Positions 1 through 64,000 of a DNA stretch of 64,000 bases are shown in pieces (the stretch's first letter is position 1; every line of letters starts with the position of its first letter). The stretch is from contig NZ_JAFEJA010000002.1 in NCBI RefSeq assembly GCF_016919245.1, positions 1,056,501 to 1,120,500 on the forward strand, given 5' to 3'. Position numbers and translations under genes: made by a program. This stretch comes from Streptomyces zhihengii (GTDB lineage Bacteria > Actinomycetota > Actinomycetes > Streptomycetales > Streptomycetaceae). The notes below the pieces were generated by a model. It worked only from the letters and a program-made list of their open reading frames with translations. It ran no database searches and had not been told where the DNA came from.

Positions 1-296
1 AGGGCGTCGAGGAAGCGGCGCTCCAGCGCGGCCCGCAGCCGCAGCAGCTCCGGGTCCCACTCCCAGGACGCGTCGACACCGGTGAAGCCCCGGTAGTGGA
101 GCTCGTAGCAGAGGTACAGGGCGAGTTGCAGGTCGTCGCCGAGCGGGTCGGCGTGCGCGGCGAGGGCCGGCCCGGGCACGGCCCGGCCCGCCGGGGCGCG
201 CAGGGCGTCGAGCAGACCGGCCGAGATCTCGCCGCGTCCGCCGGGCAGGGGCGCGCTCAGCGTCTTCGGCGCCGTCGTTCCCAGAACGCTGGTCAT
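1..296 (-). CDS. Iron-containing redox enzyme family protein (heme-oxygenase-like), C-terminus cut by window edge
   Basis: The reverse strand reads ATG at 294-296 and stays open to base 1, giving the first 98 residues of a protein that continues outside the window. The segment LYLCYELHYRG followed by an acidic/aromatic stretch (DASWEWDP) is the pattern I associate with the actinobacterial 'iron-containing redox enzyme' branch of the heme-oxygenase-like diiron oxidase fold; the glutamate in YELHYRG would be a metal ligand. The start overlaps the stop of the CDGSH gene by four bases (ATGA), so the two are translationally coupled. It is the last visible gene of an operon that starts with the alcohol dehydrogenase at 2558. 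The substrate is unknown. The family call rests on a short motif, because the remaining metal ligands lie outside the window. Confidence 0.72.
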   Translation of the reverse strand, partial: MTSVLGTTAPKTLSAPLPGGRGEISAGLLDALRAPAGRAVPGPALAAHADPLGDDLQLALYLCYELHYRGFTGVDASWEWDPELLRLRAALERRFLDA

Positions 297-502
297 GAGC
301 GGCTCCTGCGGCGGTGGCTGGTGTCGCACCACGGATAGGTGCGGCTGCGGCGGCAGGTGCAGATGGCCACCGTGAACCGGTCGGACGTGACGACCGTGCC
401 GTCGTCGAGGGTGAGTTCCACGGGGCCCTCCACGAGCAGGGGGCCGTCACCGGTCAGCACCATCCGGCGCGGCGGGGTCGGGTCAGCGGGGGCGTTCGGC
501 AC
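293..502 (-). CDS. CDGSH-type iron-sulfur protein
   Basis: A 69-residue protein with the 3Cys-1His [2Fe-2S] binding pattern of CDGSH/mitoNEET proteins: Cys48, Cys50, Cys59 and His63 in CTCRRSRTYPWCDTSH, so the signature is CDTSH instead of CDGSH. The domain fills the second half of the protein; the first half is a small beta region that often precedes it in bacterial stand-alone members. It probably carries electrons or a cluster in the cytoplasm. Its start lies inside the end of the methyltransferase gene (20-base overlap) and its stop overlaps the next start, so it is embedded in the operon. The neighbouring iron-dependent enzyme is a plausible redox partner (inference). The alternative start at Met14 would remove only non-conserved residues. 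Confidence 0.85.
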   Translation of the reverse strand: MPNAPADPTPPRRMVLTGDGPLLVEGPVELTLDDGTVVTSDRFTVAICTCRRSRTYPWCDTSHRRRSRS

Positions 503-1235
503 GGATGATCACCAGTCCCTCCATGGTCTCGCCGGGGCCGATCAGGCCCCGGCTCTCCAGCCAGGCCGCCCGGGAGCGCAGCACGGGGCCGAACGGCACC
601 TCCCGGCGGCGGACGACCTCGGTCACGAGGCCCCGCCGCCGCAGCTGGGTGAGGGTCGGCACGGTGCCGGACAGGGCGGAGTGCACCAGCAGCAGCGCGC
701 CGCCGGGCTTCAGCAGGCGCGGCGCCCCCTCGCAGACCCGGTCGAGGACGGCCCGGCCCTCGGGGCCCGCGTCCCAGGCGACGCTCCGCCCGCCGGACGG
801 GAGTTTCGCCGACCGGGCGGGCACATAGGGCGGGTTGCACAGGATCAGGTCGAAGCGGCAGCGGGCGACCGGTTCGAAGAGGTCCCCGCGCATCACCCGG
901 ACGGGCAGCCGGGCGCGGGCGGAGTTGTGCCGTGCGGCCGCCACGGCCTGGTCGGACAGGTCGACCGCGGTCACCCGTGCGCCGTAGGCGGCGGCGATCA
1001 GCGCCAGCGCGCCGCTGCCGGTGCACAGGTCGAGCACGTCCGACCCCGGTGGGGGCGGCGAGGCGTGCAGCGCCTCGGCGAGCAGCTGGGTGTCGGCCTG
1101 CGGGGCGTAGACCTCCGGGCCGTACGCCGGCGGGGAGTGGACCTCCGGGCCGGGGGCGGACGAGGCGTGGGCCTCGGGGCCGTGCGCGGGCCGGCCGCCC
1201 GGCGGACGCGCGGTCCGCGACGAGGTGTCCGTCAT
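483..1235 (-). CDS. HemK/PrmC-like N5-glutamine (or small-molecule) methyltransferase
   Basis: A 250-residue class I SAM methyltransferase. SAM motif I is VLDLCTGSGALAL at about residues 67-79, and the catalytic NPPY motif (residues 134-137) is that of HemK/PrmC-type enzymes that methylate planar amide or amine nitrogens. The N-terminal 50 residues contain three imperfect repeats of GPE(A/V)(H/Y), the last merging into the conserved YAPQADTQLL that normally begins the fold; this looks like a local expansion. It overlaps the CDGSH gene and follows the alcohol dehydrogenase at a distance of about 140 bases. Because release-factor PrmC is normally encoded beside prfA, this copy with redox genes probably has another substrate (inference). 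Confidence 0.82.
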   Translation of the reverse strand: MTDTSSRTARPPGGRPAHGPEAHASSAPGPEVHSPPAYGPEVYAPQADTQLLAEALHASPPPPGSDVLDLCTGSGALALIAAAYGARVTAVDLSDQAVAAARHNSARARLPVRVMRGDLFEPVARCRFDLILCNPPYVPARSAKLPSGGRSVAWDAGPEGRAVLDRVCEGAPRLLKPGGALLLVHSALSGTVPTLTQLRRRGLVTEVVRRREVPFGPVLRSRAAWLESRGLIGPGETMEGLVIIRAERPR

Positions 1236-1373
1236 GCTCTCCTGCCTCTCGGGGCGTCGGAAGGGGCGTCGGGCCGGGCCCGGAAAGGGGGTCGGCCGGG
1301 GGCGGGCGGGGGGTCGGGCGGGGCCCGGAACGGGTCGGCCAGGCGTCGGGGCGGGCCCGGACGGGGCGTGTGC

Positions 1374-2558
1374 TCAGGGCTGGAACAGCACCTTCACGGC
1401 GCCGTCCCGCTTCTTCTGGAACATCTCGTAGGCCCCCGGCGCCTCGCTGAGGGGCAGCCGGTGGGTGGCGAAGTCCTCGACCCCCAGGGGGTCGCCGTCG
1501 CCGACGAGGGGCAGCAGGTCGTCGATCCAGCGCCGCACGTTCGCCTGCCCCATCCGCAGCTGGATCTGCTTGTCGAACATCTTGAGCAGCGGCAGCGGGT
1601 CGGCCATGCCGCCGTACACGCCGGAGAGCGAGACGGTCCCGCCCCGGCGGACGAGGTCGATGGCGAGACGGAGGGCGGGCAGCGGGTCGACACCGGCCCG
1701 CTCCATCATCCTGGTGGCCAGCGCGTCGGGCAGCAGGGTCGTGAGCTGCTGGGCGCCCTTCGCCGACGGGCTGCCGTGCGCCTCCATGCCGACCGCGTCG
1801 ATGACGGCGTCCGGCCCGCGCCCGTCCGTGACGTCGCGGATGGCGTCGGCCAGCTTGTCGCCGTAGCTCTCCAGGTCGAAGACCCGCACCCCGCGCGCCT
1901 TGGCGCGCTCCAGCCGCTCCGGCACCAGATCGACGCCGAAGACCTGGCCGGCGCCCCGGTGCAGGGCGATCCGGGCGCACATGTCGCCGATCGGGCCCAG
2001 CCCCAGCACGGCCACGCTGCCGCCCGGCGGCACCGCGGCGTACTCCACGGCCTGCCAGGCCGTGGGCAGCACGTCGGAGAGGTAGACGAACCGGTCGTCC
2101 GGCGGGCCGTGGGGCACCTTCACGGGAAGGTGGTCGCCGAACGGCACCCGGAGGTACTCCGCCTGCCCGCCCGGCACCTGGCCGTACATCTTCGTGTAGC
2201 CGAACAGCGACGCGCCCTTGCCGTAGGCCGTCACCTGCGTCGTCTCGCACTGCGAGTGCAGCCCCGCACCGCACATGCGGCAGGTCCCGCAGGACACGTT
2301 GAACGGCACCACCACCCGGTCGCCCGGGGCCAGCGAGGTGACTTCGGGGCCGGTCTCCTCGACGACGCCCATGGGCTCGTGCCCGAGGATGTCGCCCGGA
2401 TCGAGGTAGGCGCCGAGCAGTTCGTACAGATGCAGGTCCGAGCCGCACAGTCCCGTGGTGGTGATCTTCACGATCACATCGGCCGGGTCCTCGATGACGG
2501 GGTCGGGGACGGTGTCCACGCGCACATCGCGCTTTCCGTGCCAGGTCAGAGCTTTCAT
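1374..2558 (-). CDS. Zinc-dependent alcohol dehydrogenase (formaldehyde-dehydrogenase-like MDR)
   Basis: A 394-residue medium-chain dehydrogenase. Catalytic zinc ligands are seen in GLCGSDLH (Cys38) and GHEPMG (His60-Glu61). A full structural-zinc lobe is present (Cys90, Cys93, Cys96, Cys104). The NAD(P)-binding Rossmann motif is GLGPIG at 186-191. Length and the long insert after it (about 245-290) match glutathione-independent formaldehyde dehydrogenase-like enzymes rather than simple alcohol dehydrogenases. The ATG at 2558 is chosen because it follows a GGGAAG ribosome site and begins the conserved MKALTWHGK; the open frame upstream is non-coding in composition. It is the first gene of the operon leading to the methyltransferase, CDGSH and iron-enzyme genes. 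Confidence 0.87.
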   Translation of the reverse strand: MKALTWHGKRDVRVDTVPDPVIEDPADVIVKITTTGLCGSDLHLYELLGAYLDPGDILGHEPMGVVEETGPEVTSLAPGDRVVVPFNVSCGTCRMCGAGLHSQCETTQVTAYGKGASLFGYTKMYGQVPGGQAEYLRVPFGDHLPVKVPHGPPDDRFVYLSDVLPTAWQAVEYAAVPPGGSVAVLGLGPIGDMCARIALHRGAGQVFGVDLVPERLERAKARGVRVFDLESYGDKLADAIRDVTDGRGPDAVIDAVGMEAHGSPSAKGAQQLTTLLPDALATRMMERAGVDPLPALRLAIDLVRRGGTVSLSGVYGGMADPLPLLKMFDKQIQLRMGQANVRRWIDDLLPLVGDGDPLGVEDFATHRLPLSEAPGAYEMFQKKRDGAVKVLFQP

Positions 2559-3021
2559 GGTCGCTTCCCGCTGTCGTCTCGTTCCGCGGCGGCGGATCCG
2601 CCCGGCGCTGTCGTCTCCCGGCGCCGAGTACCCGGTATGCCGGATTTTATGGGCCGCCCCGCCGGTCGGCCGCGCGGTCGCGATACGGGGCGAAAGGGAC
2701 GTGGCGTCCGCCGGGATCCGGGTGGGGGCGGCAGCTCGCTCTCGGTGAAGGCCGCCGTGCCGACCGTCGCCCACCACCACGAGAAGCTGCTCGTGGGCCG
2801 CGACGCCCCCAGGCCCCGGGGCGCCCCGGTCACCAGCCCGACGCCCGACGGTTCGGCCGCCGACCTCGCCGCCGTGGCCGAGGTGTCCCCGACACCGCGG
2901 ACGCCGCACCGCACACCATCCGCGTCGGCGCCGGCGACCCCGCCCGAGCGGCCCCGGGGCGCATGCTCCGGGAGACCGCGGGTACCCGGGGCCTCCCCGG
3001 CCGGTCACCCCCGGCCCTCCC
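2559..3021. other. Intergenic region between divergent genes, no gene seen
   Basis: A 540-base gap separates the divergent starts at 2558 and 3101. Open frames cross it on both strands, but their translations are arginine- and proline-rich without any recognisable motif, which is what GC-rich non-coding DNA gives. A relatively AT-containing patch near 2640-2655 (gccggattttatgg) is the likeliest promoter zone for the dehydrogenase operon. I see no convincing -35/-10 pair and no RNA gene. Confidence 0.4.
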
Positions 3022-3085
3022 GGACCTTCCGACGGCCGGACCTTCCGACGGCCGGACCTCCCGAGGAACGGACCTCCCGGCGACC
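3022..3085 (+). repeat. Four tandem copies of a 16-bp unit upstream of the epimerase gene
   Basis: The unit GGACCTTCCGACGGCC occurs twice without change (3022-3037, 3038-3053). It is followed by two diverged copies of identical length (3054-3069 and 3070-3085, beginning GGACCTCCCG). The array ends 16 bases before the epimerase start at 3101 and therefore lies in its 5' leader or promoter. It may be slippage-prone, or a set of binding sites for a regulator (inference). Confidence 0.8.
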
Positions 3086-3100
3086 ACCCTGGAAAGGCGG

Positions 3101-4138
3101 ATGACGATGAGCGGCGGTGCAACCCACGAAGCCGGCGGCCTGCGGGTGGTGGTCGTCGGCGCGACAGGCAACGCCGGCACGAGCGTGGTGCAGGCCCTCG
3201 CCGCGCATCCCCGGGTCGGCTCGGTGCTCGGCATCGCCCGCCGGACACCCGGCTGGCGCCCCGAGGGGGTGCGCTGGGCGGCGGTGGACATCGAGCCCGG
3301 CGGCGAGGACCTCGCACCGCACTTCGCGGGCGCGGACGCCGTCGTCCACCTGGCCTGGAAGTTCCGGCCCACCCACGACCCGGCGACCACCTGGCGCACC
3401 AACGTGCTGGGCAGCGTCCGGGTCTTCGACGCGGTCGCCGCGGCGGGCGTGCCCGCGCTGGTCCACGCCTCCTCCGTCGGCGCCTACTCGCCCGGACCCA
3501 AGAACCGCAGGGTGGACGAGAGCTGGCCGACGCACGGCTGGCCGCAGGCGGCCTACTGCCGGGAGAAGGCGTATCTCGAACGTCTGCTGGACGCCTACGA
3601 GCAGGCGCACCGGGACGTGCGGGTGGTCCGGATGCGGCCCGGCTTCCTCTTCAAGCGCGAGGCCGCCGCCGAGCAGCTCCGGATCTTCGGCAACCGGCTG
3701 CTGCCGCCCCAGCTCGTGCGGCGCGGACTGCTGCCCGCCGTCCCCGATCTGCCCGGGCTCGCCTTCCAGGCCCTGCACACCGACGACGCGGCGGACGCCT
3801 ACCGCGAGGCCGTGCTGCGACCGGTGCGCGGCGCGTTCAACCTGGCCGCCGACCCGCCGCTGAACGCGGCCGAGCTGGGGCGTCTGCTGCACGCCAGGCC
3901 GCTGCGGCTGCCGTCGCCGCCGGTGCGTGCCGCGCTGTCCGCCGCATGGCGGCTGCGGATGGTGGGCGCCTCGCCCGACCTCTTCGACGCCGTGCTGCGC
4001 CTGCCCCTGCTGGACAGCTCACGGGCGCGCGCGGAGCTCGACTGGCAGCCGCGCTGGACGGCCGTGGAGGCGATGCGGCAGTTCTTCGACGGGCTGCGCG
4101 AGCGCGCCGGCATGGACACCGCACCCCTGGCCGTCTGA
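3101..4138 (+). CDS. NAD-dependent epimerase/dehydratase family protein (extended SDR)
   Basis: A 345-residue extended short-chain dehydrogenase. The N-terminal dinucleotide site is VVVVGATGNAGTSV. The catalytic core has the HASSVGAYSPG serine segment followed by YCREK (YxxxK). Length is normal for sugar-nucleotide epimerase-like SDRs, but no sugar-binding signature tells the substrate. Two in-frame ATGs lie at 3101 and 3107 behind GGAAAGG; the second has better spacing, so the true start may be six bases later. The longer frame upstream runs through a tandem repeat and is not expected to be translated. A strong hairpin follows the stop, so it is probably monocistronic. Confidence 0.85.
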   Translation: MTMSGGATHEAGGLRVVVVGATGNAGTSVVQALAAHPRVGSVLGIARRTPGWRPEGVRWAAVDIEPGGEDLAPHFAGADAVVHLAWKFRPTHDPATTWRTNVLGSVRVFDAVAAAGVPALVHASSVGAYSPGPKNRRVDESWPTHGWPQAAYCREKAYLERLLDAYEQAHRDVRVVRMRPGFLFKREAAAEQLRIFGNRLLPPQLVRRGLLPAVPDLPGLAFQALHTDDAADAYREAVLRPVRGAFNLAADPPLNAAELGRLLHARPLRLPSPPVRAALSAAWRLRMVGASPDLFDAVLRLPLLDSSRARAELDWQPRWTAVEAMRQFFDGLRERAGMDTAPLAV

Positions 4139-4165
4139 GGCGCGGGGCGCGAGGGCCGCCCGGCA

Positions 4166-4192
4166 TCCGGCGCCGGTGTTTCCGGCGCCGGA
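4166..4192 (+). terminator. Hairpin terminator after the epimerase gene
   Basis: A perfect 11-bp stem (TCCGGCGCCGG with its complement) encloses a TGTTT loop, 28 bases after the stop at 4138 and 19 bases before the next start. There is no long T-tract, which is usual for high-GC actinobacterial terminators. Confidence 0.6.
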
Positions 4193-4211
4193 GCCCGGGC
4201 ACTCGCCGCGT

Positions 4212-5174
4212 ATGGTGCAAATCGGATACACGATGATGACCGAGCAGGCCGGCCCCCGGGAGCTGGTGAACCACGTGGTCCACGCCGAGGACGTCGGATT
4301 CGACTTCTCGGTCACCTCCGACCACGCCTTCCCCTGGCTGCGGTCGCAGGGCCACTCGCCGTACGCCTGGAGCGTGCTCGGCGCCGCCGCGCAGGCGACC
4401 ACCGAGATCCCGCTCATGACCTATGTGACCTGCCCGACGATGCGGTACCACCCCGCGGTCGTCGCGCAGAAGGCGGCCACCCTGCAACTGCTCTCCGAAG
4501 GGCGCTTCCGGCTGGGCCTCGGCTCCGGCGAGAACCTCAACGAGCACATCGTCGGGGACTGGCCGCCGGCCGACATCCGGATCGACATGCTGCGCGAGGC
4601 GGTCGAGATCATCCGGGAGCTGTTCCGCGGCGAGCACGTCAGCAGGCGCGGCGGCCACTTCACCGTCGAGTCGGCCCGGCTGTGGGACGTGCCCGACGTG
4701 GCCCCGCCCATCGGCATCGCCGCCTCCGGCGGACGCTCCTGCCGCCTGGCGGGCGAACTCGCCGACGTACTCGTCGCGACGGAGCCGAAGTCCTCCCTGG
4801 TCGAGGCATTCGACCGCGCGGGCGGCAGCGGCAAGCCGCGCGTCGGACAGCTGCCCATCTGCTACGACACCGACCGCGACCGCGCGGTGCAGCGGGCGCA
4901 CGACCAGTTCCGCTGGTTCAGCGGCGGCTGGAAGGTCAACTCCGAGCTGCCGCACCCCGACTCCTTCGACGCCGCGACGCGGTACGTGCGCCCCGAGGAC
5001 GTCGCGGAGTCGATCCCGTGCGGCGACGACCCGGAGGCCGTCGTGGAGGCCGTACGGCAGTTCACGGACGCCGGGTTCACCGAGGTCGCGCTCGTCCAGA
5101 TCGGCGGCGACACCCAGCACGACTTCCTGGAGTGGGCGGGCGCCAAGCTCCTGCCGGAACTGCGCGCGCTGTGA
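4212..5174 (+). CDS. LLM-class F420-dependent oxidoreductase (G6PDH-like family)
   Basis: A 320-residue TIM-barrel luciferase-like protein. The N-terminus MVQIGYTMMTEQ, the SDHAFPWL segment, the YVTCPTMRYHPAVVAQ strand and the RFRLGLGSGENLNEH motif are those of the F420-dependent glucose-6-phosphate dehydrogenase-related subfamily, whose members pass hydride to or from coenzyme F420. The substrate is not predictable. The ATG at 4212 starts the conserved barrel strand; an earlier in-frame start would run through the hairpin terminator. No obvious Shine-Dalgarno sequence is seen just upstream (only a GGAGCC about 20 bases before), so initiation may be weak or leaderless. Confidence 0.88.
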   Translation: MVQIGYTMMTEQAGPRELVNHVVHAEDVGFDFSVTSDHAFPWLRSQGHSPYAWSVLGAAAQATTEIPLMTYVTCPTMRYHPAVVAQKAATLQLLSEGRFRLGLGSGENLNEHIVGDWPPADIRIDMLREAVEIIRELFRGEHVSRRGGHFTVESARLWDVPDVAPPIGIAASGGRSCRLAGELADVLVATEPKSSLVEAFDRAGGSGKPRVGQLPICYDTDRDRAVQRAHDQFRWFSGGWKVNSELPHPDSFDAATRYVRPEDVAESIPCGDDPEAVVEAVRQFTDAGFTEVALVQIGGDTQHDFLEWAGAKLLPELRAL

Positions 5175-5342
5175 GCAGCGTGGTGTGACCCGCGTGGTGT
5201 GACCCACGCGGTCCGACCACGGGCCGGCAGGACCGGGCGCGCTGGACGGCGCCGAACGCGGGCCGGCCGGCGGAGTCCCGCGCGCACGGAAGGGTTGCGC
5301 GGAACGCCACCGGCCGGTGGTCCTGCGGCAGTTCGAGAGGCC

Positions 5343-5537
5343 TTACATCATCGGGTCGAGGTCCTCGGTCCGACGACGCGACTCGTGCTGCTCCGTCTGC
5401 TCGCGGAGCTGGCGGGCCTTGTCCTGGAGGCGCCGGCGCTCCTGCGGGTCGGAGCTGCGCTCCGCCGCCTGCTCCATCTCCTGGGCCTTGCGGCGGACCT
5501 GCTGGGCACGGGCCTGGAACTCGTCTGCAGCGCTCAT
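5343..5537 (-). CDS. Small charged coiled-coil protein (DUF6381-like)
   Basis: A 64-residue, highly charged helical protein rich in Gln, Glu and Arg, with heptad-like spacing from about residue 5 to 50 (EFQARAQQVRRKAQEME). It ends in DLDPMM. The start at 5537 follows a good AAGGAG site. Short proteins with this layout and a C-terminal D-x-DPM are common in Streptomyces and I believe are grouped as DUF6381; no function is known. It stands alone between a plus-strand oxidoreductase and a minus-strand unknown. Confidence 0.65.
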   Translation of the reverse strand: MSAADEFQARAQQVRRKAQEMEQAAERSSDPQERRRLQDKARQLREQTEQHESRRRTEDLDPMM

Positions 5538-5709
5538 GATCACTCCTTTGTGATGGGGGTGAGCGGGCCACATCAGAGAAACAGGGCGCCGGTCACCGCG
5601 CATGTCGAACGGTCACCGACCGCGATACCGCCTGGTGAAGACCTTGATCGACAGCCCGGCCAGGCCAGTTGGGCCGGTCACCGCGCCCCGCCCCGGCCGC
5701 CGCGCCCCC

Positions 5710-6258
5710 TCAGGACAGCGGCGGCAGCCGGTCCGGCACCTGGGTCAGCAGCAGCCGGCCGTCCGAGCGGACGTTGCACTCCGCTATGACCCGCTCGGCC
5801 GTGCCGAGCGCCCCGTCCCGCGCGGTCAGGCGCAGCGTCACGGTGATCTCGCCGAGTCCCGAACGCGGTCCGTCCGCTTCGGCGAGGGTGCGGTAGAGGG
5901 TGTTCGGCCAGCGGTCGGGGTCGGTGTCGTGCCAGATCCGCGGCCCGCCCGCGCTGTGCCGGCAGTGCTGGCCCCCGTGGGGCTCCTGGAGCAGTGAATG
6001 ACTCATGGGCAGCGCGCCGAACAGCGGGGCCAGCCGGGTGCGCAGCGCGTCGTTCTCGACCAGCCGGTGCTGCTGCCAACTCCGGCCCGACGGCACCGTC
6101 ATCCGCAGCGCGGCGAGCACATAGGCATGGCCCGAGGGCGAGTTGACGGGATAATCCTCGCGCCACTGGGGCCAGGCGACCGCCCGCGGCGGCAGCGGAT
6201 GCGCACTGCCGGGCACGTGTTCCCGCCCGGCCGGGCGCAGCACCTGATCGTCTTTCAC
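5710..6258 (-). CDS. Hypothetical protein downstream of the gas-vesicle operon
   Basis: I do not recognise a family. The protein (about 182 residues from GTG 6258) has a region with conserved-looking aromatic and histidine residues (ALPMSHSLLQEPHGGQHCRH) and ends with beta-strand-like segments (LGEITVTLRLTARDG, RVIAECNVRSDGRLLL). The frame is open to 6339, but the extra N-terminus is arginine-rich and non-coding in character. A GTG at 6258 lies six bases after CATAAT (reverse strand), which could be a -10 box with a leaderless start; GTG 6243 is also possible. It lies just past gvpK on the same strand and might be cotranscribed, but it is not a known gvp gene. Confidence 0.5.
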   Translation of the reverse strand: MKDDQVLRPAGREHVPGSAHPLPPRAVAWPQWREDYPVNSPSGHAYVLAALRMTVPSGRSWQQHRLVENDALRTRLAPLFGALPMSHSLLQEPHGGQHCRHSAGGPRIWHDTDPDRWPNTLYRTLAEADGPRSGLGEITVTLRLTARDGALGTAERVIAECNVRSDGRLLLTQVPDRLPPLS

Positions 6259-6348
6259 CGGAGAATTATGGCGCACTCGGGGCCGGTTCGGGTCCGGCCG
6301 GACGCGGCCTCCTCGCCGTGCGGCCCCGTCCCCGCGCACCGCCTGCCC

Positions 6349-6768
6349 TCAGCGCGGCGGGTCCTCGGGAGGCAGCAGCGGGCCGAGCGGGCCGAGGTCC
6401 AGGTTGAGGTCGCCCAGGGTCAGCCCGTACTCCTCGCACAGGGAGCTCATCCGGTCGTGCAGGATCATCAGCGTCGACCCGAGGCGCTCCTCCTGCTCCT
6501 CGGTGAGGTCGCCCTGGTCCACCCGGTGCAGGGCCTGGCGTTCCATGAGCTGGCGCAGCAGCTCCACCAGGGTCAGCACCAGCCGCACCAGGTCGCGCTC
6601 CACGGTGTCCGGGTCGGCCGCGATCCTGCGGGACGGCGTACGGGCCCGGTCACCCGGCGCCGGCAGGTCACGCTCCATGGCGGGCAGCAGCCGGAACGCG
6701 CGCGCGGCGGCCTCCGCGACCTCGTCGAAGCGCGGCGGGGGACGGCCCCCGGGCCGGTCAGCCGTCAT
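6349..6768 (-). CDS. gvpK: Gas vesicle protein GvpK
   Basis: A 139-residue protein with the GvpK core: helical VERDLVRLVLTLVELLRQLMERQALHRVDQGDLTEEQEERLG, then LMILHDRM, and LGDLNLDLGPLGPLL at the C-terminus. GvpK is an accessory protein of gas-vesicle assembly. It is the last gene of the operon and its start overlaps the gvpS stop by 11 bases. Its N-terminus before about residue 15 is variable. Confidence 0.9.
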   Translation of the reverse strand: MTADRPGGRPPPRFDEVAEAAARAFRLLPAMERDLPAPGDRARTPSRRIAADPDTVERDLVRLVLTLVELLRQLMERQALHRVDQGDLTEEQEERLGSTLMILHDRMSSLCEEYGLTLGDLNLDLGPLGPLLPPEDPPR

Positions 6769-7015
6769 CGCCGCCTCCCGGCGGACGGGCGGCGGGCCAC
6801 GGCGAGGGGGTGTCGGGCCCGATGGAGACGATCAGGGCCCGCAGCGACACCCGCACCAGATCGATGTCGGCGATCGACAGGACCACGTCCCCGGTGATCA
6901 CGACCCCGCCGGTGAGCAGCCGGTCGAGCAGATCGATCAGCGCCACCTGCCGCTCCGGCAACGGCTCGGAGGAGGGGGCGACCGCCCCGCCGGGGGAGCG
7001 GTCGGTGCCGGTCAC
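6758..7015 (-). CDS. gvpS: Gas vesicle protein GvpS (GvpA-like minor structural protein)
   Basis: An 85-residue protein carrying the GvpA/GvpJ fold: ALIDLLDRLLTGGVVITGDVVLSIADIDLVRVSLRALIVSI, i.e. helix, beta-hairpin, helix. The GTG start at 7015 overlaps the gvpL stop by four bases (GTGA) and this start is fixed by that coupling. Members of this third GvpA-like paralog family occur between gvpL and gvpK in Streptomyces clusters. The C-terminus is short and proline-rich. Confidence 0.88.
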   Translation of the reverse strand: MTGTDRSPGGAVAPSSEPLPERQVALIDLLDRLLTGGVVITGDVVLSIADIDLVRVSLRALIVSIGPDTPSPWPAARPPGGGDDG

Positions 7016-7971
7016 GGTGCGCTCCCGCCCTCCGGCCCACGGGCGTCCGCGGCGCCGCGGACGCCCTCCGGCCCACGGGCGCTCCCCGCACCACCGGCGC
7101 CCTGCGTGTCGTGTGCGCCCTCCGCGTCGCCCTGCCTGCCCTGCGTGCCCTCCGTGTCCTCCGTGTCCTGTGCGTCCTCCGCGTCCCCGTTGCCCTCCGC
7201 CGGGACGGCGAACGAGTACGGGGCCCAGGGACCCGTGACCTCCACCCGCACCCCCGTGAGCCCCTGCGCCGCACCCGCCACGTCCGTGCGGAACGCCTCG
7301 GTGCGGTCGTCGGCCACCAGAAAGGCGTCGTTGAGCACGTTCTCGCCCGCCGCACCGGCGAGCGTCCCCTGCTGCACCCGGTGCCGGGCCCGCCCCGCCG
7401 CGTACCGCAGGGCGGCCTCCTCCACGCGCCCGGCGGCGGTCCGCGCGTCCCGGTAGACCTCCTCGCGCCCGCTCCGCTGCTCGCGCCGCTGACGCAGGTA
7501 CGAGCGGCCGGGGGAGAGGCCGTCCGCCGCGGGCGCCGGGGGAGGGGGTGCCGCCGACGGGTCCGCGTACACCTTCACCCCCCACTCCCGGTGCCCGGCC
7601 AGCAGCGACAGCCGCTCGGCGAACGCCCGCGCCCCCTCGTCCAGCGCGGCGCGCGCACCGGCCTCGTCGACGTACACGGTGGCCAGCCGCAGCGGCAGCA
7701 CGGTCGTCACCGCCGCCAGGGCCTCCACGACCGCGTGATGGGCGCGGGCGACCGTCTCCAGCCACTCCAGCTCCTCGAGACGGCGCCGCAGCGCCTCCTC
7801 CCGGAAGTCGGCCGCGGGCACCTCGCCGACCGCGAGCAGCACCCCCGGATCCCGGCTCCCGGCGGTCAGGCGCACGGGGCCCCCGGCGACACCCGCGAGG
7901 GCACCGGCCGCCGCGCCGACCCCGTCGGCCGCGCGGACCACGGCGTACGCGTACACGACGGAGTCACTCAT
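7012..7971 (-). CDS. gvpL: Gas vesicle protein of the GvpL/GvpF family
   Basis: A 319-residue GvpL/F protein: N-terminal VYAYAVVRAADG, central AHHAVVEALAAVTTVLPLRLATVYVDEAGARAAL and HREWGVKVYAD, and C-terminal VEVTGPWAPYSFA, the usual family end. After that end there is an extra tail of about 65 residues, low-complexity and rich in Gly, Asp, Glu and Gln, which the GvpF copy lacks. GvpL/F proteins are minor, assembly-related components. The start overlaps the gvpJ stop by eight bases. Confidence 0.9.
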   Translation of the reverse strand: MSDSVVYAYAVVRAADGVGAAAGALAGVAGGPVRLTAGSRDPGVLLAVGEVPAADFREEALRRRLEELEWLETVARAHHAVVEALAAVTTVLPLRLATVYVDEAGARAALDEGARAFAERLSLLAGHREWGVKVYADPSAAPPPPAPAADGLSPGRSYLRQRREQRSGREEVYRDARTAAGRVEEAALRYAAGRARHRVQQGTLAGAAGENVLNDAFLVADDRTEAFRTDVAGAAQGLTGVRVEVTGPWAPYSFAVPAEGNGDAEDAQDTEDTEGTQGRQGDAEGAHDTQGAGGAGSARGPEGVRGAADARGPEGGSAP

Positions 7972-8416
7972 CGGCGTCCCGCTTCCGCCGCGCCCCGCGC
8001 GGCGCGTCCTCGTCGCGGGCGGGCAGCTCGGCCTCGCCGCGCAGGGCCTCGATCTCGGCCCGCAGCCGGCGGTTCTCCTCCGCCAGGGACTGCCGCCCGG
8101 CCCGGTGCCCGGAGGTCATCTCCATCTCCTCGTCCCTCGCCCGCGAGGACAGTGAGGGGTCGTGCTCCCACCAGTCGATGCCCATCTCCTTCGCCTTGTC
8201 GACGGAGGCCACGAGCAGCCGCAGTTTCACCGTCAGCAGCTCGATGTCCAGCAGGTTGATCCGGATGTCGCCGGCGATGACGATGCCCTTGTCCAGCACC
8301 CGTTCGAGGATGTCGGCGAGATTCGCGGACGAGCCCTGCTGCGGATAGGGCGACACGGGGGACGGCCCCGCCCTGGTCGGATAGGAGCCGAGACCGCCGG
8401 AGGTGTGCTCGCTCAC
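7964..8416 (-). CDS. gvpJ: Gas vesicle protein GvpJ (GvpA-like)
   Basis: A 150-residue protein with a GvpA-type core at about 32-75 (LADILERVLDKGIVIAGDI then INLLDIELLTVKLRLLVASVDKAKEMGIDWW). It is preceded by a Ser/Pro-rich N-terminus and followed by a charged coiled-coil tail (SLAEENRRLRAEIEALRGEAEL). That longer, charged C-terminus distinguishes GvpJ-type minor proteins from the shell protein. The start is GTG at 8416 behind GGCGAGGG. Confidence 0.88.
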   Translation of the reverse strand: MSEHTSGGLGSYPTRAGPSPVSPYPQQGSSANLADILERVLDKGIVIAGDIRINLLDIELLTVKLRLLVASVDKAKEMGIDWWEHDPSLSSRARDEEMEMTSGHRAGRQSLAEENRRLRAEIEALRGEAELPARDEDAPRGARRKRDADE

Positions 8417-8482
8417 GATGTGCCCTCGCCTTTCCGCGCCGCCGGGCCGCGTGGTCGGGACGCCGTTGCGTGCCGCCGCCGG

Positions 8483-8734
8483 TCAGCCCTGGCCGGCGGC
8501 GCGGTGCGCCTTGATCTCGTCCAGCCGGTCCAGGAGTTCGTCCTCCAGCCGGTCGAACGCCTCCTCGTCGATCTCGCCCGAGAGCAGCCGCCGCTCCAGG
8601 TCGGCGAGCGCCCGGTGCACGGGCTCGGGGTCGTAGTACTGGTCCTCGGCCACCTCCAGGACGCGTTCGGACACCCACACGACGCCGCGCACGGGCGCCA
8701 GGGGCAGGGTCACGAGCTGGGTGAACATTCCCAT
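8483..8734 (-). CDS. gvpG: Gas vesicle protein GvpG
   Basis: An 83-residue protein with the GvpG signature: N-terminal hydrophobic FTQLVTLPLAPVRGVVWV, then acidic helix (LEVAEDQYYDPEPVHRALADLERRLLSGEIDEEAFDRLEDELL). GvpG is an accessory assembly protein. It lies 13 bases after gvpF. The start could also be Met3; the difference is two residues. Confidence 0.9.
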   Translation of the reverse strand: MGMFTQLVTLPLAPVRGVVWVSERVLEVAEDQYYDPEPVHRALADLERRLLSGEIDEEAFDRLEDELLDRLDEIKAHRAAGQG

Positions 8735-8747
8735 GGGGTCGGTCCCC

Positions 8748-9461
8748 TCAGACGAAGCTGTACGGCGGAAGGGGCCCGGTGAGACGGAAGTCCAGGTCCT
8801 CCCCCAACTGGTTGGCCACGCTCAACTCCGTGGCGAGGAAGAGCTCCTCCTTGTCGGCGGGCACCAGGAACGACACGCTCAGGAAGTCGTCCCCGCCCGG
8901 CGGCGACTGCACCTGGTCCCGTGAGAACGGACGCAGCGCCTCCACCACCCCGGCCGCCAGGGCCTCCTGACGGGCCTTGACCTCGGCCGCGACCATCTCG
9001 CCGAGCCGCATGGGGGCGTCGGGTCCGGCGCTGCCGCCGCGGATCTCCTCGTTGAGCCGGCGGGCCTCTCCCGAGGAGTCGAGGATCTGCCGCAGCAGGG
9101 TCTCCTCCTCCTGCGAGGCCTTCAGGTTGTACTCGGTGCAGCCCTCCAGGGCGCGCAGCCTGTCCAGGTACTCGTCGGCGCGCTCCTCCAGGGCCTGGCG
9201 CACGGCCTCGTCGTCCGGGGCCAGCAGGCCGAACCGGAGCGGCAGCACCGTGCCGTCGGACATCAGCGCGTCCTGCACCTGCTGATGGGCGCCGAGATCG
9301 CGGCGCTTGGCGCGCAGGCCGTCGGGTGCGTCGCTGACCACGGCGCACAGCGGCCCGGCCGCCACGGTGCGCAGGGCGGCCGGCGGGTCGCCCACGCCGG
9401 TGAGTTCCTCGACGCGCGCCGGATGCCGTTTGCCGACGACGGAGTAGATGTAGACGGCCAT
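8748..9461 (-). CDS. gvpF: Gas vesicle protein GvpF
   Basis: A 237-residue GvpL/F family protein: VYIYSVVGKRHPARV at the start, LPLRFGLLAPDDEAVRQALEERADEYLDRLRALEGCTEYNLKA in the centre, and the typical end DFRLTGPLPPYSFV. GvpF is a minor protein thought to interact with GvpA during vesicle nucleation. It starts three bases after the gvpA stop. It is the canonical-length copy; the second L/F paralog at 7012-7971 is longer. Confidence 0.92.
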   Translation of the reverse strand: MAVYIYSVVGKRHPARVEELTGVGDPPAALRTVAAGPLCAVVSDAPDGLRAKRRDLGAHQQVQDALMSDGTVLPLRFGLLAPDDEAVRQALEERADEYLDRLRALEGCTEYNLKASQEEETLLRQILDSSGEARRLNEEIRGGSAGPDAPMRLGEMVAAEVKARQEALAAGVVEALRPFSRDQVQSPPGGDDFLSVSFLVPADKEELFLATELSVANQLGEDLDFRLTGPLPPYSFV

Positions 9462-9464
9462 GTC

Positions 9465-9950
9465 TCATTCCCTCTCGCGGGACGACTCCCGGCGCGCGGT
9501 GCGCCTGGCCGGGCGGCGGCGCCGCTCGGCGGGCTCCTTCTCCCGGGTCTCCTCGTCGCCGTCGGCATCGGCGTCGTCCGCGTCGTCGTCACGCCCGGTG
9601 ACGCTCTTCACGGAATCGGTGACGGCTTCCACCGCGCCGGAGAGGGCGCCCTTGGACTTGCCCTTGGCTCCGCTCTCCAGGGTGTCGCCGACGATGTCGG
9701 TCAGCTGGGCGGGCTGTCTGCTCCCGGCCTCCAGATCCAGCCGGTTGACCGCCTCCGCGAAGCGCAGATAGGTGTCCACGCTGGCGACGACGATCCTGGC
9801 GTCGATCTTCAGGATCTCGATGCCGACCAGGGACACCCGCACGAAGACGTCGATGACGAGTCCGCGGTCGAGGATCAGTTCCAGTACGTCGTACAGACTG
9901 CCCGTACCGCCGCGGGAAACGCCGCTGTTGCCTTGCGGCACCACAGTCAT
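9465..9950 (-). CDS. gvpA: Gas vesicle structural protein GvpA
   Basis: A 161-residue protein. Residues about 15-70 are the highly conserved GvpA shell-protein core ([50 protein letters not shown]). Unlike the roughly 70-residue shell proteins of cyanobacteria or haloarchaea, the C-terminus extends about 80 residues and ends in an acidic block ([14 protein letters not shown]) followed by a very basic one ([12 protein letters not shown]); extended tails are common in streptomycete GvpA. The ATG at 9950 follows GGGAGG. It is the second gene of the operon, directly before gvpF. Confidence 0.92.
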
Positions 9951-9980
9951 GGTGCCTCCCTTCACCGCACCGGCGCGCGC

Positions 9981-10337
9981 TCAGTCGCGCCGGTCGATCT
10001 GTCCGCGTGTGTAGCGCCGGGTTCTCTCGTAACTCACCAAATCGCCGTCCGTGTCCAGGGTGACGCGGTAGCTGCCCATCACGCTGGTGGTCTCGGGGAT
10101 GCGTTCCAGTTCCAGTACCTCGACATACGCCTCCCAGCCGTCGTCGGTGGGGCGCAGCGCGGAGACCGACTCGGGTGGCCTGCCGAGGAGTTCCTGGAGC
10201 TGGGCCGCCGCCGAGCGCATCGCACCGGCAGCGGTGCCCCTGCTCCTGCCCTTGCCGGTTCCGCTCCGTGACGTCCCGGAACCGCTGCGCGCACGCCCGG
10301 AACCGGAGCGGCGTTCGGACCCTGCTTCGGAGGCCAT
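9981..10337 (-). CDS. gvpO: Gas vesicle protein GvpO
   Basis: A 118-residue protein. The conserved GvpO domain fills residues about 45-118 (LQELLGRPPESVSALRPTDDGWEAYVEVLELERIPETTSVMGSYRVTLDTDGDLVSYERTRRYTRGQ). It is preceded by a Ser/Gly/Arg-rich disordered segment. GvpO is required for vesicle formation in haloarchaea. The ATG at 10337 has an ideal AGAGGAGATC site; the longer frame upstream has none. It is the first gene of the gvp operon, matching the gvpO-A-F-G-J-L-S-K order reported for Streptomyces. Confidence 0.92.
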   Translation of the reverse strand: MASEAGSERRSGSGRARSGSGTSRSGTGKGRSRGTAAGAMRSAAAQLQELLGRPPESVSALRPTDDGWEAYVEVLELERIPETTSVMGSYRVTLDTDGDLVSYERTRRYTRGQIDRRD

Positions 10338-10385
10338 GATCTCCTCTGCGGTCGAAGCGTGGGCAACATTCCACCCACAAGCGGA

Positions 10386-10415
10386 CAATTACATCATAGA
10401 GGGATGTTTGGTACG
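10386..10415. promoter_or_regulatory. AT-rich divergent promoter zone of the gas-vesicle locus
   Basis: The only AT-rich patch between the divergent starts at 10337 and 10584. On the reverse strand TATGAT at 10397-10392 is a good -10 candidate for the gvp operon and would give a leader of about 48 bases; no clear TTGACA-like -35 lies 16-18 bases away, so an alternative sigma factor is possible. The position is seen in the sequence; the assignment is inference. Confidence 0.35.
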
Positions 10416-10583
10416 TCACGGGGAAGTGTGCTCCATGACGGACGGGCTAAACCGGCCGCGACGGCCGTGCCCCGGGGTGCTTGGAGCGCCAGGTTTCGCG
10501 CACCGGCCCCGCCGTGCGACAGCCCGTGAGACCCGGGCGTGCGCCCGGCTGTCCGCCCCTTGCCATTCGAAGGGAACCCATCC

Positions 10584-11450
10584 ATGGACGACACCACCAA
10601 GATCGCGCTCGCGGCCGCCGTTGCCGGCGGCTATGTGCTCGGGCGGACGAAGAAGGCCAAGCTCGCCTTCTCGCTGGCGACCTTCGTCGCCGGCCGCCGC
10701 ATCGGCCTGGACCCGCAGCAACTGCTGACCCAGGGCGTGCGATGGCTCAAGGACATACCCCAGGTCGCCGAACTGAACGACCAGTTGAAGGGTGAAGTGT
10801 TCGACGCGGGGCGCAAGGCGCTCACGGCCACGGCGGACCGCCGGCTCGCCGATCTGGCCGGTTCGCTCCATGAACGCACCCTGCGGCTCGGCGAGGAGCC
10901 CGAGGAAGAGGGCCGGGACGAGGCCCGGGGCGAGGAGGACGAGGAAGCAGAGGGCGACGAGGAGTACGGCGACGAGGAGTACGGAGACGACCGGGGCTTC
11001 GAGGACGAGGAGCCGGAAGCCGACGAGGACGAGGAGCCGGAGGAGGAGCCCGAGGACGAAGAACCGGAGGAGCCCGAGGAGGACGAAGAACCGGAAGAGC
11101 CCGAGGAGCCCGAGGCGGAGGAGCGGCGCAGGCCGCGCCGAGGCGGCGGCGGAGCGGAGAAGACGCCCCCGCGCAAGCAGGGAAGCCGCCCGTCGGCCGC
11201 GAAGAAGGCACCGGCCGGGAGGACAGCGGCCAGGAAGGCGCCCGCGAAGAAGACGGCGGCCAAGAAGACGGCGGCCAAGAAGACGGCGGCCGGGAAGCCC
11301 GCCGCCGGGCAGGCGGCGAAGAAGACCGCGGCGAAGAAGACCGCGGCGAAGAAGGCACCTGCCAGGAAGGCGCCCGCGAAGAAGACGGCGACGAAGAAGG
11401 CAGCGGCCAAGAAGACCGCGGCCAAGAAGACGGCGACGCGGCGGAGGTAG
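10584..11450 (+). CDS. Gas-vesicle-linked protein with acidic block and histone-H1-like lysine repeats (GvpY-type)
   Basis: A 288-residue protein in three parts. Residues 1-100 form a conserved-looking helical domain with a weakly hydrophobic N-terminus ([20 protein letters not shown]). Residues about 105-195 are almost entirely Glu and Asp, with repeats of EEPE and DEEYG. Residues about 205-288 are histone-H1-like, dominated by AAKKTA repeats. Charge therefore switches from strongly negative to strongly positive. The ATG at 10584 follows GAAGGGA. It is divergent from gvpO and three bases upstream of the SRPBCC gene. Its position suggests equivalence to the accessory gene named gvpY in other Streptomyces clusters (inference from context; I could not align it). 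Nucleic-acid or vesicle-surface binding is possible. Confidence 0.72.
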
Positions 11451-11453
11451 GCC

Positions 11454-12551
11454 ATGGCGGACAAGGAGCGTGACACAGGCACCGACCGCGGCGAGGCCTC
11501 CGGGCTGGAGATGCTGCGGGACGAACTGATCGACCACCTCAGCGCACAGGTCGAGGTGCTGGCGGACAAGGCCGGCGACAAGCTGGCCGGATTCACGGAC
11601 CAGTTGCTCGACTCCGCGGAGAACGGCGGCCCGCTGCCCCGGGCCGGCCTGCGGGTGCTCCAGGGCGATTCGCCGCTGAAGGCGATCGTCGGCGAGAAGA
11701 CCAAGAGTCTCAAGGACGGTCTGTTCTCGAAGGTGGGCAACGTCTTCGGGAAGGGGGACGGCGACGGATCGGGTGGTGGCGGCGGAGGGCGCAAGTCCGG
11801 GAGTACCAAGGTGATGAACATCGTCGAAGTCCTGGACGTCGGCGTGCCCCTGCGCACGGCCTACGACCACTGGACCCAGTTCGAGCAGTTCAGCAGCTTC
11901 ACCAAGGGAGTGCGCAGCGTCTCGAAGGGCGACGACGTCACCAGCGACTGGAAGGTCAAGGTCGGTCCCTCCACCCGCGGGTGGAAGGCCACCGTCCAGG
12001 AGCAGATACCCGACGAGCGGATCGTCTGGACCTCCGAGGGCGCCAAGGGCAGCACCCGGGGCTGTGTGTCGTTCCATGAACTCGCGCCCGAACTCACCCG
12101 CATCGTGCTCGTGGTCGAGTACTACCCCTCGGGCTTCTTCGAGAAGACCGGCAACCTCTGGCGCGCCCAGGGCCGCCGACTGCGGCTGGACTTCAAGCAC
12201 TTCCAGCGTTACGTGACGCTCACCGACGACGAGCCCGAGGGCTGGCGCGGCGAGATCCGCGACGGCGAGGTGGTCCGCAGCCACGAGGAGGCCGTGGAGG
12301 AAGAGGAAGCGGAGGACGGCGAAGAGGCGGAGGGCGACGAGGAGTACGACGAGGGCGCCGAGGGCGAGGACGGCGACTACGAGGACGAGGACGAAGAGGC
12401 CGACGACGGCTACGAGGACGAAGAGGCCGACGACGGCTACGAGGACGAGGACGAAGACGAGGACTACGAGGGCGAGGACGAGGGCGACGAGGACGACGCC
12501 TACGAGGACGAGGAGGAGGACGAACCCGAGGAGGCCCGCGCGCGGAGGTGA
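11454..12551 (+). CDS. SRPBCC-family protein with long acidic tail, gas-vesicle-linked (GvpZ-type)
   Basis: A 365-residue protein. Residues about 120-270 form a START/polyketide-cyclase-like SRPBCC domain ([40 protein letters not shown]; later [19 protein letters not shown] and [16 protein letters not shown]), a fold that binds hydrophobic ligands or proteins. The first 110 residues are helical and Gly/Lys-rich. Residues about 275-360 are nearly all Glu, Asp and Tyr ([20 protein letters not shown]), a repetitive acidic tail. It starts three bases after the upstream stop, with its ribosome site inside that gene, so it is coupled. Its position suggests the accessory gene called gvpZ elsewhere (inference). 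The acidic tail could pair with the lysine-rich tail of its neighbour. Confidence 0.8.
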
Positions 12552-12643
12552 GATCCGTCTCGGCCCGCGTGGCCCGCGGTGTGGGCCACGCCCGGCCGGG
12601 TACGCGCCAGAACCCGCCCCCGAGACACGTCACAGGAGACGAA

Positions 12644-12871
12644 GTGAGCGGAGAATACCGGCCCGAGGGCTTCGAGGACACCGACAACCCGCTGCCGCGC
12701 GACATGCCCGACCAGCAGGCAGGAGGGGGCGACGACAAACTGGAGATCGACGTCGACGACGCGGCGAAGGAACCGGACTCGCCCGCACAGCGGGAGCAGC
12801 GGGAGAAGGTCCCGGACTCCGACGACACCGAGCCCACCGAGGGTCCCGAGCCGGGCGAACCCAGCGGCTGA
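12644..12871 (+). CDS. Small acidic disordered protein
   Basis: A 75-residue protein rich in Asp, Glu, Pro and Gly, with no predicted secondary structure beyond short helices. GTG at 12644 follows a strong AGGAGAC site, which, with high third-position GC, supports a real gene. It ends just before a set of strong hairpins and is probably the last gene of the plus-strand gas-vesicle-linked operon. I recognise no family. Confidence 0.65.
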   Translation: MSGEYRPEGFEDTDNPLPRDMPDQQAGGGDDKLEIDVDDAAKEPDSPAQREQREKVPDSDDTEPTEGPEPGEPSG

Positions 12872-12889
12872 CGGGCCGGCCGGCCGAGT

Positions 12890-12927
12890 ACGGGCCCCGC
12901 ACACCGGAGACGGTGTGCGGGGCCCGT
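12890..12927. terminator. Perfect 17-bp hairpin with GAGA tetraloop
   Basis: Bases 12890-12906 pair perfectly with 12911-12927 around GAGA. It lies 19 bases after the stop at 12871 and is the first of three consecutive hairpins between convergent genes. The GNRA-type loop adds stability. Confidence 0.75.
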
Positions 12928-12938
12928 GCACGCGCGCG

Positions 12939-12968
12939 GCATGCCTGCCCACACGCGCGCAGGTATGC
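12939..12968. terminator. Second hairpin of the convergent terminator stack
   Basis: GCATGCCTGC (12939-12948) pairs with GCAGGTATGC (12959-12968) with one G-T wobble. It lies between the two larger hairpins. Confidence 0.45.
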
Positions 12969-12974
12969 CGAGAA

Positions 12975-13026
12975 CCGAGAACGGTGTGTGGGACCCGGAG
13001 CTTCGGATCCCACACACCGTTCTCGG
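12975..13026. terminator. Perfect 19-bp hairpin, likely bidirectional terminator
   Basis: Bases 12975-12993 pair perfectly with 13008-13026; the 14-base loop contains a small CCGGAGCTTCGG stem. The stem core (CGGTGTG followed by G-rich) resembles that of the hairpin at 12890, as if one derived from the other. The csbD-like gene ends at 13085 on the opposite strand, so this structure can serve both directions. Confidence 0.75.
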
Positions 13027-13084
13027 TCCGCGACGGCGTCCGGCGCGTGCCCGCGACGTCCGCGATATCGCTCGCGCCGCTCCC

Positions 13085-13282
13085 TCAGTCGTTCTTGAGG
13101 GCGTCGCCCACCTTGCGCACGCTGCTCTTCGCCTTTTCCTTGGCGTCACGCAGTGAGCCCTGTGACTTCTCGGCACGGCCTTCGGCGGTCATGCTTTCGT
13201 TTCCCACCGAACGCCCGGTGTTTTCCTTGAGCTTTCCCTTGGCCTGCTCGGCCTTTGCCTTGGCCTTTTCCTGTGCGCCCAT
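13085..13282 (-). CDS. CsbD family stress protein
   Basis: A 65-residue, very hydrophilic helical protein with the CsbD pattern: KAKAKAEQAKGKLKENTGRSVGNESMTAEGRAEKSQGSLRDAKEKAKSSV. CsbD proteins are general-stress proteins of unknown mechanism, sigma-B dependent in Bacillus. The ATG at 13282 follows AAAGGG; the longer frame upstream is non-coding in character. It lies downstream of the DUF6131 gene on the same strand, a common pairing of stress genes in Streptomyces. Confidence 0.88.
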   Translation of the reverse strand: MGAQEKAKAKAEQAKGKLKENTGRSVGNESMTAEGRAEKSQGSLRDAKEKAKSSVRKVGDALKND

Positions 13283-13392
13283 GAGAGACACCCTTTCGCT
13301 TGCTTGCTTCCAGTGGGCTGCCCGGCGAATCCCACGGCAAACGTAGGGTCTGCGCCGTGGCACGCGCGCGTCGCGGCAGGTGACGTCGCTGG

Positions 13393-13548
13393 TCACCAAT
13401 AGGTCTTGCGGCCGCCGACCGGGCGTCCCACGGCTCCCAGAATCCACAGGACCGCGCCGATCGCGACAAGCGCGATGCCGATCGTCCACAGAATTCCGAT
13501 GCCGGCGACGGCACCCACGATGAGCAGTATCAGACCCAGAATGATCAT
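13393..13548 (-). CDS. Small membrane protein (DUF6131-like)
   Basis: A 51-residue protein too short for routine ORF lists. It is nearly all hydrophobic: two membrane segments (IILGLILLIVGAVAGIGIL and IGIALVAIGAVLWILGAVG) separated by a short turn, ending in GGRKTYW. An excellent GGAGGACGAA site precedes the ATG at 13548. This pattern is that of a very common Streptomyces hydrophobic protein family (DUF6131, as I recall), often found next to CsbD. A TTGACA hexamer at 13604-13599 (reverse strand) may be its -35 element. Confidence 0.78.
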   Translation of the reverse strand: MIILGLILLIVGAVAGIGILWTIGIALVAIGAVLWILGAVGRPVGGRKTYW

Positions 13549-13670
13549 TTCGTCCTCCGGTTGACGTTCCCGAGGTTACGGTTTTCCGCTGAAGCGGTTG
13601 TCAAACGGAGGTCTTTCACGCGGTGTATTCCGGGCGTGCGCCGCCGGTCGGGAATGCGTCCGGGAACGAC

Positions 13671-13718
13671 GGACGGCCGCGGCCGGGAGCAAGGTGCGCT
13701 CCCTGGCCACGGCCGTCC
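13671..13718 (-). terminator. Imperfect long hairpin after the cyclophilin gene
   Basis: GGACGGCCGCGGCCGGGAGC (13671-13690) pairs with 13698-13718 with one bulge and one wobble, leaving a 7-base loop. It starts 17 bases beyond the cyclophilin stop on the reverse strand. Confidence 0.6.
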
Positions 13719-13734
13719 CGTGGTCGGTACCGGA

Positions 13735-14229
13735 TCAGGCGTCGAGCACGCCCGACTTGGCGATGGTGACCTTGGCGCTGAGGCCGCCGCTGCGCGAGCC
13801 CAGCTTCTCGATCTGCTTGACGAGGTCCATGCCCTCGACGACCTCGCCGAACACGACGTGCTTGTTGTCCAGCCAGTCGGTCACGATGGTCGTGATGAAG
13901 AACTGCGAGCCGTTGCTGTTCGGGCCGGCGTTCGCCATGGAGAGCTGACCCGGCTTGGTGTGCTTGATCTGGAAGTTCTCGTCCGCGAACTTCTCGCCGT
14001 AGATGCTGCGGCCACCGGTGCCGTTGCCCGCGGTGAAGTCACCGCCCTGGAGCATGAAGTCCGGGATGACACGGTGGAAGGACGAGCCCTCGTAGCCGTA
14101 GCCGTGCTCGCCGGTGGCGAGCTCGCGGAAGTTCCGGGCCGTCTTCGGGACGACGTCGTCGAACAGGGTGAAGACGATGCGGCCGGCGGGCTGGTCGTTG
14201 ATGGTGATGTCGAAAAACACGTTGCTCAT
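13735..14229 (-). CDS. Peptidyl-prolyl cis-trans isomerase (cyclophilin)
   Basis: A 164-residue cytoplasmic cyclophilin. All core motifs are present: [41 protein letters not shown] (with the catalytic FHRVIP and QGGDF), [19 protein letters not shown] and HVVFGEV. No signal peptide is present and the length equals the catalytic domain. Start MSNVFFDI at 14229; only a weak ribosome site. It catalyses proline isomerisation during folding. Confidence 0.95.
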
Positions 14230-14490
14230 GCCTGCATCCTGGCATCTTCCGCCGCCCCCGCGCACATCCGGCCCCCACCCCTGGCGAAGCCTCGGCCACC
14301 CGGGCCCTCTCCATGCCCCCGGCCGCGCCCGGCGGGTCGGCGGGGTGGGGAGCGCCCGTGTCCGCGCGGGAAGATCATCGGGCCGTCATGCCGGGGTAAC
14401 GGCCGCGACGCACCCGCCGCGTACGGTGCGGGAAACGGCCAGGCCGACGACGTCCGCACCGAACGAAGACCGCGGACAGGAGCGCACCCG

Positions 14491-17019
14491 ATGCCCGTCG
14501 AACGGCCCGCCGTACCGCTCTGGCTCCGGCACGCCCTGCGTGCCCAGGCAGGGCCCGTCCCCTGGAGCGCGATGGCGAGGGGCGCGGCCGCCGTGCTGCC
14601 GCTGCTCGCCGCCGTCCTCGCCGGAGCGCCGACCGCCGGGGTGCCGGCCGCGATCGGGGCGCTGTTCGCCGGCATCAACGACCGGCCCGGCAGCCGGCGC
14701 ACCGCGGTGGCGGCCATCGGGGTGCCGGCGGTCGCCGGAGCGTGCGGGCTGCTGGCGGGGACGCTCGTCGGCGCGGGCGTCCCCCGGGACCTCGAGGCAT
14801 GGCTGCTGCCCGTGTTCCTCGGACTGCTCGGCCTGTTCGCCGGTGCGATCAGTGCCACCGGTGCCACCGCCTCCGCCTGCGGGACGCAGGTGCTGATCGC
14901 CGCCGTCATCGGCGCGGGCATGGACCTGCCCGAACCGGCCTGGCTGCGCGGCCTGTCGTATCTCACGGGCGCCGCCTGGCCGCTGCTGCTGCGCCGGCTG
15001 GTGCCGGGGCCCCGGCGGCGCGGCCCGGCGCCGTACCGCCTCGACGGCGAGCACGCGGCGCTGGCCGCCGTCTACGAGCGCACGGCCGCTCTGCTGGCGG
15101 CGGCGGGCGACCCCGCGGCCGCGGCCCGGCGCACCGCGCTGACCGCCGCGCTCGACCACGCCCAGGACGTGCTCGCCCGCACCCGCTCCGGGCCGCGTGC
15201 CTCCCGGGCGGAACGCGGGCTGCACGCCCGGTACGGTGCCGCCGCGGCCCTGGCCGAGGCGGCGACCGCGCTGGCGTGGACGGGGGAGCCCGTGCCGGAG
15301 CGCGCGGTCCGCGGCGCAGAGCGCCTCGCGGCCGCCGCCCGTACCGGCAGCCCCTGCGGCCCTCTCCCGGCACCCCCGCGCACCGCCGCCGGTCTGCGCG
15401 CCCTCGACGACGCGCTGCTCCGCGCCGCGGAGGCCTTCGACGAGGCGCCGCCCCCGACCGCCCCCGCCCGCGGCACCACGCGGGCCGGTGGCGTCGCCTC
15501 CGCGCCGCCCGCACGGGCCCGCGCCACGGCCGGCTCCCGGGAGGCCGGCAACCGGTGGCGGTCTTCGTCGTGGGGGACCCGTGGCGCGGCAGGGGCTGAC
15601 GGCGGTGCCGGTGGCGGCCCGGAGGCCGGGATGCTGCGCCGGTCGGGTGCTTCGTCGTGGGGGAGCCGTGACGCGGCAGGGGCTGACGGCGGTGCCGGTG
15701 GCGGCGGGGAGGCCGGGACATCGCGTCGGCCCGGTGCTCCGTCGTCGGTGACCGGCGGCCGCGGTGACGGCGGCACCGACGGCTCCCGGGAGGCCGGTAT
15801 CCGGTGGCGGTCTTCGTCGTGGGGGAGCCGTGGCCCGGCGGGGAGTGACGGCGGTGCCGGTGGCGGCGGGGAGGCCGGGATGCTGCGCCGGTCGGGTGCT
15901 CCGTCGTCGGTGACCGGCGGCCGCGGTGACGGCGGCACCGACGGCTCCCGGGAGGCCGGTATCCGGTGGCGGTCTTCGTCGTGGGGGACCCGTGGTGCGG
16001 CAGGGGCTGACGGCGGTGCCGGTGGCGGCCCGGAGGCCGGGACATCGCGTCGGCCCGGTGCTCCGTCGTCGGTGACCGGCGGCCGCGGTGACGGCGGCAC
16101 CGACGGCTCCCGGGACCGTGCCCCGTCGCCCGGTACCCGGGGGACGGCCGGGGCGCACGGCCCGACCGGCCGGGCGGGAGGCCCCGTCGGGGCGGTGGTC
16201 CGCCGGGTGGCCGCCGTGGTGCGGCGGGCCGCCGGGGCGGCCGGGCGTGAGTACGGGGTGCGGGTCGGGCTGTGCTGCGCGGTCTCCGCCGCGCTCGCCC
16301 TGGTGCTGGGGCAGCAGCACTGGTACTGGCTCCCCGCGACCGCCGTGTTCCTCGTGAAGCCGGACCTCGGGCCGCTCGCCTCCCGTGCCGTGTGCCGGGC
16401 GCTGGGCACCGTCGTCGGAGCGGTGCTCTGCGCCGGGCTCCTGGCGACCGGTCCGGGGCCGGAGGCGACGACGGCGACGGTCGCCGTCTGCGGGGCCCTC
16501 GTCCCGTTCGCCACACGGCACTTCGCCGCCCAGACGGCCGTCGTCACCGTGCTGGTGCTGTGCCTCGTGGCTCTCGCGGGGGAGCCGCCCGCCACCGGTG
16601 AGCGGGTGGTGCAGTCGCTGCTGGCGTGCGCGACCGTCCTCGTCGTCGGGCATCTGCCGCTGCCGGGCCGGCACGGGAACGCGGTACGTCACCGTCTGGA
16701 CGTCGCGGGCGATGCCGCCGGACGCTACCTGGACCATGTCCTGACCTCGCCCGGCGACCGCGCCGGCCGCCGGCTCCTGCGCCGCGAGGCGTACCGCGCG
16801 GCCGCCGCCGCGCAGACGGCGGCCGGACTGTCGGCCGCCGAACTGCCCTCGATCGCACGGCACAGCGCGGGGGCACATCACATCGCCTCGGGGCTCACCG
16901 GACTGCTGGACTCGATCACCGCCTGCGCCGTCGAGGCGGACGACAGGGCGGCGCCGGTCTCCCGCGGGGACGCGGACCACCTCAACGCCCGGCTCGCCGA
17001 ACTCACCCGCGCCACCTGA
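14491..17019 (+). CDS. FUSC-family membrane protein with an in-frame minisatellite
   Basis: An 842-residue protein. Residues about 25-165 contain several hydrophobic helices (VLPLLAAVLAGAPTAGVPAAIGALFAG; LLPVFLGLLGLFAGAI). A helical domain follows. Residues about 350-540 are a Gly/Ser/Arg-rich repeat linker. Residues about 575-730 are the FUSC-type transmembrane block (VGLCCAVSAALALVLGQQHWYWLPATAVFLVKPDLGPLASRAVCRALGTVVGAVLCAGLL), followed by a cytoplasmic helical end. FUSC proteins include aromatic-acid and siderophore-related exporters; the substrate is unknown. The ATG at 14491 follows ACAGGAG. The linker separating the two membrane halves is unusually long because of the tandem repeats. 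Confidence 0.85.
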   Translation: MPVERPAVPLWLRHALRAQAGPVPWSAMARGAAAVLPLLAAVLAGAPTAGVPAAIGALFAGINDRPGSRRTAVAAIGVPAVAGACGLLAGTLVGAGVPRDLEAWLLPVFLGLLGLFAGAISATGATASACGTQVLIAAVIGAGMDLPEPAWLRGLSYLTGAAWPLLLRRLVPGPRRRGPAPYRLDGEHAALAAVYERTAALLAAAGDPAAAARRTALTAALDHAQDVLARTRSGPRASRAERGLHARYGAAAALAEAATALAWTGEPVPERAVRGAERLAAAARTGSPCGPLPAPPRTAAGLRALDDALLRAAEAFDEAPPPTAPARGTTRAGGVASAPPARARATAGSREAGNRWRSSSWGTRGAAGADGGAGGGPEAGMLRRSGASSWGSRDAAGADGGAGGGGEAGTSRRPGAPSSVTGGRGDGGTDGSREAGIRWRSSSWGSRGPAGSDGGAGGGGEAGMLRRSGAPSSVTGGRGDGGTDGSREAGIRWRSSSWGTRGAAGADGGAGGGPEAGTSRRPGAPSSVTGGRGDGGTDGSRDRAPSPGTRGTAGAHGPTGRAGGPVGAVVRRVAAVVRRAAGAAGREYGVRVGLCCAVSAALALVLGQQHWYWLPATAVFLVKPDLGPLASRAVCRALGTVVGAVLCAGLLATGPGPEATTATVAVCGALVPFATRHFAAQTAVVTVLVLCLVALAGEPPATGERVVQSLLACATVLVVGHLPLPGRHGNAVRHRLDVAGDAAGRYLDHVLTSPGDRAGRRLLRREAYRAAAAAQTAAGLSAAELPSIARHSAGAHHIASGLTGLLDSITACAVEADDRAAPVSRGDADHLNARLAELTRAT
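15532..16104 (+). repeat. In-frame minisatellite: units of 249, 162 and 162 bp
   Basis: The phrase GGCTCCCGGGAGGCCGG recurs at 15532, 15781 and 15943, with a truncated form at 16105. Spacings are 249, 162 and 162 bases, all multiples of three, so each unit adds 54 residues (83 in the first, which carries an internal 87-base duplication). Units are nearly identical at DNA level, showing recent or ongoing homogenisation. They encode alternating RWRSSSWG and SSVTGGRGDGGTDG phrases within the linker of the FUSC protein. Confidence 0.92.
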
Positions 17020-17061
17020 GGCACCGGCCCCGGGGCCCGTCGTGAGCCGCCCGGGCGGGTC

Positions 17062-20000
17062 TCAGCGGGCCGCCGCCACCGTCAGCTCGGTGACCGGCGG
17101 GCCGCCGTCGAGGGACACGGCGATCCGGTAGAGGCCCGACCAGGGCAGCGTGACGGTGCCGGACAGCCCGTGGCCGTCCGGACGCAGACCGGGGGCGAGC
17201 ACCGGGCGGCCCGTCGTGACGTCGGTGACGGTGCAGCCGACCCCCGACAGACCGGCGGCGCCCGTGATCCTCAGCGACCACGGCTCGCCCGTGGTCACGG
17301 CGTCCGGGACGGCGAGACCGAGGCTGTCCGACCCGGCCGCCACGAGCCCGATCGGCCCGCCCGGAGCCGTGCCCCCGGGCACGCCGCGTGCCGTGGTCTC
17401 GGCCGTCCTCGGCACGGCCGCGCCCACGGACTCCGGGGTCACCGGACGGCCGGGCTGCTCCGTGAGCACCGCCGCGACGTACCCCAGGACCACCGGATGG
17501 GACGTCATCGATCCATGGCGTGCCGTCACATGGCAGAGCGCCGCTGTCGATCCGCCGGGCGCGGCGGCGTCCCGGGGCACCAGACCGTCACCGCCGCGGT
17601 CCCAGCGCACAGGGGTGCCGTCCGCGAGCCGCAGGAGTTCCCCGTTCGTGCGGGTGCGCAGCGCGCTGTACAGCGGTTCGGCCTCCCCGTGGCCGATGCG
17701 CAGGCTCTGCGGCGTCGGCTGCCCGATGCCCGCCACGCCCCGGTGCGCGGGCAGGACGGCCGGCGCGCTCCGTACCGCCCGCTGGAACTCCAGGGCCGCG
17801 GTGCCCAGTTCGGCGTCCGCCCCGAAGTCCGCCAGGTCGGCGGGGGTGAGCCGCTCCGGCGCCCCGCCGCCGCGTTCCACGCAGGGCAGGGCGGGGAGCA
17901 TGTCGTACACACCCGGCATCGTGAGGACGGCCCGGCGCATACGGCGTGCCGCGCGAGACCGGGGCCGCCGGTCGCCGAGCATCGCCGCCACCGCGACGGA
18001 CCCCTCGAAGGGGGTGCCGAGGGTGAGGAGCACCCGGGTGTCGGCGGCGAGCCCGGGTGTGTGCGCGAGCGCTGCCCGGGCCAGCAGCCCGCCCAGGGCG
18101 TGGGCGACGAACACCAGCCGGGGCGGCTGCGCCCTGCCCGGGCCGCCCTGCCCCGCGCGCCGGAGGCTCTCCCGCCAGGCGGTGAGGTGGCGCTGCGCGG
18201 CCTCGGCGAGCAGCGCGGCGTTGCGGGCGGCCGGCTGCCGCCAGTCGTACGCGAACTCCAGGACCGCGTCCGGGTGGACGACCCGCGACCGCACGGTCTC
18301 CAGCAGCGGTGTGTACGGCTCCACACCGCCGAAGTACGGCGCCCAGACCGGTCCGCGGAGCAGCCGCGCGGCACGCAGCCGGCCCGCGCCGGCCCTGTCC
18401 GCGTCATCCCGGTCCGCTGCGGTGAACCGCAGCGCGGGATGGTCCCGGTGGCGCCAGGCTTCGAGCTGCTCGCCCGGGGCCTGCCCCCACACGAGCGAGG
18501 ACGTGTCCGTGTCCAGCAGCTCGCTCCCGAGGAAGCCCGGCACGACGACCACCGCGTCCCGGGTGAAGGCGGGCCGCCCGCCGGGCGCGGACGGGCCGCC
18601 GTGGTCGGGCTGGTCGACCTCGTGCCGGTAGGCCTCCACCAGCGCGTCGCGCCACGACGTCTGCCGGTCCGCGCCGCTGAGCAGGTACTCCGAGACCAGG
18701 TCGCCGCGGGCGACGGTGTTCACGGACGGCAGTTCGGCGCCCAGCCGCACGGACGGGGCGTCCTGCTCCGAGGGCGGCGCCACCGGGCCGATGTGCCGGG
18801 TGAAGTCCGCGATGTCGGCGGTGCTGAGCCGGTCGCCCAGCACCCGCCCGGTGCCGCTGTCCAGATCGACGCCGTTGAGCCGGGCGGCGAGCGGCACCAG
18901 GTGCGGCAGGGCGTCGCCGATCTCCGCGGCGAGGTCGCGCACCAGCGTCGGGTGCCGCTCCAGGTCGCGGGTGCGCCACTCGGCCACGCGTGCCAGGACG
19001 TCCTCGCGGAGCGCCCGGGCGTCGGGCGCGTCCGCCGTGCCGGTCCGCCGGTACAGCCGCAAGCGGGCGGTGTCCACCGACAGCAGGGCCGTACGGTCCT
19101 GCCGGGCGGACAGAGCCGAATGTGCCTCTGCCAGCAGGCCCTGGGAGGCGGCGAAACGGCCGGCGTCCTCCTCCAGACGGGCGCCGAGCAGGGCGATCTC
19201 CACGAAGGCCGCCGCCGATTCCTGCGACGCCCGGTCGAGGGCCGGTTCGATCAGAGGCCGGGCCTCGTCGGTGCGGCCCAGGGCGCCCAGGGCGCGCAGC
19301 CGCAGCAGGGTCAGCGCCACTGTCCCGGCGTGCTCGCCGGTCCGCTCCGAGAGCAGGGCCAGGGCCTGTTCGGGGTGGCCGTCGGCGAGCAGCCGGCCGG
19401 CCTCGGACTCCGCCTGCCGGGCCCAGGTCACCTCGTCCGCCTGTGCCCTGAGCGAGGGCGCGACGGTGATCCCCAGCCGGTCGGAGAGGTACACCTGGGC
19501 GCGGGGCGGCAGTTCGTCCAGCGCGGACTCCAGCAGGGGGGCGGCGGCGTCGAGCCAGCGCCCGTCGAGCGTGCCGGCGAGCTGGTCGAGCGCCATGCGG
19601 TGGTAGAGCTCCTCCGCCCGGTGCTCCACGACGAGCGCCGGATCGGTCTCCTGGCGCCCGAGGCGGTGGTAGTAACGGTAGGCCTTCTTGTCGATCCGCC
19701 GCATGAGCGCCGGATCGTCCCGGCGGAGCAGCAGCAGCATCGCCCGCCGCACGTCGGGCCGGTGCACCACGGCCTCCCGGCCGGGGACGTCCTCGACGAG
19801 CGAGGCCTCCGCGCGCAGCAGCCGGAACAGGTCGTGCGCCCGGACGGGATCGACGTCGCCGAGGCCGCAGGGCCCCGCCAGCACCTCGCGGATGACATCG
19901 GGGGTGACCCGGCGGACCGTCAGCCCCGGACTGGCGATCCGGCGCAGCGCGGGATCACCGAGATGGTCCAGGATGCGCTGGTAGAGGGCGCCCTGGAGCT

Positions 20001-21471
20001 GCTCCGGATCCATCAGCAGGGAAAGCTGCCGGCGGGACGCGGGATCGTCGAGAGCGCCCGGTCCGCCCTGCCGGATCACCTCGGCGACGAGTTTGAGACT
20101 GAGCGGGTTGGTGCCGAAGCGGCGCACGACCCCGGGCAGGAAGTCGCCGCCCGATTCCTCGCCCCCGCCGGTGTGGTGGCGGAGGAAGTCGAGCGCCAGC
20201 GCCTGGTCGAACCCCCGCAGTTCGAGCGACTCGGTGCCGTAGGCGCTGCGCGAGGCGTCGTCGAGGGGCGCCCGGCCCGCGAGCACCACGCGCAGCCGGG
20301 GGCACACCGACTGGAGGACGTCGAGGAACTCCGTCAGCCGGGTCATCGCGCTGCCGCCCTGCCGCTGCGCCTGCTCCATGGTGTCCAGTACCAGCAGTAC
20401 CGGTCCGTCGCCGTCCGCCGATCCGGCCAGCCGGGCGAAGAGTTCGGCGAGCTCGCGCTCGTCGCGGGCGTGGCCGCGCCGGCCGCCGGAGTGGGTGCGG
20501 GCCCGCTCGGCCGAGGATCTGTGGTCCGCGAGCAGGGTCAGCCGCACCGCCGCACCCAGTTCGGCGGCCGCGGGCGCGAGTTCGGGGTGGAGCAGCCCGA
20601 GCTGCCGTGCCGCCTCCGCGAGCAGGGTCAGCGGCTGCTGCGGCAGCAGGTCGGCCCGGTCGAAGGAGAGATACGCGAACGGCAGCACGCGCGCGCCCGG
20701 TTCCCCGGCGTGGTCCAGGACGAAGCGGGCGATCAGGGTCGACTTCCCGACGCCGCCCGGCCCGTGGATCATCAGCCGCGGGCGCCCCGCCGGGGTCGGC
20801 CGGGGCGTGCCGCCGCGCCGGGGGAGCACCCCCACATGGGCGGCCAGCATGTCCAGCTCGTGGTGCCGTCCGACGAAGCGGTCGCCCACGAGGGCCCGTA
20901 ACGGCTCCAGCAGGGAGGCGAGTTCGATGCGGCCGCGCACCTCACCGGGCTCGGGCAGGTCCACGGAGTGCTGGGCCAGCGCCGCCCGCGCCCCCGGGGC
21001 GGAGGCGAACCACTGCGTCACGGTCAGCGCCGCGTGCAACTCGTCGACTCCGGACGACGCCAGCTCCCGCGCCCGGCCCGTCAGCAGCCGCTGCGCCCAG
21101 GCACGGGCGGTGTCCGCCGGGTCGCCGGGCACGGACAGCGCGGCGCGCAGCATCCGCTCCGGTGTCCGCAGGCGCTCCAGCGCGGCCGAGCGGACCTGCG
21201 CGGTCAGCCGCCAGCGGTGCCCCTCGCGGGTGCTGACCCGGTCGCAGTCGAACGCGAGCATCTCCCGCAGCGCCGGGTCGTCCGGCTGCGCCCCCGCCCG
21301 CTCCGCCGCTCCCGCGCCCAGCGCCCCCGCCTCGAACGCGCCGAGCAGCGCCGCCGCCTCCCGGTACGCCCACCGGGCGGCCGGCACCGGTTCGGGCACG
21401 GCCGCCGGACCGGCGGCCGGGGCGCTGAGCAGCGCCCGGATCCGGTCGGCCGTCAGACGTCGTTCAGTCAC
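17062..21471 (-). CDS. STAND NTPase fused to an LCAT-like alpha/beta-hydrolase domain lacking the serine nucleophile
   Basis: A 1,469-residue multidomain protein. Residues 1-195 are helical. FVGRHHELDML (199-209) leads into a STAND/AP-ATPase module: Walker A GPGGVGKST (237-245, Lys243), Walker B LLVLDTM (Asp363), an RVVLAGR strand and the GTNPLSLKL segment. Residues about 700-950 are TPR-like helices. Residues about 1000-1330 resemble lecithin:cholesterol acyltransferase-type hydrolases: VVVVPGFLGSEL (oxyanion region), YDWR, the elbow AHALGG, GGDGLVP (Asp1295) and RHGSM (His1319). The elbow residue that should be Ser is Ala1125 (codon at 18097-18099). A beta-rich domain ends the protein. GTG 21471 overlaps the upstream stop by eight bases. 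It is the last gene of the four-gene operon. I infer a sensor/regulator of an NLR-like conflict system. Confidence 0.85.
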   Translation of the reverse strand: MTERRLTADRIRALLSAPAAGPAAVPEPVPAARWAYREAAALLGAFEAGALGAGAAERAGAQPDDPALREMLAFDCDRVSTREGHRWRLTAQVRSAALERLRTPERMLRAALSVPGDPADTARAWAQRLLTGRARELASSGVDELHAALTVTQWFASAPGARAALAQHSVDLPEPGEVRGRIELASLLEPLRALVGDRFVGRHHELDMLAAHVGVLPRRGGTPRPTPAGRPRLMIHGPGGVGKSTLIARFVLDHAGEPGARVLPFAYLSFDRADLLPQQPLTLLAEAARQLGLLHPELAPAAAELGAAVRLTLLADHRSSAERARTHSGGRRGHARDERELAELFARLAGSADGDGPVLLVLDTMEQAQRQGGSAMTRLTEFLDVLQSVCPRLRVVLAGRAPLDDASRSAYGTESLELRGFDQALALDFLRHHTGGGEESGGDFLPGVVRRFGTNPLSLKLVAEVIRQGGPGALDDPASRRQLSLLMDPEQLQGALYQRILDHLGDPALRRIASPGLTVRRVTPDVIREVLAGPCGLGDVDPVRAHDLFRLLRAEASLVEDVPGREAVVHRPDVRRAMLLLLRRDDPALMRRIDKKAYRYYHRLGRQETDPALVVEHRAEELYHRMALDQLAGTLDGRWLDAAAPLLESALDELPPRAQVYLSDRLGITVAPSLRAQADEVTWARQAESEAGRLLADGHPEQALALLSERTGEHAGTVALTLLRLRALGALGRTDEARPLIEPALDRASQESAAAFVEIALLGARLEEDAGRFAASQGLLAEAHSALSARQDRTALLSVDTARLRLYRRTGTADAPDARALREDVLARVAEWRTRDLERHPTLVRDLAAEIGDALPHLVPLAARLNGVDLDSGTGRVLGDRLSTADIADFTRHIGPVAPPSEQDAPSVRLGAELPSVNTVARGDLVSEYLLSGADRQTSWRDALVEAYRHEVDQPDHGGPSAPGGRPAFTRDAVVVVPGFLGSELLDTDTSSLVWGQAPGEQLEAWRHRDHPALRFTAADRDDADRAGAGRLRAARLLRGPVWAPYFGGVEPYTPLLETVRSRVVHPDAVLEFAYDWRQPAARNAALLAEAAQRHLTAWRESLRRAGQGGPGRAQPPRLVFVAHALGGLLARAALAHTPGLAADTRVLLTLGTPFEGSVAVAAMLGDRRPRSRAARRMRRAVLTMPGVYDMLPALPCVERGGGAPERLTPADLADFGADAELGTAALEFQRAVRSAPAVLPAHRGVAGIGQPTPQSLRIGHGEAEPLYSALRTRTNGELLRLADGTPVRWDRGGDGLVPRDAAAPGGSTAALCHVTARHGSMTSHPVVLGYVAAVLTEQPGRPVTPESVGAAVPRTAETTARGVPGGTAPGGPIGLVAAGSDSLGLAVPDAVTTGEPWSLRITGAAGLSGVGCTVTDVTTGRPVLAPGLRPDGHGLSGTVTLPWSGLYRIAVSLDGGPPVTELTVAAAR

Positions 21472-22570
21472 AGGACCCTCCCCTCCCGTCGAGCAGCAGC
21501 CGCGCACGGTCCGCGGCGGCGCGGGACACCAGGTCGAACGGCAGTGGTGCGGACGGATCGCCGCGGTCGCCGAGTGCCTCCTCCAGTACGGACGCCACAA
21601 GCACCGCCACGGCTTCATCCGGAAGCGAATTCCCGATTCCCTCGGCCACCCGTACGAAGAAGCTACGCAGATCCTCAACCCGGACCGGCCGCAGATCCTC
21701 GGTCAGCGCGGTGTCCGCGACCGACGGCGGCAGCGCCCGGTCGTAGGCGAGCAGCACCACTCGCATGCCGCCGCCCGTCTCCCGGCGCTCCGCGGCGACG
21801 GCCAGGCCCTCGATCAGCCGCCGGGCGGGCTCGGTGAGATTGGGCGAGTCCAGCGCGTCGAAGACGAACCAGCGGTCGCCCGTGCCGCGGATCATGCCCT
21901 TGAACTTGCTGAGCAGGGTGCGGCCCTGCGTCTCCTCGTTCTCGCGGGCGTCGACCCGGAAGCGCTCCCAGCACAGCAGATCGGTGATCTCGCCCATCAC
22001 GTCGGCCGGCCCCGCCGGGGAGCCCGCCCAGGCGGAGAAGTCGACGAGGTAGGGGGCCTGTCCGTGCAGGGACTCCAGGACGTGCGAGATCAGATGCCAG
22101 GTCCAGGTCTTGCCGGTCGCCGGGGCACCGGTGACGACCAGCACCCGGCAGCCGTTGCGGTGGAGCAGTTCCCTCAGGTGCCCGCGCAGTTCCTCGCGGT
22201 CGATGAAGGCCCGGGGCCTTCCGTAGCCGATCAGCGGTACGGCGCAGGGGTCGTCACCGCCCCCGGCGGCGGGCGTCGGGGCCTGGGCGACGAGTTCCTT
22301 GAAGATCGTGAGCGCGCTGCTGTCCGACTCCGCCGCGACGACCTCCACGAGCGGCCGGAGGCGCCTTCGGGGCGCGGCGTACCGCAGGACGTCGTACCAC
22401 AGGTCGAACGCCGGCTCGCCCCAGGCGAACTGACCGGGCGGCAGCGCGGCGGCGTCGGTGATCCGGCGGATCCGGCCCGCCTCGTAGTAGAGGCCGCAGA
22501 GCGCCTCCCAGAGCCGCTTGCTCTCCGCGTCCGCCAGGGAGAAGACCGTACGGTCGAGAAGGGGGACCAC
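21464..22570 (-). CDS. P-loop NTPase with N-terminal EAD1-like adaptor domain
   Basis: A 368-residue protein. Residues about 10-80 are a helical domain clearly similar to the N-terminus of the upstream protease (shared pattern RxLxxxLCxxxY, WGxPxxxxWxD, LRxLxxVV). Residues about 108-300 are a P-loop ATPase: Walker A TGAPATGKT (Lys154) and Walker B RWFVFDALD (233-241), in a layout like small STAND/AAA switch ATPases. No transmembrane segment is seen. GTG 22570 follows the protease stop by six bases, and the end overlaps the next gene by eight bases, so all are coupled. In known conflict systems such adaptor domains link effectors to NTPase regulators by homotypic contact. Its specific partner here would be the protease (inference). 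Confidence 0.82.
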   Translation of the reverse strand: MVPLLDRTVFSLADAESKRLWEALCGLYYEAGRIRRITDAAALPPGQFAWGEPAFDLWYDVLRYAAPRRRLRPLVEVVAAESDSSALTIFKELVAQAPTPAAGGGDDPCAVPLIGYGRPRAFIDREELRGHLRELLHRNGCRVLVVTGAPATGKTWTWHLISHVLESLHGQAPYLVDFSAWAGSPAGPADVMGEITDLLCWERFRVDARENEETQGRTLLSKFKGMIRGTGDRWFVFDALDSPNLTEPARRLIEGLAVAAERRETGGGMRVVLLAYDRALPPSVADTALTEDLRPVRVEDLRSFFVRVAEGIGNSLPDEAVAVLVASVLEEALGDRGDPSAPLPFDLVSRAAADRARLLLDGRGGSCD

Positions 22571-22576
22571 GGGCGC

Positions 22577-23671
22577 TCACACCCGCCCGGCGCGGCGCAC
22601 GCCCTCGGTGACCTTGTCGATGCGTATGCCCTGGTTGCGGTACTCGGGGGGTTCGGTGAGCGGGCCGATCTCCACCCAGCGGTGGTGGAGCGCGACCAGC
22701 CGCCACCGTTCGTCGAACACCGGTGAGCCCGAGGACCCGTGGTCGGTGTCCGTCCAGTACTGCACCACCTCGTCGTCGGCGTGGCGCACGACGTTGTGAT
22801 GGGCCGCGAGCTTCTTCACCCCGCCCTGGGGGTGCTGCACGATGTAGACCCGGTCGCCCGCGGCGACCGTGCTCGTGTCGGGCAGCTCCACCACGGCCGT
22901 CCCCTCGGGCACCGGAGCGGCGACCCGCACCACGGCCCAGTCGTACGCGGGGTCGCCGACGGCGGACTCCACGGCGCAGGGCACCCGCACATGCGCCAGC
23001 TCCCTGCCCCCGAGGTCCGCCTCGTAGCCGAACCAGGCCTCGGCGCGGGCCGCGGGGCGGGCGGGGTCGGAGTCGTCGAACAGCACATGATGATTGGTCA
23101 GCAGCAGGTCCTCGCCGATACGGAAACCGGTGCCGTGGTACTGCCTGCCGTCGGGGAACGTGACGAGCAGCCGGGCGACCGCCGTGGACAGCTCCATGCC
23201 CCGCCGCAGGAACGACACGTCGAGATAGGAACCGGTCCGGAAGATCCGCCGCTCCGCCGCGTCCGGGTCGTGGAAGTGACGCCAGGTGCCGGGGGCCGCG
23301 GGCGGCGCGGGCGCCTGGACCACCGGTTCGGCGCGCAGGAGTTCGCCGACGCGTCCGGCGAGGGCCGTGTCGGGGCCGTTCACGACCTGGTCGAGCAGCG
23401 CCCGCAATTTGTCCTGATTGCGTGCCGTGGTGATGAGGTCGTGCCACACGGCCGCCATCGGCTGCCCCCAGTGGACGCTCGCCGGCGAGATGCCCGCCTG
23501 CTGCGCCAGCGCGATCACCGGCCCCTCGCGGTAGTGCACCGAACAGAGCAGGTCCCGCAGCTCACGGGAGGCGGGCAGGCTCCAGTCGAAGGGCACCCGG
23601 TCCAGGAAATGGACACCGTGCCCCGCCGTACCGCCGTTCATCGCCCGCTCCAGCGCGTCGTCCCGGCGCAT
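22577..23671 (-). CDS. Trypsin-like serine protease with N-terminal EAD1-like adaptor domain
   Basis: A 364-residue protein without signal peptide. Residues about 28-98 form the same helical adaptor domain as the next gene. Residues about 140-355 are a V8/trypsin-like peptidase with an intact triad: His195 in LTNHHVLF, Asp244 in YDWAVV and Ser314 in GSSGSPVF. Being cytoplasmic and paired with an adaptor, it is likely an effector that cleaves internal targets when released, not a secreted enzyme. Start ATG 23671 has a G-rich site; ATG 23641 (GGAG upstream) would shorten it by ten residues without loss of domain. It lies 97 bases after the hydrolase gene. Confidence 0.87.
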   Translation of the reverse strand: MRRDDALERAMNGGTAGHGVHFLDRVPFDWSLPASRELRDLLCSVHYREGPVIALAQQAGISPASVHWGQPMAAVWHDLITTARNQDKLRALLDQVVNGPDTALAGRVGELLRAEPVVQAPAPPAAPGTWRHFHDPDAAERRIFRTGSYLDVSFLRRGMELSTAVARLLVTFPDGRQYHGTGFRIGEDLLLTNHHVLFDDSDPARPAARAEAWFGYEADLGGRELAHVRVPCAVESAVGDPAYDWAVVRVAAPVPEGTAVVELPDTSTVAAGDRVYIVQHPQGGVKKLAAHHNVVRHADDEVVQYWTDTDHGSSGSPVFDERWRLVALHHRWVEIGPLTEPPEYRNQGIRIDKVTEGVRRAGRV

Positions 23672-23768
23672 CGCGCCACCCCCGAGGTCCCCTCGTGCAA
23701 CCGGTCGCCCCCGGCCCCGTGATCCAGATCATCCCAGCGGCGGGTGACGGCACGGCTCCTTTCGGCCA

Positions 23769-25118
23769 TCAGCGCCGCCTGGGCAGGAACTCCCAGTAGG
23801 CGCCGTCCCGGTGCTCGACCGCCGTGAGGCCGAAGCGACCCGCCGGGGGAGTGCCGTGGTGGAGCACCGCGTGGACGTCCGACAGGATCGAGCTGTGGTC
23901 GCCGATGTACGAGTGGCCCATCAGACCGGTGTCCAGAGCGGTCGCGTCGACCGTGTCCACCCCCTCCACCACGACGATCCCCTCGCCCGACTGCCCGGCC
24001 CGCGGGTAGCCGGCGAGGCGCCGGGACATCCTCAGCGCCCGGTCCCTGGAGGACGCGTAGAGCGTGGTGCGCCGCGCCTGGCCGACGAGCGCGGGGGCGA
24101 CCTGGCGGAAGACGTCCGCGTCGACGTCGGGCGCGGCGAGCACCACGTTCCCCAGTTGTGCGGCGCCGGCCGGGAGCGCGGTGCCGTCGAGGCCCGCCAG
24201 GGCCTCGGTGAGCACCCGGTTGCCCATGCTGTGGGCGATGACATGGACCTCGTCCGCGCCGCACCCGGTCAGCGTCCGCCGCAGGAAGTCCTGGAAGTGG
24301 GGGACCGTCCAGCGGGCGTTGTTGGCGTCCTCCTCGTAGCTCAGGACGCCGCCCCGGGACGGCCAGCTGTAGAGCACCGGCACGCCGGTGAAGCCGAGGT
24401 CGTAGGCGATCTGCGCGGTGCGCACGGCGGCGGCCCCGAAGCCGACGTTGTAGCCGTGCACGAAGACCAGGAGCCGCCGGGGGCCGGAGCCGTCGAGCAG
24501 CGACCGCGCCTCCCGTCCGAAGCCCTCGGCCGTCAGCTCCGTCGTCCCGCCGAGGACGACGTCCCGCTCCGGGCTGGAACGGAAGCGCAGCAGCCAGCGG
24601 CGCGGCTTCTCCGTCGCCCCGAGCCGGTGGTCGTCGGGGATGCCCACCAGGGCCTTGCCCCAGCGGAGTTCGCCCCGCCCGCCGCCGAAGCCGCCGTCGG
24701 TGCCGCCGCCTCCGGGCGCGTCGTCCCGGTCCGTCGCGTACAGCACCGGGACGATCAGGGACCGGAGATACGGCAGCGAGCCGCGCGGGGCCTCGGTGGG
24801 CCGCCGTTCGTGGCCGGTCACCAGCGCGCGGTACTCCGCGGCCAGCCGGTCGCCGAGCGGCGGGTGGGCGCCGAACAGCACCGCGACCTGCCGCCGCGCC
24901 GCCGCGGCGGCCTCCTCGGCCTCGCGCGCGGTGTCCTCGTCGGCCCCGTCGTCCGGGCCGGCGGCGGCTTCCCGCGCGGTCTGCGCGGCGGCTTCGAGCG
25001 CGCGCAGCCCCACGAGGACCTCCGAGGCGAACGACTCCAGTTCCCCCTCGCCCAGCAGTTCCGTCGCGGCGGGCCAGACCTCGGCCGCGGCCGTCGCCAG
25101 CGCGTCGGACTCGTCCAA
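23769..25118 (-). CDS. DUF900-type alpha/beta hydrolase with helical N-terminal domain
   Basis: A protein of about 449 residues. Residues 1-130 are helical and alanine/glutamate-rich. The rest matches DUF900 (alpha/beta hydrolases of unknown substrate): VPVLYATDRD, GIPDDHRLG, LVFVHGYNVGFGAA, LYSWPSRGG, the intact nucleophile elbow VIAHSMGN, VVLAAPDVDADVF (acid) and GHSYIGDH (catalytic His). The start is uncertain: TTG 25118 follows GGGGGAAGAG and lies about 50 bases after a good promoter (TTGTGC-16-TAGGAT), whereas the longest frame would begin inside that promoter. It is the first gene of the four-gene conflict-type operon and likely its active lipase/esterase component (inference). Confidence 0.82.
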   Translation of the reverse strand: MDESDALATAAAEVWPAATELLGEGELESFASEVLVGLRALEAAAQTAREAAAGPDDGADEDTAREAEEAAAAARRQVAVLFGAHPPLGDRLAAEYRALVTGHERRPTEAPRGSLPYLRSLIVPVLYATDRDDAPGGGGTDGGFGGGRGELRWGKALVGIPDDHRLGATEKPRRWLLRFRSSPERDVVLGGTTELTAEGFGREARSLLDGSGPRRLLVFVHGYNVGFGAAAVRTAQIAYDLGFTGVPVLYSWPSRGGVLSYEEDANNARWTVPHFQDFLRRTLTGCGADEVHVIAHSMGNRVLTEALAGLDGTALPAGAAQLGNVVLAAPDVDADVFRQVAPALVGQARRTTLYASSRDRALRMSRRLAGYPRAGQSGEGIVVVEGVDTVDATALDTGLMGHSYIGDHSSILSDVHAVLHHGTPPAGRFGLTAVEHRDGAYWEFLPRRR

Positions 25119-25174
25119 CTCTTCCCCCGTGCCTCGCCGTTGCCGGACCAGACGATGGTCCCCGCCCTCGGCGC

Positions 25175-25202
25175 ATCCTAATCGGCCGCCGCGCCCGCAC
25201 AA
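25175..25202 (-). promoter_or_regulatory. Promoter of the NTPase-protease-hydrolase operon
   Basis: On the reverse strand TTGTGC (25202-25197) is separated by 16 bases from TAGGAT (25180-25175). Both are one to two mismatches from housekeeping hexamers and fit the TANNNT rule. It supports starting the hydrolase at 25118 rather than further upstream. Confidence 0.45.
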
Positions 25203-25298
25203 CGTCCCCGGCGCGCGGGCGCGGGCGCGCGCCGGGGCTGCGCGACCGGGTCGGAGAGGGGCGGCGCGGCCGGCCCGGTCACCGGTTCGGCGCGGCCT

Positions 25299-25384
25299 GG
25301 TCAGGCGGCTGCGCCGTCCGGCACCGGCTCGGACGCGGGCCGGTCAGTCGGCTGCGCCCTCCGGCACCGGCTCGGGCGCGGGGC
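25299..25384 (-). repeat. 43-bp tandem duplication of the 3' end of the MFS gene
   Basis: Bases 25299-25341 and 25342-25384 are about 88-90% identical. The second copy contains the stop and last codons of the MFS gene (PEPVPEGAAD); the first encodes a ghost of the same end (PDGAA). It is a local duplication past the stop codon, without coding effect. Confidence 0.8.
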
Positions 25385-26570
25385 GGGCGAACAGCGCCGC
25401 CGCGACCAGCAGATAGGGGAGGCCCAGCAGGGCGAAGACCGTCCCGTGGGAGGCGTGGCCGGACAGCGTGGCGTACGCGCCGTACACGCCGAGCGTCGCC
25501 GCGCCCGAACCGAGCCCGGCCAGCGAGGTGACCGTGGCCCGGCTGGGACCGGTGATCGCCGCCTGGAGCCGCGCGTCCACCAGGACGTCGGCGAGCTGGA
25601 ACACCAGGAAACCCGCGCCCACGAGGGCGAAACCGGCCGGATGCCCCGACAGCGCGCCCGCGGCCATGGCCAGCGCCCCGCCGGCCACCAGCGCCCCGAG
25701 CGCCCGCCCGGTCAGCCGCTCGCCCCGCCCGACGAGCAGCGAGCCCGCGGTCACCCCGGCCCACACCACCAGGACCAGCAGGGGCACCGCGGACTCGGCC
25801 GCGCCGGTGGCAGCGGCCAGCAGCGGCACGTACTCGTCCAGGGCGCCCCACAGGGAGGTGACGGCCACGCTCAGCAGCAGCGCCCGCCGCACCGGCGCGC
25901 TGCCGCGGACCTCGGCGAGCCCGGCCCGCAGCGTCCCGGACGCACCCGCGCCGTCCTCCTCCCGTGTGTCACGCACCGCCTTCCGGTGCTCGGGCAGGGC
26001 GGCGCCCGCGGCCGCGCACAGCAGGCACGCCACCACACTCGCGGCGGCCACCGCGGGCAGTCCGCCGACCGCCAGCACGGGCGCGGCCACCGCCGTGGCG
26101 GCGGCGGTGGCGGCCATGCTCCAGGCCGCCGCGCGCCCCATCACCCGCGCGTAGCGCGAGGCCGCGCCGAGCCGTTCGAGCTCGTCGTGGGCGAGTGCCT
26201 CGTAGGCGCCGGAACGCAGCGAGCCGCCGACGCCCCACAGCACGAAACCGGCGGCGAAGGCGCCGTACGAGGGCGCCAGCGACCAGAGGGCGAACCCGGC
26301 GCCCGTCAGACAGGGGCCGGCGACGAGCATGAGCCGGCGCGACACCAGGTCGGCCCAGACCCCGGAGGGCACCTCGGCCACCAGACCGGTGAGCGACCAG
26401 AGCGCGAAGAGGGACGAGATCTCGGCCGTGCTCAGCCCGTGCTCGGCGAAGAGCAGGGCGTAGAGCGGATAGAGGAGGACGAAGTCCTCGAGGCCCGCGT
26501 ACAGGCAGAGACGGCGCTCCAGGCGCCGGACGGCTGCTGCGTCGTTCGGGCATGACGACAGGGTGAGCAT
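25344..26570 (-). CDS. MFS transporter
   Basis: A 408-residue major facilitator protein with about 12 hydrophobic helices. The cytoplasmic loop 2-3 motif appears as VPSGVWADLVSRRLMLVAG (variant of GxLaDrxGrrxxl), and a basic/acidic central loop (EHRKAVRDTREEDGAG) separates the two halves. The N-terminus YAGLEDFVLLYPLYALLFAEHGLS is typical of a small MFS group related to multidrug exporters. ATG 26570 follows AAGGACC. The substrate is unknown and there is no dedicated regulator beside it. Confidence 0.85.
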   Translation of the reverse strand: MLTLSSCPNDAAAVRRLERRLCLYAGLEDFVLLYPLYALLFAEHGLSTAEISSLFALWSLTGLVAEVPSGVWADLVSRRLMLVAGPCLTGAGFALWSLAPSYGAFAAGFVLWGVGGSLRSGAYEALAHDELERLGAASRYARVMGRAAAWSMAATAAATAVAAPVLAVGGLPAVAAASVVACLLCAAAGAALPEHRKAVRDTREEDGAGASGTLRAGLAEVRGSAPVRRALLLSVAVTSLWGALDEYVPLLAAATGAAESAVPLLVLVVWAGVTAGSLLVGRGERLTGRALGALVAGGALAMAAGALSGHPAGFALVGAGFLVFQLADVLVDARLQAAITGPSRATVTSLAGLGSGAATLGVYGAYATLSGHASHGTVFALLGLPYLLVAAALFARPAPEPVPEGAAD

Positions 26571-26945
26571 GCGGAAGGTCCTTCGGTGGGACGGACAGCG
26601 GACGCCGGGTGCTCACCCGTGCGGCGGCCCGCGACAGCCCGTACCAGGACCGGTGCTGGATCAATGTCGTCGGCGCATGCCCCCGAGTCTACGGCGGCCC
26701 GCCCCGCCCCCGCGGGGATATCCCGGCACGGCCCCTCCCCGGCACCCGGCCCACCCGGGCACCCGGCCCACCCGGGCCTCCGGCCTCGCGCGCCCCGGAA
26801 CCCGCGCCCCACCTGCCCGCCTGACGCGGACGGACCAGCGCCGCCGACCCCGCAGGAGTGAGCCCGCCCGCCGGGGCGGACCGGGCACGCGCGCAGGGGG
26901 TACGCATGGGCCGGACTGTTTCCCGAGAGCGGAGGACGCTGCCCT
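26571..26945. other. Intergenic region between divergent genes
   Basis: A 375-base gap. It holds a 17-bp direct repeat (GGCACCCGGCCCACCCG at 26741-26757 and 26758-26774), and on the reverse strand TAGACT (26691-26686), a possible -10 box. That box is followed seven bases later by ATG and a five-codon open frame (MRRRH then stop, 26679-26662), which is inconclusive as a leader peptide. The GGAGG at 26931-26935 is the ribosome site of the next gene. No gene is supported in the rest. Confidence 0.4.
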
Positions 26946-27707
26946 ATGCCCGTCAGACAGGGAGCCGCACGGCTGCTGCTCCACGCCCTGTGCGCGGCAC
27001 TCGTACTCACCGGCTGCGCGGACGGAGGGGGCCCGTCCGGCGCCGTCCGCACCCCGCCCGGCACCGACGACTCCGCCCGGCACGCCGCATCACCCCTGCC
27101 CGCCCCGCCGCCCCGCGGCATCCCCGGTCTCGGCCCCGCCACCGGGGCCGGGCTCGGGGACGCCAACCGGCAGGCGCTCGTCGTCACCGGCGAGGGCCCC
27201 GACTCCAGCGGTTCCTCGGCCGTGCTCTACGAACGCGACGGCGCCGACGCGCCCTGGCGCCCCGTCCTCGGCCCGTGGCCCGCCCACAACGCCCTGCGCG
27301 GCTGGACGCGCGAGCACGTGGCGGACGACCTGCGCTCGCCGATCGGCGTCTTCGGCCTCGGCGACGCCGGCGGCCGGCTGCCCGACCCCGGCACCCTGCT
27401 GCCCTACGACGAGTCCCCCGATTTCGCCACCTCGGGGACCGGATTCCTCGGGGAGCCGCTCGAAGGCTCGTTCGATTACGTGGTCGCCATCGACTACAAC
27501 CGGGTCACCGGCACCACCCCGCTGGACAAGGAGCGCCCGCTCGGCGCCGAGCGCGGCGGCGGCGTCTGGATCCACGTCGACCACGAGGGGCCCACCCGGG
27601 CCTGCGTCTCCTTCGCCGAGGAGCACATGCGCGAACTGCTGCTCGCGCTCGACCCGGACAAGCTTCCCCTCGTCGTCATGGGCCCGGCCGCCGAACTGCG
27701 CAGATGA
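26946..27707 (+). CDS. L,D-transpeptidase (YkuD)-like lipoprotein
   Basis: A 253-residue protein with a lipoprotein signal: positive N-region, hydrophobic core and lipobox LTGC with Cys24. A Pro/Gly-rich linker precedes a YkuD-like domain: RQALVVTGEGPDSSGSSAVLYER, DLRSPIGVFGLGDAGG, and the C-terminal catalytic region GGVWIHVDHEGPTRACVSF. The Cys is retained, but the canonical SHGC motif is replaced by TRAC. Streptomyces encodes several such divergent L,D-transpeptidase-family lipoproteins; whether it crosslinks peptidoglycan is uncertain. GGAGG lies ten bases before the ATG. Confidence 0.8.
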   Translation: MPVRQGAARLLLHALCAALVLTGCADGGGPSGAVRTPPGTDDSARHAASPLPAPPPRGIPGLGPATGAGLGDANRQALVVTGEGPDSSGSSAVLYERDGADAPWRPVLGPWPAHNALRGWTREHVADDLRSPIGVFGLGDAGGRLPDPGTLLPYDESPDFATSGTGFLGEPLEGSFDYVVAIDYNRVTGTTPLDKERPLGAERGGGVWIHVDHEGPTRACVSFAEEHMRELLLALDPDKLPLVVMGPAAELRR

Positions 27708-27771
27708 CACCGGGGCCCGGCCGCCGGTCCGCGCGGACGACAGCCGGCACCGGCCGCCGGGCTGCGCGGAC

Positions 27772-27825
27772 GGCACCCGGGCCCTGACATCCCGGCCCGG
27801 CACCCGGGCCCTGACACCCCGGCGC
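27772..27825 (+). repeat. 27-bp tandem repeat in a convergent intergenic region
   Basis: GGCACCCGGGCCCTGACA starts at 27772 and again at 27799, the two 27-base units being nearly identical. It lies between the transpeptidase-like gene and the GNAT gene. Confidence 0.75.
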
Positions 27826-27894
27826 AGGGCGACCCGGCGCCCGGCCCCCGACACCCCGCCCCCCGCCTCCGCCCCCGCCCCCGACGCCCCGGCC

Positions 27895-27924
27895 CGTCCG
27901 GGAGCCGGCCCCGGCTCCCGGACG
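27895..27924. terminator. Perfect 14-bp palindrome between convergent genes
   Basis: CGTCCGGGAGCCGG (27895-27908) pairs with 27911-27924 around CC. It ends two bases before the stop codon of the GNAT gene and can terminate transcription from both sides. Confidence 0.65.
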
Positions 27925-27926
27925 CG

Positions 27927-28775
27927 TCAGCCCAGCTCCAGGCTGGTGACCCCGTACAGCCCGGCCCGGTCGATCTCCGGGGCGGGCCCGGTGTACATCC
28001 GGGCCGCCTCGAAGGAGGGCAGCAGCCCGAGCTCCGTCACCAGCTTCACGGCGGGACCGTTGTGGTCCGGCACGTCGACCGCGACCGGCCCGCCGTCCGC
28101 GGCGCCGGCCAGCGCCCCCAGCAGCGCCCCGGCCACCCCGGGGCCGTCCGCGTACAGCGGCCCGATCCGCGACGCCCCGCTGCACGGGCGGACCACGCCC
28201 AGGCCGCACAGGCCGCCGTCGCGCACCGCCGCGATCGCGGTGCGCCCGGGCAGCCCCGTCCAGGCGGCCAGATAGGCGTCGCGGTCCTCGGGGAAGAACC
28301 GGCGGTCGTACGCCGCGAGCGCGGTGAACGGCAGGGTCCCCGCGTCCACCAGCGCCACCCCCGGCACGGCGGCGGGCCCGCCCTGCGGCACGCCCTCGAA
28401 GCGGACGTTGTTCCAGACCCGCTCGAACCCCGACTTCCGGTAGTTGGCCTGCTGGTCGACGACGCCGTCCAGGCCGACCAGCCGCCCGGCCAGCCGCTCG
28501 GTCGCGGCCCGCCACAGCCGGATGCCGTAACCCTGCCCGCGCACGGCGGGCCGGGTGATGTAGAAGCCGATGAACCCCGACCCGGCGCCGTGCCGCACCG
28601 CCGAGACGCAGCCCACCGGCTCGCCGTCCAGGACGCCCACGAGGAAGCCCCGGGGGTCGGCGACGGTGAACGCCTGGAGGTCCGAGTCACCGGGGTTCCA
28701 CCCCTCCTCCTCGGCCCACCGTCGCATCAGCCCGATGTCCCGCGCGCCGGCGTTCCTGATCCCGAAGTCCGCCAC
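27927..28775 (-). CDS. GNAT family acetyltransferase with YitH-like C-terminal domain
   Basis: A 282-residue protein. The N-terminal half is a GNAT domain with the acetyl-CoA loop RPAVRGQGYGIRLW and preceding strands FLVGVLDGEPVGCVSAV and FIGFYI. The C-terminal half resembles the second domain of YitH-type proteins (YDRRFFPEDRDAYLAAWTGLPGRTAIAAVRDGGLCGLGVVRPC...IGPLYAD). The substrate is unknown. GTG 28775 follows GGAAGGAG; the upstream part of the longer frame is arginine-rich and not coding. Confidence 0.88.
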   Translation of the reverse strand: MADFGIRNAGARDIGLMRRWAEEEGWNPGDSDLQAFTVADPRGFLVGVLDGEPVGCVSAVRHGAGSGFIGFYITRPAVRGQGYGIRLWRAATERLAGRLVGLDGVVDQQANYRKSGFERVWNNVRFEGVPQGGPAAVPGVALVDAGTLPFTALAAYDRRFFPEDRDAYLAAWTGLPGRTAIAAVRDGGLCGLGVVRPCSGASRIGPLYADGPGVAGALLGALAGAADGGPVAVDVPDHNGPAVKLVTELGLLPSFEAARMYTGPAPEIDRAGLYGVTSLELG

Positions 28776-28954
28776 GGCGGCTCCTTCCGTTCCCGCGCCC
28801 CGGCGCCCCGCGCCCCGGCCGGCCCCCGCCGGGGCACCCGTCCGTACGCTGCGTGGACCGCCACCCGCGCTCCGTGATGACCTCGCACTTCTAGCAGCCC
28901 GGACGGGTGTCACCGATCAGGACAGGCCACCCGTGTGACCCCCGTGGCGCGTGG

Positions 28955-28983
28955 TTGAGGGCCGCCACCGGCGGGAGCATGCT
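28955..28983 (+). promoter_or_regulatory. Candidate promoter of the first SpoIIE gene
   Basis: TTGAGG (28955-28960), 17 bases, CATGCT (28978-28983). It lies 68 bases before the ATG at 29051. Confidence 0.35.
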
Positions 28984-29050
28984 GGAATGGCGCGGGGCCG
29001 GGACCGGCTCCACCGACCCGCGGTACGGCGAAGGGCGAGTGAAGGTCCCC

Positions 29051-31147
29051 ATGGACGAAGAGATGAGCGGCCGGCCGGGCCGGGAGGAGGCCGCCGCTGC
29101 CGAGCTGCCCCGCCTGATCCTGCAGCAGCTTCCCGTCCCCGTCTCCTTCTTCGACCGCTCCGCCCGGCTCGTGAGCGCCAACCCGGCCGCGCTGGCCGGC
29201 GTCGGCAGGACACTGGAGGAACTCGTCGGCCTGCGGCCCGGCGAGGTGGCGCCCGGGGTGGTGATCAGGGGTGCGGAGGGGCTCGAGGCCGCCATGGAGG
29301 ACGTCATGCAAGCGGGCGAGTCCCGGACCTACGAGACGCATCTGCACCTCGAAGGCGTCCAGGAACGCGTGCTGACGGCGGTCCTCTCGCCGATCACCGG
29401 CCCGGACGGCACGGTGCTCGGCTGCTCCGTGGTCACCCTCGACACCAGCGAGCAGCACCGGGCCCGCGAACGCCTCACCGTCCTGGACCAGGCCAGCCTC
29501 CGCATCGGCAGCCGCCTGGACGTCATCACCACCGCGGACGAACTGGCCGAAATGGCCACCGAGACCTTCGCCGACTTCGTCGCCGTCGACCTGCTCGCCC
29601 CCGTCCTCGCCGGCGACGAACCGCGCGCCCCCGCACCCGGCAGCGCCATCGTCTTCCACCGGGCCGCCCAGCACTCGGTCCTGGACGGCTGCCCCGAATC
29701 CGTGGTCCGCGTCGGCACCAGCCACACCTTCGACCGCGAATCGGCGGTCGGACGCGCCCTGATGCGCGGTGAGGCCGCGCGGTACACCGTCGACGAGCAG
29801 TCGCTGCGGCTGTGGGAGCTCACCGACCCCGACCGCGCCCGCAGCATCCGCGAGCACGGCATCCACTCCACGATGGTCGCCCCGCTCGCCGCCCGCGGCA
29901 TCACCCTCGGCATGGCCACCTTCTTCCGCCACCGGACCCCCGAGCCCTTCGACGAGGACGATCTGCTGCTCGCCGGGGAGCTCGCCTCGCGCGCCGCGGT
30001 GGCGGTGGACAACGCGCGCCGCTACACCCGTGAGCACGCCACCGCCCTCGCCCTCCAGCGCAGCCTGCTGCCCCGGCGCACGGCACGGCAGCAGGCGGTC
30101 GAGGTCGCCTCCCGCTACCTGCCCAACACCACGGGCGCCGGGATCGGCGGCGACTGGTTCGACGTCATCGCCCTGTCCGGCGCCCGGGTCGCCCTGGTCG
30201 TCGGCGACGTCGTGGGCCACGGCGTCCAGGCGTCGGCGACCATGGGCCGGCTGCGCACCGCGGTGCGCACCCTGGCCGACGTCGACCTCGCCCCCGACGA
30301 ACTGCTCACCCAGCTCGACGACCTGGTGATCAAACTGGACCGGGAGGAGTCGGTCGACCCCGGCGGCTCCTCCGTCGCGGGCGCGACCTGCCTGTACGCC
30401 GTCTACGACCCCGTCTCCGGCCACTGCTCCATGGCACGGGCCGGACACCCCGAACCGGTCCTGGTCCGCCCCGACGGCACGGCCTCCCACATCGCCCTGC
30501 CCAGCGGACCGCCGCTCGGCGTGGGCGGCCTGCCCTTCGAGGCCGCGGAGTTCGAGGTGCCGCCGCGCAGCATCCTGGCGCTCTACACGGACGGCCTGAT
30601 CGAGACGCCGGGCCGGGACATCGACGCGGCCCTCGCGGTGCTCCGCGAGACCCTCGCCCGCCCGTCCGGATCGCTGGAGGACACCTGCGACGCGGTGATG
30701 GCGGCGCTGCTGCCCGACCGCCCCGACGACGACATCGCGCTGCTGCTCGCCCGAGCGGGGCGCCTCGACGAGGGGCGCCACGCCTCCTGGGACCTGGAGG
30801 CCGACCCGTCCGTCGTCGCCCGGGCCCGCAAGCACGTCGCCGCGCAACTGGAGCAGTGGGGGCTGGAGGACTCCGTCTTCACCACGGAGCTGGTCGTCAG
30901 CGAGCTCGTCACCAACGCCATCCGCTACGGCGGCGCCCCCATCCGGCTGCGCCTCATCCGTGACTCCGCGCTGATCTGCGAGGTGTCCGACGGCAGCAGC
31001 ACCGCCCCCCATCTGCGGCGCGCCCGGATCTTCGACGAGGGCGGCCGGGGGCTGCTGCTGGTGGCCAGCCTCACCGAGTGCTGGGGCACCCGCTACGGTC
31101 CCCACGGCAAGACCATCTGGGCGGAGCAGGCCCTGCCGGCCACCTGA
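29051..31147 (+). CDS. PAS-GAF-SpoIIE phosphatase with C-terminal RsbW-like ATPase domain
   Basis: A 698-residue soluble regulator. Residues about 20-130 are a PAS domain (PVSFFDRSARLVSANPAAL), about 150-335 a GAF domain, about 340-580 a PP2C/SpoIIE phosphatase (RSLLPRR, GIGGDWFDVI, VVGDVVGHG, RAGHPEPVLV, LYTDGLIE, with the Asp metal ligands) and about 605-698 a HATPase_c domain of the anti-sigma kinase type (ELVVSELVTNAIRYGG, DEGGRGLLLV). Such proteins phosphorylate and dephosphorylate anti-sigma antagonists in response to signals. ATG 29051 follows GAAGG with good spacing; GTG 29039 is an alternative. A second member of the same family follows directly. Confidence 0.92.
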   Translation: MDEEMSGRPGREEAAAAELPRLILQQLPVPVSFFDRSARLVSANPAALAGVGRTLEELVGLRPGEVAPGVVIRGAEGLEAAMEDVMQAGESRTYETHLHLEGVQERVLTAVLSPITGPDGTVLGCSVVTLDTSEQHRARERLTVLDQASLRIGSRLDVITTADELAEMATETFADFVAVDLLAPVLAGDEPRAPAPGSAIVFHRAAQHSVLDGCPESVVRVGTSHTFDRESAVGRALMRGEAARYTVDEQSLRLWELTDPDRARSIREHGIHSTMVAPLAARGITLGMATFFRHRTPEPFDEDDLLLAGELASRAAVAVDNARRYTREHATALALQRSLLPRRTARQQAVEVASRYLPNTTGAGIGGDWFDVIALSGARVALVVGDVVGHGVQASATMGRLRTAVRTLADVDLAPDELLTQLDDLVIKLDREESVDPGGSSVAGATCLYAVYDPVSGHCSMARAGHPEPVLVRPDGTASHIALPSGPPLGVGGLPFEAAEFEVPPRSILALYTDGLIETPGRDIDAALAVLRETLARPSGSLEDTCDAVMAALLPDRPDDDIALLLARAGRLDEGRHASWDLEADPSVVARARKHVAAQLEQWGLEDSVFTTELVVSELVTNAIRYGGAPIRLRLIRDSALICEVSDGSSTAPHLRRARIFDEGGRGLLLVASLTECWGTRYGPHGKTIWAEQALPAT

Positions 31148-31208
31148 GCGCCCCGGCGGCGCCCCGCCCCCGAATCCGCCGGAACCCCTCCGACCTGCGA
31201 CGGAGCCG

Positions 31209-31256
31209 GAATCCGCCCCGGCCCGGCTTGTGCGGGGCGGCCTCCGGGGCGGATTC
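31209..31256 (+). terminator. Hairpin in the leader of the second SpoIIE gene
   Basis: GAATCCGCCCCGG (31209-31221) pairs perfectly with 31244-31256, the 22-base loop containing further G-C pairs. It ends only eight bases before the next ATG, so it can terminate the first gene or, if transcribed with the second, hide its ribosome site. Confidence 0.5.
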
Positions 31257-31264
31257 TTGAGGGG

Positions 31265-33751
31265 ATGAACCGTGCCGTGCCGGCCGCCGTGAACCCGTGG
31301 GCGCCGGCGAAGAGGAGACGGACCGCGTGGAGCGCGCCGGACGGCGCCGAGCTGCGCGGCCCGTTCGACATCGCCGTGGCCGCCACCGTCGTCCTCGCCC
31401 CGGGCGGCACGGTGATCGGCTGGAGCCCCGCAGCCGAAGCCCTGCTCGGCCACCGGGCCGAGGACGTCACCGGACGGCCCGCCGACACCTTCCTGGAGCC
31501 TCCGGCCGACGCGGCGGGCGGCGCCCCCGACACCGGCTCCGCACGCGTCGCCCGGCACGCCGACGGCCGCCGGATCCCCGCCGTCGTGCTGGAGTGCCCC
31601 CTGACCACAGGCGGCGCGGCCGGCCGGATCCTGGTCATCGAGGAGGCGCGGCGCGCCCGGGAGGCCCGCTCGCGCCAGGCGATGCTGCACGGGCTGGCCA
31701 CCCAGTCCCCGCTCGGCCTGGCGATCTACGACACCGACCTCTGCCTGACCTGGGCCAACGCCGCGCACGACCAGGAGGTGGGGCGTCCGCTCGCCGAGTA
31801 CCGGGGCAGACCCGCGGAGCAGCTCTACCCCGACGGCGCCTTCCAGACGGTGACCGGACCGCGGACCCTGAACGAGGTCATGCGGCGGGTGATCGACTCC
31901 GGGGAGTCCTTCCTCGACCTGCACTTCCTGGCCAAGCTGCCCAGCGACCCGCGGCGCGACCACCTGTGGTCCTGCTCGTACTACCGGCTCCAGGACGACG
32001 ACGGCACCGTCCTCGGCGTCTGCGAGGACGCCTTCGACATCACCGACCGGCACGAGGCCCAGCACCGGCTCTCCCTGCTCGCGGAGGCCGGCCGCCGGAT
32101 CGGCATCACCCTGGACGTCGCCGACACCGCGCAGGCCATCGCGGACGTCGCCGTGCCCGACTTCGCCGACTCGGTCACCGTGGACGTGCTGCGCGCGGCC
32201 GTCGAGGGCGGTGAGCCCCTCCACGGGCCCGCCGCCGGCCGTGACCTGATCCGGGTGGCCGCCCGCTCCGGACCGTCCGGCGAGGACGCGGGGCCGCAGG
32301 CGCGCGGGCGGGACGACGGGGCCGAGCGGGCCGTGGTGTACCCGGAGGGCTCGCCCCAGCTCCGCAGCCTCTCCTCCGGCGGCCGGGTCCTCGACGACAC
32401 CACCCTCGTCGTGCCGCTGCGCAGCGGCGGCCGGACGATGGGCCTGGTCAGCTACCGGCGCGCGGCCGGCCCCCGGACCTTCGACGGCGACGAGGTCGCG
32501 CTCGCCGACGAGCTGACCGCCCGCGCCGCCCTCGGCATCGACAACGCCCGCCGCTACACCCGCGAACGCACCGCAGCGCTCACCCTCCAGCGGGAGCTGC
32601 TGCCGCAGTACCTCCCGCCGCAGTCGGCGGTCGACGTCGCCCACCGGTACCTGCCCGCCGACGACCTCACCGGCGTGGGCGGCGACTGGTTCGACGTCAT
32701 CCCGCTCTCCGGGGCGCGGGTCGGCCTCGTCGTCGGTGACGTCGTCGGGCACGGACTCGCCGCGGCGGCCACCATGGGGCGGCTGCGCACCACCGTGGAG
32801 GCCCTGGCGACGCTCGACATGGCGCCCGACGAACTGCTGACCCGCCTCGACGACCTGGTGGGCCGCACGCCCGATTCCCCTCCGCAGCCCGTGCCGCCCG
32901 GAGCGGAGGGCGGGACGGCCGCCCGGACGGGCGGCGCCGCCGGTCCCCACCCCGAGGTCACCACGGGCGCGACCTGCCTCTACGCCGTCTACGACCCGGT
33001 CTCCCGGCACTGCACCATGGCCCGCGCCGGACACCTGCCGCCCGCGATCGTCCACCCCGACGGGAGCTGCACCTTCCCGGAACTGCCGCCGGGGCCGCCG
33101 CTGGGGCTCGGGGGCATGCCGTTCGAGTCCATGGAGTTCGACCTGCCCGTGGGCAGCCTGCTGGCCCTGTTCACGGACGGTCTCGTGGACGCCCGTTCCC
33201 GCGACATCGAGCAGGGCATGGACACCCTCGGCTGCGTGCTCGGCGGCCGGGCGGGGGCCGACCTGGAGGACCTGTGCGACCGCGCGGTGGCCGAACTGCG
33301 GCCCCCGGGCACCACCCCGGACGACACCGCGCTGCTGCTGGTCCGCACGAAGGCGCTGGACGGGGAGCGGGTCGCCGCGTGGGACCTGCCCGCCGAACCG
33401 GCGTCCGCCGGCCGGGCCCGCGAACTCGTCACCGGACGGCTCGACGACTGGGGCCTGCCCGACCTCGCCTTCAGCTGCGAACTCGTCGTCAGCGAACTGG
33501 TCACCAACGCCGTGCGGTACGCGGAGGGGCCCCTCCAGCTCCGCCTGATACGCGACCGGACACTGCTGTGCGAGGTGGCCGACGCGGGCCACACCTCCCC
33601 GCATCTGCGGCACAGCACCGTCGACGACGAGGGCGGACGGGGGCTGTTCATCGTCGCCCAGCTCGTCAGCCGCTGGGGCACCCGCTACACGCCCTCGGGC
33701 AAGACCATCTGGACGGAGCAGGCGTTCCCCCCGGGCAGCCCCGAGCCCTGA
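31265..33751 (+). CDS. PAS-PAS-GAF SpoIIE phosphatase with C-terminal RsbW-like ATPase domain
   Basis: An 828-residue paralog of the upstream protein. Two PAS-like domains occupy residues about 30-270 (VVLAPGGTVIGWSPAAEALLGHRAEDVTGR; then LGLAIYDTDLCLTWANAAHDQEVGRPLAEYRG), followed by a GAF-like region (to about 430), a SpoIIE domain (QRELLPQYLPP, GVGGDWFDVIPL, VVGDVVGHGLAAAATMG, ARAGHLPPAIV, LFTDGLVDAR) and a HATPase (ELVVSELVTNAVRYAEGP, DEGGRGLFIV). A 30-residue Pro/Gly insert lies inside the phosphatase domain (about 535-565). The ATG at 31265 directly touches GAGGGG, so spacing is poor and expression may be low or leaderless. Likely target: STAS-type antagonists. Confidence 0.9.
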   Translation: MNRAVPAAVNPWAPAKRRRTAWSAPDGAELRGPFDIAVAATVVLAPGGTVIGWSPAAEALLGHRAEDVTGRPADTFLEPPADAAGGAPDTGSARVARHADGRRIPAVVLECPLTTGGAAGRILVIEEARRAREARSRQAMLHGLATQSPLGLAIYDTDLCLTWANAAHDQEVGRPLAEYRGRPAEQLYPDGAFQTVTGPRTLNEVMRRVIDSGESFLDLHFLAKLPSDPRRDHLWSCSYYRLQDDDGTVLGVCEDAFDITDRHEAQHRLSLLAEAGRRIGITLDVADTAQAIADVAVPDFADSVTVDVLRAAVEGGEPLHGPAAGRDLIRVAARSGPSGEDAGPQARGRDDGAERAVVYPEGSPQLRSLSSGGRVLDDTTLVVPLRSGGRTMGLVSYRRAAGPRTFDGDEVALADELTARAALGIDNARRYTRERTAALTLQRELLPQYLPPQSAVDVAHRYLPADDLTGVGGDWFDVIPLSGARVGLVVGDVVGHGLAAAATMGRLRTTVEALATLDMAPDELLTRLDDLVGRTPDSPPQPVPPGAEGGTAARTGGAAGPHPEVTTGATCLYAVYDPVSRHCTMARAGHLPPAIVHPDGSCTFPELPPGPPLGLGGMPFESMEFDLPVGSLLALFTDGLVDARSRDIEQGMDTLGCVLGGRAGADLEDLCDRAVAELRPPGTTPDDTALLLVRTKALDGERVAAWDLPAEPASAGRARELVTGRLDDWGLPDLAFSCELVVSELVTNAVRYAEGPLQLRLIRDRTLLCEVADAGHTSPHLRHSTVDDEGGRGLFIVAQLVSRWGTRYTPSGKTIWTEQAFPPGSPEP

Positions 33752-33783
33752 CGGCCCCGGGGGACCGTGTCGCCCGGGCGGGG

Positions 33784-35100
33784 TCAGTCGTCCTCGTCGT
33801 CGTCCTTGTTGCCGTCCTTGGGCCCGTCCTTGTGCTCGCCGCCGGGCTTGTCGTCCTTCTTCCCCTTCGCCGGATCCGCCACGGGCTCCGGCGACGCCCC
33901 CGCCGGCTCCCCGGAGGGCGTCGCGGCCCCGGACTCCTGGGCCGGCGCCGACGGGGCGGGATCGGTGAGCGGCGTGTCCGCGGAGCTCTCCTCGGGGGAG
34001 AACAGGGCCATGCCGATGAGCACGGCCGCGGTGAACGCGACGCCCCCCGCCACCGCCGTCGCCACGCGCGGACGGCGCCGGAAGGCGGCGCGCACATCGC
34101 GGCGCGGGCCGCCCGGCGAGCGGTGCCCCCGGCCGGCGGGCCGGGAGCCGGGCAGCATGTACGTGGTGGCGGGCCCCGTCCCGGAGCCGGGCGCCACGAC
34201 GGCCGCGGGCGCCGGACGCGGAGCGGCGGGCACCGCGGCGGCCGGACGGGTCTCCGGCATCGGGCGGGAGCGCCCCTGCCAGGCGTCCGAAGCGAACCAG
34301 GCGGCGACCTCGTCCGTGCTCGGCCGGTCCTCCGGCTGCTTGGCGAGCATGACGAGCAGGAAGTTCTGGAAGGCGGGGGAGAGCCCGGAGCCCAGCTCCG
34401 CCGGCGGCACCGGCACCGCGTCGATGTGCTGGTACAGCGTGGCGGTGGGCGTGTCCGCCCGGAACGGCGGCTGTCCGGTGAGCAGTTGGTACAGCACGCA
34501 GCCGAGCGCGTACACGTCCGATGCGGGCTCCGCCGTGCGCCCGAGCGCGCGCTCCGGCGCGAGGTACAGGCTGGTGCCGACGATCTGGCCGGTGGTGGTG
34601 AGCGCGGCCGACGGGTCGTTCACGAACCGGGCGATGCCGAAGTCGGCGATCTTCACGGTGCCTTCGGGGTCCGACAGCAGGTTCCCCGGCTTGATGTCCC
34701 GGTGGACGATGCCCTGCCGGTGCGCCGACGCCAGACCGGCCGCGGTCTGCGCCGCGACGGCGGCTACGCGCTCCGGCGCGAGCATCCGGCCGCCGGCGGC
34801 GGTGAGTTCCTCGGCGAGGCTCCGGCCGGGTATCAGCTCCATCACCAGATAGAAGCGGCCGTCCCAGGTGCCGAAGTCGAACACCGCGACCACATGCGGG
34901 TGGTTGAGCCGCGCGGCGGTCTGCGCCTCCAGCCGGAACCGGGCCGCGGCCTGCGCGTCGGCGTGCTCGCCGAGGAGCAGTTTGAGGGCGACGGGCCGGC
35001 CGAGCACCTCGTCCGAGGCCTGCCAGACCTCGCCCATGCCGCCCTGGCCGATGCGTCTGTCCAGTCGGTAACGACCGGCAACGAGCACCTGCTGCACCAC
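33784..35100 (-). CDS. Membrane Ser/Thr protein kinase (PknB-type)
   Basis: A 438-residue kinase. Residues about 10-270 carry all kinase motifs: glycine loop IGQGGMGEVW, catalytic Lys40 (VALKLL), HRDIKPGN (Asp135), DFG (Asp153), and the APE segment YLAPERALG. A Pro/Ala linker and a basic juxtamembrane stretch lead to one transmembrane helix (about 346-367). The outer segment of about 70 residues is disordered, Ser/Pro/Ala-rich and ends in a Lys/Asp-rich tail. There are no PASTA repeats. Starts GTG 35100 or 35097 follow GGTGAGG. It is convergent with the SpoIIE genes, and the proximity suggests a role in the same stress signalling (inference). Confidence 0.93.
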   Translation of the reverse strand: MVQQVLVAGRYRLDRRIGQGGMGEVWQASDEVLGRPVALKLLLGEHADAQAAARFRLEAQTAARLNHPHVVAVFDFGTWDGRFYLVMELIPGRSLAEELTAAGGRMLAPERVAAVAAQTAAGLASAHRQGIVHRDIKPGNLLSDPEGTVKIADFGIARFVNDPSAALTTTGQIVGTSLYLAPERALGRTAEPASDVYALGCVLYQLLTGQPPFRADTPTATLYQHIDAVPVPPAELGSGLSPAFQNFLLVMLAKQPEDRPSTDEVAAWFASDAWQGRSRPMPETRPAAAVPAAPRPAPAAVVAPGSGTGPATTYMLPGSRPAGRGHRSPGGPRRDVRAAFRRRPRVATAVAGGVAFTAAVLIGMALFSPEESSADTPLTDPAPSAPAQESGAATPSGEPAGASPEPVADPAKGKKDDKPGGEHKDGPKDGNKDDDEDD

Positions 35101-35470
35101 ACCTCACCCCGGTTCCACGCACGATCCGCCCGCCGGATCCGCGGACTCGGTGCGGGAGCCGCCGCCGGCCGTGCCGGGTGCGGGACACCGGCGTACGCCC
35201 GCCGGGGCCGCCGCGCCGGACCGGCACAAGCGCGATCACCGGCAGTCGTGTGCCGGTGATCCACGCGAGTCTAACCGACCGTCACGACAGGTCAGCAGCC
35301 GGTCGGGGGCCGTGAACCGCCCGGCCGCGGAAGGGCCCCCGCGCGCACCGGATCGGGCGGCCGGTGCCGCCGCACCGGCGTGCCACCGCGCGCCGTGCGG
35401 CCCGTCCGGAGATCATTCCCGCAGCGTCGAGGACCCGACTCGGCCGCACCGAGGACCACGAGGAGGCAAC
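35101..35470. other. Intergenic region between divergent genes
   Basis: A 370-base gap between the kinase start and a small plus-strand gene. Reading frames here are Arg/Pro-rich without motifs. A possible kinase promoter region lies around 35240-35290. I see no RNA gene or repeat. Confidence 0.35.
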
Positions 35471-35704
35471 GTGTCCGGATTCCTGGACCGCGCGAAGGAA
35501 CAGGCCCAGTCGGCACTGAACCAGGGCAAGCAGAAGGTGGACGAGGTCCAGCAGCAGCGGGCCGGCAACGACCTGCTGAAGAAGCTGGGGGCCGCGTACC
35601 TCGCGGAGCGCCGCGGCACCGGGACGCCCGAGGCGACCCAGGCCGCGCTGACCGCCGTGGAGAGCCACATCACCGCCCACGGCGACGGCTTCCTGCGGGG
35701 CTGA
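35471..35704 (+). CDS. Small helical protein of unknown function
   Basis: A 77-residue hydrophilic protein, mostly amphipathic helix (FLDRAKEQAQSALNQGKQKVDEVQQQRAGNDLLKKLGAAYLAERRG), with a C-terminal second helix ending in HGDGFLRG. The perfect AGGAGG site seven bases before GTG 35471 makes it a convincing gene. The family is common in Streptomyces but I cannot name it. A terminator follows. Confidence 0.72.
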   Translation: MSGFLDRAKEQAQSALNQGKQKVDEVQQQRAGNDLLKKLGAAYLAERRGTGTPEATQAALTAVESHITAHGDGFLRG

Positions 35705-35723
35705 GTTCCGCGTACCCGCGCAC

Positions 35724-35753
35724 GGCCCCGGCGGCGCTCCGTCCGCCGGGGCC
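35724..35753. terminator. Terminator between convergent genes
   Basis: GGCCCCGGCGG (35724-35734) pairs perfectly with 35743-35753 around an 8-base loop, 20 bases after the upstream stop and 38 before the hemerythrin stop on the other strand. Confidence 0.65.
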
Positions 35754-35790
35754 ACGGGCACGGGCGCGGGGCCCGGCGGGGGCGGCGGGC

Positions 35791-36354
35791 TCAGCCGCGG
35801 GCACCGCCGCGGCTGACGAGCATGTCGCGGACCCGGTCGACCATCCCGGCCCCCGGGGCGAGCGGGCCGGACGCCTCGCCCGCCGGGGCCGACGGGTGCG
35901 GCTGCACCGGCGCCTTCGCCCTCGCCGCGCGGACCCGCTCACCGAGCTCCTCCAGGATGCGCCCCGGGCACGACTCCACCAGCAGCGGGAACAGCCGCTT
36001 CTCCTCGTCGGAGACATGCGTCGTCACCGACGTCCGCACCATCCCCATCAGGCTCTCGAAGCGGCTGTCCTCGGCCGGGCAGTCCTCCAGGTCCTTCAGC
36101 ATCCGCTCGATCTCGGCATGGTCGGCCAGCTCCTTGTCCGCCATGTCGTCGCCGTCGTCCACGAAGCGGCGGACCGCCGGGTAGAAGTGCTCCTCCTCGG
36201 CCACCGAGTGCCGGACCAGTTCCCTGGTGAGCTCGTCGGCGAGGCCGCGCAGCGCGGGATCGCCGGGGGCGAGGCCCGCGATCCGCTCGAAGAGATCCTC
36301 GACCTGACGGTGATCGGCGGTCAGCTCGTCGATGACATTGCCACCCTGGCCCAT
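35791..36354 (-). CDS. Hemerythrin domain protein
   Basis: A 187-residue protein with a four-helix hemerythrin domain in residues about 5-145. Diiron ligands are seen as DH in TADHRQVEDLF, HSVAEEEHFYP, DHAEIERML and HVSDEEKRLFP. A Pro/Ala-rich tail with a short amphipathic helix (MVDRVRDMLVSRGG) follows. Such proteins bind O2 or NO, or act as redox or iron sensors. The ATG at 36354 has AGAAGGAG; the longer frame upstream is unlikely. It is probably monocistronic. Confidence 0.88.
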   Translation of the reverse strand: MGQGGNVIDELTADHRQVEDLFERIAGLAPGDPALRGLADELTRELVRHSVAEEEHFYPAVRRFVDDGDDMADKELADHAEIERMLKDLEDCPAEDSRFESLMGMVRTSVTTHVSDEEKRLFPLLVESCPGRILEELGERVRAARAKAPVQPHPSAPAGEASGPLAPGAGMVDRVRDMLVSRGGARG

Positions 36355-36512
36355 GGAGAAGCTCCTTCTGTGTGTCACGACCTCACGGGCGCGGAAGAGC
36401 GCCCGGTGCATGACTCCCACCGCCGTGCCACCGGTTCACCTCGCACGCCGGGTGCCACCCGAACAGGGCCGCCTTTCGGACGAAGCCGGCGCGGCGGCCG
36501 CGCCGGCACCGC

Positions 36513-37307
36513 TCAGGAGAACGCGGGCATCTCACCCTCGGTCGTGCCGACGTCGATGACGGCGAAGGCGGCGCCCTGCGGGTCGAGGACTGCCGCGAAC
36601 CGCCCGAACGGGCTGTTCATCGGCCCGAAGAGCAGCCGCCCGCCCATCTCCTGCGCCATCGCCACCGCCCGGTCGCAGTCCGGCACGGCGAAGTACACCT
36701 GGATGTACGCGGGGATCTCGGGCGGGAAGTCCCCGGCCCGCATCGTCATGCGCCCGATCTCGGGCCGGTCCTCGCCGAAGCCGTAGACGGCGAAGTCCAT
36801 CTGCTCGTCCGCCATCTGCCGCACCCCGTAGCCGAAGACCGCCGGGAAGAAGGCGTCCGCCGCGGCCGGCTCGCGGGTGAAGACCTCGGCCCAGCAGTAG
36901 GCGCCCGGCACGGCCGTCGCCTCGAAGCCCCGGTGGCGCTCGGCCTGCCACACACCGAAGGTGACGCCGCCCGGGTCCTGCGCCAGGCACATCGTGCCGA
37001 AGTCGCCGACCCGCATCGGCTCCATGAGCACGGTGCCGCCGTGCTGCCGGATCCGCTCGGCCGTCGCCGCCGCGTCCGGCGAGGACAGATACAGACACCA
37101 CTGGGACAGGCCCTCCTGCCCCGGCATGGGCGGCACGACGGCGGCCACGGCCTTCCCGTCCGCGTACGCCTGGGTGTAGCCGCCGTACTCCGCCGACGGC
37201 TCGGCGAACGTCCAGCCGAGGACGCCCGCGTAGAACGTCCTGGCGGCCTCGACGTCCGCGAACATCGCGTCCGCCCAGACCGGCGTGCCCTCGCGCGCTT
37301 CCGCCAT
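36513..37307 (-). CDS. VOC family protein (two glyoxalase-like domains)
   Basis: A 264-residue protein made of two tandem vicinal-oxygen-chelate modules (about 8-130 and 138-260): PVWADAMFADVEAARTFYAGVLGWTF, then YCWAEVFTREPAAADAFFPAVFGYGV; each ends with a strand pattern GTMCLAQDPGGVTFGVWQ or FAAVLDPQGAAFAVI. This layout equals the CFP-30B-like mycobacterial and streptomycete proteins, of unknown substrate. The ATG at 37307 follows GGGAGAGG. Confidence 0.87.
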   Translation of the reverse strand: MAEAREGTPVWADAMFADVEAARTFYAGVLGWTFAEPSAEYGGYTQAYADGKAVAAVVPPMPGQEGLSQWCLYLSSPDAAATAERIRQHGGTVLMEPMRVGDFGTMCLAQDPGGVTFGVWQAERHRGFEATAVPGAYCWAEVFTREPAAADAFFPAVFGYGVRQMADEQMDFAVYGFGEDRPEIGRMTMRAGDFPPEIPAYIQVYFAVPDCDRAVAMAQEMGGRLLFGPMNSPFGRFAAVLDPQGAAFAVIDVGTTEGEMPAFS

Positions 37308-37503
37308 GGTGTGCCTCTCCCTCGTGCGTCGGTCCCGCGCCCGGCGCGCCCGCGCGCGGGGGAGCGCGCCGGGACGCAGGCCGGGGAAGCGGTGGTCTCC
37401 CCATGGTTCGGCCGCGGGCGGCCGGCCCTTGAGACGGGTCAGTCGCCTGGCCGATCCCCACCGGGGCACGACGGGTCCCGGGGACCCGCAGGCACGGCGG
37501 TCG

Positions 37504-38271
37504 TCAGGTGCGCAGGTAGGACGCGCCGTTCAGGTCGAGGACCGTGCCGGAGGCCCACTCGGCCCCGGGCGACGCCAGCCACAGCACGGCGTCCGCGATC
37601 TCCCCGGCCGTGCCGACCCGGCCGAACGGGCTCTGGGCCGCGATCGCCTCGCCCTCCGCGCCCCGCAGCCGGTGGGCCACCCGCTCGGTCGCGAAGAAGC
37701 CGGGGGCGACCGACGCCACACCGATCCCGTGGGGGGCGAGGGAGACGGCCAGCGACTGGCCCAGCGCGTGCAGCGCGGCCTTCGTCGCCCCGTACGCCGG
37801 GTGGTCGGGCTCCCCCCGGAACGCGCCGCGCGAACCGATGTTGACGATCCGCCCGCCGGTGCCCGCCTCGATCATGCCCCGGGCCGCGAGATGGCTGAGG
37901 CAGGCGGCGGCCAGCACGTTCACGGACAGATGGCGCTGCCAGGTCTCGGCCCAGACGTCGTACGGGGTCTCGGCGAGCGGATGCGGCTCGTTGACCGCCG
38001 CGTTGTTCACCAGGACGTCGAGACCGCCCAGCCCCGCCGTCGCCCGCGCGGCGACGGCGGCGGCACCCGCCGGGTCCGAGAGGTCACCGCCGGCGAGGAC
38101 ATGCCCGTCGCCGGGCAGCGACTCCAGGGTGGCGCGCGCCTCCTCCTCGCGGCTGCCGAAGTGGACGGCGACCCGGTCGCCGTTGGCGGCGAAGGCATGG
38201 GCCACGGCCCTGCCGAGACCTCGTGCGGCACCGGTGACCAGGACGCGGCGGCCGGTGGGGGGCAGGCTCAT
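37504..38271 (-). CDS. SDR family oxidoreductase (3-oxoacyl-ACP reductase-like)
   Basis: A 255-residue classical short-chain dehydrogenase: cofactor site TGAARGLGRA, DVLVNNAAVNEPHPL, catalytic Ser in IVNIGSRGAF and YGATK (YxxxK), and the C-terminal SGTVLDLNGASYLRT. The 'HFGSREEEA' after beta2 suggests NADPH. The substrate is unknown. The ATG at 38271 is preceded by AGAGG. The open frame extends 33 residues further upstream but is Pro/Gly/Arg-rich. Confidence 0.88.
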   Translation of the reverse strand: MSLPPTGRRVLVTGAARGLGRAVAHAFAANGDRVAVHFGSREEEARATLESLPGDGHVLAGGDLSDPAGAAAVAARATAGLGGLDVLVNNAAVNEPHPLAETPYDVWAETWQRHLSVNVLAAACLSHLAARGMIEAGTGGRIVNIGSRGAFRGEPDHPAYGATKAALHALGQSLAVSLAPHGIGVASVAPGFFATERVAHRLRGAEGEAIAAQSPFGRVGTAGEIADAVLWLASPGAEWASGTVLDLNGASYLRT

Positions 38272-38419
38272 GGGGCGGGGACCTCTCGCTGGGCGGCGGC
38301 CCGGGCGGCCGCCGGGGGACACTGCGCCTCGGGGCCCGCCGGCGGGAGGCGGGCCGGCGCCCGGCACCACGCGAGGATGTCACGCCGGGCCGCCCGCCCT
38401 TCGGCGAGGTCCGGGCCGG

Positions 38420-39931
38420 TCAGGCGCGCGGGGCGGCGCGGCCCGCGTCACCGGTCCGGTGGCCGGCGTCGCGGCCGGTCCGGCGGCCGCCGAGCACATC
38501 GGTGAGGGCGATGACCAGCGCCGCGACGACGAAGGCCACCGAGACGATCAGCCCCGCGTCGTAGGCGTCGGCCCAGCGCTCGGGCCCGAGGTGCGCGAAG
38601 AACACCGCCCCCACGGCGGCGATGCCGATCGCCGAGCCGACCCGCTGCGAGGTCTGGAGCGTCCCGCCCGCGCTGCCCGCCCGGCCGACCGGGACCTCCG
38701 CCAGGGTGAGCGTCTGGTTCGGCGAGATCACCAGCCCGCTGCCGAGTCCGGCGACCAGCAGCGGCGCGGCCATGGCCCACCCCACCGCCTTCCCGGGCAC
38801 GAAGTGGACGGCGAGCGCGGTCCCCGCGAGACCGACGGCGACCAGGGCGAGACCGGTGGCGATCAGCGGCCGCCCGTAACGGCTGACCAGCCGCCCGCCC
38901 ACCGTCGACGAGACGCCCGAGGCCACCGCGAACGGGGTGAGCGCCGCGCCCGCGAGCAGGGCACTGAAGCCGAGGCCGTTCTGCAGGTACAGCGTGCTGA
39001 TGAAGAAGATGGAGGTGAACCCGGCGAAGTAGAACGTGATCAGCAGGCAGCCCAGCCAGTAGCCGCGCACCCGGAACAGCGTCAGATCGATCACCGGCTC
39101 CTCGCCCCGCCGCGCCCAGCGCCGCTCCCAGCGGGCGAACCAGCCGAGCAGGACGCCCGCCACGATCAGCAGCAGCCACTTGCGGGAGCCGGGCCACTGC
39201 TGGGCCTGGACGAACGGCAGCAGCAGGGCCAGCAGGCCCGCCCCGAGGAGCACCACCCCCACCGGGTCGAGCCGGCGCAGGGTCACCTTGCCCGCCGACG
39301 GGGTGTCCGGGAGCAGCCGTGCGGCGAGCACCAGACAGACCGCCCCGAGCGGGAGGTTGACGTAGAACACCCAGCGCCAGCCGTGCTCGGCCCCGGCGAA
39401 CTGGATGAGCAGCCCGCCCAGGAGCGGGCCGACGGCCGTGGAGACGGCGACCACGGTGCCGAACATGCCGAAGGCGCGCCCGCGTTCGGCACCGGTGAAC
39501 ATCTGCTGGATCAGCGCCGAGATCTGCGGCGTCACCAGGCCCCCGGCGAACCCCTGGGCGACCCGGGCGACGACCAGCCACGTCCCGGACTGCGCCGCTC
39601 CGCAGGCCGCCGACGCGAGCGTGAAGAGGACGAGCCCCAGCATGAACACCGCCCGGCGCCCCCGGGCGTCGCCGAGCCGCCCGGCGGGCACCAGCAGCAG
39701 CCCGAAGGCCAGCGCGTAGCCGGACAGCACCCACTGGAGCACCGACTCCGAGGCGTCGAGCCCCTCCTTGATGGACGGCAGCGCCACATTGACGATCGAC
39801 ACGTCCAGCAGGGTCATGAAGCCGGCGATCAGACAGACCGCGAGCGCCTTCCAGCGCTGGTCGCGTCCCGGGGTGCCGTCCCCCGCCGTCGTTCCTGCCC
39901 CGTTCGCCGGGGACCCGCTCGGGGACGTCAC
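38420..39931 (-). CDS. MFS transporter, DHA2 family (14-TM drug exporter)
   Basis: A 503-residue protein with about 14 hydrophobic helices. DHA2 signatures: LLDVSIVNVALPSI (helix 1), GRLGDARGRR (loop 2-3), and motif C-like GPLLGGLLIQ in helix 5. The large central loop carries WERRWARRGEEPVIDLTLF. The protein is likely a proton-coupled multidrug or metabolite exporter. GTG 39931 follows GAGGTGGCAGG. The neighbouring SDR and PfkB genes do not indicate a substrate. Confidence 0.92.
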   Translation of the reverse strand: MTSPSGSPANGAGTTAGDGTPGRDQRWKALAVCLIAGFMTLLDVSIVNVALPSIKEGLDASESVLQWVLSGYALAFGLLLVPAGRLGDARGRRAVFMLGLVLFTLASAACGAAQSGTWLVVARVAQGFAGGLVTPQISALIQQMFTGAERGRAFGMFGTVVAVSTAVGPLLGGLLIQFAGAEHGWRWVFYVNLPLGAVCLVLAARLLPDTPSAGKVTLRRLDPVGVVLLGAGLLALLLPFVQAQQWPGSRKWLLLIVAGVLLGWFARWERRWARRGEEPVIDLTLFRVRGYWLGCLLITFYFAGFTSIFFISTLYLQNGLGFSALLAGAALTPFAVASGVSSTVGGRLVSRYGRPLIATGLALVAVGLAGTALAVHFVPGKAVGWAMAAPLLVAGLGSGLVISPNQTLTLAEVPVGRAGSAGGTLQTSQRVGSAIGIAAVGAVFFAHLGPERWADAYDAGLIVSVAFVVAALVIALTDVLGGRRTGRDAGHRTGDAGRAAPRA

Positions 39932-40206
39932 GCCTGCCACCTCTCGCCGGAACGGCCGCCACCGGCCCGAACCGGTCCGTACCGGTCGCAACCGCGCAAG
40001 CGCCACTGTCGCAGCTTCCCGCTCGGCGGCAGGGCAAGCGGGCTCTCCACCGCCACGGCGCGTCGCCCGGGCGGGCGGGCTCTCCGGGCAGGGCGCGCCG
40101 CCCGGCGGGCGGCCCTCCTCCGGGGGCGCGTCGCCGGGCGAGCCGGCTTGCGCCGGCGGAGGTTCGTCCGGGCGCAGCGGGCGCCGGACCCGGCCGGCGC
40201 GGGCCG

Positions 40207-41133
40207 TCAGACCGCCGGCAGGTCCGCGACGCCGCGCGGCGCGCGGCGCAGCAGCTCGTCGCGGCCGATGCACTCCGCCCGCGTCGCGGGGACGGTGCAG
40301 GCGAACGCCCCGGCGACGGCTCCGTAGCGTGCGCACACGGGCAGCGGTTCGCCGGACAGCAGGCCGAAGAGGAAGGCGGCGGCGAAGGCGTCCCCCGCGC
40401 CGTTGGAGTCGACCACGGGCCCGGGCGGCTCCACCGCGGGGACGTGGGTCAGCTCTCCGTCCGCGAGCAGCCGGGCGCCTTCCGCGCCCGCCGTCGCGAC
40501 GACCGCGCGCGCCCTGCCGTGCTCCGCGATCCGGTGCATCGTCGCCTCCGGGTCCGCCAGCGCCGTGGCCGACAGGAAGACGATGTCGGCGTCGAAGGCG
40601 AACGCCTCGTGGTAGCCGTCGGTGCCGTCCCAGTTGTGCAGGTCGGTGGAGACGGTCGCCCCGGACTCCCGCAGCAGGGGGAGGGCCGACGCCCACGGCT
40701 GGGTGATCGAGACATGGACGTGGCGGCTCGCCCCGGCGAGGCCGCGGACCGTCGCCTCGGGCACACGGCCGTCCGCGTCCGCGCGGGTGCTGTCGTAGAG
40801 GGACAGCCGGCGGCCGTCGGGGCCGACCAGGTTCACCGCGCGCTTGGTGCCCGCCTGCAGGGGGAGCGCGGTCAGGCCGATGCCGTGCTTCCGGTGGAAC
40901 TCGCGGACCAGGTCGCCCGGTCCGTCGTCGCCGACCATGTCGAGATGGTGGGTGCGCAGCCCCAGCGCACTCAGGCCGAGGGCGACGAAGTCCCCGGTCT
41001 GGCCGGCCCGGGTCTCGATGCCGGAGCCGATCATGTAGCTGTCCGCGTACGGCAGCGGCAGCCGCGGCACGTACACGATCGTGTCGACGCCCGCACCGCC
41101 CAGGACCAGGACGTCGTGCTCCGCTGCGCTCAC
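40207..41133 (-). CDS. PfkB family carbohydrate kinase
   Basis: A 308-residue ribokinase-like sugar or nucleoside kinase. The N-terminal LVLGGAGVDTIVYV and GGQ-like RAGQTGDFVALGLSALG segment, and the C-terminal PfkB signature VVDSNGAGDAFAAAFLFGLL (anion hole and catalytic Asp) are present. The substrate cannot be told. GTG 41133 follows GGGAGG. A long GC-rich, repetitive gap (39932-40206) separates it from the MFS gene downstream, and no gene is seen in that gap. Confidence 0.9.
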   Translation of the reverse strand: MSAAEHDVLVLGGAGVDTIVYVPRLPLPYADSYMIGSGIETRAGQTGDFVALGLSALGLRTHHLDMVGDDGPGDLVREFHRKHGIGLTALPLQAGTKRAVNLVGPDGRRLSLYDSTRADADGRVPEATVRGLAGASRHVHVSITQPWASALPLLRESGATVSTDLHNWDGTDGYHEAFAFDADIVFLSATALADPEATMHRIAEHGRARAVVATAGAEGARLLADGELTHVPAVEPPGPVVDSNGAGDAFAAAFLFGLLSGEPLPVCARYGAVAGAFACTVPATRAECIGRDELLRRAPRGVADLPAV

Positions 41134-41421
41134 CGCTGTACCTCCCCTGCGCCGTCGCCGGACGGCGTCCGGCCGCCCCGCGTGACGGTGAGTCAAGCAG
41201 GGGGCCGCCGTGCTGGCAAGATCGTGCAGATACTTTCCGCAAGCTTTTGCGAGGCGGCCGTCCCCGCCCGTGAGCTCCCCGCCCGTGACCTCCCCGGGAG
41301 TGCCCGCGTTGCCCCCTGGGGGTGACGCGCGGCGCGTTGTGACCCCGGCTCAACGGCGGCTCATTAGGGTCCTTTTCCGGATAAATGTTTCAGAAGACGT
41401 TCCAGTGAGACAGGGTGAGCC
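41134..41421. promoter_or_regulatory. Divergent intergenic region with AT-rich patch
   Basis: The gap between the divergent PfkB and methyltransferase genes. Its AT-rich stretch at about 41361-41395 (cattagggtcc...ccggataaatgtttcag) is unusual for this genome and probably contains the plus-strand promoter; GATAAA at about 41380 is a possible -10. A second patch near 41219-41245 (agatcgtgcagatactttccg) may serve the minus-strand gene. Confidence 0.35.
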
Positions 41422-42270
41422 GTGCGTACCGTCGTCAACCGTCAGCAGGCCGAGGCATGGAACGACTGGGAGGGCGTGCACTGGGCCGAGCATCCGGAGC
41501 GCTACGACGGGATGATGGGTGCCTTCAACGCGCCCCTGTTCGACGCGGCGGGCCTCGCCCCCGCCGACCGGGTCCTCGACATCGGCTGCGGCACCGGCCA
41601 GACCACACGGCTCGCCGCACGGCTGGCCCCGCGCGGACACGCCGTCGGCATCGACATCTCCGCCCCCATGCTGGAACGCGCCCGCCGCGACGCCGAGTCC
41701 GAGGGGCTCGCCAACATCACCTTCGAACAGGGCGACGCCCAGGTGCACCCCTTCCCCGGCGACGGCTACGACGTCCTCATCAGCCGCGGCGGGGTGATGT
41801 TCTTCGCCGACCTCGTGGCGGCCTTCACCCACCTGCGCGACGCCCTGGTGCCCGGCGGCCGGCTCGCCTTCCTCGGCCCGCAGCCCGGCGGCCCGGACAG
41901 CGCCTGGAGCAGGGCGACGGCCGCCCTCGCCCCCTACATGCGCGAGGCGTCGCCGGCCGCCCGCGGCATGGGCTCGCTCCTGGACCCGGTGCGCATCCGC
42001 GAGATCCTGACCGCGGCCGGGTTCACCGGCGTCGGGATCGCCCCGTGCTCCGGGCCCATGACGCTGGGCGCCGACGCGGACGACGCCGCCGAGTTCGTCT
42101 TCTCCATGGGCCCGACCCGCCACAACCTGCGCGAGGTCGACGCCGGCACCGTGGCGCGGGTGCGCGCCGAGGTACGCGACGCGCTCCGGGAGTTCGAGAG
42201 CCCCGACGGCGTGCGCCTGCCCGGAGCGGTCTGGATCGTCACGGCGACCCGCCCCGCCCGGGACGGCTGA
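41422..42270 (+). CDS. Class I SAM-dependent methyltransferase
   Basis: A 282-residue methyltransferase of the UbiE/Coq5-like type: motif I VLDIGCGTGQTT, motif II GIDISAPML, and post-motif GDAQVHPF. The N-terminus contains an AWNDWEGVHWAEHPERYD segment typical of Streptomyces small-molecule methyltransferases of unknown substrate. GTG 41422 follows AGGGTGA. It stands alone before pyc. Confidence 0.88.
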   Translation: MRTVVNRQQAEAWNDWEGVHWAEHPERYDGMMGAFNAPLFDAAGLAPADRVLDIGCGTGQTTRLAARLAPRGHAVGIDISAPMLERARRDAESEGLANITFEQGDAQVHPFPGDGYDVLISRGGVMFFADLVAAFTHLRDALVPGGRLAFLGPQPGGPDSAWSRATAALAPYMREASPAARGMGSLLDPVRIREILTAAGFTGVGIAPCSGPMTLGADADDAAEFVFSMGPTRHNLREVDAGTVARVRAEVRDALREFESPDGVRLPGAVWIVTATRPARDG

Positions 42271-42488
42271 GCGAGCCGTGCGGCCGGGTCCGGGCGGGAG
42301 GGGGCCCGGTCCGGCCGCCGCGCCCGTGGCCCGTCTCACCCCTGTCAGGCCCCTTCACACCTGCCGTCCGGCGTGCGCATGGTCACATACAGGCCTTCGC
42401 GGGGAACCTCTACTCTGCCAGCACCGGTGCCGGGGCCGCGCGCCACCCGCGTGACGCGCCCGCAGAGGGCAGACAGAAGGGATCGCGC

Positions 42489-45400
42489 ATGTTCCGCAAG
42501 GTACTCGTCGCCAACCGTGGCGAGATCGCCATCCGGGCGTTCCGCGCCGGCTTTGAGCTGGGCGCGCGAACGGTCGCCGTGTTCCCGCACGAGGACCGCA
42601 ACTCCCTGCACCGGCTGAAGGCCGACGAGGCCTACGAGATCGGCGAACCCGGGCACCCGGTGCGGGCCTACCTGTCGGTGGAACAGATCGTGGACGCCGC
42701 CCGCCGTGCGGGCGCCGACGCCGTCTACCCGGGCTACGGCTTCCTCTCCGAGAACCCGGACCTCGCCCGCGCCTGCGAAAGCGCGGGCATCACCTTCGTC
42801 GGCCCCGGCGCCGACACCCTCGAACTCACCGGCAACAAGGCCCGCGCCGTGGCCGCGGCCAAGGCCGCCGGAGTGCCCGTGCTCGGCTCCTCCGAGCCCT
42901 CCACCGACGTCGACGAACTCGTCAGGGCCGCCGACGGCCTCGGCTTCCCCGTCTTCGTCAAGGCCGTCGCCGGCGGCGGCGGGCGCGGCATGCGGCGGGT
43001 GGAGGACGCGTCGACGCTCCGCGAGTCGATCGAGGCGGCGGCGCGCGAGGCCGAGTCCGCGTTCGGCGACCCCACCGTCTTCCTGGAGAAGGCCGTGGTC
43101 GAACCCCGCCACATCGAGGTGCAGATCCTCGCCGACGGCGAGGGCAACGTCATCCACCTGTTCGAGCGCGACTGCTCGCTCCAGCGCCGCCACCAGAAGG
43201 TCGTCGAGCTCGCCCCCGCGCCCAACCTCGACCCGGAACTGCGGGCGCGGATCTGCGCCGACGCGGTCAGCTTCGCCCGCCAGATCGGCTACCGCAACGC
43301 CGGCACCGTGGAGTTCCTGCTCGACCCGTCCGGCCGGCACGTCTTCATCGAGATGAACCCCCGCATCCAGGTCGAGCACACGGTCACCGAGGAGGTCACC
43401 GACGTCGACCTCGTCCAGGCCCAGCTGCGCATCGCGGCCGGGGAGACCCTGGCGGACCTCGGCCTGAGCCAGGAGTCCGTCCAGCTCCGCGGCGCCGCCC
43501 TCCAGTGCCGCATCACCACCGAGGACCCGGCCAACGGCTTCCGCCCGGACACCGGGATGATCAGCGCCTACCGCTCGCCCGGCGGCTCCGGCATCCGGCT
43601 CGACGGCGGAACCGCCCACGCGGGCACGGAGATCAGCGCCCACTTCGACTCCATGCTCGTCAAACTGACCTGCCGGGGACGGGACTTCCCGGCCGCGGTG
43701 GGCCGCGCCCGGCGCGCCGTGGCCGAGTTCCGCATCCGCGGCGTGTCCACCAACATCCCCTTCCTGCAAGCCGTGCTCGACGACCCCGACTTCCAGGCCG
43801 GGAACATCACCACCTCCTTCATCGAGCAGCGCCCCCACCTGCTGACCTCCCGGCACTCCGCCGACCGCGGCTCGAAGCTGCTCACCTACCTCGCCGACGT
43901 CACCGTCAACAAGCCGCACGGCGACCGCCCCCGGCTCATCGACGCGACGGCCAAGCTGCCGCCGCTGCCCGCGGGCGAACCGCCCGCCGGCTCCCGCCAG
44001 AAGCTCACCGCGCTCGGGCCCGAGGGCTTCGCCCGATGGCTGCGCGAGTCGCCCACCATCGGCGTCACCGACACCACCTTCCGCGACGCCCACCAGTCGC
44101 TGCTCGCCACCCGGGTGCGCACCCGCGACCTGCTCGCCGTCGCACCGGTGGTCGCCCGTACCGCCCCCCAGCTCCTGTCCCTTGAGTGCTGGGGCGGCGC
44201 CACCTACGACGTCGCCCTGCGCTTCCTCGCCGAGGACCCCTGGGAACGGCTCGCCCGGCTGCGCGAGGCGGTGCCCAACATCTGCCTCCAGATGCTGCTG
44301 CGCGGCCGCAACACGGTCGGCTACACGCCCTACCCGACCGAGGTGACCTCCGCCTTCGTCGAGGAGGCCACCGCCACCGGCATCGACATCTTCCGCATCT
44401 TCGACGCCCTCAACGACGTCGGCCAGATGCGCCCCGCCATCGACGCGGTGCGCGAGACCGGCACGGCGGTCGCCGAGGTGGCGCTCTGCTACACCTCCGA
44501 CCTCTCCGACCCCGCGGAGAAGCTGTACACCCTCGACTACTACCTGCGCCTCGCCGAGGAGATCGTCGCCGCCGGCGCCCATGTGCTGGCGGTCAAGGAC
44601 ATGGCCGGACTGCTGCGCGCCCCGGCCGCCGCGAAGCTGGTCGCCGCGCTGCGCAGGGAGTTCGACCTGCCGGTGCACATCCACACCCACGACACCGCGG
44701 GCGGCCAGCTCGCCACCTACCTCGCCGCGGTCCAGGCGGGCGCGGACGCCGTCGACGGGGCGGTGGCGTCCATGGCGGGCACCACCTCCCAGCCCTCGCT
44801 GTCGGCGATCGTCGCGGCCACCGACCACTCCGACCGCCCCACCGGGCTCGACCTCCAGGCCGTCGGCGACCTGGAGCCCTACTGGGAGGGCGTGCGCCGC
44901 GTCTACGCGCCCTTCGAGGCGGGTCTCGCCTCCCCGACCGGGCGCGTCTACCACCACGAGATCCCCGGCGGCCAGCTCTCCAACCTGCGGACCCAGGCCG
45001 TCGCCCTCGGACTCGGCGACCGCTTCGAGGACATCGAGGCGATGTACGCGGCCGCCGACCGGATCCTCGGCCGGCTGGTGAAGGTCACCCCCTCGTCGAA
45101 GGTGGTCGGCGACCTGGCGCTCCACCTGGTCGGCGCGGGCGTGTCGCCGAAGGACTTCGAGGCCGAGCCCGACACCTTCGACCTGCCCGACTCCGTCATC
45201 GGCTTCCTCCACGGCGAGCTCGGCAGCCCGCCCGGCGGCTGGCCGGAGCCGTTCCGCACCAGGGCCCTCAAGGGACGCCCGGGCCCCAAGCCCGTCCAGG
45301 AGCTGACCGGCGAGGACCGCGAGGGGCTGGAGAAGGACCGGCGCGCGACACTGAACCGGCTGCTCTTCCCCGGCCCGGCCAAGGAGTTCGAGACCCACCG

Positions 45401-45863
45401 ACAGGCGTTCGGCGACACCAGCGTGCTCGACAGCAGGGACTTCTTCTACGGGCTGCGCCCGGGCAAGGAGTACACCGTCGACCTGGAGCCCGGCGTGCGG
45501 CTGCTCATCGAACTGGAGGCCATCGGAGAGGCGGACGAGCGGGGCATGCGCACCGTGATGTCCACGCTCAACGGGCAGCTCCGGCCCATCCAGGTGCGCG
45601 ACCGGGCCGCCGCCTCCGACATCCCGGTCACCGAGAAGGCGGACCGGGCGAATCCGGGCCATGTCGCGGCCCCGTTCGCCGGGGTGGTCACCCTGGCCGT
45701 CGCGGAGGGCGACACCGTCGAGGCCGGCGCCACGGTGGCCACCATCGAGGCGATGAAGATGGAGGCGTCCATCACGGCGCCGAACGGCGGCACGGTGCGC
45801 CGCCTGGCCATCAACCCGATCCAGCAGGTGGAGGGCGGCGACCTGCTCGCCGAACTCGGCTGA
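42489..45863 (+). CDS. pyc: Pyruvate carboxylase
   Basis: A 1,124-residue full-length biotin-dependent pyruvate carboxylase (ATP + bicarbonate + pyruvate to oxaloacetate), supplying the TCA cycle. Domain order: biotin carboxylase (residues 1-450; KVLVANRGEIAIRAFRA, AGGGGRGMR, EMNPRIQVEHTVTEE), carboxyltransferase (about 520-800; TDTTFRDAHQSLLATRVRT, CWGGATYDV, MLLRGRNTVGY, HTHDTAGG), allosteric linker, and biotinyl domain with IEAMKMEA where Lys1090 would carry biotin. The ATG at 42489 follows AGAAGGGA. Nothing is missing; it is an ordinary metabolic gene. Confidence 0.97.
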   Translation: MFRKVLVANRGEIAIRAFRAGFELGARTVAVFPHEDRNSLHRLKADEAYEIGEPGHPVRAYLSVEQIVDAARRAGADAVYPGYGFLSENPDLARACESAGITFVGPGADTLELTGNKARAVAAAKAAGVPVLGSSEPSTDVDELVRAADGLGFPVFVKAVAGGGGRGMRRVEDASTLRESIEAAAREAESAFGDPTVFLEKAVVEPRHIEVQILADGEGNVIHLFERDCSLQRRHQKVVELAPAPNLDPELRARICADAVSFARQIGYRNAGTVEFLLDPSGRHVFIEMNPRIQVEHTVTEEVTDVDLVQAQLRIAAGETLADLGLSQESVQLRGAALQCRITTEDPANGFRPDTGMISAYRSPGGSGIRLDGGTAHAGTEISAHFDSMLVKLTCRGRDFPAAVGRARRAVAEFRIRGVSTNIPFLQAVLDDPDFQAGNITTSFIEQRPHLLTSRHSADRGSKLLTYLADVTVNKPHGDRPRLIDATAKLPPLPAGEPPAGSRQKLTALGPEGFARWLRESPTIGVTDTTFRDAHQSLLATRVRTRDLLAVAPVVARTAPQLLSLECWGGATYDVALRFLAEDPWERLARLREAVPNICLQMLLRGRNTVGYTPYPTEVTSAFVEEATATGIDIFRIFDALNDVGQMRPAIDAVRETGTAVAEVALCYTSDLSDPAEKLYTLDYYLRLAEEIVAAGAHVLAVKDMAGLLRAPAAAKLVAALRREFDLPVHIHTHDTAGGQLATYLAAVQAGADAVDGAVASMAGTTSQPSLSAIVAATDHSDRPTGLDLQAVGDLEPYWEGVRRVYAPFEAGLASPTGRVYHHEIPGGQLSNLRTQAVALGLGDRFEDIEAMYAAADRILGRLVKVTPSSKVVGDLALHLVGAGVSPKDFEAEPDTFDLPDSVIGFLHGELGSPPGGWPEPFRTRALKGRPGPKPVQELTGEDREGLEKDRRATLNRLLFPGPAKEFETHRQAFGDTSVLDSRDFFYGLRPGKEYTVDLEPGVRLLIELEAIGEADERGMRTVMSTLNGQLRPIQVRDRAAASDIPVTEKADRANPGHVAAPFAGVVTLAVAEGDTVEAGATVATIEAMKMEASITAPNGGTVRRLAINPIQQVEGGDLLAELG

Positions 45864-46370
<507 letters not shown>

Positions 46371-46485
46371 CCCCGCGGGCGCCCCGGCCCGGCCGCCCCG
46401 GCCGGGCCCCGGTGCCCCTGACCGGCGCATCCGCTCTCGGTGAACCCGCTTGGAGGCGCCCTCCCGCGGATGCTTGAGTGCGGAC

Positions 46486-47484
46486 ATGGAGATACTCGTA
46501 CTGGGCGGCACGGCATGGGTGGGCCGCGAGGTGTCACGACTGGCCCTGGAGCGCGGCCACCGGGTGACCTGCCTCGCGCGCGGCGAGAGCGGCACGGTGG
46601 CGGACGGAGCGGTGCTCGTCCCGGCGGACCGGCGCGAGGCGGGCGCGTACGCCCCCGTGCTGGACCGCACCTGGGACGCCGTCGTCGAGGTGTCCTGGCA
46701 GCCCGCGTTCGTGCGCGAGGCCCTCGCGCGGATCGGTCCGCACGCCCGGCACTGGAGCTATGTCTCCTCGGGGAACGTCTACGCCTCGCACGCCGAGCCG
46801 GGCACCGACGAGTCCGCGCCGCTGCGGACGCCGACCGAGCTGCCGGAGGTGGACCGCGAGGAGTACGGCGAGGCCAAGTCCGCCTGCGAGCAGGCGTCGG
46901 TCGCCGCCGTGGGTGACCGGCTGCTCATCGCACGCGCCGGCCTCATCGGCGGCCCCGGCGACCACTCCTGCCGCACCGGCTACTGGGCGGCCCGCGCCGC
47001 ACGCGACCCGCACGGCCCCCTGCTGGTGCCGGACACCCCGGGCATGCCCACCCAGGTGATCGACGTCCGGGACCTCGCTGCCTGGCTGCTGGACTCGGCC
47101 GCCCGCGGCACCACCGGCGCCTTCAACGCGGTCGGCCCGGTCATGCCCTTCGAGGAGTGGATCTCCCTCTCCCGGGCGGCCGGCGGGCACACCGGCCCGG
47201 TCGTGCCGGCGGACTCGGCGTGGCTGCACGACCAGGGGGTCGCGGAGTTCATGGGCGAGGAGTCGCTGCCCCTGTGGATCGTCGAGCCGGGCTGGGAGGG
47301 CTTCTGCGCCCGCGACGGCTCCGCGGCCGTCGCCGCGGGGCTGGCCCACCGGCCGCGCGCGGACCTGGTCGCCGACACCCTGCGCTGGGAGCGCGAGGAG
47401 GGCCTCGACCGGCCGCGCCGTGCGGGCCTCAGCGCCGGCCGCGAGCGCGAACTCCTCGCCGCGCTCGGCACCCCGGCCGTCTGA
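46486..47484 (+). CDS. NAD-dependent epimerase/reductase (extended SDR)
   Basis: A 332-residue protein with an N-terminal dinucleotide site ([14 protein letters not shown]), [13 protein letters not shown], and [12 protein letters not shown] (YxxxK with Tyr/Lys). It resembles atypical SDRs annotated as NAD-dependent epimerases or mRNA-binding-like reductases in actinobacteria. The ATG at 46486 has no evident Shine-Dalgarno sequence; the longer frame from 46450 adds residues of non-coding character, so the transcript may be leaderless. The substrate is unknown. Confidence 0.82.
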
Positions 47485-47527
47485 CGGGTCGGCAGCCGCA
47501 CGGCGACCGAGCCGCACCGCGCCGTCT

Positions 47528-47569
47528 GGCTCCCGCGGCGTGCGGCTCCCGCGGCGTGCGGCTCCCGCG
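47528..47569 (+). repeat. 16-bp direct repeat after the SDR gene
   Basis: GGCTCCCGCGGCGTGC occurs at 47528-47543 and 47544-47559, followed by a third truncated copy from 47560 that runs into the terminator. Confidence 0.75.
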
Positions 47570-47593
47570 CCGGTCCGCCTCCGGACCGGCGCG
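47566..47593. terminator. Perfect 12-bp hairpin between convergent genes
   Basis: CGCGCCGGTCCG (47566-47577) pairs with 47582-47593 around CCTC. It lies between the SDR stop and the small membrane protein's stop on the other strand. Confidence 0.65.
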
Positions 47594-47607
47594 CGGCCGT
47601 GCGGGCG

Positions 47608-47865
47608 TCAGGCCTCCGGCGCGGCGGGCTTGCGGCGCAGATGGGCGAGGAGGCCGGCGAAGCCCGCGATGAAGCCGCTCACCAGGCCGGAGACGGCGTG
47701 GTTGACGGCGTTGACCGTCTCGCTGTCCGGCATGCCGATGACCAGGTAGTTGACGAGCGCGCTCATCACGGCCCCGATTCCGCCGCCGACGGCTCCGCTG
47801 ATCAGCGAGGCGCGGACGGTGGGGGAGAGTCCGGGTCTGCGAGCCGGTGTGCTGGGCGCGGTCAT
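47608..47865 (-). CDS. Small membrane protein with two TM segments
   Basis: An 85-residue protein with two glycine-rich hydrophobic segments (ASLISGAVGGGIGAVMSALV and AVSGLVSGFIAGFAGLLAHL) and a basic C-terminus (LRRKPAAPEA). The ATG at 47865 lies five bases after GGAGGCC; the ATG three bases earlier is too close. The function is unknown. The motif-like SGAVGG/SGFIAG repeats suggest a symmetric helix pair. Confidence 0.7.
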   Translation of the reverse strand: MTAPSTPARRPGLSPTVRASLISGAVGGGIGAVMSALVNYLVIGMPDSETVNAVNHAVSGLVSGFIAGFAGLLAHLRRKPAAPEA

Positions 47866-48077
47866 CATGGCCTCCAGGCGTGGGACGGCGGAGCGCCCGG
47901 GCGCCGGGCGCGGTCTGCAGCCGACACTGTGGCAGAAGCGGCCCGGCGCCCGACGACCGCCCCATGCCCCGGCGTTCACCGGATGCCGACGCGAAGTGCG
48001 GTGCCCCGCACGGAAGTTGACGGTCCGTCGGTACGGTCGGCCCGACCCGTCGTGGTGGCCGGGCGGCCGGCGGCCCG

Positions 48078-48638
48078 TCAGTGCGCGGTGCGCCGCTCCC
48101 GCAGGACCGCCACCGTGCGCTCGCACCAGTCGAGGTTGCCCCGCTCGAAGGCGAGCCCCCGCAGGCAGGTCAGATAGGGCCCCACGCGGGTGCCGGTGCG
48201 CAGGAACTCGGCCTCGGAGCGCTCGCCGCGCATCGTGTGCAGCAGCCGGTCGAAGAGGTCGATCTTGGCCCGTGCGAAGACGGCCCGTTCGGTGAGCTGC
48301 CGGACGAGTTCGTCCGTGTCGACGTGGTCGGCCGCCTGGACCATCACCACCAGGTCGTCCCGGATGAAGGAGGGCTTCGGCGCGGCGGCGGTGAAGCGCT
48401 CCAGTTCGGCCAGACCCGTGTCGGTGACCCGGAACAGCCGCTTGTTGGGCCGGTTGTCCTGCACGACCTCGCGGCCCGTGATCAGCCCCTCCTTCTCCAG
48501 CCGGGTCAGCTCCACGTAGAGCTGCTGCGGCTGGGCGTGCCAGAAGTTCGCCACGCCGAGGTCGAACGCCTTCGCGAGCTGGTAGCCGCTCAGCTCCTCG
48601 TCGAGCAGTGCCGCCAGGACGGCATGTCGCAACGCCAC
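48078..48638 (-). CDS. PadR family transcriptional regulator
   Basis: A 186-residue PadR protein: N-terminal winged helix (LRHAVLAALLDEELSGYQLAKAFDLGVANFWHAQPQQLYVELTRLEKEGLI, then the wing NRPNKRLFRVTDTGLAELE) and a C-terminal helical dimerisation domain. These repressors usually control an adjacent divergent gene and bind palindromes; here a palindrome lies in the shared promoter with the NTF2-like gene. GTG 48638 follows GAGAGGAAG. Confidence 0.92.
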   Translation of the reverse strand: MALRHAVLAALLDEELSGYQLAKAFDLGVANFWHAQPQQLYVELTRLEKEGLITGREVVQDNRPNKRLFRVTDTGLAELERFTAAAPKPSFIRDDLVVMVQAADHVDTDELVRQLTERAVFARAKIDLFDRLLHTMRGERSEAEFLRTGTRVGPYLTCLRGLAFERGNLDWCERTVAVLRERRTAH

Positions 48639-48689
48639 CGGTCCGCTTCCTCTCCGCCCGGGGCCTGTGCCGGGCCATGGCCCTCATGA

Positions 48690-48707
48690 TACTCATGTTG
48701 ATGAGTA
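48690..48707. promoter_or_regulatory. Palindromic operator, probable PadR site
   Basis: TACTCAT-GTTG-ATGAGTA is a perfect 7+4+7 palindrome in the gap between the divergent PadR and NTF2-like starts. Two further half-sites flank it (CTCAT at 48683-48687 and ATGATGAG at 48714-48721). The sequence is AT-rich in a very GC-rich genome, and its place between the two genes fits autoregulation. Confidence 0.65.
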
Positions 48708-48738
48708 CTCCGAATGATGAGTAGCCCGAGGAGCAGTC

Positions 48739-49167
48739 ATGACCACCACCGCCCAGCGCTTCCGCGCCGCCGTCGAGAACCGCGAACTGGCGGCGCTCGA
48801 CGATCTGTTCACCGAGGACGTCCGCTTCTACAGCCCGGTGAAGTTCACCCCCTTCGAGGGCCGGCCGATGGTGCTCGGCCTCTTCGGCGTGCTGCTGCGC
48901 ACGTTCGAGGACTTCCGCTACGTGGGTGAGTTCGCCGGGGCCGCGGAGACCAGCTCCGACGGCGCGTCCGCCCCCGCGGAGATCCTGCTGTTCCGGGCCA
49001 CCGCCGGCGGCAAGGAGATCCACGGCATCGACATGCTGCACTTCGCCGACGACGGCCGGATCAAGGAGTTCACCGTGATGGTCCGTCCGCAGTCCGCCGT
49101 CCACGCCCTCGGCGAGGCCGTACTCGCCGGACTGGTCGAGGACGGGCTGGCCCCGGCCGCGCCCTGA
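48739..49167 (+). CDS. NTF2-like (SnoaL-type) protein
   Basis: A 142-residue alpha+beta-barrel protein of the nuclear transport factor 2 superfamily: TTTAQRFRAAVENRELAALDDLFTEDVRFYSPV at the N-terminus and DMLHFADDGRIKEFTVMVRP at the C-terminus. Such proteins bind or isomerise small hydrophobic compounds. It is divergent from the PadR gene and likely repressed by it. The ATG follows CGAGGAG. Confidence 0.88.
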   Translation: MTTTAQRFRAAVENRELAALDDLFTEDVRFYSPVKFTPFEGRPMVLGLFGVLLRTFEDFRYVGEFAGAAETSSDGASAPAEILLFRATAGGKEIHGIDMLHFADDGRIKEFTVMVRPQSAVHALGEAVLAGLVEDGLAPAAP

Positions 49168-49294
49168 GCCGTCGGGCCGCCCTTCTCCTGCCGGAACCTT
49201 CGCGTCGGGCGCGTTGCCGGAACTTTGCCGGAACCGCAACTCTGTTTGCCGAGGAGGCGCCCGCGCCCGCATGCTCGTCGCGGAGGTGGTCACG

Positions 49295-50278
49295 GTGACC
49301 GATCGGCTGACGAACAGCTATGACGTGATGGTGCTCGGCGGTGGCGCGGCCGGGCTGAACGGAGCCCTGATGCTGGCCCGGGCCAGGCGGTCGGTGGCGG
49401 TCGTCGACTCGGGGGCCCCGCGCAACGCCCCCGCCGACGGCGTGCACGGCCTGCTGGCCCGGGAGGGCATCGCCCCGGCCGAACTGGTGGCGCGCGGACG
49501 GGAGGAGGTCCGCGGCTACGGCGGGCAGGTGGTGGACGGCGAGGTCGCCTCGGTCGACCGCGACGGCGAGGGCTTCGCCGTCCGGCTCGCCGACGGCCGG
49601 GTCGCACGGGCGCGGCGCCTGCTGGTCGCCAGCGGACTGGCCGACCGGCTGCCGGACGTGCCGGGCGTGCGCGAGCGCTGGGGCCGCGACGTGCTCCACT
49701 GCCCCTACTGCCACGGCTGGGAGGTCCGGGACCGGGCCATCGGCGTACTGGCGTCGGGACCGATGTCCGTGCACCAGGCGCTGCTCTTCCGGCAGTGGAG
49801 CGACGACGTCACCTACTTCGCGCACACCATGGAACCGCCGACGGCCGAGCAGGCGGAACAGCTCGCCGCACGGGGCGTGCGGGTGGTCGAGGGCGAGGTC
49901 GCCGCGCTGGAGGCGGACGGGGACGGGCTCACCGGCGTGCGGCTCGCCGACGGGACGGTCGTCGCCGCCGCGGCGGTGGTGGTCGCGCCGCGGATGGAGG
50001 CGCGCGCCGGATTCCTCTCCGCCCTCGGGCTGCGCGCGGTGGAGCACCCCTCGGGCGCGGGCGAGCACGTCCCCGCCGACCCGACCGGGCGCACGGAGGT
50101 CCCCGGGGTCTGGGTCGCGGGCAATGTCACCGATCCGACCGCCCAGGTGGGCAACGCCGCCGCGGCGGGCGCCATGGCCGGGGCCCAGATCAACGCCGAC
50201 CTGATCGCCGAGGAGACCCGGGAGGCGGTGGCCGCCCACCGCCGGCGCCTCGCCGCGGGAGCCGGGGCCCGGGCCTGA
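49295..50278 (+). CDS. FAD-dependent oxidoreductase, thioredoxin-reductase-like
   Basis: A 327-residue flavoprotein: FAD site VMVLGGGAAGLNGAL, central CPYCHGWE redox motif, and C-terminal VPGVWVAGNVTDPTAQVGNAAAAGAMAG. The CPYCHGWE segment is the hallmark of a thioredoxin-reductase-like subfamily (compare the dithiol oxidases HlmI/GliT-type), not of classical TrxB (CATC). It could reduce or oxidise a dithiol metabolite. GTG 49295 is chosen because GGAGG lies eight bases upstream; ATG 49271 lacks a site. Confidence 0.87.
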   Translation: MTDRLTNSYDVMVLGGGAAGLNGALMLARARRSVAVVDSGAPRNAPADGVHGLLAREGIAPAELVARGREEVRGYGGQVVDGEVASVDRDGEGFAVRLADGRVARARRLLVASGLADRLPDVPGVRERWGRDVLHCPYCHGWEVRDRAIGVLASGPMSVHQALLFRQWSDDVTYFAHTMEPPTAEQAEQLAARGVRVVEGEVAALEADGDGLTGVRLADGTVVAAAAVVVAPRMEARAGFLSALGLRAVEHPSGAGEHVPADPTGRTEVPGVWVAGNVTDPTAQVGNAAAAGAMAGAQINADLIAEETREAVAAHRRRLAAGAGARA

Positions 50279-50367
50279 CGCCCGGGTCCCGGGTACGGCG
50301 CGACCGTGCCGGTCCCGGGGCCCGGGGCTTCATGGCTCTTGCGCGGGGGCGGGCGGGCGGAATAAGT

Positions 50368-50379
50368 TACCGACTGGTA
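50368..50379. promoter_or_regulatory. TACC-GACT-GGTA palindrome upstream of the enoyl-CoA hydratase gene
   Basis: TACC and GGTA are inverted repeats four bases apart, continued by AGGT on the right, within an AT-containing patch (aataagttac) about 83 bases before the start at 50462. The shape resembles TetR-type operators. No TetR gene is adjacent in the window. Confidence 0.3.
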
Positions 50380-50461
50380 GGTCCGTATGTGGCGGCCCGG
50401 CGGGGCCGCCGGTCGCGGGGCCCGCCGGCACACCGATCGCCGCCAGCCCGAGGGAGCCGTC

Positions 50462-51133
50462 ATGCCCGTGCTCGACCGCCAGGACAATGTCTTCCTGCTC
50501 GACCTGGGGGACGGCGAGAACCGCTTCCACCCCGACTGGATCGCCGCCGTCGGCGCCGCCCTCGACGAGGTCGAGAAGGCCGAGGGGCCCCGGGCTCTCG
50601 TCACCACCGCCACCGGCAAGTTCTACTCCAACGGCCTCGACCTGGAGTGGCTCTTCGCCCATGCCGACCAGCACCTGGACTACGTCGTCTCGGTCCATGA
50701 CCTGTTCGCCCGGATGCTCTCCCTGCCGGTGATCACGGTGGCCGCCCTCCAGGGGCACACCTTCGCCGCCGGGGCGATGTTCTCGCTGGCCCACGACTTC
50801 CGGGTGATGCGGGCCGACCGCGGCTACTGGTGCCTGCCCGAGGCGGACATCGACATCCCGTTCACCCCCGGCATGTCCGCCCTCGTCCAGGGCCGGCTCA
50901 CGCCGCAGACCGCGCACGAGGCCATGACCACCGCCCGCCGGTACGGGGGCCGGGACGCCCTCGCCGCCGCGATCGTGGACACGGCCGTCGAGGAGGCGGC
51001 CGTCCGGGACACCGCGGTGGAGAAGGCCGCGGCGCTGGTCGCCAAGGCGGGGGCGACCCTCGGCACCATCAAGGCCCGGATGTACGCCCCGGCGCTCACG
51101 GTCCTGCGCGACCGCGTCGCCCCGCTCGGCTGA
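50462..51133 (+). CDS. Enoyl-CoA hydratase/isomerase family protein
   Basis: A 223-residue crotonase-fold protein, at the short end for the family. VFLLDLGDGENRFHPDWIAAVGAALDEVE begins the fold; the CoA-binding region is ALVTTATGKFYSNGLDLEWL and the second oxyanion segment is LQGHTFAAGAMFSLAHDFRVMRADRGYWCLPEADI. This pattern equals plant/actinobacterial delta3,delta2-enoyl-CoA isomerase-like (ECI) proteins, with Glu in PEAD as a likely catalytic residue. The ATG follows GAGGGAGCC. Confidence 0.87.
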   Translation: MPVLDRQDNVFLLDLGDGENRFHPDWIAAVGAALDEVEKAEGPRALVTTATGKFYSNGLDLEWLFAHADQHLDYVVSVHDLFARMLSLPVITVAALQGHTFAAGAMFSLAHDFRVMRADRGYWCLPEADIDIPFTPGMSALVQGRLTPQTAHEAMTTARRYGGRDALAAAIVDTAVEEAAVRDTAVEKAAALVAKAGATLGTIKARMYAPALTVLRDRVAPLG

Positions 51134-51134
51134 C

Positions 51135-51178
51135 ACGCCGCTCCCGGGCAGCCGCGGAGGGGCCCGAGGGAGCGGCGT
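51135..51178. terminator. Terminator after the enoyl-CoA hydratase gene
   Basis: ACGCCGCTCCC (51135-51145) pairs perfectly with 51168-51178; an inner GGGC/GCCC pair shortens the loop. It begins two bases after the stop. Confidence 0.6.
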
Positions 51179-51223
51179 CGGCCGCGGAGGAGCCCCCGGC
51201 AGGTCATGGCGGGGCGGGGGATG

Positions 51224-51739
51224 TCAGCAGGCCAGGGCCGGGCCGGTGCCGAGCCGGCCGGTGAGGTCCGCCCGGTGCAGCGCGGCCACCGGCAGGACCA
51301 GGTCGGGGTGGCGCAGCAGGGCCGCCGCGTCCAGATCGCGTGCCGCCGGTGCCGTCAGGCGCCGGAAGTCCGCCCGGACGGCGTCCCCGAGGGCGTCGAC
51401 CGCCGCCCTGGCCAGGACCGGTGACGCGAGCAGGCAGGCCGCCCAGCTCGCGACCACCTCGTCCACCCAACTCCGCCAGGCGTGCTCCCGGCCGGCGGCG
51501 GGCGCGACGGCCCCCGCGAGCGCGTCGAGCCGCGCTGAGCCGCCGGGACCCGCCATGGCGACCAGGGCGGCGTCGACGGAGGTCGGATACCGCAGCCGGG
51601 CCGCGACGGTCACCGCCTGGCGGGCCTGGGCCTCGCCCAGCGCCTGCGAGACGGCACCGCCCGGCGAGGGGTAGGCGCCGGTGAGCCATCGTGTGGTCGC
51701 CGCTATCAGCGGGGTGAGGTCTGTGTGCACCGCAGGCAT
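51224..51739 (-). CDS. Hypothetical alanine-rich protein
   Basis: A 171-residue, Ala/Leu-rich, mostly helical protein (SVDAALVAMAGPGGSARLDALAGAV; HAWRSWVDEVVASWAACLL), without signal peptide or clear membrane helix. Third-position GC and a consistent start MPAVHTDLTPLIAATTRWL support it as a gene. I recognise no family and no neighbour suggests a role. Confidence 0.6.
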   Translation of the reverse strand: MPAVHTDLTPLIAATTRWLTGAYPSPGGAVSQALGEAQARQAVTVAARLRYPTSVDAALVAMAGPGGSARLDALAGAVAPAAGREHAWRSWVDEVVASWAACLLASPVLARAAVDALGDAVRADFRRLTAPAARDLDAAALLRHPDLVLPVAALHRADLTGRLGTGPALAC

Positions 51740-51965
51740 CCGAGGTCGCTTCCGTACGTGTCCCGGCCCGCGAGGCTACGGCGGCCGCCGTCGGCGGACC
51801 ATGACGTGGGACACGTCCGCGCCGTGGCGTCCGCCACGCCGCCGCCGGCGGTCGCGCTCCGCACGCGGTCGGTCACCGGACGATGGCGTGGCGCGTTGCG
51901 GGCGGCTCGGCGGTGCGGTTTCAATACGCGGAACCTCGCACGCCGTGCGGTGATCGGAGGCTGTC

Positions 51966-52340
51966 TTGCTGACCCACACGCTCGGGAACGGCGTTCTGGT
52001 CATCTCTCTCCCCGCCGATGTCGGCATCGGCGACCGGTCCGCCCTCTCCACCGGCATCGCCCGGCTGGTCGGCGCGTACGCCCCGGCGCCGGTGGTCGTG
52101 GAGCTGGACACGCCGGCGGTCGCCGCCGCCGCGGTCAGCGCGGTGGTGCGGGCCCACCGGATGTGCGCCCGGCTGGGCGTCCCGATGTGCGTCGCCACCC
52201 CGGGCGCGGCGGCCCGGCGGCTGATCCAGGCCAACAGCGACACCAGCGGCACGCCGCTCGGCGTCCACGCCACGACCGCGGAGGCCGTCGCCGCCCTCTC
52301 CGCGGGCTCCGCCCGCACCGGCGACGGCGTCCCCGGCTGA
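51966..52340 (+). CDS. STAS-domain protein (anti-sigma factor antagonist-like)
   Basis: A 124-residue protein with a STAS-like alpha/beta order: LTHTLGNGVLVISLPADVGIGDRSALSTGIARLV, then VVVELDTPAVAAAAVSAVVRAHRMCARLGVPMCVATPGAAARRLIQ. The usual phosphorylatable serine segment (DSSG) reads as DTPAVAAAAV, so phosphorylation at the normal site appears lost. TTG 51966 follows GGAGG. Its role may be that of a sigma-regulation partner or a degenerate antagonist. Confidence 0.72.
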   Translation: MLTHTLGNGVLVISLPADVGIGDRSALSTGIARLVGAYAPAPVVVELDTPAVAAAAVSAVVRAHRMCARLGVPMCVATPGAAARRLIQANSDTSGTPLGVHATTAEAVAALSAGSARTGDGVPG

Positions 52341-52394
52341 GCCCCGCCCCTTCGGACGGGGCCCCCGGTTGAGCCCCGCCCTTCCGGACGGGGC
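52341..52394 (+). terminator. Two tandem hairpins after the STAS gene
   Basis: GCCCCG/CGGGGC stems at 52341-52346/52357-52362 and 52373-52378/52389-52394 lie in a direct repeat of about 32 bases. They directly follow the stop codon. Confidence 0.5.
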
Positions 52395-52686
52395 CCCGGT
52401 CGCCCGCCGCCGTCCGGCGCGGGGCCGGCGGCCCGTCCCCGTGCGCTCGTCCACAGGGTGCGCGCCGCGGTGTTCTCATCGGTAAATGCGACGGCGATAC
52501 GTTTCTCCCGCCGAAATGGCGGTGATTTTCCGTCGATCACCGTCCAGGAATGTCACCCGAATGCGTGGCGCCGTTTTTTCCTCCCCCGGACGGCCGATGT
52601 TGCGGGCCTGTTCGCGGGGTGCGGCCGATAGATTGCCGCTGTATCTCTGCAAAGTCAGACAGCCCACTCATGTGCGGGGAGTTCAC
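52395..52686 (+). promoter_or_regulatory. AT-rich leader/promoter region of ctaD
   Basis: From about 52470 to 52680 base composition falls well below the genome's GC level (for example cggtgattttccgtcgatcacc, cgttttttcctcc, gtatctctgcaaagtcagac). The region should hold the ctaD promoter and a leader. CGGTGATTTTCCGTCGATCACCG (52519-52541) contains an inverted repeat, CGGTGAT / ATCACCG, a possible operator. The frame that is open through here has no ribosome site and is not thought to be translated. Confidence 0.4.
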
Positions 52687-54438
52687 GTGGTATCTGAGTC
52701 GCATTCGCCGGTCGGCACAGCCGCGGACGAGGATGCGTACGAGAACGAGCTGCCCGTCAAACGGCGTGAGCCCGGCAATGTGGTGATCAGGTGGCTGACG
52801 ACCACCGACCACAAGACCATCGGCACCCTGTACATGACGACGGCGTTCGGCTTCTTCCTCGTCGGCGGTCTGATGGCGCTGGTGATGCGCGCCGAACTGG
52901 CCCGACCCGGTCTGCAGATCGTCTCCAACGAGCAGTTCAACCAGGCGTTCACCATGCACGGCACGGTGATGCTGCTGATGTTCGCGACGCCGCTGTTCGC
53001 CGGATTCGCGAACTGGATCATGCCGCTGCAGATCGGCGCGCCCGACGTGGCGTTCCCGCGGCTGAACATGTTCGCGTACTGGCTGTACCTCTTCGGCTCG
53101 CTGATCGCGGTGGCCGGCTTCCTCACGCCCCAGGGCGCCGCCGACTTCGGCTGGTTCGCCTACTCCCCGCTCACCGACGCGGTGCGCTCGCCCGGTGTGG
53201 GCGGCGACATGTGGATCATGGGTCTGGCCTTCTCCGGCTTCGGCACGATCCTCGGTTCGGTCAACTTCATCACCACGATCATCTGCATGCGCGCGCCCGG
53301 TATGACGATGTTCCGGATGCCCATGTTCACCTGGACGGTGCTGCTGACCGGTGTGCTGGTCCTGCTGGCCTTCCCGGTGCTGGCCGCGGCGCTCTTCGCG
53401 CTGGAGGCCGACCGCAAATTCGGTGCGATGGTCTTCGAGGCGGGCAACGGCGGAGCGCTGCTGTGGCAGCACCTCTTCTGGTTCTTCGGCCATCCGGAGG
53501 TGTACATCATCGCCCTGCCGTTCTTCGGCATCATCTCCGAGGTCATCCCCGTCTTCTCCCGCAAGCCCCTGTTCGGCTACATCGGCCTGATCGGCGCGAC
53601 GATCGCGATCGCCGGTCTGTCGGTGACGGTGTGGGCGCACCACATGTATGTGACGGGCGGCGTACTCCTGCCGTTCTTCTCCTTCATGACGTTCCTCATC
53701 GCGGTGCCCACCGGTGTGAAGTTCTTCAACTGGATCGGCACGATGTGGAAGGGGACGCTGTCCTTCGAGACACCGATGCTCTGGGCCATCGGCTTTCTCG
53801 TGACGTTCCTTTTCGGCGGTCTGACGGGTGTCATCCTGGCGTCTCCGCCGCTGGACTTCCACGTCTCCGACTCGTACTTCGTCGTCGCCCATTTCCACTA
53901 CGTGGTCTTCGGCACCGTGGTGTTCGCGATGTTCTCCGGATTCCACTTCTGGTGGCCGAAGTTCACCGGCAAGATGCTGGACGAGCGGCTCGGCAAGATG
54001 ACCTTCTGGACGCTGTTCATCGGCTTCCAGGGCACCTTCCTCATCCAGCACTGGCTGGGCGCCGAGGGCATGCCGCGCCGGTACGCCGACTACCTGGCCG
54101 CCGACGGCTTCACCGCGCTGAACACCATCTCGACGATCAGCTCGTTCCTGCTGGGCCTGTCGATGCTGCCGTTCATGTACAACGTCTGGAAGACGGCCAA
54201 GTACGGGAAGCCGGTCGGCGTCGACGATCCGTGGGGCTTCGGCCGTTCGCTGGAGTGGGCGACGTCCTGCCCGCCGCCGCGGCACAACTTCGTCACCCTC
54301 CCGCGCATCCGCAGCGAGTCCCCGGCCTTCGACCTCCACCACCCGGAGATGGCCTCGCTCGACCATGCCTCGGACACCGGCCGGCGCGACGTCGTGGAAC
54401 CGGGCCAGGGGGTCGCCCCGCCGCTCGGCGACAAGTGA
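52687..54438 (+). CDS. ctaD: Cytochrome c oxidase subunit I
   Basis: A 583-residue heme-copper oxidase subunit I with about 12 transmembrane helices: [12 protein letters not shown] at the N-terminus, the heme a ligand region [12 protein letters not shown], the CuB/His-Tyr site [21 protein letters not shown], the HHMYVTG histidine pair and [15 protein letters not shown]. It reduces O2 in the aa3 oxidase. Subunits II, III and the bc complex are not nearby, so this is an orphan copy; streptomycetes often have more than one ctaD. GTG 52687 follows GGGGAG; a small membrane gene is coupled behind it. Confidence 0.96.
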
Positions 54439-54448
54439 GGGGCAGCCG

Positions 54449-54805
54449 GTGACCCGCTCCGCGCAGGGCCCCGGGCCCGACGTGGCCTCCGGCATCGCCC
54501 GGCTGGAGGGCTATCTGCTCGCCCAGAGCCGGATGAGCGAGGCCCGGCGCGAGGCGGAGGACTTCGCCGACCGCATGCCGTGGCTCACCACGGCCCAGCG
54601 CGAGGACGTCGTCAGCCACTACGTCCAGGACCGTGTCGCGCTGACCCGGCGGGTCCTCACCGCCCTGGTCGCCCGGGCCGGCGAGCTCCGCCAGGAGTAC
54701 ACCGAGCGCTACGAGGACCTCAGGCGCCGTCTGCTGTGCGGCAGCTTCGCGGCGCTCCTCTGCTCGGCGGCGCTGTGCGCGGGCGCCGCCCTGTACGCCC
54801 GCTGA
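54449..54805 (+). CDS. Small membrane-anchored helical protein linked to ctaD
   Basis: A 118-residue protein: a charged helical region (GIARLEGYLLAQSRMSEARREAEDFADRMPWLTTAQREDVVSHYVQDRVALTRRVLTALVARAGELRQEYTERYEDLRRRL), then one C-terminal transmembrane segment (LLCGSFAALLCSAALCAGAALYAR), a tail-anchored layout. GTG 54449 follows GAGGGG and is 10 bases after the ctaD stop, so the two are probably cotranscribed. It might be an assembly or stability factor (inference); I know no family. Confidence 0.7.
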   Translation: MTRSAQGPGPDVASGIARLEGYLLAQSRMSEARREAEDFADRMPWLTTAQREDVVSHYVQDRVALTRRVLTALVARAGELRQEYTERYEDLRRRLLCGSFAALLCSAALCAGAALYAR

Positions 54806-54810
54806 CGCCG

Positions 54811-54860
54811 GACGCCCGGCGGCCCGCACCCTGCGAGAAGGGGGCGGGCCGCCGGGCGTC
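54811..54860. terminator. Perfect 17-bp hairpin between convergent genes
   Basis: GACGCCCGGCGGCCCGC (54811-54827) pairs perfectly with 54844-54860; the inner ACCCT/AGGGG nearly extends the stem. It lies between the ctaD-linked gene and DUF5997. Confidence 0.75.
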
Positions 54861-54893
54861 GCGCGTCGACGGGCTCCGGTTGCCGGGGCGGGC

Positions 54894-55304
54894 TCAGTCG
54901 CGGGGACCGGCCTGCGCGCGCCGCTCGGCCTCCTCGGCGTGCTTGGCCTTGATCCGCACCGACTCCTTGCGCACCTCGGCCTGGGTGGCACGCTCCTTGA
55001 GCAGCCACTCGGGCTGCTCCTGCCGGATCTCCTCGATCTGGTCCGTCGTGAGTGCCTCGGTGACACCGCCGCGCGCCAGGCCCGCGATGGAGACGCCGAG
55101 CCTCGCCGCGACCACCGGACGCGGGTGCGGGCCGTTGCGCCGCAGCTCCTGGAGCCACTCGGGCGGGTCGGACTGGAGGGTGTTCAGCTCGGCCCGTGAG
55201 ACGACACCGTCCCGGAACTCGGCGGGGGTGGCCTCTAGGTACACACCCAGCTTCTTCGCCGCGGTCGCGGGCTTCATCGTCTGGGAGGTCTGGTGCGACG
55301 TCAT
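54894..55304 (-). CDS. DUF5997 family protein
   Basis: A 136-residue soluble protein: TMKPATAAKKLGVYLEATPAEFRDGVVSRAELNTLQSDPPEWLQELRRNGPHPRPVVAARLGVSIAGLARGG, then a charged helix ending in EEAERRAQAGPRD. This pattern is that of an actinobacterial family (DUF5997, as I recall) encoded divergently from a LysR substrate-binding protein. There is no Shine-Dalgarno sequence; TACCCT lies seven bases before the ATG, as expected for a leaderless transcript. Confidence 0.78.
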   Translation of the reverse strand: MTSHQTSQTMKPATAAKKLGVYLEATPAEFRDGVVSRAELNTLQSDPPEWLQELRRNGPHPRPVVAARLGVSIAGLARGGVTEALTTDQIEEIRQEQPEWLLKERATQAEVRKESVRIKAKHAEEAERRAQAGPRD

Positions 55305-55311
55305 GGTGTCA

Positions 55312-55359
55312 AGGGTATCGACCGCGCGTGCCGGATCCGACCACGGCGGCGGGTAGCCT
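55312..55359. promoter_or_regulatory. Divergent leaderless promoter pair
   Basis: Reverse-strand TACCCT (55317-55312) lies seven bases before ATG 55304, and forward TAGCCT (55354-55359) lies six bases before GTG 55366. Both fit TANNNT -10 boxes placed so that transcription would begin at the start codon, and neither gene has a ribosome site. The -35 regions are not conserved. Confidence 0.55.
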
Positions 55360-55365
55360 GGGCGG

Positions 55366-56226
55366 GTGACGGATTCGCAAGCTGCTCTCTCCTTCCGGCT
55401 CGCTTATGTACCGGGAGCGACACCCGCGAAATGGGTGCGGATCTGGAACGAGCGGATGCCCGGCGTCCCCCTGACCCTCGTCGCGGTCCCCGCGGCCGAC
55501 GCGGTCGGCGCCCTGCGGGACGGCGACGTGGACGCGGGCCTGGTGCGGCTGCCGGTGGACCGCACGGTGCTGAGCGCCATCCCCCTCTACACCGAGACCA
55601 CCGTCGTCGTGGTCCCGAAGGATCATCTGGTCGCCGCCGCGGAGGAGATCACCCTCGCGGACATCGCCGACGAGATCGTGCTCCACCCCCTGGACGACAC
55701 CCTCGGCACCCCCGGCTGGGAGCCCGCGCCGGGCAGGCCCGCCCTGGAGCGCCCGGCCACGACGGCGGACGCCGTCGAACTGGTGGCGGCCGGGATCGGC
55801 GTGCTCCTGGTGCCCCAGTCGCTCGCCCGGCTCCACCACCGCAAGGACCTCACCTACCGGCCGGTGACGGACGCGCCGCAGTCCGGTGTGGTGCTGTCCT
55901 GGCCCGAGGACGCGACGACCGACCTGGTGGAGCAGTTCATCGGGATCGTGCGCGGGCGCACCGTCAACAGCTCCCGGGGTCGCCCCGCGGCCGCGGCGAC
56001 GCAGCAGGGCCGCGGCGCCGGGGACGGGCGCGGTGCGGCGGCCGGCTCGGGAGGCGGCAGGCAGGGCGGCCGGCGGTCGGGCGGCGCGTCCGCCAAGGCG
56101 TCGCCGAAGCCCTCCGCCAAGTCCGGTGGCCGGGCCGGCGCCAAGGGCTCCCGGGGAGCCTCGGGCGGCTCGGGTGGTTCCGGCGGTGCCAAGGGCACGG
56201 GGCGCGGCAAGCGGGGACGCCGCTGA
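55366..56226 (+). CDS. LysR substrate-binding domain protein without HTH
   Basis: A 286-residue protein consisting of a LysR-type effector-binding domain (FRLAYVPGATPAKWVRIWNERMPGVPLTLVAVPAADAVGALRDGDVDAGLVRLPVDRTVLSAIPLYTETTVVVVPKDHLVAA) with no winged-helix N-terminus, and a 75-residue tail rich in Gly, Arg, Ser and Lys (about residues 205-286). The basic tail may bind nucleic acid in place of an HTH, or be disordered. GTG 55366 is probably leaderless. It is paired with DUF5997 across a 61-base gap, which suggests joint function. Confidence 0.82.
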   Translation: MTDSQAALSFRLAYVPGATPAKWVRIWNERMPGVPLTLVAVPAADAVGALRDGDVDAGLVRLPVDRTVLSAIPLYTETTVVVVPKDHLVAAAEEITLADIADEIVLHPLDDTLGTPGWEPAPGRPALERPATTADAVELVAAGIGVLLVPQSLARLHHRKDLTYRPVTDAPQSGVVLSWPEDATTDLVEQFIGIVRGRTVNSSRGRPAAAATQQGRGAGDGRGAAAGSGGGRQGGRRSGGASAKASPKPSAKSGGRAGAKGSRGASGGSGGSGGAKGTGRGKRGRR

Positions 56227-56261
56227 TCCGGACGGTCCGGGACGTTCGCTCTCCCCGATGG

Positions 56262-56282
56262 CCGGCGGCCGGTGGCCGCCGG
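56262..56282. terminator. Short hairpin between convergent genes
   Basis: CCGGCGGCC (56262-56270) pairs with 56274-56282 around GGT, one base before the stop of the MpaB gene on the reverse strand. Confidence 0.45.
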
Positions 56283-56283
56283 T

Positions 56284-57183
56284 TCAGGAGGCCGCGCCCG
56301 GATCCCGTCGGCCGGTTGTGCCCGGGGGCGGCGACATGGCCCAGCGGATGCCCCGGGTGAGCGCGTGGCCGGTGGCCCGGACGGCGGTTCCGGCCGGTCC
56401 GGGGAAGCTCGGCAGGCCCAGCGCGGCGCACGCCCACGGCGGCAGGGAGGCCACCGCGTTGGCGGCGAGGAACGCGTAGGGGCCCCGGGCGACGAGCGGC
56501 AGCGGCGGACGGAGCAGCACGAACCGCGCCGCCTCCCGGGCCTCGGTGGTGCCGCGCAGCTCGGACCGGTAGGCGTCGATGCGTTCCGCCAGCCCCCGCA
56601 CGTCGTGCGGGGGATCGGGGACGCCGAGCGCCGTGGCGACCCGGGCCATGTCGCCGACGTAGGCGTCGCAGCCGGCGCGGTCGAGCGGGGCAGCCCCGAA
56701 CCGCTGGTGCGCCCGCAGGAAGCTGTCCACCTCGGCGGCGTGGACCCAGCCGAGCAGCCAGGGGTCCGACGCCCGGTACGGCACCCCCTCGCCGGTCGTC
56801 CCCGTGACGCGTCCGTGCACCGACCTCACCAGGTCCACCGCGGCCTGCGCGTCGTCGGCGGTGCCGAAGGTGGTCACGGCGAGGAAGGTGCTGGTGCGCT
56901 GGAGCCGTCCCCAGGGATCGCCCCGGTAGCCGGAGTGCGCCGCCACGGCCGCCATCGCGAGCGGGTGCAGCGACTGGAGCAGCAGGGCGCGCAGCCCGCC
57001 GATGAACATCGAGGCGTCGCCGTGCACCCGCCGGATCGGCCGGTCCGGCGCGAACCAGCGCGGCCCGGGGGTGAGATGGATGCGGTCCCGGGTGGCCGGA
57101 CCCGCCGGACCGGCGACCCGGCGGAAGATCCCGGCCGCCACCCGTGTGCGCAGCTCCGTGAGGGCGGGCGCGGTCCCGTTCAT
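56284..57183 (-). CDS. Oxygenase MpaB family protein (DUF2236)
   Basis: A 299-residue protein with the DUF2236 core: RVHGDASMFIGGLRALLLQSLHPLAMAAVAAHSGYRGDPWGRLQRTSTFLAVTTFGT, where the histidines in LHPLAM and HSG-YRGDPWGR are conserved and thought to bind heme-like iron (latex-clearing Lcp and MpaB belong here). Later: PWLLGWVHAAEVDSFLRAHQRFG and the YVGDMARVATALGV segment. It is a probable intracellular oxygenase of unknown substrate. The ATG at 57183 lacks a ribosome site but has GATACT six to seven bases before, so it may be leaderless. Confidence 0.85.
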   Translation of the reverse strand: MNGTAPALTELRTRVAAGIFRRVAGPAGPATRDRIHLTPGPRWFAPDRPIRRVHGDASMFIGGLRALLLQSLHPLAMAAVAAHSGYRGDPWGRLQRTSTFLAVTTFGTADDAQAAVDLVRSVHGRVTGTTGEGVPYRASDPWLLGWVHAAEVDSFLRAHQRFGAAPLDRAGCDAYVGDMARVATALGVPDPPHDVRGLAERIDAYRSELRGTTEAREAARFVLLRPPLPLVARGPYAFLAANAVASLPPWACAALGLPSFPGPAGTAVRATGHALTRGIRWAMSPPPGTTGRRDPGAAS

Positions 57184-57478
57184 GGAGCCAGTATCCGTCC
57201 CGGACGACCGGGGTGTCACGGGCGGCGTGCGTGTCACCGGCGGGCCGCGTCGTCCGTGCTGTCCGAACCCGGTCCGGTGAGGCCCGGTCCGGTGAGGCCC
57301 GGTCCGGTGGAGTCCGGTCGGGCCGGGCTGGGGGCTGCGGCGTTCCGGGGCGGCGCAGCGCCGCTGCCGTACGGTGGTGCCCGGCCGGGCGGCGCCCTGC
57401 CAACCGACCCGCGGGCCACGGCCCGGCGGTCCGGGACGGCCCGGCCGGGCGGGCCCGAACCGACGGAGGCGCAGGCAG

Positions 57479-58534
57479 ATGTCCGAGAGCAGCACCGCCC
57501 GGGTGAGCGTCCACGAGACCCACCCCTCCCGTGTCCTGGCCGGGCCCGGGGCACGGCACCGGATCCCCGCGGAGGCGGAGCGTCTCGGCGCGCGCCGGAT
57601 CGTGCTCGTCGCCGCGCCCTCCGCGGCCGGGGCCGCCGACGAGCTGGCCCAGGCGCTCGGCCCGCGCCTTGCGGCGCGCTTCGGCCGGCCCGCCGTGCAC
57701 ACCCCGGTGGCCGTCACCGACGAGGCCATGGCGGACGTCGGGCGGGTCCGCGCCGACTGCGTGGTGGCCGTCGGCGGCGGCTCCGCCGTCGGTCTCGCCA
57801 AGGCGCTCTCCGCCCGCACCGGGATGCCGCAGATCGCCGTCCCGACCACCTACGCCGGGTCCGAGGTGACGCCCGTGCTCGGGGAGACGGAGCACGGGGT
57901 GAAGACGACCCGGCGCGATCCGGCCATCGCTCCCGGCACGGTGGTGTACGACCCCGAGCTGACGCTGACGATGCCCCGCGAGCTCACCCTGACCAGCGCG
58001 CTGAACGCCCTGGCGCACGCCGTCGAGGCGCTCTGGGCGCCGGACGCCACGGCGGTGAGCGACGCGCTCGCGACCGAGGCCGCCACCGGGCTGCTCACCG
58101 CGCTGCCGGTGGTCCTCGGAGACCTCGGGGACCTCACGGGCCGTGCGCGGCTCCAGGAGTCCGCCTGGCTCGCCGGTCTCTGCCTCGCGGGGACCGGGAT
58201 GGGCCTGCACCACCAGCTCGCCCATGTCCTCGGCGGCGCGTACGGCCTGCCCCACGCCCGGCTGCACGCGCTGCTGCTGCCGCACGTCATGGCCTTCAAC
58301 CTGCCGGCCGCGCCGAAGGCCGCCGCCCGGCTGGGCCGGATCACGGACGGCGACCCGGTGGCGGCCGTGCGGCGGCTCGCCGGCGCGGCCGGCGGGCCGG
58401 CCGGCCTCGGCGCGCTCGGGGTGCCGCGCGACGGGCTGGCCGGCGTCGCCGGACAGGTGGCGGCCCGGCCCTACCCGAACCCCCGCCCCCCGGAGCCCGC
58501 CGCGCTGCTGGGCCTCCTGGAGGCGGCGTGGTGA
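57479..58534 (+). CDS. Maleylacetate reductase (iron-type alcohol dehydrogenase family)
   Basis: A 351-residue Fe-ADH-fold enzyme. Cofactor loop VVAVGGGSAVGLAKALSARTGMPQIAVPTTYAGSEVTPVLGETE; metal region LNALAHAVEALWAP and GLHHQLAHVLGGAYGLPHARLHALLLPHVMAFN with conserved His. The length and TTYAGSE pattern match maleylacetate reductases that convert maleylacetate to 3-oxoadipate in aromatic catabolism. No ring-cleavage dioxygenase is beside it in the window. The ATG follows CGGAGG. Confidence 0.87.
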   Translation: MSESSTARVSVHETHPSRVLAGPGARHRIPAEAERLGARRIVLVAAPSAAGAADELAQALGPRLAARFGRPAVHTPVAVTDEAMADVGRVRADCVVAVGGGSAVGLAKALSARTGMPQIAVPTTYAGSEVTPVLGETEHGVKTTRRDPAIAPGTVVYDPELTLTMPRELTLTSALNALAHAVEALWAPDATAVSDALATEAATGLLTALPVVLGDLGDLTGRARLQESAWLAGLCLAGTGMGLHHQLAHVLGGAYGLPHARLHALLLPHVMAFNLPAAPKAAARLGRITDGDPVAAVRRLAGAAGGPAGLGALGVPRDGLAGVAGQVAARPYPNPRPPEPAALLGLLEAAW

Positions 58535-58580
58535 TCCGGCGGGACGGCGGCGTGGTGAGCCGGCGGGACGGGGGCGGCGG

Positions 58581-59528
58581 TCAGGGGCGGCCGGTGAGGT
58601 ACCCGCCCATCGAGGTGAAGTAGTCGGTGGCCGGCATCTCCTCGCCGTTCTCGGTGCGGATCCGGGTGACGGCCAGCCCGTGGTTGCGTCCGGCGCGGGC
58701 GTCGGCCCCCGCGACGATCACCACGCCGTCGCCCTCGCGGTAGAAGACCCGCCCGGGCGTGCCGCCGTAGCGGCCCTCGGAGACGACGGCCGCCAGTACC
58801 TCCAGACGGCGGCCCCGGTGGTAGGTGAAGGCGCTCGGGTAGGGGGCCGACTGGGCGCGGACCAGGCGTTCGAGGTCCTCGGCCGGCCAGTTCCAGTCGA
58901 TCCGGATGTCCTCCTCGGCCCGCTTGTGGAAGAAGCTGGCCCGGGAGCGGTCCTGCGGGGTGAACGCGGTCTGCCCGGAGGCGATCAGGTCCAGGGCGCC
59001 GGTGGTGACGGGGGCGATGAGGTCGACGGTCTTGTGGAAGAGGTCCGTCGCCGTGTCCTTCGGCCCGACCGGGACGGCGCGCTGGAGCACGATGTCACCG
59101 GCGTCGAGCTCCTCGTCCATCATGTGCGCGGTCACCCCGACCTCCTGCTCGCCGTTGATCAGCGCCCAGATCAGCGGGGAGAAGCCGGCGTACTTCGGCA
59201 GCAGCGAGTCGTGGACGTTCAGCGTCCCGTGGCGGGGGAGGCCGTAGATCCGCGGGGGGATCCAGGTGCGCCAGTTGTTGGCCACGATGATGTCCGGATC
59301 CGCCTCCTCGAGGCGGGCGAACAGCTCCTCGTCGTCGGGCCGGTTGCGGATGAGCACCGGGACGCCGTGCTGCTCGGCGAGGTCGGCGACGGAGTCGCTC
59401 CAGATCTTCTCGTAGGCGTGCTCGCTCCGGGGATGCGTGACCACCATGACCACGTCGTGTTCGGAGTCCAGGAGCGCTTGCAGGGTGCGGTGGCCCCAGG
59501 TCTGATAGCCGAACATGACGACCCGCAT
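58581..59528 (-). CDS. Siderophore formyltransferase (methionyl-tRNA formyltransferase-like)
   Basis: A 315-residue formyl-THF-dependent transferase: MRVVMFGYQTWGHRTLQALL, the catalytic NVHDSLLPKYAGFSPLIWALINGE (Asn104, His106) and LDAGDIV (Asp145), plus an FMT C-terminal domain. It is too divergent and wrongly placed to be the translation initiator fmt; with a divergent N-hydroxylase and an NRPS it fits the enzyme that formylates N5-hydroxyornithine (compare CchA of coelichelin). The 5' region has an iron box in its promoter. Product: N5-formyl-N5-hydroxyornithine. Confidence 0.88.
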   Translation of the reverse strand: MRVVMFGYQTWGHRTLQALLDSEHDVVMVVTHPRSEHAYEKIWSDSVADLAEQHGVPVLIRNRPDDEELFARLEEADPDIIVANNWRTWIPPRIYGLPRHGTLNVHDSLLPKYAGFSPLIWALINGEQEVGVTAHMMDEELDAGDIVLQRAVPVGPKDTATDLFHKTVDLIAPVTTGALDLIASGQTAFTPQDRSRASFFHKRAEEDIRIDWNWPAEDLERLVRAQSAPYPSAFTYHRGRRLEVLAAVVSEGRYGGTPGRVFYREGDGVVIVAGADARAGRNHGLAVTRIRTENGEEMPATDYFTSMGGYLTGRP

Positions 59529-59564
59529 GGGGTTCCTCCTCTGGATCGGGACATGACCCGCGTC

Positions 59565-59593
59565 AGTAAAGCAAGGCTTACCTAAGGTTTCAA
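59565..59593 (-). promoter_or_regulatory. Promoter of the formyltransferase gene
   Basis: On the reverse strand TTGAAA (59593-59588), exactly 17 bases, TTTACT (59570-59565). Both hexamers are close to consensus, and the 37-base leader ends at the ATG 59528. The spacer is filled by the iron box at 59567-59585. Confidence 0.7.
59567..59585. promoter_or_regulatory. IdeR/DmdR-type iron box 1
   Basis: TAAAGCAAGGCTTACCTAA matches 17 of 19 positions of the TWAGGTWAGSCTWACCTWA consensus. It overlaps the spacer and -10 element of the formyltransferase promoter, so iron-loaded repressor should block it. Confidence 0.8.
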
Positions 59594-59651
59594 CGGGCTC
59601 TATTTCAGGCCAAGTTGACGCGTTCCCGGCTGCGCAAATCCCGTCGGCCCA

Positions 59652-59680
59652 TCGACAGTTCCATCAGATCAGGTTAGCTT
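59652..59680 (+). promoter_or_regulatory. Candidate promoter of the N-monooxygenase gene
   Basis: TCGACA (59652-59657), 17 bases, TAGCTT (59675-59680). It would give a leader of about 120 bases to ATG 59807. The second iron box covers its -10 element. Confidence 0.45.
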
Positions 59681-59687
59681 TACCTAA
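59669..59687. promoter_or_regulatory. IdeR/DmdR-type iron box 2
   Basis: TCAGGTTAGCTTTACCTAA matches 17 of 19 positions of the IdeR/DmdR consensus. It lies on the monooxygenase side of the shared region, 84 bases from the first box. Confidence 0.8.
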
Positions 59688-59806
59688 GTTCTGTCCCGGG
59701 TGCCCCTGGCCCGCCCTGCCCGCGTACCCGGCCCTCTGTGGTCCCCCGCTCTTGCACACGCCTGACCAGCGACCGACCGAGCAAGAACCCGCACGATGGG
59801 AGTGAC

Positions 59807-61159
59807 ATGTCTCAGGCTCTTCCTGACGACGCACCACCGATCCACGACCTCATCGGAATCGGCTTCGGGCCGTCCAATGTGGCCATGGCCCTGGCACTCA
59901 GCGAGCACAACGCCGGCGTCGGCAGGCAGGGAGCGGTCACCGCTCACTTCTTCGAGCGGCAGCCGTGTTTCGGCTGGCACCGCGGCATGCTGATCGACGA
60001 CGCGACCATGCAGGTCTCGTTCCTCAAGGACCTGGTGACCCTGCGCAACCCGGCCAGCGAGTACAGCTTCCTGTGCTATCTCCAGAGCAAGGGCCGGCTG
60101 ATCGACTTCGTCAACCACAAGAACCTCTTCCCGTTACGGGTCGAGTTCCACGACTACTTCGAGTGGGCCGCGGCCAAGGTCGACGACATGGTCTCCTACG
60201 GCCACGAGGTCGTCGCCGTCACGCCGGTGGTGCGTGACGGGACCGTCGAGTACGTGGACGTCACGGCCCGCTCGGGCGACGAGACGGTCGTCCACCGTGC
60301 CCGCAACCTGGTCATCGGCACCGGACTGCGGCCCCAGATGCCCGACGGCGTCGAGCGCACGGACCGCATCTGGCACAACTCCGACCTGCTGTCCCGCGTC
60401 GAGACGCTGAGCGGCACCAGTCCCAGCCGCTTCATCGTCGTCGGCGCCGGGCAGAGCGCCGCCGAGAACGTGGCCTTCCTGCACCGGCGCTTCCCCGAGG
60501 CCGAGGTGTGCGCGGTCTTCTCCCGCTACGGCTACAGCCCGGCCGACGACAGCAGCTTCGCCAACCGGATCTTCGACCCGGCGGCGGTCGACGAGTACTA
60601 CACCGCGCCGACCGACATCAAGCGGAAGCTGATGGGCTATCACGGCAACACCAACTACGCCGTGGTGGACATCGACCTGATCGACGACCTCTACCGGCAG
60701 TCGTACCAGGAGAAGGTGCTCGGCACCGAACGCCTGCGCTTCCTCAACGTCTCCCGGCTCACCGACGTCGTCCACACACCGGACCGGGTCCGCACCATGG
60801 TCGAGTCGCTGGTCACCGGCGAGAAGACGCCGCTGGACGCCGACGTCGTCGTCTACGCCACCGGCTACCGGCCCGCCGACGCCCTCGGCCTGCTCGGCGA
60901 CGCCGCGGCCCACTGCCGCCTCGACACCGAGGGCCGTCCGCTCGTCGAACGCGACTACCGCGTGGTGACCACGCCCGACACCCGCTGCGGGATCTACCTC
61001 CAGGGCGGCACCGAGCACACCCACGGGATCACCTCCTCGCTGCTGTCGAACACCGCGATCCGGGTCGGCGAGATCCTCCAGTCGATCATCGACCGGGGGC
61101 GCAAGGCGGCCGGCGACGAGTCCCGCCAACTCGCGGGCGAGATCGGCACCCCCGGGTAG
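59807..61159 (+). CDS. L-ornithine/L-lysine N-monooxygenase
   Basis: A 450-residue flavoprotein of the siderophore N-hydroxylase family. FAD site IGIGFGPSNVAMALA (17-31), HRGMLIDDATMQVSFLKDLVTLRNPASEYSFLCYL (substrate/flavin region), NADPH site FIVVGAGQSAAENVAF, and the C-terminal DADVVVYATGYRP motif. With a divergent formyltransferase it most likely makes N5-hydroxy-L-ornithine. The ATG follows GGGAGTGAC. It lies under an iron box and upstream of the NRPS, which may be read through from the same transcript across 406 bases. Confidence 0.93.
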   Translation: MSQALPDDAPPIHDLIGIGFGPSNVAMALALSEHNAGVGRQGAVTAHFFERQPCFGWHRGMLIDDATMQVSFLKDLVTLRNPASEYSFLCYLQSKGRLIDFVNHKNLFPLRVEFHDYFEWAAAKVDDMVSYGHEVVAVTPVVRDGTVEYVDVTARSGDETVVHRARNLVIGTGLRPQMPDGVERTDRIWHNSDLLSRVETLSGTSPSRFIVVGAGQSAAENVAFLHRRFPEAEVCAVFSRYGYSPADDSSFANRIFDPAAVDEYYTAPTDIKRKLMGYHGNTNYAVVDIDLIDDLYRQSYQEKVLGTERLRFLNVSRLTDVVHTPDRVRTMVESLVTGEKTPLDADVVVYATGYRPADALGLLGDAAAHCRLDTEGRPLVERDYRVVTTPDTRCGIYLQGGTEHTHGITSSLLSNTAIRVGEILQSIIDRGRKAAGDESRQLAGEIGTPG

Positions 61160-61565
61160 CCGGTCCGTCCGGCCCGGCGTGTACGGGCGGACCCGCCGGG
61201 CACGGCGGAGCGCTCCCGGGCGGGCCGCCGGCCCGTCCGGGGGCTCCGTACGCCAGGGCCGGAGCTCTCCGCCCGGTCCGGGCCGGCCCCGTCCGACGCG
61301 TCCGGGCCGGACGGGCGGCGCGCTCGGGGCCGGACGGGCAGCCCTCGCCGGGCCGGACGAGCGGGACGACACCCACCGCCACCGGCCGGCCCGCTTCCCG
61401 CACGACCGCCACCCCGCATCCCGCGCCGCACGACCGGTACCGGGTGCGCACCGGCGGCCCCGGGCCACCACCCGCACCACCGGCACGCGCACCACCGGCA
61501 CACGCACCGCGCGCGCCCGCGCCGGCGCATCCCCCAGCACCCCACGCGAAAGGGCCAGTCGAACG
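61160..61565 (+). other. Long GC-rich spacer between monooxygenase and NRPS genes
   Basis: 406 bases without a supported gene. It has runs of GGGCCGGACGGG-type imperfect repeats (61240-61350) and a 15-bp repeat (GCACCACCGGCACGC, twice, about 61475-61505). No MbtH-like gene is present here. No promoter or iron box is evident, so the NRPS is probably cotranscribed or has an undetected promoter. Confidence 0.4.

Positions 61566-64000
<2,435 letters not shown>

Follow-up and report, generated by a model that had tools for sequence, protein, structure and literature searches.

A minus-strand operon of four genes in the window (the whole stretch of 64,000 nucleotides of Streptomyces zhihengii DNA analysed here) is real, co-inherited and probably an immune operon, as judged from its sequence and that of its relatives. 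It encodes a DUF900 hydrolase (HYD), an EAD1-trypsin (PRO), an EAD1-P-loop NTPase (NTP) and a STAND protein with an LCAT-like C-terminus (STA). The operon is a variant of the CARD-NLR/LypABC and EAD-trypsin ('NucA-trypsin') type, a kind of system that is already known, while the arrangement of its parts appears to be new. Taken together, the four genes look related to the inflammasome of animals: a sensor ATPase, along with a protease that carries a death domain, would probably switch on a lipase-like enzyme that kills the infected cell.

Layout, domains and co-inheritance of the operon

An earlier, sequence-only reading of this DNA had described four same-strand genes, the first three separated by gaps of 97 and 6 bases and the last two overlapping by 8 bases, and the open reading frames of the window (25202-23769, 23671-22577, 22570-21464 and 21471-17062, for HYD, PRO, NTP and STA, respectively) agree with this description. 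The promoter that had been placed ahead of the operon was not recovered, as a scan of positions 16700-25700 returned neither a sigma-70-like promoter nor a terminator. Sigma-70-like promoter scans miss many Streptomyces promoters. The features of the operon are as follows:

23769..25118, minus strand: HYD, DUF900 alpha/beta-hydrolase and proposed effector, 449 aa (ORF readable from 25202)
24819..25112, minus strand: N-terminal four-helix bundle of HYD, residues 3-100 (AlphaFold model)
22577..23671, minus strand: PRO, EAD1/CARD-like adaptor and trypsin-like protease (Pfam; triad H195/D244/S314)
23333..23575, minus strand: EAD1/CARD-like helical bundle of PRO, residues 33-113
21464..22570, minus strand: NTP, EAD1 adaptor and P-loop NTPase (Pfam; Walker A GAPATGKT at residue 148)
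22325..22540, minus strand: EAD1 adaptor of NTP, residues 11-82 (Pfam; alignment with the PRO EAD1)
17062..21471, minus strand: STA, NLR-like STAND protein with N-terminal domain, AAA_16 ATPase, TPR-like region and C-terminal LCAT-like domain (Pfam; LypB-like ATPase homology)
17062..18684, minus strand: LCAT/PGAP1-like domain of STA (alpha/beta-hydrolase fold), beginning near residue 930 and lacking the nucleophile
18097..18099, minus strand: codon of Ala1125, at the position of the lipase nucleophile serine (motif VAHALGG)

In Pfam searches, HYD matched DUF900 (3.6e-44), PRO matched Trypsin_2 (1e-22) and EAD1 (1.6e-7), and NTP matched EAD1 (3.1e-7), with AAA_16 below the cut-off. STA, which carries the motifs GPGGVGKS (Walker A, at 237) and VLLVLD (at 358), matched AAA_16 (8.1e-12), with PGAP1 and a weak match to TPR repeats (TPR_19, E 0.04) below the cut-off. 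The proposal that PRO and the small NTPase share an N-terminal adaptor was thus confirmed, each passing the EAD1 cut-off, and no other protein of the genome matched EAD1 at E <= 0.001. When the model of the PRO EAD1 was compared with known structures, the first 16 matches were death-fold domains (FAS/FADD, APAF-1/caspase-9, BinCARD, caspase-1, CARD8 and ASC2) and two designed proteins, with Z going down to 3.7 among the matches that followed. Three PDB sequence matches to adenylate kinases (3.4e-4 to 1.7e-3 over ~54 residues) were taken as chance. The residues of the protease triad, previously given as intact (His195, Asp244 and Ser314), are present in PRO and in all 45 compared sequences, the window counted and proteases matching worse than 1e-9 excluded.

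When named genomes were scanned with an alignment of STA, 54 loci were obtained, of which the 46 strong ones (L007-L052) were counted; the eight weak ones (L053-L060), left out of this tally, contained neither PRO nor NTP. PRO, NTP and STA occurred together in 43 of the 46 loci, and the other three (L030, L038 and L045) end at contig ends. Given this recurrence of the three-gene core, the arrangement is not a product of chance. The core genes were ordered PRO-NTP-STA in 25 loci and NTP-STA-PRO in 18, L035 being counted among the latter via its second protease copy, and the window's order was also found on Paracoccus and Caulobacter plasmids. NTP and STA were fused in L006 and L039, and at L090:9151-14796 NTP, STAND, EAD5 and trypsin are joined in one protein of 1881 aa. 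With its core co-conserved and both adaptors recognised as EAD1, the earlier view of an EAD-coupled, NLR-like conflict operon was upheld. An EAD1 profile built from the PRO and NTP adaptors matched in 18 of the 46 loci (L007-L023 and L052), so that the adaptor is a property of the window's branch and not of the family at large.

The system is rare and patchily distributed. NTP was found in 10 of 392 Streptomyces genomes at 1e-8 and in 2 of 150 relatives at 1e-10 (own genome counted in each case), and the HYD profile in 2 of 296 genomes of the class at 1e-40, with HYD itself in a single one of the 150 relatives at 1e-20 (own genome counted). PRO was found in 14 of 150 relatives at 1e-10; by itself it is, to judge from these matches, a poor marker of the system, because most of them come from the trypsin part alone. 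In genome G313, a single contig of 11.54 Mb (C1) carries NTP and HYD twice on opposite strands, at 531 kb and 11.01 Mb, as if the copies near both contig ends lay in long terminal inverted repeats.

The ten neighbouring ORFs encode, according to Pfam, MFS and FUSC transporters, an acetyltransferase, two SpoIIE phosphatases, a kinase, a cyclophilin, CsbD, an HC2-like protein and one protein without a match. No defence family was found among these ten, and the suggested defence-island location was therefore not supported. A search for an empty site via the GNAT neighbour showed none in four relatives, the only shared flanks being SpoIIE-type genes in one of them. The FUSC-type transporter ORF adjoining the operon contains tandem repeats of 81/162 bases (window positions 15537-16115).

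The hydrolase and the effector position

We placed the start of HYD at the TTG at 25118, behind GGGGGAAGAG, because close relatives begin there; most likely the protein therefore has 449 rather than 477 aa. Ser297 and His402 were invariant among 46 aligned sequences (the window and 45 of the 120 listed relatives), as was Asp359, which was chosen as the acid residue; D331, D333 and D391 were equally invariant. The intact DUF900 hydrolase described previously was thus confirmed in its family and its catalytic residues (46 of 46), but not in its start. In the AlphaFold model, segments 164-185 and 401-406, the latter with His402, fell below pLDDT 50, and the N-terminal four-helix bundle is a possible inhibitory or docking domain. 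A profile of this N-domain matched 98 of the 120 listed relatives and no other protein of the retrieved lists, and in the retrieved loci its matches were confined to HYD ORFs. HYD is a lipase-fold hydrolase with conserved catalytic residues and a candidate death effector. Among its relatives on plasmids, a CHAT protein adjoins in L092 and a caspase in L098 (two of the seven neighbourhoods opened, from 436 matching records). The latter, a Sulfitobacter plasmid (L098:1989-6050), also carries genes for a CHAT and a WD40-repeat protein, together with the caspase gene and the hydrolase relative.

HYD was present in 8 of the 46 loci, as the first gene in 7 and downstream in L052. The idea that all four genes travel together consequently holds for the three-gene core, while HYD is exchangeable. 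A second alpha/beta-hydrolase, F2, which was kept apart from HYD as BLAST at 1e-6 gave no join, occurred in 22 loci, in 21 of them as the first gene and in L035 with another protease-bearing gene ahead; its GHSLG motif was invariant in 19 aligned rows. HYD and F2 were never found in the same locus (0/46), and one or the other was present in 30 loci, as the first gene in 28. Of the 16 loci with neither, five are truncated on their 5' side (L009, L016, L030, L038 and L045), and L009 and L016 may well carry HYD on another contig. Among the 11 uncut ones, L020-L023 and L047 encode, downstream of STA, a small protein that has hydrophobic segments, and no effector was recognised in L014, L017 and L018. 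The small proteins are related to each other, with 149-218 aa and one to three hydrophobic segments, and are candidate membrane effectors. On a Caulobacter rhizosphaerae plasmid with the same core, the first gene of the operon (L062:3144-4499) resembles a peptidoglycan hydrolase by eye; it had no Pfam match and matched phrog_32486, a phage family of unknown function, at 1e-14, and is a possible wall-attacking effector.

Seven assigned effector labels ('none' and 'cut' included) changed 14 times on a tree of the STAND domain, compared with 33.3 times for shuffled labels; the program warned of long branches in this tree, the NucA and wall rows among them. In Streptomyces sp. C10-9-1 (L008), the core lies at the window's chromosomal place without HYD, sharing homologues of SpoIIE, ORF 26946-27707 and MFS on one side and of cyclophilin on the other, and HYD had no match at 1e-15 in genome G420, taken as the same strain. 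On these sequence comparisons, the core is accompanied by several exchangeable genes, of which that of the hydrolase is one.

These data also bear on an alternative, in which the cutting of host proteins by PRO would be the killing step and HYD an accessory enzyme or the maker of a lipid-derived signal, and not a zymogen. Such a role would suit the 11 loci in which the protease core lacks either hydrolase, as well as the second trypsin-like gene that follows many NTP-STA-PRO loci (two scanned). We nevertheless regard it as unlikely, given the alpha/beta-hydrolase in 30 of 46 loci, mostly in first position, and, in other loci, the small hydrophobic proteins (5 loci) and the wall-hydrolase-like gene of L062.

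Relation to known systems and proposed mode of action

CARD-NLR systems, such as the Lysobacter gasdermin operon and LypABC of Caulobacter, combine an adaptor and trypsin-like protease, an NLR-like AAA_16 ATPase with repeats and an exchangeable death effector (PMC13236601), and the operon studied here resembles them in its adaptor-bearing protease, in its ATPase, with repeats weakly matched, and in its exchangeable candidate effector. The CARD/death-fold adaptor on the protease was found in PRO, together with a catalytic trypsin-like protease, and STA fits the NLR-like ATPase of the LypB kind by homology to LypB-like ATPases. Specifically, STA matched the ATPases of two LypABC-like plasmid operons at 6e-43 and 4e-29; beside these two ATPases are trypsin proteins of ~600 aa and an endonuclease gene. 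In the tree, the STA rows and both NucA rows fell on one side of a 100/100 branch and six weak STA relatives on the opposite side. The NTP profile matched the C-terminal part of one of the two LypA-like proteins (2e-14), and the PRO and EAD1 profiles matched neither. In contrast to LypABC, whose LypA-type protein fuses CARD, protease and ATPase, the operon divides these parts between PRO and NTP, both of which carry an EAD1 of their own. Moreover, the operon has a DUF900 hydrolase where CARD-NLR systems have a gasdermin or a trypsin-endonuclease and, unlike them, an LCAT-like domain on its NLR. Variants of CARD-NLR systems are said to employ phospholipases, and lysis by LypABC depends on its peptidase and ATPase domains (PMC13236601).

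Other known systems share parts of this architecture. In the 'NucA-trypsin' EAD systems (System 3, Kaur et al. 2020, PMC7159879), EAD1 occurs on a trypsin paralogue and some operons include a STAND NTPase, but their core includes a NucA-type endonuclease, which Pfam did not find in the four proteins and in whose place stands an alpha/beta-hydrolase. Alpha/beta-hydrolases are predicted effectors beside proteases or death-like adaptors in the alpha/beta-hydrolase-caspase pairs of VMAP ternary systems (PMC7159879) and in bDLD3-alpha/beta-hydrolase fusions (PMC8195603); both papers describe such hydrolases as effectors of EAD-type systems. HYD relatives likewise adjoin CHAT and caspase proteins; the VMAP systems, however, use a caspase instead of a trypsin, and no MoxR, vWA or VMAP gene was found in the operon or the ten neighbouring ORFs. 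Finally, AVAST type I and other nuclease-protease systems have the effector gene first, followed by a trypsin-like protease and a sensor ATPase, with proteolytic activation proposed and pro-nucleases activated by trypsin (PMC12799240). AVAST type I employs a metallo-beta-lactamase nuclease rather than an alpha/beta-hydrolase, and our four proteins gave no MBL match in Pfam and no AVAST model match in PADLOC. We met no description of a PRO-NTP-STA core with a DUF900 hydrolase in the available parts of these four papers or in a partial literature search, and one may still be published.

Given the conserved protease-ATPase-STAND core, the intact triads of PRO and HYD, the exchangeable hydrolase and the homology of STA to LypB-like ATPases, we lean, with somewhat better than even confidence, towards an immune operon of the CARD-NLR type that acts by abortive infection, with an alpha/beta-hydrolase as its executioner. 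The confinement of EAD1 to 18 of the 46 loci and the lack of matches between the PRO and EAD1 profiles and the LypA-like proteins count against it. In such an operon, STA would use its TPR-like and C-terminal parts to sense a cue of infection, bind ATP and oligomerise, and would then recruit NTP and PRO through CARD-type contacts, with EAD1-EAD1 contacts between NTP and PRO. HYD, presumably kept inactive until then by the helices of its N-domain and by loops of low order at the active site, would be cut or released by clustered PRO and could degrade a membrane or envelope lipid, leading to cell death.

The same core might instead trigger lysis for other ends, such as development or the release of phage-like particles or plasmids, and not be primarily anti-phage. 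This would parallel LypABC, which is required for lysis mediated by gene transfer agents (GTAs) in Caulobacter (PMC13236601), and the ten neighbouring genes, none of which belongs to defence, would be in keeping with it. The patchy distribution of NTP and HYD among Streptomyces and the class and the changing effector labels suit conflict genes better, and we rate this possibility as rather improbable.

The LCAT-like domain of STA

The giant STAND NTPase with a lipase-like domain that had been described was corroborated for both its ATPase and its LCAT/PGAP1-like domain. The Ser nucleophile required of an LCAT-like acyltransferase or lipase is, however, absent from this C-terminus, its position being taken by Ala1125; of 35 fused relatives, 28 have Ser there, as do all four stand-alone relatives inspected. 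The proposed two different hydrolase folds acting as effectors thus become two alpha/beta-hydrolases, one of them without its nucleophile. For this reason the multi-effector idea fails in this strain. The operon is a variant of known systems and not the new module that had been considered possible.

Among 36 fused LCAT-like domains (the window and 35 relatives, some sequences of this set being nearly identical), 20 keep Ser-Asp-His, eight lack Ser (window included) and eight lack His. A triad residue was therefore missing from 16 of 36 fused copies, compared with 0 of 45 PRO and 0 of 46 HYD sequences, which suggests that catalysis is not what the domain is retained for. In the preferred reading of a CARD-NLR-type immune operon, it would serve as a binding or sensing module rather than as a second enzyme; a backup enzyme and simple decay are alternatives to a role in sensing or as a decoy. 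C10-9-1, which lacks HYD, has an intact LCAT triad and the window's lineage has HYD without this Ser, and we rejected the notion of mutual backups, as one event is too few.

The fusion to STA was seen in 8 of the 46 loci, all of them Streptomyces of the window's branch. Stretches related to the domain were found in 20 Streptomyces replicons and one Embleya replicon, and no phage record matched at 0.01. Four stand-alone genes were opened (L066-L069, on Streptomyces plasmids), all with intact triads. They lie divergent from an ATP-binding gene and a WD40-repeat gene (L068 and L069), from a single long WD40 gene (L067) or from an ATP-binding gene and a gene annotated as transporter (L066), and these sets are possibly a separate system. 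The relation to intact proteins of Streptomyces linear plasmids allows a more speculative version, which we consider a long shot: the domain would be a retired lipase kept as an integrated decoy or lipid probe, so that a rival lipase, a plasmid or membrane damage would assemble a CARD-protease platform that fires the active hydrolase. A regulated lipase/esterase operon of the ordinary sort, with a transcription-type STAND regulator and no immune role, is very improbable: DUF900 and LCAT-like domains are indeed enzyme folds and some STAND proteins of bacteria regulate transcription (PMC7159879), but the EAD1 adaptors, the homology of STA to LypABC-type ATPases, the rarity of the system and the lack of any DNA-binding family match in STA at E <= 1 (Pfam) argue against it.

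As an immune operon of the CARD-NLR type, the system would bring lipid hydrolases into the adaptor-protease-NLR scheme on which inflammasomes and apoptosomes of animals are built, with one protease-ATPase-NLR core pairing with at least two alpha/beta-hydrolase families and, seemingly, with effectors of the membrane and wall kind. PMC13236601 calls the way in which bacterial CARD-type systems fire currently unknown, and the operon, with one protease, one candidate zymogen and two EAD1 domains in the genome, would be a compact test case. On the NLR, the lipase domain has degenerated repeatedly and could correspond, in bacteria, to an integrated decoy; if the decoy version were true, the operon would be a lipase-guarding, lipase-armed bacterial inflammasome.
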